Source of the DNA: Diprion similis
Taxonomy: Eukaryota; Arthropoda; Insecta; Hymenoptera; Diprionidae
Assembly: GCF_021155765.1 (NCBI RefSeq)
Contig: NC_060108.1
Coordinates: 14,409,025-14,473,024 of the forward strand
Direction of reading: 5' to 3'
Length of the DNA: 64,000 nucleotides
A program made the position numbers and the translations under genes. Below the pieces are notes generated by a model that was not told where the DNA came from, ran no database searches, and saw only the letters and a list, made by a program, of their open reading frames with translations. Shown piece after piece: positions 1-64,000 of the stretch (position 1 is its first letter; each line of letters begins with the position of its first letter).

Positions 1-1903
1 TTCTTGCTCGAGGTTCGAAATCTCGGATGTATACGTAATAAGCGTTGCGTAGTGCAATTGCAAGTTCAGCTGACGCTAATATTTCGATGATGTATAAAAT
101 TCAAAGCTGCAGCTTGGCACGGGAGAGAATGTACAATGTGCATAGATGTAAATTGAGAGTTCAGAGACATGGAATGAGGGGGGGGATTTAGTATGAAAAC
201 ATGACCAATAGCCTGTTTACATCGGAAGTATAGCTACGTGCAGTTGTGGTAGGTGTATCGTATAAGCATATCGATCGCAGATGCAGCCCTCCGAGATATC
301 GGGGATGAGTTATTTTAGTTTACCACGACGTGTCAGGCGCCCAGGCTATCGATAAATAAACTAGACTGGAAAGGAAGGGATGGGATGGGGCAGGGCGAGA
401 CTCACCAGCTCTAGATGCAGGTCGGTGCACAGGAGATTCACGCCTCCGGTCCCGGACTTTGGATAAACTTCGGGTCACCCACTGCCGGAAACGAGCACCA
501 CACAGACAGCGAGAGCACCTGCGACTTACGCGTTATTTGCGGAATAATAATAACGATGTCGGTGGATGTATCGTTCGTCGAGAAGCCTGATTTTTAAACA
601 GCGAAATCGCGCGTTACTGTGGACCGGTACGTTTGCGGCTATAAATAATCCTGCAGTATCCGGCACTGTGACATGTAAAAACATTCGGAATGATCTCGTT
701 TCACGGGGACAAGAACGGGAGCGAGACCAGCGACAACGTCGACGGTGACATGCATGGACGATAATATCGCTCTTTTCCACCCTCCGAGAATCAATCGCCT
801 GTCTTCAGTCCCTTCGGAGCACCAAATCGCGTCGAGCACAATTATGCGAATTCGGGGGTTCCCGGTTAACGCGATATCGACGTCAGAGCCGTGTTCATTT
901 ATTCTCGTGTAAATAATAACACCGACGGAATAGAGGAACGAACGGCGAACCCCGCGAGTGGTAATGTCGTTCACTAAACACTCTCAGCAGCACCCGACAT
1001 TGTCGAAATGTCGACAACGACTGAACTGGCGGCTGCGCAGTCAAAACACACTCAGCCGAAATGTCAAGACGGAACGACGAGGCCTGCGCGCGCCACCCTG
1101 AAGCCGTACGCCGAACCAATAAACTAGTGTTTCTACACCCAGTCGTAGCTTATAATTATTTCGTTGCATGGTCTTCACTCAGTGCATCTCGATGCGTATT
1201 GATGACCTAATCTATTTCTTGAATACGCTTAAGTACCGCTTTTCTTTGGTTTGCAGCAATAAGTATTTGCGTGGAAAAACTTACCAGCACGACACAGACG
1301 TTACTCCAGTTGCTAGCCGTAAGGCGAAAATGACGCTATCAATAAGACCGAATGTTTAGCTTCAATTTTTCTTTAATACTATTTCCAGAATACTTAAGAG
1401 TGCATTCCGAAATTAGCTTCTAGGACTGTCAGCAATTTTTTATCTTTTTTGCGCACCCGAGTTCGTGACTAGCTCTGCCTCTGTCCTAGGGAATTTTTAG
1501 CACTGCTAGCCAGTTCCGAAACGTACCCTTAGTATTAATCAGATTTTATCAGTTTTCGAACTTCCATCGTCACGTCAAGCATAGTTTCAGCAACTAATCA
1601 TTTATTTTCATTTGCGCATGGGTAAGTTAATCAGGGTTACAAGGTAGACCTATAAGACATACTGGATAAAACTTATTGAATTGCAGTTAGTGAAAAAAAC
1701 GAAGGAGATATCATTTCTAACAATATATTTCAGTAAAATCAAGTTCTTATTGTTGTATGACGTACTAAACTAGATGCGTCTTCGACTTACGTATTTTTTT
1801 TCTAATACAACTTTTGCATAACGAATCTCAAATGAATCCACGGTCACAGCTAGCTGTACTGTTCATCCTGAAGGATACAGCAGCGATATGAGTAAAAAGG
1901 GTT
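1..1903. other. Gene-poor left edge; possible non-coding first exon
   Basis: No protein-coding exon is supported here. The stretch from about 400 to 1120 is richer in CG dinucleotides than its surroundings. On the minus strand it ends in a good donor (complement of actcac near 401-407), so it could be a promoter plus untranslated first exon of a gene running off the left edge. That is an inference. From about 1400 to 1530 it holds one copy of a dispersed short inverted-repeat element, annotated separately. The rest up to the 3' end of the hydroxyacid oxidase gene shows nothing I recognise. Confidence 0.3.
1401..1532. repeat. Short inverted-repeat element, copy A of five
   Basis: About 130 bp bounded by tgcattccgaaattagct on the left and a degenerate inverted copy (gccagttccgaaacgtac) on the right. 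It shares the internal core ctctgcctctgtcctagg followed by an agtttttagcgctg-like stretch with copies at about 38438, 50616, 52725 and 61863. Copy A is diverged (gaatttttagcactg). The layout fits a non-autonomous DNA transposon (MITE). Confidence 0.7.
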
Positions 1904-4900
1904 TTAAAGTCGACTGTATACAGATTCGTGAACAACCATGGATGGTTTTATATCCCTTGTCGTTGCGCAACCTGAAAGTGACATATAAATATAAAGAATG
2001 GGATGGCAAAAAGAGAATTAATTATTACAGTCGAGCCACCCCGCGATATCGTACCTGAAAGCGCGTAGGCCTTATCGATTTCTGATCTAAGTATCTCTAG
2101 TACGGAACTCGCCCCTTGTTCTCCGTTACACGCAAGACCCCACAGCATGGGGCGACCGACGAATATCTGAGAATAAAGCGAATGAAACAAGGATATGCAA
2201 TTGTTAATAATGTACGATGCCCTGGCGATTTAATTTACCATTTTAGCGCCGAGCGCTAGTGCTTTGAATACGTCGATTCCTTGCCTAACGCCGCCGTCCA
2301 AATACACCTCTGCTTTGCTTCCCACAGCTTTTACAATTTCCGGCAACGCCTCGATCTGTAGAAGATTACGGTAATACGGTTATTATATTATTCACATTTT
2401 AATGAGGTCAGCGGCAGATGCGAAATTGATTAGCAAACTTGTGGGTCGTTAATCGTGATTAAAGAAAAAGCATCAATACCGACCGATGCTGGAGATCCGT
2501 CGATTTGCCGCGCCCCGTGATTAGAAACCAATATTGCGCTTGCTCCGTGTTCTACTCCCAGAATTGCATCCTCGGCCGTGAGCACACCTTTCAACACAAT
2601 TGGCAAATGGGTGATGCTAGAAATAAAGAAGAACGTCGATGAATAATTTACACGTGAGCTGTATTAAGTACATGTATACACTGGCACAGCAATACATAGT
2701 TGAGATAATTGACTGTGAGAAGCAAGCATAACGAAGACATGCGCCGCAACTAACTGACCTTCTTAACCAGTCAACATCTTCCCAAGATAATGAAGCATCA
2801 AACAGACTCAAACTGTACTCAGAGAGTCCAGATTCTTGGTCAGCAGAATTGATTCTATCTGATTTTATTCCTTCAAAATTGGCTAGCCTGGAAAATGAAA
2901 ATTGTGATCAAAATGAATAAAATTGTTCTGAGTGCTCCAGATTTTTATTGTGCATACTTTACCGCTTCAAAATCTGTAGCTAATGATAAGGATTACCAAG
3001 CCCGCCGTCATATATTTAAAGCCAAAAATAATCTAAAGAAAATATCATATGCAACAATGCGACTCCAATGTAAATAAAATAAACGAAAAAAAAATAAAGA
3101 CATTTGCCTACATTTCAATTGAGTATTGGTAATTATAGATTGTGTTCAAACTTAGGGGTTGATTTTAAGAAAAATCTGACTGAATAATCATGCGATAACC
3201 TTAGGTGATTAGGGAGGGAAAATTTGTTTCGTCGATCAGCTCTTCTTTCGCCAAACATTGGTGTGTCGACCGTAAGAACGAGGGCTTTGAATCCTGCGGC
3301 CTCCGCTCTTCGCACCAGACTAACAGTGACATTTCGATCTTTATAAACGTAAAGCTGAAACCACTTTACTGCCTTCGGGGCTGCCTCTGCAACTTCTTCT
3401 ATGCTGCTCGTCGATAGAGTCGATAGAATGAATATTGTCCCCGCAGCAGCAGCGGCTACGGGAGAAAAATAGAGCAAACATTTTAAAGCCTGCCGCACAC
3501 GGTGCTTGTTTTCTCGATTTTTACATGCTGGATTGCTTGCTTGATGTGTTTTGTGTAAATGGCACGCAAGCAATCCAGCACGTAAAAACCACGAAAATAA
3601 GCATCCTGTACGGCAGACTAAAATTATTAAAATATCAATTAATTATTAGTAAAATTACTAATGCGAAGTGTCGTGTATTGACATTTCATACATCTTCCAT
3701 CTCCCTAACCTCTCATTGGTTATCCTCCCCCGGGCCATTATTGAGTCTAGGGATTTTTGTGTGATGGCTTTGTCAAACTGCAAACGACACACGAGTCAAA
3801 TGTCGGTCAATCAGAGCGCAACGTTTTGCTCAAGCATAATCGAAACCAGCTCGCTGATTGGCCAACACTTGTCGCTCATTGCGTGCGGTGTCTTCATGAA
3901 AGTGCGCCCATAGTTCAGAGAGAAACACACGACCACGACAACGGAGCACACGACGGTGATCCGCCAAATATGCCTCTTATAGGTTATGCGACCAACAGTG
4001 TATGTACATTTATTTTAAATTGGCTATAAACGATCCTGGGAGACTGTGTATTAGTTTCTAGCGGGATAATTGACGCGTAGTTCTCAAACATACGTAAGTA
4101 TGGTGTGAACGAAATACGATTGTTTAGGGAATTGTAGTGCGTCAGTGACGGCCGGCAATTGACAAGCAAAACGAAGAGGACAACAACAGGGAAATCCTTT
4201 GTGGCGATAGCGATTGGTATTTTCGAAGTGATAGGCCGAAGTTATAAAATATCATAAGATCGCGAAGAGGCGTGAGTGTCGTGGAGGCAGGGTGGTGGGG
4301 GGAAGTGTGACAGGAGAGACACGTGGACTGCCTGTCAGGAAATAATTTATATCAGCAAGTCGTGTGTTCAAATATTGAAATAACGTTTAGAAACAATTTA
4401 AACACGACATGTCCGAGGCACGATGCGACGCAACATAGTGAGTCTGGTTAAATTCCTCTTTCTTGCATTCGTCACGATCTTCCTCACCGTCGTCATATTT
4501 CGATACGTACGACATCCACAGTTCCGTACCGATTTTATACCCCTTCAGGATCTTGTTCGCGATCGTAGGGTCATAGGTAGTGATAAACGTGAATTTCTTC
4601 CCCATCCCGATGAGCTTATTGGGGGTTCTGCACTCGCAGCTCGCGGCCAAAGCGATGATAACGAACGCGGAATGGTGAGCATTATTACTTGATATTACTC
4701 GATGATGGAATTCTTAATTCCATTGCACCACCCCCCCCCCCCCCCCCCTCCCACCCCTCTTGTTTCAACATTCCTAGTTGACCCTTACAGTTTCGTACCA
4801 TTTCCCCAAAGCTGACAGAAATACCCTGTCAAAAATTTTCTACGAAGTTGTAAGGCAATGAATTACAAACGATCCCATTCCAGCAGTTTTTTTCCGGGTT

Positions 4901-7900
4901 TTAAATATACTTACACTTATAAAGTATCTATCAATTTTATGCTATTGTGACTAATTCTTATTCACAATTTTAAGTTGAGAGACATTATAAAAGCTCATAG
5001 TTTATCTTAATTTTTTACATTTACACATCATTATCACCTTTGCAAATTGAGTACACAGTCAATATAGTACCGAATCAGACCGGATGTGGTCAAGTTGATA
5101 GTAAAAAGACATTAGTGTAGATACAGTCAAACCAGAACTACAATTTCCCCGTTTATCAATCCCTCCCAACATACGTACGAACCTGAAATGTTGAATTTGT
5201 TTCGTTTGCTGAAGCAGGATACGGCCGCAGAGAACGTTAAGATGGACTGGCACGACTACGAGCAAATATCGCGAGAAAAGAAGAGGGTTGGCCTGGGAGA
5301 GCACGGCCTTCCCGCATCTCTGTCAGGAAGCGACGACGGGGTGAAGGCATCGCTGTACAAGGTGAACGGATTCAACGCGGCACTAAGTGATAAAATATCG
5401 TTGAATCGTTCGGTCCCGGACATCCGAAACGCCGGATGCAAGGCGAAGAAGTACCTCAAGAACCTCGATCAGGTCTCGGTAATAGTCTCGTTCCACAACG
5501 AGCATTTCAGCACACTGATGCGAACCTGCTGGAGCGTCGTAAACCGTTCGCCAGCCTCGCTTTTACGAGAAATAATATTGGTCGACGACGCGAGCACGAA
5601 ACCGGAGCTGGCCGGTGAACTGGACAGATATGTGGCCGCGAATCTGCCAAAGGTCAAAGTTATCAGGCTGCCGACAAGGTCGGGTCTGATACGGGGCAGG
5701 CTGGCCGGTGCCAAGGCCGCGACGGCCGAGGTCCTCGTGTTCCTCGATTCTCACACCGAGGCCAACGTCAACTGGCTGCCCCCTCTGCTCGAGCCTATCG
5801 CCCTCGACTACAGAGTTTGCGTCTGTCCGTTCATAGACGTGATCGCCTTCGAGACCTTCGAGTACCGGGCCCAGGACGAGGGGGCCCGGGGCGCCTTCGA
5901 CTGGGAGCTTTACTACAAGCGACTGCCACTGCTGCCTGAGAGCGCGAAACATCCAACCGAACCGTTTGAGAGCCCCGTGATGGCCGGGGGTCTTTTCGCG
6001 ATAAGTACTAAGTTCTTTTGGGAACTTGGAGGGTACGATACCGGGCTCGATATTTGGGGCGGTGAACAGTACGAGTTGTCCTTTAAGATCTGGCAATGCG
6101 GGGGACGGATGTACGACGCCCCGTGCTCGCGGGTAGGTCACATTTACCGCAAGTTTCCACCTTTTCCGAATCCCGGTCGCGGCGACTTTCTGGGAAAAAA
6201 TTACAAGCGCGTTGCCGAGGTTTGGATGGACGAGTACGCGGAGTACATATACCGCCGTAAGCCGCACCTGCGGTCCCTGGATCCCGGGAATTTGACCGAA
6301 CAACGAGCTCTCAGATCGAAACTCGGCTGCAAGTCGTTCAAGTGGTTCATGGAGACGGTCGCGTTTGACCTCGCCGACGTCTATCCGCCCATCGAACCGG
6401 ATGATTTTGCCTACGGCGAGATAAGGAACATCGGAGCCCCGGAATTGTGCCTCGATTCGAAAAATAAGCACCGGGACGAGGATATTGCTGTTGAGTTTTG
6501 CAAAAAGGACAACGCGAAGTTGGCTGGTGAACAGGAGTTCCGATTAACGTGGCACAAGGACATACGCCCGAAGGGGAAAACGGACTGTCTGGACGTTTCA
6601 CGGGGCGACGGAAAAGCCCCGGTGACCCTCTACCCTTGCCACGGGAAGCAAGGAAACCAATTGTGGCGCTACGACGTGGGGAAACAGTGGCTCGTTCACG
6701 GGTACAACAACAGGTGCATGGACCTGGATCCTGCCAGAAAAAAGGTGTTCGTTACTGCGTGCGACGCCTCGGCATCGACCCAGAAATGGCGAATTGAGAC
6801 CGTCGATATGAAGGCTATGAACAATTGGGAAAATTCGGGTCCTAAAGGAAGCAATTGACGCTGATTACGGTTATTAATTTTCCTGTTTGATACGAAGTTG
6901 AGAACTGTATATTATCTACCTTGGTGTCCACTGGTTTGTCGTTAAAATTATAATTATAGAATGCGCAGCTGGCTATGCATGAAGCGCAAGCATGTATAAA
7001 CAGGTGTAATATTTGTATATGTTTTCAACTACATGACGATATATGCAGGAGATTAAAATAACACTTTTCTTTATCTGCAAAACATTACTTCCTATTTCTT
7101 GTACGATATTGTACTGGTTTACAAACCACTTCATTTCCAAACAGTATAACAAGTAATGCGATGATAGAGTGCATTTCAGCGTTGAATCTTATATGTAAAG
7201 TGATTTTAAATTTTAATAATCAATCACAATTATGTGTACATACGTACATGACACATGCTCAATCACCCGCAATTTTACCAGAGGTGTGCAACTATATCGT
7301 TGATTTTTCACCAAATGTTTATTGATAGGAGTTTCGCGCGGGTCAAGGGTTTATATGGTTTATATGTATACTATATCTATTAATCAGTGTACCCCGTATT
7401 CTAATTACGCATTAGTTAATAAAATTTTCGCTGTAAGTCAACGTATGCATGACATTTCATCAAATTTCTACACATCTATTACATACATAGGTATGTAGGA
7501 AATATGCTGCGATAAGGCGCAGAAAAAACATATCACCCTTCACAATTATCGTGAAAACGATATATTGTTGAAGGCGTAGATATTTTTTGCATAGTGCCTT
7601 GCTATTTGATTTACCTTCGAGATTACGTAGCAACGTAGAAAGTTGTTTAATTGAACCAATTCAAGCTGCCAGTCTTGATAAAACAAGAAACACATTGGAT
7701 GGATGATAAATATGAGTTAGAAACCAACCGCGTTACAATCAGCTTAGGAAAATCGTATTATACATAGGTGTTCGTACAGATGCGTATGTATGTCATTATA
7801 TCTAAGTAAGAGAGTATAACTTTCAATCCTGATGAGCAAATTATGTCAATAAAGCGATTGCAATTATTTTTATATGTACATGATTGTCGTGAAGAGTCAA

Positions 7901-9215
7901 TAGATTCTTACATGTTACGATTTAATAAAAATTTTACGTTTTGTGCCAATAATGATGCATTTTATTTTTTCTTCCACTTACGTTAAGAGTTTTTATGACC
8001 CGCTTTTAAGATTACTCCATATCGATTACTTTTCTTTGTATAGTAAATATCGATCGAAACCCGTTATTTTCCGCATCCTTGCTTTCAAGCAACTTAACCG
8101 AGGAATTGGCCAATATTTTCATACCCAAAAGATATCTTTGTTTGCATCGAGATGAGATCAATTAAATTGAACGAGTGATACATACATACCTCTATAAACA
8201 ATAAAAAAAAAGATTACGATATATACAAAATTACTAGTTATATTTCCATGTCAAGAAATGATGTACCAGACTGAAACTATTCACATAAGATTTCAAAATT
8301 GATCATTTTGTGGAGCATATGCATTAATGGCGGTGCAGTTGGCACAATTTCGAATACACAGCTTTAAACATCGTTCGTATAAAAACGCAACACTCATTAT
8401 CGAGGTCAACGCTATCTAAATGTGAATACATGAATGGATAACACTTATTAGTGCAGAATAAAAATTACGGCTCACAGACACGGTTGCAGGTAGAAGAAAC
8501 ATGTGGCATACACGGTAATCAATTACTGCCGTACCTGCGAATTGAACCAATGAAACTCACCCCTGACGTTTGCGCATTCTCCGTCTGGATGCGCCATCCG
8601 TTGCATGGCTGTCGGTGAAACCCCCAAAGGCATAGAAACCTTGTGTCCCAGTACCACAGTACTGATATCGCGATTTGCAACATTAACCAACACTCTTGGC
8701 TTAATTCGGTACCTGCAAAGAATCGCGATAGGTTACTGAAATGTAAGTACGTACATGTACAGAACAATATTATGTAAGATGCAGACTCGTGGCCGTATTG
8801 ACGAAATGAAATCAGTTGCACGGCGCGTGAAACTTCAATCAAATAGAACCTGGGGGAACCCCAATAAGAATTAAATTTTCCTCCTATTCTTATACAACAT
8901 ATTTCAAATAACCCTTCCGACAAATTCTGTGTCTAAACCATTGGGTGTGTTATCGTAATTTTCATCATACGTTACGACTAATGCAAAAGTACGTTATTAT
9001 AGTGTTGGTGAAATTTTACCACCGTTTTATAAATTTGATCGGTACTTTGACAAAGGTATACATAATCCAGTGACTTACTTCTGAAATGCGTCGACGTTCA
9101 ACCTGAGGGTAAATTCTTCTCCAGCGCCACTTTTGTAGTAGTCGCGCACGATCGACGGCAATCTCTTCAGAGCTTCTCTTTCGTAGTCTTCAATACATAC
9201 CAGTTTCCCAGCCAT
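1904..9215 (-). CDS. 2-hydroxyacid oxidase (glycolate oxidase type), peroxisomal, 8 exons
   Basis: FMN-dependent oxidase of short 2-hydroxy acids such as glycolate, giving the 2-oxo acid and hydrogen peroxide in peroxisomes. Exons on the minus strand, first to last: 9079-9215, 8561-8712, 3200-3455, 2759-2887, 2484-2616, 2239-2355, 2055-2166, 1904-1971. All junctions are in frame and give 367 residues, against about 370 in vertebrate HAO1. Visible family residues: [10 protein letters not shown] near residues 25-34, FQLYVYKDR near 128-136, catalytic-site K234 in [10 protein letters not shown], and H258 and R261 in [10 protein letters not shown]. The protein ends in SRL, a type 1 peroxisomal targeting signal. 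The start was chosen because ATG 9215 opens the conserved N-terminus ([12 protein letters not shown]). Intron 2 (3456-8560) contains a complete gene on the other strand. The donor after exon 3 (GTTATC) is weak but keeps the frame and the homology. Confidence 0.93.
3489..3616. repeat. Long imperfect hairpin in HAO intron 2
   Basis: A left arm at 3489-3540 and a right arm at 3565-3616 are inverted copies of about 52 nt, roughly 80 per cent matched, with a perfect core tgctggattgcttgc, separated by a loop of about 24 nt. It lies about 35 bp upstream of HAO exon 3 in the sense of transcription. It may be a small inverted-repeat element or a structured RNA. No function is shown by sequence alone. 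Confidence 0.75.
4423..6858 (+). CDS. Polypeptide N-acetylgalactosaminyltransferase (GALNT10/pgant6-like), 2 exons
   Basis: Golgi type II membrane enzyme that starts mucin-type O-glycosylation by moving GalNAc from UDP-GalNAc to Ser/Thr. Exons 4423-4674 and 5218-6858 join in frame to give 630 residues, a normal length for the family. Visible: a short cytoplasmic tail and one membrane anchor (about residues 8-26); a GT2-family catalytic domain with [10 protein letters not shown] (about 170-179) and the metal-binding DSH at 261-263; the Gal/GalNAc-T motif [17 protein letters not shown]; and a C-terminal ricin-type lectin domain with CLDS, CMDLD and QKW repeats from about residue 490. The sequence [11 protein letters not shown] resembles the GALNT10 subgroup. 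The exact fly orthologue is not certain. The whole gene sits inside intron 2 of the hydroxyacid oxidase gene, on the opposite strand. Its single intron contains an 18-C run. The second exon is much more GC-rich than the surrounding DNA. Confidence 0.93.
4731..4748. repeat. Poly(C) run of 18
   Basis: Uninterrupted run of 18 C followed by a C-rich tail (tcccacccc), inside the intron of the GalNAc-transferase gene. One of three long C/G homopolymers in the window. Confidence 0.95.
6859..8560. other. Rest of HAO intron 2, no further gene
   Basis: After the GalNAc-transferase stop codon come an AT-rich 3' flank with an attaaa-type polyadenylation candidate near 7053 and then AT-rich DNA without conserved reading frames, up to HAO exon 2. 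I see nothing else I can support here. Confidence 0.6.
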
Positions 9216-9757
9216 TTTTTCCCACACTCTGTATACATTTAGGCATCCGTTAAATAAATTTTGGACACTATTGTAAATTGACAGTCCTCAATGCCGCTCG
9301 AATATATTCTCTCAAATTCATCTGAACCTCCACGACCATGATTATACAAGCAAGCGACAGATTATACTGCACATTCTACATTTATGTAGCGCAGTTCAGG
9401 ATCCACATAATGATACCTCGATGAATGAGAAATTATTTCAACACAAAAACCATTAATAGTTGAGCAAATTCATTACGCCCACGGTATATTACATTATGAA
9501 AACACAGACGCGCGCGCGATTATCTCAGATTATCGAAGGAATTGCAAAGAATTTTTGAACGATTTTTATTGATCTACGCGACACATCAAATACCTAGATA
9601 CATACATGTCACTGGACAATTCCGTGGCTTTCTTTTCTGTATCGTGATTGATGCGACTGTGGTTTTAGTCAATCGACAGTGCTGGCCGTTTGATTCTTTA
9701 CAAGCAATTATATGACTGTTATAATGCGTTTAAGACGTGCCATCGAATCTCGGAAAT

Positions 9758-9778
9758 GGGGGGGGGGGGGGGGGGGGG
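9758..9778. repeat. Poly(G) run of 21
   Basis: Uninterrupted run of 21 G in gene-poor DNA upstream of the hydroxyacid oxidase gene. Such runs are prone to assembly length error. Confidence 0.95.
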
Positions 9779-12228
9779 AATGTTGCTTATCTATTGCCAA
9801 TAGTCTACGTACCCCGTTACAGGGAGGTCAATGATTATCGGGTAGAATGGATGGCGGGTCACAACATAAAATATATATATAATGTCGCCGTTGCTGTGTA
9901 AACGTTTTCGAATATGCCGGTGGGATGAAGAAGGAGTACACATAAGTTGAGGCATGATTACTTGTCGCAGCAATTGTGTAACAATCACGTAATGCGTGTA
10001 CACTGTATATACGTCGATTACATATCATGCCAACAGTCATGTACATACATACATGTTCGATAGAGCATGCTGCATAATAATCGCTCTTTCGCGTAACTAA
10101 CAGAACCGAAACGGCGAAAATTATCTGAACTGTGTTTTGCGCATCGGAATATTACATTGTTATTATACGAATACCAGATTGGTATTGCATTGTCGTTGAA
10201 AAGTATGGATGGAAAAATTTAACTTGATGACGGGTATAATGTATGTAGATTATAACAATGAAGTAGTGGGACATAGGCTGATCAATTCGTCGAATAAATG
10301 TATGGTAATATTCTCCGCAAATACACACTGAATTAGACGCGAGCGGAATTTTAGGAAAGATAGTGATAGAGCAAAAGTCAAGGACTAGATTAGACAAAGA
10401 TCGCAATAAAAAATAGCAGCACAGTGTCGGACAGAAAGTAAATCGATAAACGAAATGATCTGCTAGAATTCCCGCCCTTAATGATAATGCCCTTTTTAAT
10501 TAATTTGAAATAGTTGTAGGTTCGAATTTAAAAGCATATAATATATACACATCAGTTTTCACATAACGATACGCAAATGGCCGCGGTGAACCGTAAAATG
10601 CTGGAGACGCCTATTCAACTATGACTCGAGCAAAGAACAACAATTTCTCCAAGGAAGACATACCGCATCGGGACTACAGCTACGCAAAAATATCAAAGAT
10701 CAGACTTCTATTATCAACAAAATTAAGAACGTCATCTACACGATCATGATCAATTGATCGAGATTGGAGACATACAGAAAAAAAATATATGATATATTTG
10801 GAAAAATTATTCAGATACTGGATAGATATACATTTTTTTCAATATTCATTCGACTTGTTAAGGAAGTTTCACTAAGGTTTTAACTAGCTCCTGGAAATGC
10901 AAATATGCCAATTAAATAGAATATTTTTTCGCTAAATGAATTTTTACTCTATATAGCTAAATTATCATTTCTTTCCTAATTGTTAACTTTTTCTTTCTTT
11001 CTGTAACATGCAAAATAAAATTTAAAAATGTGTAATATTTAACATTTTATTACATTTGTTAGAAATAATACACAAACACTAAGGTTTTATTTCTATAAAA
11101 TAAATATAGCCTTCCTTATCATATTTAGAAGTAAAACCTTGTTACATATGCCGACGCGCACAACCTGCACAATTCGTTTGCGATCATGACACGCTGCCCA
11201 TTCGCGGTGGTAGCGTGCGGTGCAAAAACTTCATATTATAGGTATACCTACCCTAGATAAGTATGTATATTATACTATTTATATGTATATTGGTTCATAT
11301 GTATACCTATAAAAGACATGAGTGTATACAGACAAATATACTGCAGGAGTTGTAGCGTCGGTCGGCCATATAGGTAATTATATACGGGAAAATCAAATGC
11401 GTTGATAAATGCGCTATTAACAAATATTACACAAGTTACGTCACTGCTATCTTTACACATTTCTCCTTACTTGCGAGGAGAGGTAAAAGGCAAATGAGAA
11501 AGAGGTGAAGAGAAGAACAAGGAGAGGATAAAAAATCGAAAGTAGGATCGAGGTAATGTAAAAAAAATAGGAATTATACTACATTTGATTCGCAATCAAT
11601 TAATGATGGTATTCAAGTACACCTTGTTACTACTTTCGATTCCGTTTCTTTCGGTCCAATTTCTCGGAGTCCCAATTAATCGCTTATATCAAATGAAGTA
11701 TAATTAAACGAAAAAAAAACGCACGACGATTCGAACAAATGACTAGGTATGTCGTTCGGTTTACCGAATTATAATTGCCAGTTATAAGTTATGTAAGTCA
11801 ATTATGGTCAATTTAACTTGGCCCTCTCGTTTGGAATAATCCTCAAAAATTACAGACATGACTCAAAATCACGATGTAATGTAAGTATAGTATCATATTT
11901 CATAGATGGCAATGTAGAAGATCGCGTCACAAATGCACATTGAATTCTTTGTAGAATACTAATTGGAAACACCAACGTTACACTCACCGAATTAGTACTC
12001 GAAATTGATTAAAATCATCACGTTCATCGACTAAAGTCAATATCCTTCATAACCAAGTTAAAAAAAAGTAAAACAAAAAAAAATTAATTAATAAATAAAA
12101 ACTGTTCGCATTCAAGTACCGCGACTTCTAGCAATTTTAACCGTTAATTTAAATTTTCGTCGATCTTAATTTTGACAAGAAATCTGACAGTGGAAGGAAT
12201 AAGTGCGCGCCTGTTTCTCAATACTTCG

Positions 12229-12309
12229 TATGTGTATGTATGTATGTATGTATGTATGTATGTATGTATGTATGTATGTATGTATGTATGTATGTATGTA
12301 TGTATGTAT
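12229..12309. repeat. (TGTA)n microsatellite
   Basis: About 80 bp of near-perfect tetranucleotide TGTA/TATG repeat. Confidence 0.97.
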
Positions 12310-12616
12310 TAGGCTCTCAAGGAGCCAATATGCGATTGCTCACTAACAATCTTATAACCCACGTCTGGATATTGTAGGTATGTATGTTCAATATGTGATG
12401 CAGAAAGAGTGAGCATGTAATCAGTAAATGGTGTATTATAGCATTGCGCAGGTACTACATTTAATTTTTCGACGTGGTTCGTTTGTTCATTATTATTATC
12501 ATTATTTTTGTTGTATTTCTAAGTTGAAAGAGCTACAATTACCTATGTGGCTTACAAATCACAATTGAATCTTGAACTGCCCGAAGTAATTAGACAATTA
12601 AAACACGCGCTCATTA

Positions 12617-12890
<274 letters not shown>

Positions 12891-13763
12891 AATAACAACA
12901 ATGACAGGATCATTGTCAATAATAAATATAATAATGATAATAATAACTATAATAACGAGTAACATGAGTAATCAGTAAGTTGACTATAGGCAATGACGAC
13001 CATAATAACATATATGTAGATCAGTGAGAATAGTTATTGGTGGAAACTTAACACCATCGTCACCATCACTATCATCATCATAGGTATCGTTGTTGTTCTC
13101 GTTATTATCATTACTATCATGCGCGGCTATCATACTATATGTTATCGGCGTTATCACAATATTAACGTGTATTCATATAATTATGTATTGATTTCAATAT
13201 ATTCTTATTTCTTTTTTAAAAATGTCATATCTTCTATGTATGTACACATGTATTTGATTAGTTAGAAAAACGACACTCTTCCGGTGTTTCATAACAATAC
13301 CTTACATAATTATTATATCATTGGTACAGGATTACAAACTGGTAAGTGCGCAATAATAATTTCTATTATATTTCAAACTTGTGTTTTTTATTCTTCAATT
13401 TGTTTCTTTATTCGTCATCTGTTTCTGTTCTATTCACACAGCAAAGCCTAGGTACCACGAAATAATCATGAACAATCTTTCACGAATTTACCTACCAGAA
13501 TCAAACCCCTCCTAACTCTGTAACTGCGAGTGATTTTATATACATGTGTAGATTTATACATACCTATGTGCGTATGTACATAAACATAATGTATATCTTA
13601 CATACATACATATATATGTATAAATATTACTGTATTACGAGAAAAAGCAGAGAGTAGTAAGTACGGTGTTCTTTGTTGATTTGTCAAAGTTTGGTAAAAG
13701 TATATACATATAATATACTGTATTTATACGATACTTCGGAATCGTCGTTGAGTTCTTTCGCAA

Positions 13764-13855
13764 TATATACCTATATATATATGTGTTTGTGTGTGTGTAT
13801 ATATACATACATACACGCACGCACACACGCTCTCACACACACACACACTATACAT
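13764..13855. repeat. Compound TA/TG/CA microsatellite
   Basis: (TA)n runs into a GT-rich block, then TATATACATACATACACGCA and a (CA)n block. The TG-rich and CA-rich halves make it roughly self-complementary. Confidence 0.85.
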
Positions 13856-15170
13856 AGCTACTGCAAAGTTGGGTCGTTCGTCAGTAAGTAATGGGTGAGA
13901 AAACGCAAATTAATAATTATTACGCGTGTCTGACATCCTCACAAGGTGTTGCTGCTATCCTACATAATACGTATGTATTATATTTCTACAAAAAATCAAA
14001 ACCCAAATCGAATCACGCAGTTTTTCCAGTGTTTGCCGATCAAATTATTTAATACTCTTTCAGTGAATGAATGACCTAACATGTTCAGTGAACATATAAT
14101 ATCGTGTGCCATTGAACATCAACAAGTTTTTCCAATTTTTTTTTCATTGAATCCTACGAATTATTTTTTTCCTTCTTTCAATTTGATACAGTACATGGAA
14201 ATTATTCTACAGCAGGCCACCGCTCTTGTTTATTACTTTCATTAGACTCGGTAATATGTATCTTCATGGAGGTATTTTTGGCTGACACTACGTGAAGAAA
14301 TTACGTCTGGCATGTAAATATCTCTGATATCAGTCTACGTTTGAGACTGATAATTTGGTACATTCCAGCTAACACACTCTAGTTGCAATGTCGTCATAAA
14401 AACAAATGGTTCGGATTCGCGTATAATACTTACACCAATTAATTGTTGAATACTAAGAAGTCAATGTGGGATAGAGCTCCAATGCAACATCTTGGAAGTA
14501 TATTCATATGAAGACATACCATGTAAATTAGTTTTAGGTGCAATTGTTGATCTTCGGTGGACATAAAATTAATTAAAATGGTAATTACACCTATTTAAGT
14601 AATATTTCAAACTACTTAAACGAGCTGCGGAATTGAATATCATTAACAACGATACTTGATAGTGGAGAATAGGAGTTAAAAAAAATATGATAGGAAAGAA
14701 TCAAATGGGGAAGAGACAACGTGGAGTCCAAGAGAAAGTTGGGAGGCATGGAAACTAAAAATCTGCCTAGCCTGCGAACTGTGTATAAAAACTGGGATTC
14801 ACAGATAATTCTTTCATTGTCAAGGTGAAAACTGAAAACATAATAATATAGTGACATTTATAGAAAGCAGTTGCGTATTTACAAATCGTGAAAGATTCAG
14901 ATGTTATGCCACTCTTTACCTCTAAACGATCCGGGTGGACTTATTTACGCCTGTACACGATGAAGATTTTGCACATATCCAAGTACCGCGTTGCGTTTAG
15001 CACATAACTTGACTCTCTGTATAGGGTTAGCGGTTTTACATCATTGACCGTTTCATGGCGGTGGACGTCATGATCTGGTTAGACTCATAATAATTAATAA
15101 TATTATCTGTGCAATAACTATGTATAACGTATGCTGTTAATTCGCAACAGTTCCCGATATTTTCATGGCA

Positions 15171-15201
15171 TTTATATATATATATATATATATGTATATA
15201 T
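15171..15201. repeat. (TA)n microsatellite
   Basis: About 30 bp of TA dinucleotide repeat with one G interruption, in gene-free DNA. Confidence 0.9.
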
Positions 15202-16626
15202 CTACCTAGAATTCCGATTTTTTGTCTACGGTATTTTTACCCGAGGCAGAGACACGCAGCAATTGTCTCAAATCATTTATCAATCCATTTGATTATACAT
15301 ATATATCCTGTATACATACATGTATGCAGATGCTTACTATTTAATTCGAGTCAAGAGCGAGATCTGTGTACCAAACAAGGAATCGTGGAGACGAGAGACG
15401 AAAGCTCTGATAAAACCAATTCAAGCTTTACAACAATACAACTACACTTTGTATTTACTGGTTCAAAGTTCTTAAATTGCTACCACTGCAGTATTCAATT
15501 TCAATTCCTTAATACATAGTGGGAGATTTTTGCTCTCTTTACCGTCCTCATTACATGACCTCCTATATTTTTTTCTATACAACATTATTCTACAATAATC
15601 CGTGGGTTTTAGCGTTGTGTTATCTAAGATTGATACCCCGCGGAGCGTGAGTATTTCTGAAAAATTTTCTTCCATAAGTTTCCGCTAAGGCCCAATGTCA
15701 TATCGCGATTCCGTACAAGCGGACAGATATAGGTATTCACAACGGCTATGTTATGTATTATCCATATTGATTTTTTATGATTTACACAAAAACCGACCTG
15801 TATAATGATATGGCAACAACATTCTGCGGTAATGCTGTGTGTAGTGTAGATGATTTAGCCTCATTATATAACCGTTGTAAATTTAGTTTCAAAGTGTTTA
15901 TTAATAAGTTCAAATATGTTCAAATTTACATCGTAGGTAGATATTACACTATATGGAAAATTGCGTTCGTTTACTTTCGTTTACATTTACTTTTGTTTTT
16001 GTTTGCTTGTCTGTTTTTTGTATTCGTATTTTTACTTTTTTAAATTAATGAATTTTTCTAATTAATAACATTTCCGCTCTTCACCCATTCTCTTTTTATC
16101 TCGTTGTTAATATTACTTTCGCTCCTTGTTTCCGTTTCTCGTCATCTGCCTTTCCCTTTTTTCCTTCGCATTCTCTTTCTGTTTTTCTTCCACTTGCCGT
16201 TTAATCGTTCTATCATGTCTTCGTATTCTTGATGGTTAGAAATGGGATCCAACAATATTAACCGCACTATACATTTATACAAACTTGTCAATCTCTTGAC
16301 CACGATACATCCCTCATTTTTAACTACCAATGTATTGTAATTATTATCGGTATAGCTGATTACTGAAATCGGTCGTATTGTGGACTTGCCCCGGCTCGAT
16401 ATACGACGCTTTCCATGCACGTATCAAAATGTCCGCGTAAAATGTAACTTGGTATAAACAACATCAACCAACACTCCATTCAGAAGAGCAAACTTTTAGG
16501 GTTTGCTTCAACTATACGTAAGAATGAAGTAATTCTATTTATTCGGCACTGTGCAATTGGTGCACGATTAATGCAATGTCGAAGCGTTCGTAAATGGATG
16601 GATCCACCGCCGTCACTGATGGTCCA

Positions 16627-17654
16627 TTATGGATCCTGGTTTGAGCCTTGGGGAGGGTCACCGTTCTGGGGGACTGGTGACGCCGACCTCACATTCGATA
16701 CAGTACTTTGAAGTGAATGAGTTGGTGATGAAGATTCTGGTTCTGGATGGAGTTGCTGAGGGTCATGCTGTGGTTGTTGCTGCATCTGTTGCTGCTGCTG
16801 CAGTAGTTGTTGTTGCTGGTCTTGTTGTGGTGGTTGTTGTTGCTGCTGCTGTTGTGGTTGTTGTTGTTGCGGTGGCTGCTGTTGTCGCTGTTGTCGCTGC
16901 AGAACACATTGCCTCAACGCATCATCCAGATCACGTTCAGTTTCATGTTCGTAGTGACGGCTACTACACACACACACACAACACACATAAAAATATGAAA
17001 TTATAGTTCAAAACATTTGAAAAACGAATAAAGTATTCAACTGTAATTATGAAACACGTATCATATAGTGCTATGTGTATTGGTATGTGTTTATATTGGT
17101 TTCTAGTTGAATGCAATTAGTAAGGCAGCAATGCAATAGCTGTACATGAAAAATTAAGTTAAAATTGTGCTGAAATCGAAGAATTGAGTCATATAAGGAT
17201 AAAGTCACATTTCGTTCAGAGAACGTATATGTATGTGTTTACTTTTGCAGTAAACTTGTCCATTTTTTAGCTCTACTAGCCCCATCATTAGTCTCTATAA
17301 AAATGCCTGCAGTACACATAAGTAACTCCACATTGAACAAGTAGTTTGCACCAAATGTAAAGTGCTTCATAGGTGTCCCACTACAGGTTGCTGTTCAAAA
17401 AATGTTTAATAAACACATACGTCTCCTGAATACATCTTGAGACGCGAGTTTTGGTACGATAGATGATATAATGGGGTTGCAAAAAGCGAGTATTCCCAGT
17501 TACTTGCTCATAGATGTATTGCGAAGTACTTTAAAAGTCGACTCACGTCCAATAAAATTTTTTTACATGCCTCCTTCTAACGGCATTTCTTGGAGTTTGC
17601 AAGTCATGCGATAGTTGTGCCAGGCGTGATAGCTGCACGTACTGCTGTTGCTGC

Positions 17655-17686
<32 letters not shown>

Positions 17687-20600
17687 TTGCTGCTGCTGTG
17701 CATATCTTTCTGCATCATCGGTGGCTTCTTCACTGGCATCTTCAACCTCTTGTCCGTCATCAGGGCACAATTCGTATGCTTGCTCAAGTGTCTTCTTAGC
17801 GCTATTGCTACGCTCCAAAAAGTAACCATTCGTCGATTCATTGGACTGTGCAGGTGGTGACCAATTATTATAGGCATACTGCGCATTTGATGTATATGGT
17901 CTCTGCGAAATTACACAAGATAAAACGAGAAAAAATTAATTATAGTGAGCAACTTATTTCATAAGACCCACAAATAAGCCAGTAGGCAGAAAATGATATT
18001 GTGTCTAGTAGCGTTTTCAACTGGATTTTGCAGATTCAACCAGTAGCAAGGCTGAGTTGTAGTCAGTTACCGCATCTTTTTTCACACACAAATTGAAGCT
18101 CTCAATATGAGCCTTTGAGTTCATCAGTTATGTACGTAAAGCATGACATGTGTCTCTCATGGATGCATAACCACCATTACCATGAATACAACTGAATGAA
18201 CTCACACAACATCATCATAGATTATTACCTGGAATTCCTTACTTCTAGTAATCAGATAAAAAATAGAAATGTAATTATTTGATCTCTCAAAACCTTGTCA
18301 AGTTCTTCTTGTAACCATCTGATAGCAAGCGTCCACTTTCGTTTCAATTCTGGATGGAGGTGTAAGAGCTGATGTGCTGGTGCGCATTTACTGAACAACT
18401 GAACCATACATTTAATGCATTGATAAGCTCGTTTTTGATAGTGATTCTTGCTACGTTGTATGGTCTCGAAAAGGCCCTCTCTCTCTTCAGGTACTCCTGT
18501 AAGAAGTAATCTTTTACATACAAATAGTTTTGTGAAGGTCGCATAAAAAAGTGCAAATGTTCACATGCATCATTGGTAGATCCTTATACCCAACCATGCT
18601 CTACATAGTTTTGTAGCTTGTTATTGTGCCAGAAACAGTTTAGGGTGCCCTGGTATAATTCTGGTCTTGAGTATAAATAATAATTTTTGTGAGTAACTTT
18701 AATTCTATACATGGATGAATACCGTCATTACCTTTCAAAGCATTGTGAACACGATGAGTCTGCCACGAGTCTTCAATAAGTAACATGGCTAGCAGAAGAT
18801 CTGTGTGATGCCTCAACTCGTGAGTGTAGGCAAAGCCAATTTGCCATAACAATTCGCTGAGTACAGTCCTAGAAAGGTGTGGATTCTCCCAGCAACAGTA
18901 CTGCAGAAGTTTTACTGTGTCTTCAGTAACATTTGCATCCTCAATAAGTTTCTTCATGTAACTGTAAAGATGATTGTTATCATAACACACCAAATATTTA
19001 AGTTGATATTTGCATCAAATCGGATAGTATTTTAGCGTACAGAAAGAAAAACGTTCATCCCGCATTTCTTTAAACTTGTCAATTTGAAACAATTACTAAT
19101 AATTATTAATTTTTCATTGAATAATAATAATTTCGATTCATTATTATCCCAGACAATGCTTCATTACCTTGTTCTGACGAAGAGTATCTCAGCCGCCTGC
19201 GGCTGTATTGGCATAAGGTAGTCCGGCTGGCACGATGGCTCACCATATGGATTTGGCAATGGAGCTGCAGTATAACTCGACTGCGTCCTAGACGATACAT
19301 CACAGCATCGCAGTAACATACTTACAACTTGATGCAGCTTTGTCAGTTCGGGATACTGATATTTTATTGTAGGTCCAGGTCCCTCATCTATTGCCACCAA
19401 CATGAACGTTACTGGCACATTTAGCTAAAATACAGCAATAGCAGATGCATAATTAGGATGATTACAAAATATAAGAGTACATTCATAGTTCAATCACGAT
19501 TCAAATCGATTGTAAGTCAATTTTTTTCATAAAACGGATAGTATTCTCTAATTCAGTCAGGTATAAGATTTCCATTCCTAGGATATGATTACCTTGAGCA
19601 GCTGTGCTTTTTCCGCAAGACCGAGGCTTGCATACATATGAAATAGAGAGAAATAATGGGGTAGATAACGACCATGATCAGAGACCTCTCGATGAAGTAG
19701 TGATAAAACTGCATGTAAGAGGTGGTCACTGAGAGTTGCCGTAGGATCCAACAATATCGCTGCAAATAAAATAGTACGTAAATTGATGAGACATCCTATT
19801 CATAAAGTTAAACAAAAGATTCAGGAATAAAAGCTTACTTGGAGCATTAAGACTAGGTGGCACGCAGGGACCGTCCTGCAGTGAGAAATGAGCGAGAAAT
19901 ACCAATATCTTCAAGAAAGCTGTTCGTACCTCAGTACTGGGGCAGCTTAGTAGATATTCACAGAATCTATAACTCATTTAAACGAAGATATTATTCAAAG
20001 CTATTGATACATAGATCTATGACTCGTATAATGGCATGAGTGTCTACATTGAAACATCAAATACAATATAATCAAAATCCCCATAAAGACGATTAAAACC
20101 ACACGTTGCCAAAGAAGCAGGACCCCAGAAGCAAAAATAAAAGAACAGGGACAATATTGATTTAGAAAATAGCTTTTGCATAGTAGTGGTAGAAAAAAAC
20201 TTTTTTAAACCTGTGGGGGTGGTTGAAGAGGACGTTGTGGGCGAACCATGAACGAACTGCCTTACTACCACGCAGATGATGACAGAGAATGTCATACCAA
20301 TCCGTAGCAGCTCCTCTAAGAGTTTTCTTCGTGTGAAAACCGGTATAAAACAAAAATCGTGACGCTAACTGCACAGATAGCATCGCAAGTTCCTCTGATT
20401 CAGGGCTCTGTAAAAAGCAAAACATTCATCTAATTTGACAAGCATGGATGATACGCAGTATATCTGTAATACACATGCACAGTACTCATTGAACATTACC
20501 GCATGGCAGTCACATAGCAGTAGTAAAAACTTACAAGTCTGTCATCCATATTCAGCCGGTTTACTGTATGTGGATTGCAGGATACCAACTTTCTTATGAA

Positions 20601-23600
20601 TTGAAAATATTCAGCACTAAATTGATTTCGATTGTGCATAAATTTAATGTTCTGCTTCCTCACACTGTATTCAATCGCAGGTGGCATCTTCATCACACCG
20701 AGCTTGGTATCTATGGATAAAAAAATATTTGCACCATGGAAAAGGTCATTTCTCAATTTCTGTATTTGTAATAACATCTGTGTCCCTGTGGACCGGAGGT
20801 AGGTATTTGGCCGGAGGGATGAATACGGGATTATCCAAGTTTTACAATTTTTCACAAAAAATTATATAATATTACAGCAAACCACTCACAGAGGGACAAC
20901 TCGTTGACACTTTTCATCAGAGAATTTTCTTCAACATCTAATCTTGTGTAAAAAAGCATATATGCGTTCCACCATCGTTTTTGCCTTCTGTAGCTCATTC
21001 GTTTGAGCATATGGTCAAACACTTCACCCATGTAATCACCACCAAAACACTGAGTTTTCATCTCTTCTTCTTCTTCCATCTTGCACTCAGTTACTTCACC
21101 ATCATCAAATTTGTACCATTTTGCAGTCCCATCATTTTGCCTGAATTTGGAATAAAAATCATGCCCAGCATAAATTGACCAATGCAGAAAAGAAAAATAT
21201 GTTAATGATTCTTTGATGTACATAAGTATCAATAAAGCACACCTGTGTAATACGTATGAGTAGTAATGACCACCGCTTGCCTGCCCACTGTGAACGACTA
21301 TTCCACTCAACTGATACTTAGTACAAGTTCCTCTATTTGCTTCCTCAAAATCACAGTCAATTACCTCACCTTCTAACTTAGCAAGTCCCGAAACCGTATA
21401 TGGTTCCATATCTAAATCTCTTGGGAACTCAAAGTAGTCGTTAAATTTGATCGCACAAACCCTTTCGAAGTCATATTCGAATCTCTTCAATTGAATTGCC
21501 AATATTGGTGGAAGCTTTTTCACGCATAACCGTTTGACAGTTACAACCTGCAACAGCAGTGATGGTTTTATCCACTGAACTGTAATACAATTGGAAAGCT
21601 CACTGAGTTGGTAGGGTTTCAGCGAAGAGAGATAGCTCGGAGGTGAAGTGATGTCTTTTTCTACTAGCTACTGCGCATGCGTGGCACAGTCTAAAAAAAA
21701 TTGTTATGTTACTGATTTAAGTGAAGTAAACGCATGCACAAAGGTTGTATAAGCTTTTTGAAAGACTGTACCAGTGCAAGAGAGACATTACTTCACCTCC
21801 GAGCTATCTCTCTATGCTGAAAACCAGCCATATACTGAGCCATGCAGTAAGCGTTCCGGTTGTATTATAGTTCAGTGGTTTTAGCAATGGGTATAAATGA
21901 GAATCATAGTTCCGAATGGGGCATATGAGGAAGTGAAAAAACATTTAAGTAAATAGAAGGCAGCAATTACAGAATATTCATAAAAAATGTACCTTTTTGT
22001 TGCACTTGTCGCAATGATATGCGTCAGCTCCTTCAAGAAGCTCACCTTTAACATACTGTTCTAAAGAGTCGAGCAAATTGCTATGATTTCTGATATCTAC
22101 GCTAATGACACTGAACGGCTCCTCTTTTGAGTACCTTAAAAAGAATTGTCCACATTCAATAGTTAGCGAGGGAAGTAAAATACTAATGATATCAATTTAC
22201 AAGATCGACACCATACCTGTGGGGACAACCCTTGCAGATCTTCTGATCACTGTACGAACCACCTAATATTTTGCCCATTATCTGTTCGTGTCCGAGTGCT
22301 TTAAGTGCTTCGTCCAAACTCTCAACCAAACTCATAAAGAACTCGACTGCATCTTGCTGCTCCCTCAGATTGACGGGCTCACCCTGAAGTCTGAAAATGT
22401 AATGAGACTTAGAACATCCAAAATATGATATAACAACCAACAAAACTGATATAGTAATAAATAGTCACTACAGTGTACTACACTTATAAAATTTATATAT
22501 GTGTGTGTGTATGGTGTGTTTTACTTGAAATGCTTCCATAGGCCACGGGGTATATAGTACTGAAGTTTGCTGTAAGCCAGATGACCAAATATTGCTTGGA
22601 CATGTTTGAGGATGCCAACGTTATACTCTTTCCTGGATTCATCTGCACCGCATTTCTCCTCATTTGTGTCATTGTCATTTGCCTCAACAGTTTGTTCCCC
22701 CTCTGCCCTCTCTTCGCCAGAAAAATCTTCATTTATGTCTGTTGCAGCACCTTCAGCCGCCAATAGACCCACCCTTATGCTTTCTACCATGTACAGCTGT
22801 TGTAGCACTGAATTCATGTAGCATGTAGCCCCAGCGTTTTTCAAGCCTACAAACCCCTTAGTGGGCCTCGGCCCTACCGGTGGCAGGTAGTCCCATTCAA
22901 CGAGTGGGTCGTCTCTTTCCGAATAAAACATGTCTGTAAGCATAGTGACTAGAAGTTTCATGTTTGGCACACAGCCTACACAGAGACCGACGAGCAAATC
23001 CAACGCAGCACTTGTAGACAGTGGACTTGAGCACACAGGTGATGTCTGTGGTGAACAAAGTTCACCCGTTCCACAGAGTTGAAGCATCAGCCTTGAAGCC
23101 GGAAACACAAAGTCCTCCACCAACTCCTGCATTAAGGATCAGTAAATGAGAATGCGTGTGAAATACACAAGCGTGAGACATAATATGCAACAATTCAACA
23201 TTTGAGGAAGTGTCTAATGGTGAAATCGATTTGCAAAAAAGTGCGTGCCGAGTGCAGTATTCCGAGTTTTCTAGCCTTTCCATTATCTGAAAACTTTGAA
23301 ATTTGCACTCATTACACACTTTTTCTGCGAGTAGAGTTCACCCTAAAGTAATAAAAATAACGTTCTACCTTTATTAGATTAACGCCACGTTTTTCATCCG
23401 AGCCCAATTCGTACTTTTTACCTGGCGGTAAGAAAGAGAGCAATTCCTTGGCCAGGCCAAGATGACCTTCAAGAACAGCTTCTTCAGTCTGACTCTCTCC
23501 AGTCTCCCTGACTCTATCCCTTACTTTCTTTAACCAAGCAATTTCGTTATTCAGCAGGGTTTCTGCGGTAGATAGTGGACACCCTGCCACATGAGCATAG

Positions 23601-26600
23601 TTCAACAATCTGCAGAGGAGCTAAAAGTGAAACAGGGAACACGTTGTTTAAAATATACGTTACGTGATACCTGTGCAGATTCAAAATTTGCATGAACTCA
23701 ATCAATTTGACATACGGCAACATAACATTAAAAAAATGCCCATAAACTAATTGTTTCTCCTAATACCCGTCATCCCACGCGTATAGACACACATACGTGC
23801 AGAATACGAGCAGATGTACACATAGGTTACATAGAATCTAACCATTTCTCAAATGGTGAACGCCAAGTTATGATAGTTAGAACCCAACAGCCCAAGTATA
23901 CACAGCAAATATCACAATAATTACCTGAAAGTATTCTTGGCTTTGTTTTGCATATTCTACCACCGTTGTATTGAGAACACTAAAGAGGAGAGTGATGGTA
24001 AATTGGAGTTGTTGGTGACCACTGCTGCACCAGGTGGATATCAGTAAAAATTGATCAGCAGCGGCTACCCTCACTTCCCGCGATACACTCAACAGGACAA
24101 GATCTATCAAGAACGTTTGCCACATCTCATGTCTTGTGAGATTTTCGAGTGCACTGGGATTTAACACCAACGCTATTGCCAGTACTTCCAGTGCTTCCTT
24201 ACATACTGTGGACAATTGCTTAACGTTAACAAAAGATTATGATGCAGCAAGTTAGTTAATACATGGTATTTGTGTGCAACATTGATTGAAGAATAAGCAA
24301 ATGATTTGGAAGGATAACGTTTTTACCCAGTTCATCCTCAATGTCTGGTATTCTCTGCTCTTTCTGGCAGGTCTCATGCACTGCATGTAACACCTCTGTA
24401 GAGGCATTAACGTTGGTCAAATTTCCGGTAGATGAAGCCCAAGCCAACCGTACAATTGCACGTATAGTTGCAATGTCTGGTAGGTCCCAAGATAATGCTT
24501 GAACAAAAAGCTGCCGACATCTATCAGACTCAGTTCCCCCTGATAACATCTGGTCAGCCAGATGCTGAGCGAGCTTCGCTGCAACGCTTCGTAACATATG
24601 CTCTGTATTTTGATTTGGAACACTGTGCAGTGCCTGTTTCAACACAGCTATTGGCCCACGAACGCCATTATTATGATTATCATTATTTTCATGATTTTCC
24701 GGATTAGATGATTGTTGCTGCACGACTTCATCGATAACACGCACCATCACGTTTCCGACTACAGTCAGTAATAATTTGCACAATTTCAAAACAGTCAGAT
24801 ACGCGGCTCGTTTGGTTGACTCATCAGCATTTGGAAGAAATTTGTTCTTGGTGAGCATGTCTAGAATGACACTGGCTTCTCCACTTTTAATGAAATTGTA
24901 TTGAAATTCGAAAGCTCTATCCGACATTGGGTCTAGTGCAGGCATCAGAAGCGCATACAATACCTGAAAGAATTGATAATATTGATATACAAAGATACAT
25001 CCATTGGTATCACTATGCAACACATATGCCAGGAGTTTTGGTGTTATGAGATAAAATGCATACCATCATATTGTATAAGACTTGGCTAGGACTGCTAGCA
25101 AAAAATAGGCAGTCAACATTGGTGTTTTCTTCATTGCAGTGGTGACTTTGGGAGGCATCATCGTCAGAGCCTCTGTAACGGCCAAAAAACCATTGAAGAC
25201 GAGCTACTGTTAATGTGTCAGGCGGTACCAGTGCCAAAATATTACGGGCACCATCACGAAGCTGGGGATATTGCAGGCTACATCCAAGGTCAGAAAGTTG
25301 GAAGAAAAATGCAGCATGTTGAGGGCACTGCGAGATTACCTACACAGATAGGGGAAAAGTAATTTTATATGAAATACCTAAATATGTGTATTCACTTACA
25401 CATTTTTTCAGGACGAATACAAATACTCACCACACCAGGTAGGTTATTTTCTGCTTCCAAATTTGGCCCATCGTACGGATGATGAGGTGAACTGGTTGAG
25501 CTATCAGAACTACTTTCAGGGGAACTAGGTATGTTGCTATTGATCTGACTCAATTTAGCTGACAACAACTGTAATGACGAAAAACAGAGCTGAATTATGA
25601 TATAAGTCACATATTGGAATGTGAAGTAGAAGCATGACTAGAACAATGGCATTGCAACTGGGTTAACAGCTGATCAGTTTAGTTAAACTATATGAACGGA
25701 AAGAGACGAAAAACTTCTTATAAGTGATTCGACTTATGTTTAGGTACGTTGAGTTAATACAGAGTGACATATATGTTGAAAAATGATTTTTATAATTAAA
25801 TACGACCTGGTCACTGTAGTATATTTTGTTGCCATAAGATGGCATTCTTCGATATTTCAGATCACAATTTCTTAACGATTATTATTTTAATCAGAAATTA
25901 AATAGAAGTTTAATCGATGAATTATAACAGTGAGTATTTACCAGGCACTAGACCTTTTATGATAACAAGAAAACAAATATACTAATTTTAAAAAAACAGT
26001 CATTATATGCACACAAACCATTTTGTCTCTTAGCGGCAGTTGACAAAGTAATTTCCTGTCATCGGCTTGCTCAAGAGGTTCTCCATTAATAAACAAATCT
26101 AGTTTAACGTTGGTACCACTAGCTTTGATTCTTCGTAGCACTTGGCGCCTTAAGGAAGCAAGTGTATCTTTGGTGTGTGTAAAAATATCTATGTCATCAA
26201 CATTACGACCAGGACTAGCGAATCGAATTACCAAAGATAAATGCTTCCCACGAACTGCTCTGTAAACATATACACAATTATTCGTGTATTCTCTGTTTCT
26301 CTGTAATTTTGAAAACTTTTTGCAACACAGAATGCACAACTCGTATTGGAAACGCTTGTGATTGATGGTGGTGCAAGAAACATGCTCGTCATGTAACTTA
26401 TAAGCAGTCCGAGTCAAAATTCAAGTGCTTCACTTCAAACATTGCAAATCACTCAATTTTGATTCTGCACGCAAATATTGATCTGAATAAACACTTAGAA
26501 GGATCAGTTATAGCAATAGACGGACTGACAAGTGTGATATTAAGACTGTATAAATAGGGTTTTGAAATAACCACCGGAGTGCTTACGTTGATTCAAGCGT

Positions 26601-29600
26601 CATGAATACCATATTGTTCGTAATATAAGTCAAGGTTTTTGGTGCTGGATATGCTCAACTTGTGTACAGAATTGAGCTCAAAGGTATGTTTAAAGAAAAA
26701 TTACTGAAATAAATTCTCAGAGTCAGAATTTACCTTATATCCAGGGTAGAGTCATACTCAGAACAATGCGGTATCTAGTATGTGTGCAGTGACTAAAAAG
26801 CAAATACTTTGCTACCAACCGTACGTTGGTATTTGAAAAATAACCAGACTCACCGATGCAGTGGTAGAATTTTCCTCTCCCCTGGAAAGGCGGCATCACA
26901 TTCGTTTAGATACTCTTGGAGTACCATCATCACCCGGCACATTTTCACCGCTTCAATTTGTATCGTGTTAGCTACTTGATCTTCCCGCTCTTCTTTACTG
27001 TCGAGGTATACCTTACTTAATACAGAAACGGTATCGTAATGAGCCTTTAACCTGTCTAAACACTCGGCAATGTAAGTTTCGTGAAATGCTAAAACGGAAG
27101 CTTGCAACCGTGGCCCCAAATTCGTGTTTACTTCCTTCAGTAGTTCAATCCCTCGATTTGCAATCTCATCGGGACTGTTTGTAACTACCTGTAGATTAAG
27201 TATTTATCATGATATTGTTATATGATTTTTCTATTGATTGAATTAATTAATAATAACAGTATTGAAGTAAAACGCAAACTATCAGTGTTGGGATGAAAAA
27301 GAAATCATAAATCAATGATTATGTGGTATTGATAATTGCAAGAATCGCGAATAAAAATAACTCAAAATCTCTTCAGAGTTTAACTTACCCGCCATAAATA
27401 ATCGGTGCCGATGAGATCAACATCATCCATCAAAAATGTCCGCCTTTTTAGTTTCAATTTACCCTCCTTAGAGTTGACAGCTTTAAAAAACCTTTCATAA
27501 CACTTTATTCCACTCTCTGTTAAGAGAGCAGGGTCCAACTGAAGTATATTATTTTCAAAAAAGTCTTTGTTTATTGCTGGGTCAAGATCAGGTTCTTCAC
27601 CCATTAACTTTGAAAACCATTTGAAACAGGCTTCTCGATCAGAAACAAATACTGCTTGCTCAGCCAAGCATTGCCATATTTGCTTAGCCTGTTCCGCACA
27701 TAACCATAACTGGCCATCCTTTAAAATAAACAGAATATTAGCAGTCATTCATCAATAAGTGTATGCAAGTGCTCACAATTCATTGATTACATACCTTAAG
27801 TAAGAACCTCAAAAAATTCAGTCTTTCTTGGACTTGAACAATATGGTTATAACGACGATCTGGCATAAACGTAGCAGCATCAATTTCTGGATTCTCCTTC
27901 ACCATGCGCCGAACTTTGTCCATGTAATTCGTTAAGCTATTTGTAACGAGTATCACAACGGAGTGTTGATTTTGCAAACGCTCTATAACTTCTTGTCTGG
28001 AGAGAAAATATCGTGATTGTTCTACAATTTTTTTAACGTCAGCAGTGTATGATATCAACGTATTGTTCCGAATATAAACCGAGGTTTTTTGTCAGTGACA
28101 CCTCCCAAAATCGTCCTCATTTTATACACGGACGCGTCTTATGTACAGGTAATTAAGAAAAATACCCTGAAATACTGTCTCAAAATTGGGAGTCGTCTTA
28201 CATGCGGGTTCAGTTTATACTCAGAATACGGTAATTGAAAAAAATTTCCACCAAAACAGAAGTGACATTTTTTCATATTCACTATGCATAATCATGCAGT
28301 AACTATTTAGGTATCACCATATCCATAGTTACCTATAATACACGAGCTGACTACGCTGACTAACGCCTATGTTTGGGTCGGGCTCGTAGAGGCAACAGAT
28401 TTCACGTATCTGTTTTAAAGCAGGTAGAGCCCATTTGTCCCCACTCTTTAACTCCTCAACACACTTGTCAAGCCATATTGTTTTTTGGGCATCTCGTTCT
28501 TGAGAGCAAGAATAATCCAATATCTTGACATGAGCATTCAACGCCTGGTCCATTATTTCCGTTGGTACCTCGTCAGAGTGCGCGAGATTCCAGAATAGAG
28601 TGAGCACCTAAAAATTTTTCAAAGAGCAAGGTCTTGTAAGTGACAAAATAGATTTATCATAAGAAGTGAAACACTCTCTATCGGATTACCAATTATAGGC
28701 ATCTAGGGCTAACAAAAAATGTAATTGATTCATGTATTATGTACTTCGAACCTTATGTGCCATTACGCCATCCTTGTCATCTTCAGCAAGTCGTCTTATG
28801 AGTTCTAAGAGCTTTTCCCGTTGCTTCTTGTTCGCGGTCTTCCAGCTCGACTGAAAAATGTGTACATACAATGATCAGACAAGTTATTCAAGTCATACGG
28901 GCACGTAAATGTATATACATGTCGTATACTGTAAAATCAAATGCAAAATATCTAAAGTAAGCACATGGAGATGCAATTGTGATAGATAAATTCACCCACC
29001 TGAAAACACTCGAATAAATGATCCAGTTGATCAGCACTAAAGTCCCATGCCAGTTTGGCAAGTAAGTCATGAACATTTTTCACTATGGCCTCGTGCTTAC
29101 CAGCCTGAGCAGCCCAGACTGCATCCAAGTCTTGGACAGTCAATGCACGCTCCTTGATGATAAATCGAAGAATCTTTTCCAGTTTTTCTACATACTGAGG
29201 TTGATGGAGAGAATCTCTCAGAACAATTTCCAACACTCCGTTGTCTTTTATCCATTTCTGAAGTTACAATAATTAAAACAAATATGACAAATGCATATGT
29301 AATAACGTACAAACAGAATTCAGAACACGTTCGGACCATAATTATATATGATACAAGCAATCTATATGGGATTAAGCAAGCAACATAAAGAGTAAAACCC
29401 AAACATACCGCCATTCTCTCTGCTGTGAGCCATTCTTCTTCATCAAGACCTGGATTCCGATGGGGATAATAGCTTACACTGGCAATTACTTTGTTAACCT
29501 CGTTTAAAGCGTTCATTTTCCCATTAAAGGAAGATATTTGCAGAAGTCTCAGTATCATCTTTAGCCTTAATATTTCTAAATTCTTTATCATTTCATCTGG

Positions 29601-31814
29601 CTGAGGCACACGTGACACCAAACACTTAGTGGCCTTGATTATCGCCGAGATTGCATCATTTTTTGATTCATTCTTTGCTTCCTTTTTCAACTCTTCGTCT
29701 GTTAAATTATCCAATATAACTGGAACCATTTCCTGTTCAATTCACAAAATACATATTATAACGTTCCGAGTAATATTTCCAGCGATTTAATTTTTCATGC
29801 GAAGAGAAGCAATTATTTATTTTTCTCACGATTGTGAATGAAGTTATATTAGAAACATTTGCCCCAATCTAAGCACTATTTTAAGGACTTTAGAATTTTA
29901 TATTTTTCCCGTACAATTATATACAAATTATAATGCTCAGAACCATAAGACATGCTTACCACTATGGGCATCAGGTACTTGATGATTGTATGAACTGTCA
30001 AAAGTTCGTAACATTGTCCAAAAGGTTTGATCAAAGCGTGGATCACAGGTACTGTCAAATTCCGGCCACTTTGAAACCTCGAGAGTAATATTTCAAATCC
30101 ATTCAGGCTTCCAAACCTATGAAATATTTACATAATTTTTTACGTATACCCAAATGATCTGATGAAAGATGGAGTGAACATGCAAGATTGCAATTTATGA
30201 ATCATTTGGTTTACTTCTTTTTTTAATAATTATGAAAGAAGTCAATAAATTAGATAGATACAGGATTTGTTAAAATCAGTGAACAAGGAATATAATACTA
30301 AGAGGTGGCGCTAGAGGATCAAAAATTCGACTATTGGTTACAACGTATAAAATGACAAAAACTGACATCTTTTCAAATCTATATAATCTTTCAAACAGCG
30401 TAATACCTTGTCCAAGTTGGGAGATGAAAATGTTAACAATTGATATGTATTAACTTACCTGTTTATAAGATCTACAAGCCAACCACGAGGGCTTCTGGGG
30501 TCAGATGTAGGCCGAGCATATAGTTCTTCATCTGGGATGTTACTACCTTGTGGTACAGTCTCAGAAGCTCTGGCTGCATTGAATGTGTGAAATCTGAAAA
30601 TACCAATTCTTCTATCAGGAATGCTCATAACATTTGAAATATTTGATATTCAAAGCACAAGCTACCTGAGAAATATGTGTTTAGGTTATAATTTTAGAAT
30701 GAAAGAATAACATACTTGTTGTTGGGATTAAACGCCATTGCGAGTAAGTCAAGAAGAGGAAACCAGTCTTCGTCCAGCTTGAGAACACAAAGTTCCACGA
30801 GGCGTTCGCAGCTCGCATTTATACAGTTATGTATATTCAGCTTCCAGCTATTCACAGCATCGTCAGTCAAGATTTTGGTGAATGATATTGTCAAACCTTC
30901 ACGAAAAAAGCGCTGGCACGCTTCACTTTGGACATCTAGTTCTAAAAATTGCAAATAACATTACAATGGGGATGTGAAAAGCAAATATCACACAAGTTAT
31001 AGTTAATTAATATTTGCATACTTTTGCGGCATAAATCGATGCTGGCTTGCATCAGGCATTCTAATTCCTGTTCAGGTAACACGGGGACCACCCAACGAGG
31101 GCTAGATATTTTTTCATCTAGCATTGCTAGCTTAGAACGGGGAAAGTCAGGCTCGCCGCTACGTCTTTCATTACTGTCATCTGCAGGGTTGAGAGTTTCG
31201 GCAGATACTTCACTCTGCCCGACATTCTCTGTCAACTGAAGCCCAGACATGGCGTCGACCAATTGTTGAGGCCCTGGTGGGCTATGGATCTATCAATAAT
31301 ATTTGCGGTTAAAATTTCTGTATAAATAACACATCAACCAACTGCTTTTAAGCGTCTTTTATCAATCACTTGTGCCACAGTGAAATCACAGTTAGATAAA
31401 ATTAGTATTTCTGATCATACTCTGGACTGGAAATCTCTATGAAGATGAAGTTAATAACGCTACTGTAGCGGTGCATGTTTAGGAAAAATCGATAATTTGC
31501 ACCTTTGTAGCTTTCTGAAATTTAGTAAACCATTATACAGAAAATATAACAGTGATTCTGAAAAACCAACTCCTTGAAAGTCATCCTATAATCGACCAAT
31601 AATGATTTTCTCCTGATGTATCATTACTAATTTCAACTTCATAAATCTCGTTAAAAACGTTGTATCGTTACGTTAATGTGACTAACTTCCACCTCATGTG
31701 ATGAGAGCTTATGAAATGTATCAGCTCATTGGTCAATTAGCATACCTGAGCAGTTTGCTGCTGGCTTTCGGGAGGATCTACTCCAACTCCCTGTCCCCTT
31801 GTGGCAATTGTCAT
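16627..31814 (-). CDS. Fat facets / USP9X ubiquitin carboxyl-terminal hydrolase, 32 exons
   Basis: Large cytoplasmic deubiquitinase of the USP9X family. In flies it acts in endocytosis/Notch signalling and eye patterning. Exons, first to last: 31746-31814, 31022-31289, 30716-30941, 30459-30593, 29960-30116, 29409-29732, 29000-29257, 28752-28850, 28333-28607, 27795-27996, 27389-27718, 26854-27188, 26019-26259, 25431-25568, 25064-25339, 24327-24963, 23925-24205, 23369-23620, 22525-23126, 22217-22390, 21993-22134, 21243-21547, 20890-21140, 20535-20710, 20211-20407, 19839-19966, 19593-19759, 19168-19424, 18732-18961, 18294-18496, 17547-17902, 16627-16963. Every junction keeps frame, giving about 2675 residues (USP9X about 2550-2570). 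The catalytic Cys box [13 protein letters not shown] (Cys about 1603) and His box [12 protein letters not shown] (His about 1901) are intact, with C-x2-C zinc-knuckle pairs between them. The last two exons carry a 19-20 residue polyGln tract and a second Gln-rich block in place of the vertebrate tail. The final acceptor is a tandem TAGTAG, so length may differ by one Ser. Donors after exons 8, 25 and 30 are weak. Confidence 0.95.
16760..16906 (-). repeat. CAG/CAA-rich block coding a Gln-rich tail
   Basis: Interrupted CAG/CAA run in the last fat facets exon, encoding Gln clusters broken by Pro, Leu and Met just before the C-terminus. Confidence 0.9.
17641..17700 (-). repeat. CAG/CAA run coding about 20 Gln
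   Basis: Mixed CAG and CAA codons in exon 31 of fat facets, after an acidic segment and before [13 protein letters not shown]. Length polymorphism is likely. Confidence 0.93.
21599..21841. repeat. Inverted-repeat element in fat facets intron 21
   Basis: About 240 bp between exons 21 and 22. The left arm (about 21599-21660) and right arm (about 21780-21841) are inverted copies. They share a perfect core agagagatagctcggaggtg and match over about 55 nt, reaching gctca/tgagc at the ends. The short internal segment has no coding potential, so this looks like a MITE. Confidence 0.75.
26606..26775. repeat. Short TIR element, copy 1 (fat facets intron 12)
   Basis: About 170 bp starting ataccatattgttcgtaata and ending tactcagaacaatgcggtat, so its ends form an imperfect terminal inverted repeat. 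A related copy lies at about 28057-28233 in another intron of the same gene, with matching starts (tattgttc..aatata..aggttttt) and ends (atactcagaa..cggta). Confidence 0.65.
28057..28233. repeat. Short TIR element, copy 2 (fat facets intron 9)
   Basis: Begins acgtattgttccgaatataa and ends gtttatactcagaatacggt. The inverted ends match over about 20 nt, and both ends match copy 1 in intron 12. The interior differs strongly between the copies. Confidence 0.65.
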
Positions 31815-33919
31815 TTTGCAGCCTTTACTCTGCTCCAATTATCCTATGATCCTTTGGTCCTTTGGATGCCACCACGACAATGAGCATCCGACACATTCAA
31901 TGGCATTAAATATTATTATATCCTAAAGGCCTTGTTCCACTAGCTGTACATCTACATTATCTAAAATAAGATTACAAAGAAGGGGTGATTTTCAGTAGTT
32001 CAAAAATCTTCAAGCAAACTTGCTGATCCCTGTGTGTACCTGAGAATCAGTTTCATGCAATACAATTGGTTCCTACTAAACTAAATACAATCCTTTTGAG
32101 AACCAAATGAGAGAGACTGATCATTAATTGCACAATGTTAAACCAGAGTTTACGAGTGTATCAAGGGAAGAAAAAGGGTAGCAACAGCAAATCTCCATCG
32201 TTACAGTGACCAACGAGTCGTAGCGACTTGAGCTGGGAGCCTACGTACCCGGGCTCGTTGTATGTCACCGCGACGCGGCTGTCACGCGAGGGTACAAACC
32301 GTGAAACCGTCGTGAAGTAAGGTACCCTTCAACATCGTCATTCGGGACGTTACACGTTGGTGTCTATGTCAAACGGATGACTTAGATTACGAGAATCGAA
32401 CCGGTAAATTAGGAAGACTGACCATTTGCTATGACGTTGCAAAAATATGAATATAGGATAGTATTATGAATTAACAAAGAAACTTTGTCAAAATTTGTTC
32501 GCCTAGCCTCGCCACCGGACGAATCAGCTCGCGACTTCTTCGTCAGACTGTCGGTCCTCGTAACGCGTCACAGTAAGATGAAACGAACCACTAACGCCTC
32601 GAAAAGCTATCTCAGAATCCCGAGATTTCATCAATTCATCCGTGATGACAAACTTGTCGAGGGTGAACGGCGGTACAATATTTTTCGCCCTATTCACCCG
32701 ACCGGGTATCCAGACAAAATGGCGACCTTCTTAATGATTGGCACTACGGTGGTGAATATCAAACGTGGTATAACGTGTATCTTTTCACCCTTCTACTTCC
32801 CAATTCCCGGATTACAATCACCCCCTGTATCGCGGACGGTTCACCGTACCATATTAGATGGTGATAACGAACCTTTACATAATAAATTGTTGTATAAATT
32901 AGTCCTGGCAGTTTTGACGTGACGTTACGAACTCACTGCAAATCTGTAAACACTAAACACGACCGTAGCGCTGCCTTCGCCATCCCCGCCCTGCCCCGAC
33001 CCGCGGCGTCGTCGCTTGTCTAGCATTGGCGTCACAGCTGCCGCCACCATCGCATTATCGCCGGCCACAAGTTTGCTCTGTGCTGGATGTATTATTTGAT
33101 GCTTCAGCATTTCAGGAATATTTTCCGGTATCTCCAAGTCCTGGAATTGTTAGAACACACCCGTACATCACCGAGTTAATCTTTCAAGACGTATTCACTT
33201 CTAAAACAAGTTTTTTTCTATGATAAATACGACTACATTTTCATCAATCAATGAAATTTAAATTGCAGTCAGAGCTATCACCTGCGTAGCCACTCAAGCG
33301 GGAAACAACCCGCGAAACTTTAAATCATCTATTTCGAGCAAGACCTGGGACAATTTGCTTTCTCTCTCCGTAGACCGAAGATATTTCGGTTCTCTTCTCT
33401 CGTGGTTTGGTATTCAAAGAGCAAATATACGCATACTACTCGAAAAGATTTCTGTCAGTTATAGATACTAGTCATATACATTGTACATACATCACCATCC
33501 AAAATAACTGGACGAAACTGAATGTTTGATTCAAGGATTTTCCCGAATAAGTTGCAGCGTTGGGCGCTGCTCAAAATAGTTTTAACAAATCGGAAGAATT
33601 TCACAGTCGATATAAGATATGGGTGTTTGTGAAATTCGTATAATCATAAACAGAAAATACTGCTGTATAGGAATTAATAATTAATTACATTTTCATCACA
33701 ATATCTATTATTACGTCTCTATAATAGGATTGCGTTTAATAATTTATTTCTCATAAATTTCATTAAACTGTACATAACATTATGAGCAGTTGGTAGGCTC
33801 ACAAGCGTAGTATATATATGTATAAATGTGAGTGTGCACATGGTGAACAATATTCATTCTTCGGATTGATACATGCAATCCGACTGTTTTGTTGAGATAC
33901 TTTTGGAAACGGGTTGGTA
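31815..33919. other. Fat facets upstream region and eIF2A 3' flank
   Basis: Starts at the fat facets ATG, so the near part is 5' leader or intron plus promoter. About 32160-32350 is more GC-rich and is a candidate promoter. The far end is eIF2A 3' flank, with a minus-strand AATAAA near 33748-33743, about 170 nt past the eIF2A stop. Open frames at 32485-32922 (plus) and 32925-33137 (minus) show no homology I recognise and are not called as genes. Confidence 0.55.
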
Positions 33920-36900
33920 TCATAAAACAAGTTCTTGGAGTTCCTTTAAAAGCTCAGGTTCCTTTTTAATTTTATCCAACTGATTTATCTCCAAGTGCTT
34001 TCCAGCCTCCAACTGTCCTTTCAACTTTGTTATTTGATCCAGTTTCTGCAAAACAAAAATACAAACAAATAGGTTTTTTGTTTCAAAAATAATCACATCC
34101 TCTCTATTCGCTAACTCACACAATAGCATTGGTTTACTTACGCTTTTGACTTTCTTTATTTTTTTGTTTTTCTCTGGATCGTCTGTGAGGCAAGAATCCG
34201 AGTCTGCGACATTATTACTCGAAGGTCCATTCGAACTCGAATTGCTCGGCCTAGTCTGTTGGCACATTGTCGGTATACCTGTTATTGGCGTTGCCGGCGT
34301 TGTGGTAGCCACAGTCACCACTCCGGCCGATGCCTCTAATTCTTTCTTGGCTTTCTTTGCTTCCCGCTTCTTTTTTAGCTTCAAAGCAGCTTTAGAAGGA
34401 TTAGCTGTAAATTAGTTAAATTGCATTAGGTATTCAGATTTACTTGTGATGAATATCATAGTCTACAGCATTGAAAAATACTGTACAATTCGGTATTCTA
34501 ATAATTGAGTGTATAAACAATAATTCAAGTCATAGCCCAAACCTACTACTTACATTCCGAACTGTTCCTAATGCCCGGTTCGTCTATATCATCATGTAGT
34601 TTGAAATTAATAATTTGCCCCCTCGCCGAAGGTGGCCGATATGCTTGTTTCGACGCTGTTTATAATGGGCAGATAAAATAGATAGTTAGTACATTACGAA
34701 CCACAAATTACAGTGATGTTATCAGCAGGGTGAAATTAAAAATTTTTTACTATATTCTACCAACCTTGAGGTTGACTGGAGGTAATACCTTCCACTGCCC
34801 GATAACTGATTGGTTTTTCCTTAAACGTGTTATGAGGATAGGTCTGCCACAGTACCTCCCACAACTCTTCCTGCTTGTTCCACGGCCTCTCATAGAGCAG
34901 GGTTCCCGTATAGTGCCAAATTTTAAATCTATGACAGGATATATTATTTACTTACAGTTACTTAAAGGTTAATATGAGTTGCGGTATGTCAGTCATAGAG
35001 AAATACTTCTTTATTTGTATCCTACCCATTTCCCATACGAAGCCTTGGAGCGGTAGTTGCAGTGACAAAATGCTCACCGTCAGGTGACCACCGAAGCAAC
35101 GTCGTATCCGGAGCTTCAATTTTGGCAATAAGTTTCCTGCTTCCAACATCCCAGAGCTCCACACCACCATTCAGATTACCGAACCCAGCCAAAATCAAAA
35201 GTTCACAGTAGTCAAGGAATTTTGATTAGTTCATCAAACATGATTATACTTCACCATAAACGTGAAACAGAATAAATTTTCTTAACGCTAAAGAACTGTT
35301 AGTAAGTTTCTTGACTATGTGTTATTTGTACAAAATGTCGGATTATCACATAGTACTGCGAGAAATATCTGCAGATTCTCTGCCATTACCAGCACTTCAT
35401 CAATTATGTAGGAAAAAAAGGATATTGTTCCCATGTGGATTGTAGTATATGCTGTTCCGGTGTTTTGTGCCAAATTCAAAAACTGGTTCACACTTGAGGT
35501 TGAATAAAGTAGTTTTAGCTGGCATAAATCCATAAATTACACAAAATTCCACATGCTTCGGAGACCATTCAACACTATGAATTGGCCCTTCCTTCCCTGC
35601 AAATGATCACGTTCAATCAGGTTTACAAATGAAAGAGAATCGTTACAAGAATCTAAGCATTTAGACGTATGATTTTGAGAAAGCAGTGTTGCTTACCAAG
35701 CATTACCATTGCCGTTTGACCTTTGGTGTCAAGGTAATGTAATGTTTGTTTACCATAGTATGATGCACCCGTTTTGTCTACCTCTGTGCTTGTCATCAAT
35801 AGGGCACTAGTCCCTCGTTTGTTCCAATATATATCCACTCTATCAGACTGTATCACCGTAAAACGCAAAGGCACATGTAAGTAAATATTTACATTGTAAA
35901 AATGTATATCTTATAAGCAGTGATATTTACCTGAAAAAAACTTTTATTAGCCAAAGACTGTGATGCTTCAAATTTAGGGTACTGAAATAGTCGGCCAAAA
36001 GAGGGCTGGCCAGATGATCCTGAAAATATATGCATGAAATTACCAAAATTATTGCAGAGAAATCCAGATAATGGTTCACAAATACCGTGAATTTATGGTG
36101 AACAGGGAAAATGGAGTAACCAACATAGTTGAAAAAATGATTTTTAACCTCTTGTATGCCATCCGTAATGCAATTGACAAACTATGGACATCTCAATCCA
36201 TTTTTACGAATGTTAGATTCACATGCACTCGACCTTTCCTGTTTCCCATAAACTCACTATACATGAAAATATAATTTATTTACCTGGCATGTTGCAAAGG
36301 ACATGATAGGGGGGATTGCCTGTTGCTACACTAAATTTTGCAACCTTAGCCACGCTTATCCTATTCACAACCTTAGAAAAATTGGCATCTTCATAGAAGT
36401 TGACAGTGCTATTAACCAGCATACCACATATCCTTTCGTCACTAGACCACTGAAGCTCCCTGGCAATATTTACAGCAACGAATTATCATTAAATGTTGAA
36501 ATGTATTGCAAACCAATTTGAATTTGTACGTATCATCCTACCCTTACCAATCCATTTGTTTCTTATGAATAAAATCCTTTACCAGCTCGCCATTTTCAGA
36601 TTTCCATATACACAGGTTTGGACAGCCCTGGGGATTAGCCTGTGATACTAAAACAAGGATTTTGTGTTAGAGATCCTTAAGCATTTGCTACAACATATCA
36701 GTGGAATATCAAGTTTCCATATCAAAGTATTTCAATCATTAATCATTAGAATTATGGGATCTGTGTCCATTTGTATATAGTCAATGTCGTATGTGCATGG
36801 AAATGAGAATTACGAAATACACAACGTACTTATAAATGGTTCCCAAGTTGCTAGGTACGTTCCTTTGGGTGAGAAATCTATGGCAGAGATCTTAGGCCGT

Positions 36901-37365
36901 TTAATTTCAGCAACAATTTCCCAATTTTGGGTAGTAGCTATCTTCAGCGATACTCCATTTGTCCAGACGTAGTATCTCCCCTCGGGGCTGAACGCCATGA
37001 GTTTACAAGATCTACTGACATCGCGGGGGAAACCACTGACTGGCTCATAGGTTGGTGGACCCTGGCCCAGACTCGTTCCTGTCGAACCTCGCACTGTAAA
37101 CAAATACGCGTACACATATAAACATTATGTATGCATTGATTCGAGACTCGTGACACCAATCTTTCTGCCTTTTGCACTGCACTATGAAATCTCTCAAGCA
37201 GTACGCTCCTGAACATGCTCTACAGATATAGCCTTCGTACGTCTTACGTAGGATTCTCCGGGGAAACATAAGATCAAGATACTGATGAAACAACAGAAAA
37301 CGCCGGCGAGAATTATCGTAATAATTAGCTGACTTACCAGCGATACAAGGAACGGTCGTGGCCAT
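33920..37365 (-). CDS. Eukaryotic translation initiation factor 2A (eIF2A), 12 exons
   Basis: Single-chain WD-repeat factor that can deliver Met-tRNA to 40S subunits in specialised initiation (distinct from eIF2-alpha). Exons, first to last: 37338-37365, 36830-37093, 36548-36647, 36284-36459, 35931-36019, 35697-35847, 35426-35596, 35026-35200, 34765-34928, 34554-34655, 34142-34404, 33920-34045. In frame throughout: 602 residues, against about 585 in human. Visible: an N-terminal beta-propeller with typical family blocks (STEVDKTGASYYGKQTLHY, LAGFGNLNGGVELWDV, RWSPDGEHFVTATTAPRLR), then a basic Lys-rich coiled segment and a C-terminal helix (QLDKIKKEPELLKELQELVL). Exon 7 to exon 8 is joined by an AT-AC intron, annotated separately; this was the only junction I found there that restores the conserved frame. 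Its ATG is about 1.5 kb upstream of, and divergent from, the small secreted peptide gene. Confidence 0.95.
35201..35425 (-). other. U12-type (minor spliceosome) AT-AC intron in eIF2A
   Basis: On the minus strand this 225-bp intron starts ATATCCTTTTTTTC, an exact U12 5' splice site. It ends TTCCTTGAC-TACTGTGAAC, an exact U12 branch-point motif with the branch A 11 nt before the terminal AC. Removing it joins AAC-A to TT-TTG, giving NPHGN-ILILAGFGN in line with the family. No GT donor or AG acceptor fits the homology at this place. Confidence 0.9.
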
Positions 37366-38832
37366 TTTGTAACTTATATTCTGCCTGTTGCAAAATCCGA
37401 GTTAATCCGACATCTTCGGAAATAAATTTGTGCTTGCAGAGCGAGGGTTCCTAAATTTTTATAGATCTTTCTTCTTCCTACCCAATTTGATAAACAAAGA
37501 TGACACGATTACGGGATTCATGTACGCACACGTATGCATACACATCGTGTTCGTAGTCGAGCTACTGTTGGACCCTACCGGTCTTGAACCATAACTTGCT
37601 GTGATCGCCGCGGACAATCCTGGATACGAAAGTCAACAGAAGGTGGCTGCGGCAGCCCAAAGGTTAGAATAAATTCGGCCTACGAATGACAGAGGCTCAC
37701 CTATCCCAATTATTGGAATATTTTCCCAAAGATACAAACACATTTCATCATATTTCGCTAATCGGATAAATAAATTATACCAATTTCACCCGAGTTACTC
37801 GCGAGTATCATTGTTTCTCTGTTTGATCTTATGCGTTTGACGGAGATACGATGATAGCTGAGTGAACTCGAATAAGATTTCAGAACGCAGCTCTGGACGA
37901 GTACCTAGGGGAAAATTATTCCGCCGGTAGCCGGTGAGATCAAGCATTTCTAACTGCACTACAATCATCTGCAGACGAACTGTAAACGATTCTATTAATT
38001 AGATTAGATTAGATTAATGGTTTGGTGGCTACTCTGATATTAATTACATAACAATGATCGTAACTCCGTGATCGTAACCAAAATGAAATTACCTCTATTT
38101 TCCCATCACTCGTCGGATCCCAGCAATATCAGCGCTATTCAGCGTCAGCGAGGTCAATGTACGGATTTTTGATGCCACATCACGATCGTATGCCAGATCA
38201 ATGTAGAGTTGGGACTCCTTTACTCTGGTCTCCATGTTGAGATAGTCACGGCAGCGGCCACGGCCGTAGATCTTTATACATAAGCCAATTATACAACATG
38301 CATTTACCGACCAAATACGTGAAGAATCAAGTTGCAAACCTCTGTTTCGTGTCAAAGAGCGCTACTAAATCACGAACTCGAAAAACACGAGCGTGTGGGT
38401 TCACTCTGGCTTCTCTCTAGTCACTGATTTTTATATGGATGCATTCCAATATTAGTTCCCAATGCATTGCTATCAACCATCGTTTATCTCTTTTGCGCTG
38501 AGTTCGTGGTTAGCTCTGCCTCTCTGCCTAGTGAGTTTTTAGCGCTGCCACCAAATTTCGGAACGCACTTATATTAGAGCAGCTCCATGTAGATTGGGGA
38601 AGCCCCCGGTAGTCGATGGGGGTGCTGCCAGCTATTCGATACGTGAAATTAAGTGCAGACAATTTTTAGATTGTGTCGTCTGGTACGGAAAAAAATTGTT
38701 CTTGAATTAGAAAGCGCTGATCTATTAACATTTGAAATCTGGTAAAACCCTTCGATATTGGGCTAGATCACTATACTATCCTAAGCACACCTGAGTATTT
38801 TATTAACCGTAATAATTAATTTCAGAGGAACG
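37366..38832. other. eIF2A upstream region, no supported gene
   Basis: Holds the eIF2A promoter side, a minus-strand frame at 38095-38355 that I do not recognise, and copy B of the short inverted-repeat element. A polypyrimidine-poor acceptor (taatttcag, ending at 38824) just before the small secreted peptide suggests an upstream non-coding exon for that gene somewhere here. Confidence 0.5.
38438..38572. repeat. Short inverted-repeat element, copy B
   Basis: About 135 bp from gatgcattccaatattagtt to aaatttcggaacgcact, with the shared core agctctgcctctctgcctag and gagtttttagcgctgcc. Confidence 0.8.
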
Positions 38833-39090
38833 ATGAAACCATCAATATTTGCCACCGTAGCCGTAGCGACAATCCTCATTTCGGCTGAGGTAATTACTGT
38901 AGAAGCTGGACTGGTGGGCATTGGACTTTGCTATGCTGGCTGCGCAACACTCGCCGTCGCATGCTTTAGTGCAGCTGGTGCCATATTCGGCGTCGCAAAA
39001 ATTGCCCAGATCAATGCATCTCCAGCCCTAGGACAATGCAATTCGGCCTTCGGTTCTTGCGAATCTGCCTGCGTCGCAGCATTTGGTTGA
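38833..39090 (+). CDS. Small secreted peptide with mirror-symmetric cysteines
   Basis: An 85-residue protein with a clear signal peptide (about residues 1-25, cleavage near VEA/GL). The mature part is about 60 residues, rich in Ala and Gly, with six cysteines at 33, 37, 44, 69, 76 and 80. The spacing C-x3-C-x6-C-x24-C-x6-C-x3-C is exactly symmetric. The coding part is one exon. It is preceded by an acceptor-like ttaatttcag, so a 5' UTR intron is likely, and followed by AATAAA signals at 39170 and 39182. I recall small Ala/Gly-rich Cys peptides of similar spacing in fungi and various animals (often annotated as zygote-specific-like), but cannot confirm the relation. Role unknown: three internal disulphides and secretion are inferred. 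No neighbouring gene suggests a function. Confidence 0.75.
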   Translation: MKPSIFATVAVATILISAEVITVEAGLVGIGLCYAGCATLAVACFSAAGAIFGVAKIAQINASPALGQCNSAFGSCESACVAAFG

Positions 39091-39621
39091 TCTAAACGTT
39101 ATAATCTAGATGTATGTATCAAGTGTTATCGACTTAGAAAGTCCGAATGCCAATGCTTACGTAATCATGAATAAAAACTGCAATAAAAAATAAGAAAATA
39201 TCTGACTTGTTGAATGTTTTTCATCTTCGTTTTCCGCCATATCGATATTGCCTTTTTCCGCAGGACAACTCGTCACCATGCACTTACCACCCACATTACC
39301 ACCCTGTTGAAAATCCTGTTCCATTCCAAGTTTCGTTTGACCCGTCGTAACCTAACCTGATTCAACCTAGCTGATAGTAATGTATACCCATGTATACCTC
39401 TGTATGTATACCGCACGGAGTAATACCACTTGATTTACACATAGTAGCTCGGAGAGTACGGACGATAGTAACTAGACTTTATCATAACAGTGTGTACTAG
39501 TGTTATACACAATTACCATGTATGGCTGCATTTTGTTATTTATTAATTATCACGTTTACGTATTGATATAAAATTGAGTAACTGCGAGCTACAAATATTG
39601 AGATAATAAATAGTATTCGAT

Positions 39622-42429
39622 ATGGATATCGGTGAACTACTATCATACAAGGTAATTATTCAAATATTTCTACAAGTTACCAAAATTACGTGATGTCTAG
39701 TTTTCAATGTGGACAGAAAAGTTTTTTTCACGTTTTTTGAATTTCTTTCGTTACCGATAATTAAGCTACCTACTAACAATATCTACCCTAAAAATGTGTG
39801 TCAGAAACATAACCTGTTAATTTCTCCGACACTTGTGGTTATTGTCGGTAGACAAGGGTACACTCACTGCATTACTGTCATCAGCTGATCAATTGCAAGT
39901 TCTGATGATTACTGGTGGAGTATGTTACGTTTTATCTATGGGATGAAATTTTAGCCACCCAATACACCGAAGCGGCCAGTACATGGAGATGAGGAAGATG
40001 AGGATAACTGGGAAAATGTTAAACGAGCAAAGCGTGTGATTAAAACGCCATATCATCCTCGTCAGCGACAGATCAATGAGGGAGATCTCACTCCGGCTGC
40101 TAGCAATGAACCTCCTACACCGATCAGAGCTGCACTTCCAGCTCCAGCCAATGATGTTATCGAACCTCAGTTGACAGAAAAAGAAAAACAAGAGATTATC
40201 AAGTATGTAGAGACGGAAGCAGCAGAGGTTGAAGCCTTAGATGAAGCCACACTAAAACGAATGGTTCTATTGTTTGAAAAACGAGCTCTTAGGAATCAAG
40301 AAATGAGGGTAAAATTTCCAGATCAGCCAGAAAAGTGAGTTGGTATTTACCCATTTATTTATGAAGACACACTGCCAATTGACTTTTTACCATTCTGTCT
40401 TTTCTAGATTCATGGAATCTGAAGTGGAACTACATGAGACATTGCAAGAACTAAATGTAGTGGCAACAGCCCCAGATCTCTACCCAATAATGGTAGAACT
40501 TGGTGCTGTGCCTTCCATGCTAGAGCTTCTTTCTCATGAAAATACAGACATTGCTGTTGGAGTGGCTGATCTACTGCAAGAGCTCACAGATGTTGACATT
40601 TTGCATGAAAGCCAGGACGGGGCAGATACGCTTATAGATGCATTGCTGGAACAGCAAGTATGTGCCCTCTTGGTGCAAAATTTAGAAAGGCTTGATGAAA
40701 GTGTAAAGGAAGAAAGCGACGGAGTTCACAATACTTTGGGTAATATTCCGTGACATAGCAAGATGATTATTACAGTATGGAACTATAAAGTTGATCTAGG
40801 TTCAATTAGGAAATGAAATTCTTAGGGATATTTATTTTTGATCTCAGTTATCACCTTTACCTAAAAGTTTGCTTCTTAATTTTTTTCAAGCCATATTCGA
40901 AAATCTACTCGAGTTCAGACCAGACCTCTGTGTGGATGCAGGCAAGCAAGGACTCCTCCAGTGGCTATTACGAAGAATCAAGGTGAAGGCTCCATTTGAT
41001 GGAAATAAGCTATACGCCAGTGAACTGCTATCTATACTTGTTCAACAAACGCCTGAGAATAGATTGCTGCTTGGGGATTTGGATGGAATAGATGCTCTTT
41101 TACAACAGCTCGCTGTAAGGATTTTGCTGTTTCCTAACTATATTGCGAATGATCTTGATGAAACAATAACAGATACGAACTCGTTTATTCTTATCCTGTA
41201 GTTCTACAAGCGTCATGATCCCCGAACGGCAGAGGAACAAGAAATGATGGAGAATCTGTTTAACGTTTTGTGCTCCAGTCTAATGGCAACGATAAATCGA
41301 GACAGATTTCTCCGTGGTGAAGGGCTCCAGCTGATGAATCTAATGCTACGAGAGAAGAAAATGTCTCGTAATGGATCTTTAAAGGTACATAAAGTGAAAA
41401 ATTCCTGGAAAGTTGTCACACTCTAGTCGACTCAGATTTCCGTTTTCTAGACAGAGGTTTATATTACAGGTACTAGACCATGCTATGAATGGGCCAGATG
41501 GAAAGGACAATTGCATGAAGTTTGTAGATATACTAGGATTAAGAACAATTTTTCCATTGTTCATGAAAACACCAACTAAGAACCGAAAAAAAATACTCAC
41601 AACAGAAGAGCACGAAGGTAATTACATAGTTTTTATTTACTGCTGTTCCCCTCTTGCTGAACTCACAATTTTATCTTGTTCTTGCCACCTGTATTTATTC
41701 AGAGCACGTCATTTCCATTATCGCAAGTATGCTGAGGAATTGTAAAGGAGCACAGAGACAACGTCTGATAAGCAAATTCACCGAAAACGATTTTGAAAAA
41801 GTCGATAGACTGATGGAGCTTCATTTTAAATACTTGGAAAAAGTAGAGGAGGTTGAAAGAGATACAAAGGCAAGTCGTGTAACTATAACTAACTATTCTT
41901 GACTTTTGTAGTCATCTATAAATTGATATCAAAACTGACACTACTTACATTACTTATATCCACTTCTGATCCCTACATCTATGTGTATGTGTGGGATTAT
42001 CACTGGATATTTTCTGTTCCTGATATTATTCAGAAATTCTAATTTACAGGATGACGAAGAAGAGGAAGAATCTTACATGAGGAGACTGGATGGAGGATTA
42101 TTCATTCTCCAGTTAGTAGATTACGTTTTATTGGAAGCCTGTACAGGCTGTCCGCCAACGGTGAAACAACGGGTAACTAGAATTCTCGCACAAAGACGTG
42201 CATCTCTCAAGACCATAAGGCACATTATGAGAGGTAGGTTGGACAGCTCATATTATGAATTCGCACTTCCAGTACGCTTTTCTGTTTCTACAATATGAAG
42301 GAGACAGCATAAAAACCGGTGCTTTTCATAATTCCTATAGAATATGCGGGTAATCTTGGTGATGCAGGCGACAATGAGTGGAGAGAAGCAGAACAGCAAC
42401 ATATTTTGCAACTGATCGACAAGTTCTGA
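39622..42429 (+). CDS. Beta-catenin-like protein 1 (CTNNBL1), 9 exons
   Basis: Armadillo-repeat nuclear protein associated with the CDC5L/PRP19 spliceosome complex. Exons: 39622-39651, 39955-40334, 40408-40739, 40891-41114, 41202-41384, 41470-41617, 41703-41869, 42050-42233, 42341-42429. In frame throughout: 578 residues (human 563). Visible: the conserved MDIGELLSYK start, an acidic/basic N-terminal stretch with KRAKR-type nuclear signal, then armadillo-like helical repeats with family blocks (NLERLDESVKEESDGVHNTL, GLLQWLLRRIKVKAPFDGNK, FTENDFEKVDRLMELHFKYL). Exon 7 ends with a GC donor (AAAG/GCAAGT), an accepted minor class. It is convergent with Asx, whose 3' end lies about 2.2 kb away. 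Confidence 0.95.
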
Positions 42430-44613
42430 TGCTTACCTACCTCAAGATTTTCAGCCTTTATAATGATGAGAAGATTGTCCCACATTACCCAATTGTGTTC
42501 ACACGTAATTAGATGTAGATAAACCCTCTACACATCAGCGAAAATCGAAAAATTAACAGATTATTGTAATCACGTAGTATTAATCGTATTTGCATTTTAT
42601 TTACAATTAATAAGAATGAATTGTCAGTAAATGTGGTTCACTGTTTTTGTAGGCAGTTTTTTTTCTATGCTATCAGTGGAACTCCTACTGACTAGTTTAT
42701 CTTGCATGTTGATGCCAATAATATCGAAGAAAGTCATAAAAAGTCATTCAATGATTACTTCAGACACTACATAAACTTGCAACATATTATTCTTATAATT
42801 TTTATGTCATTTCTGTTCCCTATAGTTCATTACTTCATCATTAATCAAGGTAAACGGATGGTATGTATAGCGTACTTACATCTACAGCTTTGCAGAAAGC
42901 ACTGATGCTAGTTCTTTCTCGAATAAGCCACAAAACTGATAAGTGGTATCGCTTCATCGGTTGACAATCATTCATACCATAAGTTGTTACCACCATTTGT
43001 TGTAATGTCTTTTTATTTCCTTCTTTACTGATGTTGCAACTTATATTTTTTTCAAACTTTTGAAATATTATTAGTGAGAGGATGGATTCGGTTCAATGAT
43101 TGAAGAAAGACAAGGCTTCAATCTGATTATAATTGTCTTCACAAGGACTGCAATTATCTACCGCAAATACCGCGAGTGAAAAGAAGTTGAAAATTTTCGT
43201 TAATTATATCCGACCATTCTTTAAAGTTTTAAACGAATATGAATTTATTTACATTTGAGCGGAGTACACAGTAGGTGCTATGCAATCACAACAATAATAT
43301 TATCATTGTAAGATGATAAAAAATAAACAATTATGTATTACAATCTAGTATGGATGAGTCGCGTCTTGTATTTTCCCTGATACGCTAAAATGTAAAGTCT
43401 CGTGCTCTGCAAACCTAATGGCGTAATGAGATAATGAAAATATGTAAAAAAAAATGAACAAACATGTTTTATGTACAATGTGAGAATTCGACGTAAAACC
43501 AGTCACGCCTTTTTTGCGCACCGTCGGTTCCGTCGCTTTTCGGGATCAGTCCAGTTCGTTGATTCGATATAACGAACATCCGTCGCAGATTTATCTAACA
43601 ATAAGCATTGGATCACAGCTAATCTACATGAAAATCTTACCTCTAATGATAATTAATATGTCGCTACTGCTAAATAGGTCACTCGTTAATGACTCAATAA
43701 CACATGCCTTAGACGAACGAGTTTCCTAAATACATCGCGTGTGAGGAGATGCGGCAGGATGATTCCAAAACGTTAAACCGTATCGAAATACATAATTCAA
43801 GGTCATTAATTCTTCTTTCACTATATGTTTTACGCAAATCTGTTGCTGCATCTCATCGCATTTTTTTTCAATAAGAATTTCCTTTGCAATATCGTGGGTG
43901 ATGAATTGAAAACTGTGGGAATAAATAAATAGCGATATCACGAACGATTACGTGTGATGTCAGTGGAAGACAATAACGGTGTCAAACTGCAATGGTATTT
44001 TAGCCCTTACTCAACAATGAAAGTAATGGGGACTTAACAAATCACTAGGCTTGGATATGCCTCTGATTGTACGCAGCATTAAAAGTATCGAAATAAAATA
44101 CACGAGATAACACGGATGATGGCAAGTTGCTTTGATTGTTTACGCTCTACGCGTTATTTTTCTTATTTATACTGTGTTTCATCACTCACCAGCCTTAGAG
44201 TGATGGTCATGGGAGGGTTTTACAAAGCAAGGTAGAATGTCACGATTTTTGAATGTCAAGTACATATCAATTCAATAAACATAACAACGTCCCCACTACA
44301 CCCATGTTCATCTACTTATAAGAATATTCATTTGACGGTGACCGGCTAGATAATAAACAGGTACTGGCCGTGGTGAAAAAATTTCCAAAAGTCTCATATT
44401 AAGGAAAGTTTTTTCACAACAGTACCACCAGTCTCACCAATAAATGAGCTAGCAGCAAAGAAACGATAATTGAAACCTATTTCCGACAAAGATATGAAAA
44501 CTATGTCAAGCCCAACAGCCGCTCAGCCTTCTCATGCTTACCAACAGTATCCTTCTGTAGCTTGATCTATGGGTTTCATTTATCTGGCTACTTGATCTAT
44601 GACTAACCACTGA
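42430..44613. other. Convergent intergenic region, no gene seen
   Basis: Between the CTNNBL1 and Asx stop codons. AT-rich DNA that must contain both 3' UTRs. Small open frames (for example 42702-42905 and 43514-43729) lack homology or codon structure I would trust. Confidence 0.55.
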
Positions 44614-47600
44614 TCAACGTATGAGACAGGTGGCGCAAATTCGTTGAGGGCCAATACAGTCATCATGGCAGAAGGCTCCACATTGTCGACATATGACCAT
44701 AGCACCTCTCATGTTGCATTCACACGGTGGTGGAGGATCACCACCCATAATAACACCAGGAGCACCAGGCTCAGCGCCACCACCACCTCTCCCATCTGAA
44801 GCACCTCTTGCCTTGAGAGTTACAGCTTGATGAGAACCCTCCCCAGCACTCGCTGGCCGTCCTCTGACCAGATGAAGTCCCACTCCCATTCCAGCTATTT
44901 GAGGGGGAAGCGGTGGTGCCGATGAAGCCCGAGGTGCACTGTCTCCGACTCCAGTTCTTTGTACTAAGATGTATTGACCCAGACCATTTGTTCCATTAGG
45001 ACCCAGCTGAGCCACTGCCCCACTTTCAGTCACCTAAAATATGATTTATGCAAGTTATTTTAAGCGAAAACATCATCAAGTTCCTACAGAATAACCAAAT
45101 CATATTTCACATTTACCTCCGCAGGTATGGCTTGCCGTGTGGTAGCAAATACATGTCTAAGCATCACTGCTTGACCCTTATTCTGCGTATGTTTTACATG
45201 CTGCACAGCTTGCTGAGTCTTCTGGGTTTTGACACTGGTTAGCGAACGTCCTCCAGGCTTGCTAGTAGTAAAAGCTCCATCAGCACGGGCTAATAAACTT
45301 GGGGGTGGTTTCAGATGAGCCTTGAGTTGATCCCTATTCGGCGAGCTTTGGATCACCTGTAGATTGATAAAGGATTTGAACTATTCCAAATAATCTAGAA
45401 ATCCCTCAACAGTTCATGTACCAATACTGAATTCTAGTCAAATTTTGGACTTTACAGATGAAAAAAAAATAAATCCTATAGCATTCAACTTTTCAATGCA
45501 ATGGACTAACCGCCTGACAGATCTGGTAGCTTCGTTCCAAATTTACAGCTCCAGGGGGTTCTTTTGTGGAACTCCGAGACCTTCCCCCGCCTTGTTCCTT
45601 ATTACCACTCCGTGAACCTCTTTGGCCACCTTGGCTGGTAGAACGAGCCAATCGCGAAGGAGCAGTGACGACGTTTGTGGGATATTGTTGCTGGACAGTA
45701 GCAGTTACAATCTGTCGAGGTTGCGCAACAATTGGAGTCTGTTGCTGGACAACAATTGTGCTTTGCCCTCGACCTTGATTCGGGGACGGAACACATATAG
45801 GGTTGCTCTGTGCCTGGTTACGTGGAAGCACATTGCTATTTGCAACATTCGTTTGTCCAACCACATTTGCCGACGATATTTGAACAATGGTCTCTTCTTG
45901 AGTACTGACTACGCCGAGCTGGGAGGACGGATTGGGCTGATTTTGAATCTGTATTGGGACAGAGTTTGAGTTTGTTTGCCCCGTATGAAAATTTGTTTGT
46001 ACAAATCTGATTGACTGTAGTGGAGGAAATGCTATTATCGGTGGGCTATTCGACTGAATGTTGTTCAGTAGGCAGGTTGTCACAGGGGTACCAACAGTCA
46101 CTGTGTCAGCTCTTTCATAGGAAGGGCTTTGGTCAACGGGAATTTGCACAGAGTTCATCACTTCTGCAATACTAGTCTTTGTGTTACTTTGTTGGGGAAT
46201 GCTCTCAATTTCGTTGGATGTCGATGAATCATTGCAGTCATCCTGTGTCGTCACAGTTATGTTTGCGGCAACAGAACCATCTAAAGCTGCCGTTACTAGG
46301 GGCCAGGGTACTTGGAGCTCCTCATGTGTCTGCAAATTGGAATTAATTATTAAACCATCACTTCAATTCAAGTATTCTAAAATAAGTTCGATTCAGAGAA
46401 CGTGATTTTGAAGAACCTTATGAAAGTCGTCTCCGAAAAAGCATTTTATAGGTTTCAATTATTATCTACTTACAGTGGTTACTCCAACGTTATTTACTGT
46501 GGGATCAACAGTCCAGTTGCATTCGAGCATCCCGGTACTAATCTCTCGCGATTCGAGAACATAATTATTGGCATCAATGAAAGCATCTTCCTCATTTCCA
46601 GTGGTCATCTCACACGAGGCTGCATTGACTGGCCCTTGTACAGGTACCGCAGGATTGTCATCCTCTCCTCCTGTACTTGAACCAATTTCTATGTCGGCCA
46701 GAATGGGATAAATATTTTCTGGGCATCCTGATATCTCTTCATAAGCTTCTTTCATTTCACCACGTACCTACGACCACAAAAATCCATTTCATTGGAATAT
46801 GTAAATACCAACCATCTGAGGATTATAATGCTGATAACCAATATGATTCTTGCATTTTCTCACCTCTAATTCGTGTATGCGTTGTAATGTTTCACTATCT
46901 ATCTCCATCTCTTCTGGAATCTGTGGTTCACCATCTACAGTTGTAGTTGTTGCTGATTCTTCTACTTCTGGTTGACTATTGATTATAGACTGGTTCTCTG
47001 ATATTGGTTCTGACAGAGGGGCACCATCACAGGATGACAAATTCTCTGTTGTTATATTACTTTCAATTTTATACATCTCTGAATCATGATTATCCGATTG
47101 ACGGGAGATCTCTTCATCGGGTACATCGGAAACTAGTTCCTCAGACTTGTGTATTTCTTCATCAATAACTTCAGCAGCTACTCCATTGGGTATTTCTAAC
47201 ATCAACTCTCTTGGAGCTTCAGATATACAGAGATCTGATGACTTCATGGTCTCTTCATCAGTGACAATGACAGGTGTTTCTTCTGTGAGTGGTTCAGGGT
47301 CAGACTTGATAATGACATTGGATGAAGTTAGTTTTTGATGTGTTAGTACTTCTTTGCAACTAATACTCGGGACCTTATTCTTGTCACTGTCACATTCCTG
47401 CACCGATTTAAGGGACATTGCTTGACTCTTCGTTGCCAAGCTTGATGCAATTATATGACTTTTAGAAACATAACTTGCTATCGCCACTTTTTCTTCTGTA
47501 ACTGCTGCTGAACAAGGTATAAGGTCAGTTGCTGATTGATCATGTATAGATTCTGAGCGTAGTCGCAAACTTGAACGCGTGACTGCTCCAATCGGCCTTG

Positions 47601-49430
47601 GTTCCAGTGCACAGTGCAGTCCTGTAAGAATACATTACTCATGATTTAATTTTTTCATTTTTATTATTGCAGCACGGGTAAGTACCCAATACAAAACAAA
47701 TGAAAAATAAAACTTTTCAACAATTTACGGCTTAAATTTCATAAATCTAAAGTCTTTTTATAAACTCTTCCTTACTTAAATGAAATAGATCTGAAGTAGT
47801 TTTGTTTATGTTTACAATATTCATAGCTCTCTACAGTAGGGATGCTTTTATCAGACCAGTATCAACGTCGAAAAGGGGTAATAATAATAATTATAAAAAG
47901 CAAAACTATATAACATAGAAATTTTGTATGAAGGTTTTTGAGATATTCGACTTACCGGATCTTAATTTAGGCTCCCGTTTCTCGCCCCATATTGGCTCAA
48001 AATGCTTAAGCTTCCAAGGATCTAACTTATTCTTATCTCTCTCGGCTTCCATTTTCAGTCTCTGTTGATTTTCTGGGGTGAATTCACCCTCAGCCAGACG
48101 TTTTTTCCACTCAAGGCAGGCACGTGCAAAGAACTCATTGTTCAATCCAGATGTTGCAGCATCCTAAAAAGTAATGATTGCATGCAAGAGCAAATATTAT
48201 ACAATATGTATAAATATTTATGAAAGGCTCTTGCAGTCAAAGAAGTAAACTTTTTATCATATGAGGCTGAATGAAAAGCCAAACATTCTAATTTTTATTC
48301 AATTAAGGGTAGTGTAGTTCGAAAATAAAAATTTTGTGAAAAACCTTGAACCCCCAATACTTTTATAGAATCATGAGCATTAACCTAAACTGCAGTTTAC
48401 TATTTCGAAAAAATTTAACACGTTTGGCTAGTAACTCTGGTTGCTAGCTTTAGTTTCATTTTTATCATAACTAGTGATCATTTGAAATTACAGATACAAT
48501 GACCAATAGCATACCTGTCTATCAACAGCTGGTAAAAGCTGAGCGAGCTTCCTTTGATAAAGAGGAGGAAGTCCCTGGAAGGTGTACCGATTAAGTAAAG
48601 CCCTAAGACTGGTGCTGGCCAAAATGCTGGCTGGTGATTCCAGATCTACTAACCCAGCTTCTAACTGAGCAGCAGCTGATAGCCTTTTCGTCGATCTTCT
48701 ACGACTAGACTTCAAACTAAAACCAGGTAGACTTGCCAACACTTCCCTCATTGTAGCTGCTGGTTCCTCTGCTATTTTTATGGAAATATGATTACTTTTA
48801 TTTCATCAGTTTAAGAATAATAGCAATCCAAAAATAATCCTGGACGTTGACAGATAACATATTATAAATACATTTGGATCTTGAATAAAAATTATTGCCT
48901 TTCTGCATATCCTGCGCAACACGTGTGCCACAATTCTTGCTATTACACGTTTCTTATCCAAAGAGTTTCAGCAGACCTGTTAGTTACAAATAGAAAAAAA
49001 AACCTAAATGATTTTGGTAATCAAATATAAAAACCAACATAGAAGCAACGATCCAACAATTCTGTCAACAGATGACACAACTGAAAGCAATCAAAATTTG
49101 TATACAGACGATGAAATTCAGAGCTGTTGATGGTTTAAAAAAATGATACCGATTAATAAACTTACTTGTGGGAGTTCGTGGGACATTAGCAACATTCAAG
49201 GGAACATCGTCCGGAGGAGGTGGCGGAAGAGGCTTTACAACAATTCTTGGAAGGGTGCGAGAGTTGCCAGCAGCTATCGTAGTGTTTTTTCTCCTCCTCT
49301 TGGCCTGCTGGCGGAGCGCGTGTTTGATAACTTTTTTGCTGTGAACCATACTGGAGTAACCAGAACATCCAGGGCTGCTTTCTCCGCCTCCCTCGCACTT
49401 CGTGCCATCCAGATCCATCTCCATTGTCAT
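44614..49430 (-). CDS. Additional sex combs (Asx), Polycomb-group DEUBAD/PHD protein, 8 exons
   Basis: Nuclear regulatory subunit that activates the Calypso/BAP1 deubiquitinase acting on histone H2A (PR-DUB). Exons, first to last: 49166-49430, 48515-48771, 47956-48163, 46864-47621, 46474-46767, 45511-46329, 45117-45356, 44614-45033. All are in frame, giving 1086 residues. Visible: an N-terminal basic patch and [14 protein letters not shown]; the DEUBAD/ASXH region in exons 2-3 ([53 protein letters not shown]); a long acidic low-complexity middle (about residues 245-600); a Gln/Asn/Ser-rich segment; and a C-terminal atypical PHD finger starting [20 protein letters not shown] and ending at the stop. 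An in-frame stop lies just upstream of ATG 49430, which supports that start. No HARE-HTH domain is seen. The exon 2 acceptor is a tandem TAGCAG. Confidence 0.93.
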
Positions 49431-50594
49431 ACAAGTAATGCCCTACCTCATTGCCACGATAAAACTACACGTGTGCACATGGTTGATTTGGCAAGATTCC
49501 ACGAGTTTTTAAACATTAACATAACAATGGTTACATTTTTGATTGGTATATTATGTGAACTCCGACGAATGTCAACTGGGGTATAAAAAATAAAAACAAC
49601 ATTTCTTCAAACCGACTGCCCAACCAACTTCCTGCTAAACTAGGTTAAAGTTTTTGACAATTTTCAGCACAAAATTGTTAATGTACTATTGTCACACGTT
49701 GCAAACGCGTTCTGATTATGAAAATAGAGAGTTTTAACTCAGTGAAGCATGAAATATCGAACAGAAAAACTCTGACGACGTTTCACTTCAACCAGCCATA
49801 TTGTATTTACGTATTTATTCCGTCCAGGCTAGCCAACTGGAGGAATTTTTTTCAAATTCTCGTTAGTTCTTTACATTACGTTTATATTATTTTCATTCGC
49901 CGATTCACACGTATCAATTTACGAAGAAATTCATTACGAATTCAAAATTGTTAACATTATACTCGTATCGGTCTGAATGTAGCATTTCGAATTAGTTGTA
50001 ACGCATTAAATTCATGAGCATGAAATCGAAAAGAAATTTTAAAAAACTCACACGTCCATAGAGCTTACATGGAGTGGACACGGCGACGTTTTCACGGTCC
50101 TTTCAAACGTGTCCCAAACAGATTGAGAAAGAAGGCTCATGAAAGAAGGACATATCATGTCCCGCCTTTTCAGCACACTTCTAATGCGATCGACGAAGAC
50201 AGCGATATATTTGTCTTGAGCGCAATGCAATTTGAAGCCTGCAGAAAGATCAGAGGAAAACGTCGGCATGTCCACTCCATGTTTTTCCAGCTTATAATTC
50301 GGTGCTCTGTGCGGACGACCCTCTAGAAATGTATTACTCACAGTTACATAGATATGTATCATATAATTCCTTCATCTCTGTGTATATTGAACGCATAAAC
50401 ATGACATAGCTTATGGAGACTGACTGCGCGCCTACAATAGAAATTTTAACTGCGCGGTCTGTGCACCAAGCGAGCCTGAAGCCGTAATTAGAAAGAGAGA
50501 GCACAGCTGGACCGGACTCCTCTGTTGGACAATCGAAAATGTGGGAAGCAGTCGCCAGGCGGGGAGGTATGTGTAGTTCCATGGAGCTATGTCG

Positions 50595-50615
50595 CCCCCC
50601 CCCCCCCCCCCCCCC
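50595..50615. repeat. Poly(C) run of 21
   Basis: Uninterrupted 21 C directly abutting copy C of the short inverted-repeat element. Confidence 0.95.
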
Positions 50616-50706
50616 AGAACGCGACGCGCTGACTAGTGAGAGGTCCCCGGCTCCTCGCCTAGGAAGTTTTTAGCGCTGCCCCCTAGTTTCGGAACACATC
50701 CCTAGA
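50616..50706. repeat. Short inverted-repeat element, copy C (left part missing)
   Basis: Retains the right half: ctcctcgcctaggaagtttt then tagcgctgccccctagtttc and ggaacacatccctag. The left terminal repeat is absent and its place is taken by the poly(C) run. Confidence 0.65.
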
Positions 50707-50732
50707 ATCCAGAAGCGGAGTGCTCTAAAGCC

Positions 50733-50761
50733 TTAGAGCATATACTGTATATGCTCTAAGT
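50733..50761. promoter_or_regulatory. Perfect 29-nt palindrome upstream of SelT
   Basis: Two 14-nt arms, left arm cttagagcatatac, perfectly complementary around one central base. It lies about 225 bp before the SelT-like start codon in a divergent promoter region. It may be a dimeric binding site or a tiny cruciform. Function is not shown. Confidence 0.6.
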
Positions 50762-50985
50762 CTAAAGCGAAGGGCTTGTGCGATCGCAGCGCTGGCTGAC
50801 AGCGAAATAAACAGGGAGCGTTCGAGTAACGAACGACTTTACTGTCTAATCCTCTGTGACCATGAATTGACTCTACACTCTAAGTTGACTGGTGTCGTCC
50901 CTTGTCGAAATTTGCAAAACTATCGCGTGAACTCGTGAGAGGTTAACTTTATTGAGTGTTGATTTGTTTAAAAGTTAGCTTTATT

Positions 50986-52041
50986 ATGTACGGTCTAAAG
51001 TTAGGTTTGTCGTTTTTAATAATAATCTGTGCCTTGGGCACACACGCAGGTGCAAACAGCGATAGCGATGGCGATATCCCGCTATCCAGGATTCGGGGCA
51101 GCGCCGGACCAACGCTAAAATTTTTCTACTGGCGAGTCAAATTCTTTTTGTCGAATGATGAAATGTTTTATCTGCATCCTTAATAGACAATGCACTGACA
51201 TTCGTCACGTGACTATCGTGTGAACCATAATGATGAACTGTCATTAGTTTTGTTATAATTCTTTCAGTTATTCGTGTGGCTACAGAAAGGTATTTGACGA
51301 CTATGTCAATATTCTGCAACAGAAATATCCTGGACTGAATATCGATGGAGAGAATTTTAATCCAGCTGGCTACAAGCTATTTTTGGCGAAATTTTTGGTG
51401 AGTATAAAACATCTGTTTCAATTCAAAGTAAGAGTATCTCCGAAGCAATGAAACCAGCTTATCGATTGATTAAAAATCTGATCTTCATAAGTTTATAGTA
51501 TCGAAATGATCAGTTCGTTTATTACAGTTTAGTTGTAATATCGATCGTTCAGCTTTACCATACACATAACTTATTTGATGTTCAGACCATTGACCCATTA
51601 CTAATAGCATTGATCAATTCTCTTTGCAGGGCATGTCTAAAATCCTGGTGATCATCATAATATTATGCGGCATAAATGTATTTGCCCCGTTAGGCATTCG
51701 TCAGCCATCTTGGTGGCAATGGTGTACTGATAATCGTCTCTATGCCTGCATGATGCTCTTCTTTCTCTGCAATGCAATTGAAGGACAGTTAATTGCATCA
51801 GGGGCATTTGAGATCCTACTCAATGGTTATTAAACTCTTGCAATATCAATCATCAGCACAAGCAAGCAGAATGAAATAACTCTTGAACCTATCTCTAGCA
51901 CGCTTCCATGTTACAGATGTTCCTGTGTGGTCTAAGCTAGAAACTGGACGAATACCGCAGCCTCCAGAACTTTTTCAAATCATAGACAGTCACATGCAAT
52001 TTGGAACAATGGCTGTTGAACATGACGGCTTTGGTAAATAA
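50986..52041 (+). CDS. Selenoprotein T-like, cysteine form, 4 exons
   Basis: ER-membrane thioredoxin-like oxidoreductase of the SelWTH family. Exons: 50986-51131, 51268-51397, 51630-51825, 51917-52041, giving 198 residues (human SELENOT 195). Visible: an N-terminal signal/anchor (about residues 5-20), the redox motif CYSC at residues 49-52 where vertebrates have Cys-x-x-Sec, a hydrophobic segment MSKILVIIIILCGINVFAPL, and family blocks WWQWCTDNRLYACMM, GAFEILLNDVPVWSKLE. The first Cys codon is split by intron 1, whose donor is GC (CTG/GCGAGT). The alternative GT three bases further does not restore frame. The donor of exon 3 (GTTATT) is also weak. Loss of Sec agrees with its known reduction in many insects. 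Confidence 0.93.
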
Positions 52042-53653
52042 TGATGAGTCTGATAACCACTATTGTCAAAGAAAAACAAAAAATGTTTTATATAATTACG
52101 TATCTAGATAACGGAAAGTATAACCTGTTCAGTTTACCACATGTTATACTACTTTGCAGAAGCGATAGTAGACAATCTATGATTTATCTTTAAATGATTT
52201 TAATATCGTTTCGCTCATCGAAGTTCACATTGCATTTACTGTTGCTCCGGAATAGTAATTCCTGTTAAATCTGAAGTCAGTTTATTGGTGTATCATTAAC
52301 GGAATTTTTTGATGTCTCAAGTGTATTGGGGCATCCTATTTTGGTCTAAGGATAATTTACCAAGGGGTTGAGGTGGTAGATGACTGTATTATATTTGTAC
52401 TACTAGACAAATGAATTTGTAATTGTCATGTTATCAATCTTGAGTAATTCTTTTATTGTCTTTAAGTGTAGCATAAGATTCCGTGTACATATACGTGTGT
52501 TCGTTAACGAACACTTGTCAAATGTTGTATTATATTTCTTATCAACTACGTATTTGTTATCCTTCATTTATCGACTAAGTGACAAGCTAGGAAGAAGCGC
52601 TAACTCATTGTCAGTACCGAGACAGTAAGTAATAGTAGAACCCCGATTAACCGGGGTTGACGATCGATCGATTAGTGACTGCCGAGCGTATATTTTAACA
52701 AGTCTAAAGCCAGTTTCAAGACTAGATGCGTTCCGAAATTAGCTCCCCCAGTGCCATCAACAATCTCGTATCTCTTTTGCGCTGCCAAGTTTGTGACTAA
52801 TTCTGCCTCTGTCCTAGGGCGTTTTTAGTGTTTAGTTCTGCCAGCTAGTTTCGGAACGCAGCCTATGTTTACGATGGCAATACCAACGGTCGAACTGACG
52901 TACCGACATCAATATCTTTATTCTCTTTAAGGTAGCGCTTCACCCACTACAGAAAACCTAGCTCTTGTTGTAGATCATGGTGGAGCCGTGTAAAGAATAA
53001 GGTTGTAAGTCATGTGGGTTGGTTTGCAGTAGAGTCCCTATAAAATATGTATAGCCCTAACCAAAGTGGCAGAAGTCCTCTTGATGTTCTCAACCTCTCA
53101 TTTACTACGGTTTCACCACTGATATATACTAAGTGAGTTTCTCCCACGGTCTTACGTGCGTCTGGAAACGCAGCCTCATTTCAATAAGGCTGTGTATCCC
53201 CGTTACGAGCTGCGCTATTTTTTTCGCTCACCGTCACGTAAGTCGCTGCAATTTAGTAGTACTTCCTACCCACGGTCTTCTGTGCTCCCTTCCTTGCTCC
53301 TGTACGAGCACTACTAACAATAAGCAGTAATGCTACGTAGCGGCGGGTGAAAAATTTAAAAATATTTGGTTCGGTTAACGGGTACCTGCATAGCGTTTTT
53401 GGACCTGTATATAAGACCGTGGTTTTGAATCATGGTAAAGAATCATTATTCACCAATAGTTCTACTGGGCCGTAAGGATAATAGCCGGAGCCTAACCAAC
53501 GGCAATCAATAAATAAACCCTGTGATCTGAATTCGAAAGTACTTACTCCTCTAAAGTGGAGAAGTGTTCGTGACCTAAAGTCAGGTTAGATCAACTCACA
53601 GGCCATAAGGGCCTGGGACTCAATCATTTTTAATCGATTTTTAATCGAAAATT
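52042..53653. other. SelT-mTERF interval with repeat debris
   Basis: SelT 3' flank, then copy D of the short inverted-repeat element (52725-52866). Further on, a stretch has a TATATAAG box near 53408 and [14 protein letters not shown] 53508-53517 that could be a decayed LTR. No gene is supported. Confidence 0.5.
52725..52866. repeat. Short inverted-repeat element, copy D (best terminal repeats)
   Basis: From gatgcgttccgaaattagct to agctagtttcggaacgcagc. The right end reverse-complements to gctgcgttccgaaactagct, matching the left end at 17-18 of 20 positions. The interior contains the shared core ctgcctctgtcctagggcg. Confidence 0.85.
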
Positions 53654-55309
53654 ATGGAAGTAATACTATTTCTCGCACGCCGTCGGTCCTGGCCCGAGAA
53701 ATACGGTCGTTTCATGCAGCACTGCCAGCAATACTGGATGCTGCGCGTGATCCCGTACTACCAGATCATCGGATTTTCATCAAAATTATCAAGTATTACG
53801 CTTACAAGAACACAAGTGATACCACGACAGCTGTCATGGTGGAATTCCTTCAGGAGACCTAGGCCCATGTATCACGATTTGGTCTCCGTGAATATTCCAA
53901 TGACAATTGAAGCTAAGAGCCACTATAAAAGTTGCAACACCCATCTCGAAGTTGAGAATACTATTTTTGCTATAAATAGTAGCAATGCCCACATTTTTGA
54001 CTTCAAATGCAGAACAACCAGTGAGATACGAGCCTCAAGCCAACTCCAGAAACTACTTTGCATTGATACTGAAAAGGCTGATATTTGGGTCAAGGCTAAT
54101 CGAATTTTTAGTCTCATGGATCCAAATGATATATCATTTAATTATAAAGCATGCCTGGATGCTGGGATGTCCGAGGCAATTATTAGAGAAAATGCATGGT
54201 TACTGTCTCATCCGCACAATATATTCAAGTCAAAGATGGGGTTGATTAAGAACATGATTTTTACTAACATTGAAAATGGTATTCCACTCTTTCGCTTGGG
54301 CATATCCGATTTGCTGACACTTTCGAAACAGCTCGGATACGATGCCAAATCGTATGGTGGAACAAACAGAATACAGTATCTAACTGAGCAACTTCAGGTG
54401 ATTTCTATTCATTCATGGCTGTCAATACATAAGTGTGTTGTTGTGATGTGCCTCTAATCAGATATTATATAATTCCAGTGTTCCACATTTGAAATATGCC
54501 AACTTATAATCAAGTACCAATTTATGCAGAATCATCCATTCGATAAGCTACGCGAAACCTTGGAAATACTGCTATGTATGACCCTATTCTGCATATCAAT
54601 CTAATTGAGTTCTATGATTAATTTCAACTGCCCATCGAGATTGTGAAAATTAACTTCTCAATGTCATAAAAATTTACAGACTATGGGGTAGACCGGGGAG
54701 CTATTATGAAAGACTGCTGGCCATTCAGACAGCATCCTGAAACCATAACTGACAGATTGGAGAGAATTAGAAAAGCTGGAATTTCTTCTATCAAACCGTG
54801 GATGGTTCGTTGTACAGAACCTGTTATTGCCAGGTATATTTCGTCACATGCTTTCTTACATGTTATAAATACTTTTTTTGACAAAAAAACATATGTGAAC
54901 ATGATAGAGGAAATATGTTATTCTACTTTGCAGGACGATCAATATAGTGTCGTGTCGACGTGCAATACTGGGAGAAAACACAATTATTCGTTATCTTTCG
55001 GAAAGATTTCAATGCGATGAAGATAAAGCAGCTGTGATTCTCACCAAGTTCCCGAAAGCCAATAATGTAACCGGGCCCAAAATAAAGAAAATTGTCGATT
55101 TTCTGATAGAAAACGAATATACCATAGACCACGTGATACGAGTGCCACGATTTCTCTTCCATCGAGTAGAAAAAGCTCGGATACGACTAGATGAACTACA
55201 TACATACGGTCACAAGCCTACTACTCTCACAGTATTCTGTGAAACCAAAAAAAAATATAATAGATACTTGAGAAGAGTTCAAAAGAAATCGCTGAAAAAT
55301 AAGTCGTAA
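53654..55309 (+). CDS. mTERF-family mitochondrial transcription termination factor, 4 exons
   Basis: Helical-repeat nucleic-acid-binding protein of mitochondria; family members pause or terminate mitochondrial transcription. Exons: 53654-54397, 54479-54575, 54680-54833, 54934-55309, joined in frame into 456 residues. Visible: an N-terminus rich in Arg with few acids, fitting a mitochondrial presequence (FLARRRSWPEKYGRFMQH); then repeated mTERF units, with motifs such as LMDPNDISFNYKACLDAGMS, NAWLLSHPHNIF and KFPKANNVTGPKIKKIVDFL; and a basic C-terminus (YNRYLRRVQKKSLKNKS). Similarity is best to the insect mTTF/mTerf5 group, but which paralogue it is cannot be settled by eye. The gene is convergent with TDRD12. 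Confidence 0.85.
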
Positions 55310-55752
55310 ATTATTGACTGGCTATTTATTAATTATTTTTTTTCACAACTGGAATAGTTGAAAAGTTATTGTATGTCATTTTTTTGTGACACAAAATGTA
55401 ACATGTGAAAGCCAATCCTTGCAGAAATTACTTCGCCATCTCACCATTTTCTATTTCAGTTGGAGTTGATCAGTTACTGCTACTCCTAATCGATCAATAT
55501 TAAAATTCACCAAAATATGTATCTGCATAAATACGTTTACAGAGAAAATGATGTGAACTAACACGCAATAGTGAAAACAAGGAATAAGGTCATGTCTATT
55601 GGTCAGAGAAACCTGATTCAAGGGATCATTGTTGTATCTGAAGTTGTTCACGAGTTTATTATCTGAAGATGCATTAATAACGCCATGGTAATAACTATTA
55701 CCTGATTCACCCCAGCCTAGATGACATCTAATCAACAAATCTTTTGTTATGT

Positions 55753-56108
55753 TTTAAGGGGGTGCCCTAGTAGATTTCGACGTATTTATCTCTACATATC
55801 AAAGTCCACGTATCTCAAATGCAAAAAGTCCCATTTTATATGCAATTCTGAATAAAAACACTCCAACGCATTTTCATCTGAAACAGAAATGACATGAATT
55901 CTACGAATTTATAATTATGATTACATTATTTACTGTAGAAACAATGCCATTTCTTTGGTTCTGCGTCAAATGAAAATGTATTTAATTGTTTTTCTTTTCG
56001 AATTACATACAGAATGGAAATTTCCCTTTTTCGCGTTTGAGATACGTGGACTTCGATATTTGGAAATACGTATGTCAACATCGAAATCAACTAGGATACA
56101 CCCTTCAA
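55753..56108. repeat. Inverted-repeat element between mTERF and TDRD12
   Basis: About 355 bp. The left arm starts ttaagggggtgccctagtag and the right arm reverse-complements to cttgaagggtgtatcctagt. The arms match imperfectly for about 90 nt and share aagtccacgtatctcaaa. The interior is AT-rich and non-coding, so this is a MITE-like element. Confidence 0.7.
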
Positions 56109-56322
56109 GAAATAATCAGAATGCACATGTATCATAGAAAATACTGTAATGCATGTACATTATATTACCGTAAGGTATTTATTTTATTACGAATGATGAG
56201 TGATGGGATTGAAGTTGCATTTGACAACTTTTAAAATAAATCCTGCATACCTATCCCGGATATATTCATTTATTTTTTTTCCATGGAGCAGGATTGTTCA
56301 AGTTACTAACTGAATTATATCA

Positions 56323-59300
56323 TTAATTGCTTACTTCGCTGGTTTTACAATGAGCGAGTAGATTCTTGATGTGCTCTTCATTCTCCATGGCACACTTATT
56401 GGTAATCAATGTTTTTTTCAGTGAGGAATTAATTAAGTCTGGATAACCATTGGCCAATTTATCCCTTACCTCTAAGGGATCGATCCATAGGATATGACTG
56501 AGGTGAAGCAAAACCTGAAACATTGAATAATTAACACACAATGATATTTAATCTTAACGATGAGACATCGGTAAGCAAGTGCACAAGACTGACGGACCTT
56601 TCCGAAAACGGATGATGTTGAATGAGTCACATTTTCTTGTAGCCAAGTATAAGCCATTCGATCGGCGCATGGACTCCAAGTAGGCTCCTCATCGAATGGA
56701 ATAATGCCTGTCAGATAGATGTCTACAAAATGAGATGGCCATTGTGCAAGTTCGTCTGGAACTTCAAGTAGCTGACAAATCTGAAGCAAATAATTTTAAT
56801 TTTTCAGGCTAAATTTGACAATAAAAGCAATAGTGACTATGAATTACTTTACAATATTGATTTGTAATAAGTGACTACTGTAAAATAACAGGTAGGCTTA
56901 CTTTGACAAAAGATATGTCTCCGTCATCTATGCAACGCACTTCCACATCTTGGATATTGGATGATTCATTGTCTATCGCCGACAAAATCTTGACTCTTTT
57001 ATAATTTCCTGGAGCCTCTTCCACAGCACAAATGTGACCGACATTCACCGCTCTAGCTGATCTTCTGTCAACGGAATTAACAGAATTTCTATGATTATTC
57101 ACTACATGGAATTGCAATGAATATAACTCACTATTAATTGTTAATGACAAAGTTTTTCATATAAGGGATTGCAGTATATGGATAGCCATAATGCAACACA
57201 GATTGTTCTCAACACCTGAATTGGTTTCTCACCTTCTAGTTGGATCTGCATAATGATTCTGTAACTCAATGGAGAGTTTAGCAAGTTCCTCGAATGAAAA
57301 TATTACTCTTTCATTTGTGTTTGCCTTTGTGTACTCTACGACTCTGGCTGAATAGTGATTGGCACTATGTATAGATGTGATAACGAATTTTACATAATCA
57401 CCACTGAAAAACAAATAACAATGGTTTCATGTAATTATCGTAAGTGTACCTATACATCTTCAAGAACTCACGCTTTGATTTGTGTGGATGGTTCATCAAT
57501 TTCAGGCACAATACAATGTCTACTTGTGCAGGCGTCCCTCCAAGGACAGCACCCAAAGGCTTTAAGATTTTCACATAATTGGTGATCAGTCTTTGCCATT
57601 TCCATTGATATAAATATTTGCTGTCGAAAAAAATACACATTCAGCATTGTGAGACAACAACAGTATATGGGTGTTTTACCTCGCAATAAGCTTCTATTTC
57701 TGGCTTCATTGCGATCCCGAGCCTTCGCATAATATTGATAATTGCGTATAACTGGGCGTCATTGCTTTCATCAGCTATCATAATGAATCTGGGCTTTGGT
57801 CGATCCTGCAAACACAGAAAAAAGTTGAACAATATAAGAGCAAGGTGAAATCGATCCAGCTTTATCTTACAACACAATAAGATCTTACCTGTTCGCGCGT
57901 TTGCGAAGAAAAATTGTTAGCCAGTGTTGAAAATCTGTAGAAGAACTGAGTCTTCGTATTTGAGGCAAGCGAATAGTGGATCAGTAATTCTGCATCCCTG
58001 ATATTCAAGTCTGAGAGGACCTGGTCTGTGCAAACAAGCACAGAATACATACCTGACACTTTCACCATCCAGGACTCTCTGATACCTATGCTAACAAGCA
58101 AGTCGTGTTTATATGTCGTATGATTTGTAAGTTGTTGCGAACAGGTATATGTAGTATTACATTGGATATTTTGTGGATTTAGAGTAGCCATATCATACCT
58201 TGTATATGAGTGAAAATCATCTCATCATGAACGATAAGGATATCGATAGAAGCTGATTTAAGAAATTGGGAGAGTTCCCTTGCTTCATGTGGGGTTGTGC
58301 ATACTATTACTGTCTTGAGCATCCGCCATTTTGCTCCAAGTAAGTCTGTTATATGGGGAAAGATGCAATGCAGTAAATACAGTTAACAAATCGTTAAGCA
58401 CATTTAGGAGTCTAACGACAAGTGGAATTCGATAAAAAATACTAGCAGAACAATCTGAGTTTGCAAGAGAGGTAAAAACCGCTAAATCATCAACATATTT
58501 TACTCATTTTGAACTCTCACCAACAACTTTTGCAGCCTTCTCTTCTTTGGGTTTCATAATGAACATTGGACTGGAAGCTGCATAGATCACTGCTTCCATA
58601 TATGATCCAATACAGACATATGGATCTTCGATGAATGCTTCAGTGAGGGTCCTCATGGCAGGGGTCCAGTGCCGTGCAATTGTTATCAGTTGCAGTGGCA
58701 TTGAGCCAGGTAACTTGCAATGTCCATTTTGAACTTTCTTTATAACTTTGAATATTTCTTCCAACTGATGAGCAGAGAAAGCAACCACGAGTATGAAATA
58801 AAAAAAATGCATCATTTTCCATTTTATGGTGTTTGTGTAATTCATGTGGCAACAAGATATGTTAACGTACGTAAACTGATCGTTTGCTGAAATTGATGCA
58901 TGCAAGGTGGTTGATACATCTCTTACCGACTCGCGATATCTATCAAGAATCACGTCTGCTCCATCAAAGACTACGTGAGATAGTCGTTTCAGGTTCAACA
59001 ACTTCCTATTGTTCTTGATCAATCTCTTCAGACACGGAGGTGTGGAAATGAGAATTTCACAACCATTGTATAATTGTATCTGGTAAAAAGTTTAAGATTT
59101 TATTTCTACACAATCTTATACTTATTTCAACGATTTAGTTATCTCCATCACATGTGGATGTGGGAAAGAAATCATAAAGATGTCAGTGAGAACAGCAATG
59201 AATTACCACAAGGTTTTTTTCTGGCATCCCATTAAAAGCCGTTAACATTCGTATTTGGGGATACTCCTTCAATATTCGCTTACATTTCTCATGCACATGA

Positions 59301-61603
59301 AAAACATCACAGGAAGATACACATAGTATTATTGTCAGTGGCCCATTGACTCCAGATAACTATAACATGAATCATAAAAATGAAATCAGGCTTTAGTTTA
59401 TTCAAATTTGGTTACAGCCAATACTAATACAATTATTTACCATTGTTTTAGTATTAGTATGTACGTAAGTTGACCCCCCCGTATCACCACTTTAGTTCAG
59501 CGATTTTCATTTGGTAAACCAAATAGAAGTTGATTATGAGAAAATTATTTGTTATTACAGGCGTATTTTTTAATCATTATTGCATTTTTTTTTCCACACA
59601 TGGCATCAATAAGATTTCAGTGTATTATGTAAAAATTTCGTTTTTAATTTGTTTATACTTCAAATTGACGCTACAGTTGGCGCTGTGAGTAGGGCAGCTT
59701 TCAGGACTATAGAGGAAGATAATAAAGTTCAGTTCCCCCCTCTATGCGCAGCAATTATTCAAAACAATTAAAGTTTGAGTTTTTAAGATTTACCATTTCA
59801 TTGTTCAAATCACAACAATTAGTCAATGATAAAGTTTTTCCAGTCGCTGAAGTCGATTTACAAAAAATCCCAAGTATAAGTCAATCCTTTGTATGAGTCA
59901 CATATGGATTTTGAGAGGGAAATCGGTTAAAAAAAATATCTTATACACTATTCGGACTGATACAGTATTGATTTGCAGAAATACCTTTGGGTATATTTCG
60001 TTGGCAGCAACCAAGCTGGTTATTGGTACAAGATACGAGAATGTTTTTCCGGATCCCGGAGAATTAACTGCTACAACATTCAAGCCTTTGAATATTGCAG
60101 GCCAGACATATTCCTGGAGGCGCATTGGTCTCACAAATTTCATTGAGCGCAGTGTCTTATGTATTTTCTCAGGGAACCCAGCTTCAGCCACTGATGTAAG
60201 CTGCTCACAAAGAATTTCACTACATACCAGTATTTCATGATTGGAATTAACACAGGAATTGCCTTTTGGTGATCCATTGAATGCATGTGGGTAAACAGCG
60301 TTATTTTTGTTACGCCTGAAACGAAACCGTTCTGATTAATCTTAACAACTGTGATTTACCTAACTAGTGTTTGTAACTTTAATTTTGGAAGAAAGACAAA
60401 TAAGAAAAATTGTGCCCACCTTTTATTATGGTCAAATGTATCTAAATTTTTTCTATGTAATTCCGACGTAGTTTCTTTTGTTGTTTTTACTGGAGAACTC
60501 TCAACTGATACTCTACTAGATATATCAGTGTTTCCAATTATCTCGATCAAATCTATTTCATTAATCTCATTAGTTCAGCTATTGAAATAATTATTGCTAC
60601 AACCATTATTATTATTATTTATAAAACCACTTACCAGCATTTATAGCTGTTGCAAATTGATTGTAAATCAGTGCTTCGCTGAGAACAACAATCTCATTAT
60701 CTACGATCAAATAAAGTTCACCAAATTTATTTCCATACTTGTCAAAAGAGAGACAATCAAAGTATGTCTGAGTAGATGCACCTATGATTTTTTTAGTAAA
60801 TTCTATAGCACTGTTGCTCCAAAATTCTGAAACACTTTGCATCAATGTATGAAAAATAGATGCATGGATATGTTAAATTCAACTCCAAATAATACAAACG
60901 ACTTTGAACAAATAAAAAGACATACCAGGCAATTTCATCTCCTGCAGTGATTGGCAATATATCGTTAATGCCAATAGATGACGTTAAAAAATCATCAGAT
61001 ATGGAAGCAGGTGGTAGGATTTTCAATTCTTCCATCCAGAATTCCAGTGCTATGCCATGATCAGGTAAGAAGACTCTGTACTTTGTATTATTGGTATTGA
61101 ATGATCCAACAATTCCTCTGCAACACCAACCTGGTAATTCAGCGTTAAAACTGCCCCTGTTGTCAATGATCACCAGCTGTAGAAATATTTTTCAATGAAC
61201 AAAATTGTTTGTCCTTTTAGAGAAGAAAACCATCCAGGTTTCAAAACAATTTTTATACATATAATAAAATAGTAAACAAATAACAATGAAATGCTTACAT
61301 CTCCAATTTGTGGGCGCAAATGGTCTCCATACTTCTGTAAATTGGCTTTTGCTATCCTGTGTAATTTTTTCTCTAGCCGAACTATCTCTGCAGCGTAATT
61401 CTCTGTTCGACGAATTCTGATGTGAAAAGGATTGATGGCATTTGTCACTTTGACCGATTCAGCAGTACTCGGAATGTAGATACTATCGTCTGAAAGTTAA
61501 AATAGAATTATCCATTAACGAATTGTCAACCACCTGTGCAAATGATAAAAATCGAATGTGCAAAAATATGTCTTGAACATAGTTTCGCGATTGGCTCACC
61601 CAT
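56323..61603 (-). CDS. TDRD12 (Tudor / DEAD-like helicase / CCCH zinc finger), 17 exons
   Basis: Germline piRNA-pathway protein related to vertebrate TDRD12 and the fly Yb, BoYb and SoYb group. Exons, first to last: 61600-61603, 61299-61489, 60926-61176, 60635-60834, 60420-60552, 59985-60315, 59207-59359, 58927-59079, 58521-58764, 58199-58345, 57889-58085, 57680-57805, 57472-57620, 57233-57403, 56902-57064, 56598-56780, 56323-56514. In frame: 995 residues. Order: a Tudor domain (about 30-200); a helicase core with Walker A PGSGKT (K350), motif II DGAD (460-463) in place of DEAD, and VLVCTDQVLSDLNI near motif V; a CCCH finger C726-x8-C735-x5-C741-x3-H745; and a second Tudor domain (about 760-870). 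No CS domain is seen. The stop at 56323 is backed by a minus-strand AATAAA at 56274-56269. The exon 5 acceptor is uncertain, and exon 1 encodes only Met plus one base. Confidence 0.9.
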
Positions 61604-61862
61604 GTCGAAGTTTAATTAGACGGAAAAGATTATTTTGAAATATTAGATTTGTGTCGCGTAGTACAGTATTCTTATGTCTTTTAATCCATTTGGTTGTTTT
61701 ATCACGATTTATCTGTCAGAATTTTTTCAACAAGTGGTCCCCACAGGCCACATCCGTCGACTAAATCGTAGACAGAAGAACTTTATAGACTAATGCATAG
61801 AACTATTTTAAAATTAGCACGGACGCGTGTTGACGTTTCTCCCAATGTCGAGTTAACCACTC

Positions 61863-62002
61863 TGGATGCACTCCCGATATTGGGTAGCTCTCAGTGTCTT
61901 TTATCTTTTGGTTCTCTTGCGCCGCCGAGTTCGTGAGTAACTCCGCCTCCGTCCTAGGGAGTTTTTAGCGCTGTCAGCTAATTTTGGAACGCACCCTCTA
62001 TT
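61863..62002. repeat. Short inverted-repeat element, copy E
   Basis: From gatgcactcccgatattggg to aattttggaacgcaccctc, with the shared core ctccgcctccgtcctaggg and agtttttagcgctgtcagct. Confidence 0.8.
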
Positions 62003-62319
62003 CAAGCCTCATTTACTATAGCCTCTCATTGATACCCGGATGAGTTGATTTTTTTAATCGTTTGTTGGATGTCTGTGGCGTTTGATAAGTGTGTTTCCTA
62101 CATTTGGTAGTAGTTTAAACTTCGGCTGAGAATTAAAGTGTTGTCAACCGCCCACAATTGTATTTTGAGATCGAATTCAGTTCTGCCTGTGCAGTGTATC
62201 TTGATTATCTATAGAGTTAAAATAAATTCGCTTGTAGCTAGACGCTACTTTCAACTGTTGTTCCAGTCCTAGCGCATTTAACTTTTTTGTTTTGGGGGAT
62301 TTCATTACCAAATATCCTG

Positions 62320-63030
62320 CAAGCGATCAACAAAAGATTTCCCGTACGGCAAATTGAATTTCATTGCAATTCATTTTAACAGGAAACTGCAGTAAGTTAG
62401 ATGCGGTAGGACTGGATACCCTCGAGTCTATATAACTTTTCATTTTTTACGAATAATCGCTCAATTATCAAACAACGAGAACTCACCATATCAAATACCC
62501 ACAATCGATCAACAAACGATTACCAGTACAGAGAGTTGACTTTCATCGCAATTTACTGTTAAATGAGGTCCTGCTGTCAATTAAATACATTAGGACCGAA
62601 AAAATGCCCAACTTGCTCCAACCCCAACGAGCGACCAACAAACAATCGCATGTACGGGAAATTACATATGAATGTAATTTACAGTTAGCGAGAGACGATC
62701 ACAATCTAGATGCGCTGGGATTGGGCAAACTTTCGGAACTAGTGCCTAACTACAGTCGGTTTTTTTTTTTTTTTTTTAGGACAGGTGCTCAGAAGGGGGA
62801 GGGAATATTGTTTCAATTTTTACAGGTAATTGGGGGACTATTAAAGGTTGGAGAAGCCCTAATAAACACCAAGAAACTATTCCGCACAAGCAGATGAGCT
62901 AAATCTGATCCCAAAATGCAAATATATAAGGGGCTAACGTTAATTAAATTTGCTAACTGATTTTGTTTTATTAACTATCAAACGTCGGGAAGTCACTATG
63001 TCAAACACCAGCAAACGACCAACAAATAAT
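62320..63030 (+). repeat. Diverged direct repeats
   Basis: A phrase of the type gaycaacaaamgattnc, followed by gtacgg/gtacag and a tttcatcgcaattta-like stretch, recurs near 62325, 62506 and 62628, with a weaker match near 63017. A second phrase, aacgagaactcaccatatca versus aacgtcgggaagtcactatg, recurs near 62477 and 62982. The copies are too diverged to give a period. Confidence 0.55.
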
Positions 63031-63622
63031 TGAAAAAAAATTAGCTTCTCTATGATATGGAGCGTTTTCTAATCGAGTGTAAAGTTACGGATATTCTCCT
63101 AAGTTTCTATTCTGGTACAACCTAAGTAGTTCGTGCCTGCTGATAAAGTCCGCGCAACAACGTAAACAGAACACCTCAAAGAACTAAACGCTAAACGGTG
63201 GGCGAGGGTCAATGGGTGAGGTATATATCCATATATATCTTCAGTCAACGGGTGAGGTACCGGTGAGCGGAGAGCAGGCAGAATCGGGCTTGCTCTGTGG
63301 GCTTGCTACACGGACGCGCAAGACGGCCTCCTTGAGGCATGGTGCGGCATTAGTGTTTGTTTTTTGTGTCTAGATGATATATGAATCAAGAATTAATTAA
63401 TGATGTCGATTTTCAATGTGAAAAATATGATCGGACAATTTAACCCCAAGTTTGTCATTACACTACCGTCGATCAATTTATCCCGAACGCAAAAGGTGGG
63501 TGCGCGAGCGTAGTCTGGCTCAAAGAGTTGGGTTAATTGTCTGCGTCTACTAGTTTTCTTACATAAGTATTGAAGTTGGGGCAATATAATTATCTCTTCC
63601 GCTTACTCTATTGCTTTTACAG

Positions 63623-64000
63623 ATTTTAATTATTTGCCTAACAAGTGGAACTCTCTTGTTGGGTGGATTAGCCCAATTTCTGAAAAGGCGCAGAAGACAT
63701 CCAGCCTCTTTTGCTAGAAGATATCCCAGAGACGTGAGACATAAGTACATAAACGGAAAGGGTTCAAACTTGGGTAAGATCTTTAATCTTATTCTAGTCA
63801 AATAACATTTGAATTACCATTGTCGCTTTGTTGCAGTACATTGTGTGAACTATTCTTTAAACGATTTTCACCTTTGAATTTTTAAAAAAGATGCTGTATC
63901 CCAAGTATCCTGGGCGAGGCGTAGCGAAGCTAGTACTCGGAGTCACGTCAGTGACCGAGCCTCTCTGATCTCGTCAGTTCCAGGTGGCCCAGACGGTGAT
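63623..64000 (+). CDS. Probable mitoguardin (Miga), partial
   Basis: Exon 63623-63773 is framed by a good acceptor (ttgcttttacag) and donor (GTAAGA). It encodes a hydrophobic membrane segment (ILIICLTSGTLLLGGLAQFL) directly followed by a basic stretch (KRRRRHPASFARRYPRDVRH). A following acceptor (gttccag, ending 63983) opens a second exon in the same phase that runs off the window. A membrane span followed at once by a KRRRR block resembles the N-terminal region of mitoguardin, the outer mitochondrial membrane protein that promotes fusion and lipid transfer. Only about 56 residues are visible, so another membrane protein is possible. The start codon is not identified. Confidence 0.45.

Follow-up and report, generated by a model that had tools for sequence, protein, structure and literature searches.

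A predicted minor-class (U12-type) AT-AC intron in an eIF2A gene

The eIF2A gene in the stretch of DNA analysed here (the window, 64,000 nt, in which all coordinates are given unless stated otherwise) has one intron with AT-AC termini, which raises the question of whether this intron is of the minor, U12-dependent class. From its sequence and that of the surrounding gene, we judge that intron 7 of eIF2A very probably is a minor-class AT-AC intron, with a probability of about 0.96.

The eIF2A gene model and the join at intron 7

In the rechecked gene model, the coding sequence runs from an ATG at 37365 to a stop at 33920 and is interrupted by eleven introns, ten of which are of the GT-AG type and one of the AT-AC type (Table 1). 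The model protein matches the Pfam eIF2A family (PF08662, E 6.8e-79) and, over residues 1-430 of 432, PDB entry 8dys (E 6.6e-144), a chain that is named eIF2A and that we take to be the human protein. When a 157-residue piece of the model protein spanning the junction was compared with the 269-Mb genome, four candidates were scored and three matches obtained, all three of which lay inside the eIF2A gene, so that the piece traces a single locus, exon by exon. No second eIF2A locus or retrocopy was found in the 269-Mb genome with this piece.

Table 1. Positions of the eIF2A gene, its AT-AC intron, and the flanking exons in the window
Feature	Position	Strand	Details
eIF2A gene, coding span	33920..37365	-	12 coding exons, 602 residues and stop; gene model, rechecked
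Coding exon 7, 5' of the AT-AC intron	35426..35596	-	Gene model; overlaps match G000:C4:14444439-14444603
Predicted U12-type AT-AC intron 7	35201..35425	-	225 nt, phase 1
5' splice site of intron 7, ATATCCTTT	35417..35425	-	Sequence; pairing possible with the genome's own U6atac and U11
Branch motif of intron 7, TTCCTTGAC	35211..35219	-	Predicted branch A at 35212
3' terminal AC of intron 7	35201..35202	-	Sequence, gene model
Coding exon 8, 3' of the AT-AC intron	35026..35200	-	Gene model; overlaps match G000:C4:14444046-14444237

Removal of intron 7 restores the conserved reading frame, joining the exons as GGG AAC A|TT TTG ATT, and the joined protein reads YYNPHGNILILAGFGNL, which is colinear with human YYSPHGHILVLAGFGNL in 8dys and aligns to it without a gap. 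The last base is A in the exon but C in the intron, and the first base is A in the intron but T in the following exon, so the junction is unable to slide by even one base. With intron 7 retained, the frame continues for eight codons beyond exon 7 (NILFFLHN) and reaches a stop at 35402.

We also scanned for other boundary pairs, considering eight kinds of termini, a first intron base between 35480 and 35301, a last intron base as far down as 35121, and a length of at least 41 nt. Within this range, there were no stop-free GT-AG or GC-AG pairs. The stop-free pairs consisted of 14 AT-AC pairs together with 32 AT-AA, 22 AT-AT, and 8 AT-AG pairs, the latter 62 being counted only. One of the 14 AT-AC pairs, 35425/35201, preserves the conserved residues as they stand in 8dys, and the other 13 were rejected, because residues of the conserved stretch are gained or lost in each. 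A sequence-only reading of this DNA had proposed that the AT-AC join restores conserved eIF2A sequence where no GT-AG pair can do so, and the scan and the colinearity with 8dys bear this out for the scanned range.

Splice-site motifs and minor-spliceosome components

U12-type introns have the donor consensus RTATCCTTT and the branch consensus TTCCTTRAY, with the branch motif located some 8 to 20 nt from the end of the intron. Intron 7 combines AT and AC termini with a donor, ATATCCTTT, that fits the former consensus and a branch motif, TTCCTTGAC, that fits the latter at 9 of 9 positions, with 11 nt separating the branch A from the last intron base. The earlier descriptions of both sites as exact minor-spliceosome consensus sequences and of the branch-to-acceptor distance as 11 nt were therefore correct.

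The genome encodes all four of the minor spliceosomal RNAs U11, U12, U4atac, and U6atac, in each case with a score above the Rfam cut-off: 89.1 bits for U11, 110.8 bits for U12, 86.3 bits for U4atac, and 84.9 and 83.8 bits for two U6atac genes. It also contains PDCD7 (PF16021), the U11/U12-59K protein, as two adjacent pieces scoring 133 and 72.9 bits, the second of which has one in-frame TGA. Across the window itself, Rfam models at their gathering thresholds identified no families. A second U11-like match elsewhere in the genome (L081; G000:C6:1945305-1945445, minus strand; 55.2 bits), likewise above the Rfam cut-off, starts with AAAAAGUG, compared to AAAAAGGG in the main U11 gene (L080); this difference falls in the stretch that reads the donor, and L081 could represent a U11 gene that has decayed, or a variant one.

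The UCCUUU of the intron 7 donor pairs with AAAGGA of U6atac in a duplex of -6.8 kcal/mol, and the corresponding values for the donors of the other ten eIF2A introns range from -2.9 to +0.8 kcal/mol. Seven consecutive Watson-Crick pairs are possible between this donor and the 5' end of U11. At the branch motif, UUCCUU of TTCCTTGAC can form six Watson-Crick pairs with AAGGAA of the U12 RNA from the same genome, but the U12 duplex energy at the 3' end is not distinctive, at -8.2 kcal/mol for intron 7 versus -8.1 kcal/mol for the GT-AG intron 3. In minor splicing, U11 acts at the donor before U6atac. For intron 7, the predicted course would be that U11, and then U6atac, recognises ATATCCTTT, that U12 pairs with TTCCTTGAC in such a way that the branch A is bulged, and that the minor spliceosome joins 35426 to 35200.

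The donor motif ATATCCTTT occurs 2994 times in the 269 Mb on both strands (1533 + 1461). As control donors we used 68 other such sites (the first 68 of the 100 listed), none of which is followed within 600 nt by TTCCTTRAY and an AC at U12 spacing. Within 1500 nt, 1 of the 68 has a branch motif and AC, and this site (L056) was rejected as a candidate, since none of the three frames is free of stops over the 100 nt upstream. Among random stretches of the window, TTCCTTRAY with AC was present in 25 of 5000 within 600 nt and in 68 of 5000 within 1500 nt, counts that are inflated by eIF2A intron 7, itself a part of the window. A first-order simulation based on the dinucleotide make-up of the window, with the looser donor ATATCCTT and introns of up to 3 kb, yielded at least one motif pair in 20 of the 200 windows generated. 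Because of this last figure, the motif pair alone is not decisive, and what decides is its location at the join that restores the frame: motif pairs as such are not very rare, whereas a pair placed exactly where the frame needs it is.

A second AT-AC intron, in syntaxin 6, and the weighing of alternatives

Syntaxin 6 (Syx6/STX6) has an AT-AC U12 intron in both fly and human (PMC2831892). In the genome studied here, the syntaxin 6 gene has a 482-nt AT-AC intron (C3:6904283..6904764), the donor of which, ATATCCTTTT, directly follows the codons of ...DLEDTI plus one further base and also contains the motif ATATCCTTT. The intron ends in ...CCTTAACTTCACACATAC, and its removal restores ...DTICIVEKNP..., with no gap at the junction when aligned to syntaxin 6 in PDB entry 1lvf. 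In the scanned range, we found 19 frame-keeping boundary pairs, consisting of 17 AT-AC, one GT-AG, and one GC-AG pair; the GT-AG and GC-AG pairs were rejected, as in both of them IVEK is lost and other residues are added. An alternative AT-AC pair, 6904279/6904760, gives an intron of the same length and a protein with R for C; since this shift is length-neutral, the syntaxin 6 boundary is not unique, and its exact placement rests on the motif. Against TTCCTTRAY, the branch stretch of the syntaxin 6 intron, AGCCTTAAC, matches 7 of 9 positions, and that of eIF2A intron 7 matches 9 of 9. Compared at the level of host gene and AT-AC type, this intron is like the one in fly and human.

One alternative is that the AT-AC ends of eIF2A intron 7 are real but that the intron is excised by the major (U2) spliceosome. 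U2-dependent AT-AC introns, although rare, are documented in sodium channel genes, for example as SCN4A intron 21 (PMC2831892). However, the sodium channel introns of this type have G at +5 (PMC2831892), where eIF2A intron 7 has C, and the full ATATCCTTT donor together with TTCCTTGAC 11 nt from the intron end also argues against major-class excision, which we consider very improbable. It is less probable still that splicing uses other boundaries, whether an adjacent AT-AC pair or termini of an unusual kind, with the motifs being there by chance. Such an explanation could draw on the 13 other AT-AC pairs and the 62 AT-AA, AT-AT, and AT-AG pairs (counted only) that also leave the frame open, as well as on the motif pairs that arise by chance in simulation, but the scanned range holds no frame-keeping GT-AG or GC-AG pair and the 13 AT-AC alternatives alter conserved residues. 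Just as little weight falls on a sequencing or assembly error in this stretch, or on the eIF2A gene being a pseudogene, given that its 12 exons are open in frame, its ten other introns are GT-AG, and the 157-residue piece found one locus in the genome.

Thus, assignment of eIF2A intron 7 to the U12-dependent class, as put forward in the sequence-only reading, is supported by the junction and frame, the motifs, the four minor snRNAs, and the second case in syntaxin 6. It is favoured because removal of the intron restores both frame and protein, the ten sibling introns are GT-AG, the genome has the snRNAs and PDCD7, the donor can pair with U6atac and U11, syntaxin 6 has a similar intron, the intron is in phase 1, and none of the 68 control donors has the motif pair at U12 spacing within 600 nt. 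Set against it are the undistinctive pairing with U12 at the 3' end, the 20 of 200 simulated windows with chance motif pairs, the existence of U2-type AT-AC introns, and the non-unique syntaxin 6 boundary.

Relation to known minor introns and neighbouring features

The AT-AC ends, ATATCCTTT, TTCCTTGAC, the short distance from branch to end, phase 1, and the presence of minor snRNAs are common to eIF2A intron 7 and U12-type AT-AC introns, and we found no difference in kind between them. Intron 7 therefore adds to a well-known kind of minor intron and leaves the understanding of minor splicing unchanged. In both animals and plants, minor introns are most often in phase 1 (PMC10639083), and AT-AC introns are a minority of the U12 type, making up 8.6% in Apis (PMC7367187). 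Conversion to the U2 type is less ready for AT-AC than for GT-AG U12 introns (PMC2831892). The table of 19 Drosophila U12 introns in PMC2831892 has no entry for eIF2A, and the word eIF2A does not occur in the main texts of PMC7367187, PMC10639083, and PMC2831892. In an automatically inferred table, the Apis row gives the values 161 and 122 (PMC2831892), which, by way of the Drosophila figures in the same source, we take to mean that, of the 161 human U12 introns for which the host genes have orthologues, 122 are missing. On this reading, each survivor helps to chart the loss.

For annotation of eIF2A, gene finders limited to GT-AG introns would probably miss or mis-join intron 7. Slow splicing of this intron would be expected to yield a truncated message, which would probably be degraded. 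eIF2A is an initiation factor linked to stress translation. That intron 7 has been kept by selection, with its slow removal limiting eIF2A output, is a speculative idea to which we attach a low probability; if it were true, the stop reached after eight codons on retention could couple eIF2A to the activity of the minor spliceosome.

No relatives of the 157-residue eIF2A piece were found in viral contigs. A search of genome contigs with the same piece gave one match, in a bacterial (Anaerolineae) bin (L010:4101-4196), extending over 32 residues at 41% identity, which is perhaps a WD40-type repeat.

Other features of the window include an open frame near eIF2A (39955..40338, plus strand) that matches the CTNNBL1 family (PF08216, 42.6 bits). 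Between eIF2A and this CTNNBL1-like gene lies an 85-residue open frame (38833..39090, plus strand) that starts like a signal sequence and has a body rich in Cys and in Gly/Ala (GLVGIGLCYAGCATLAVACFSAAG). It has no Pfam match at E 0.001, and relatives of it, at 54% identity, are found at two further places 60 kb apart on C11. We also observed a single stop-to-stop frame of 580 residues (5116..6858, plus strand) with glycosyltransferase 2, galactosyltransferase, and ricin-type lectin domains, the combination seen in polypeptide GalNAc transferases.
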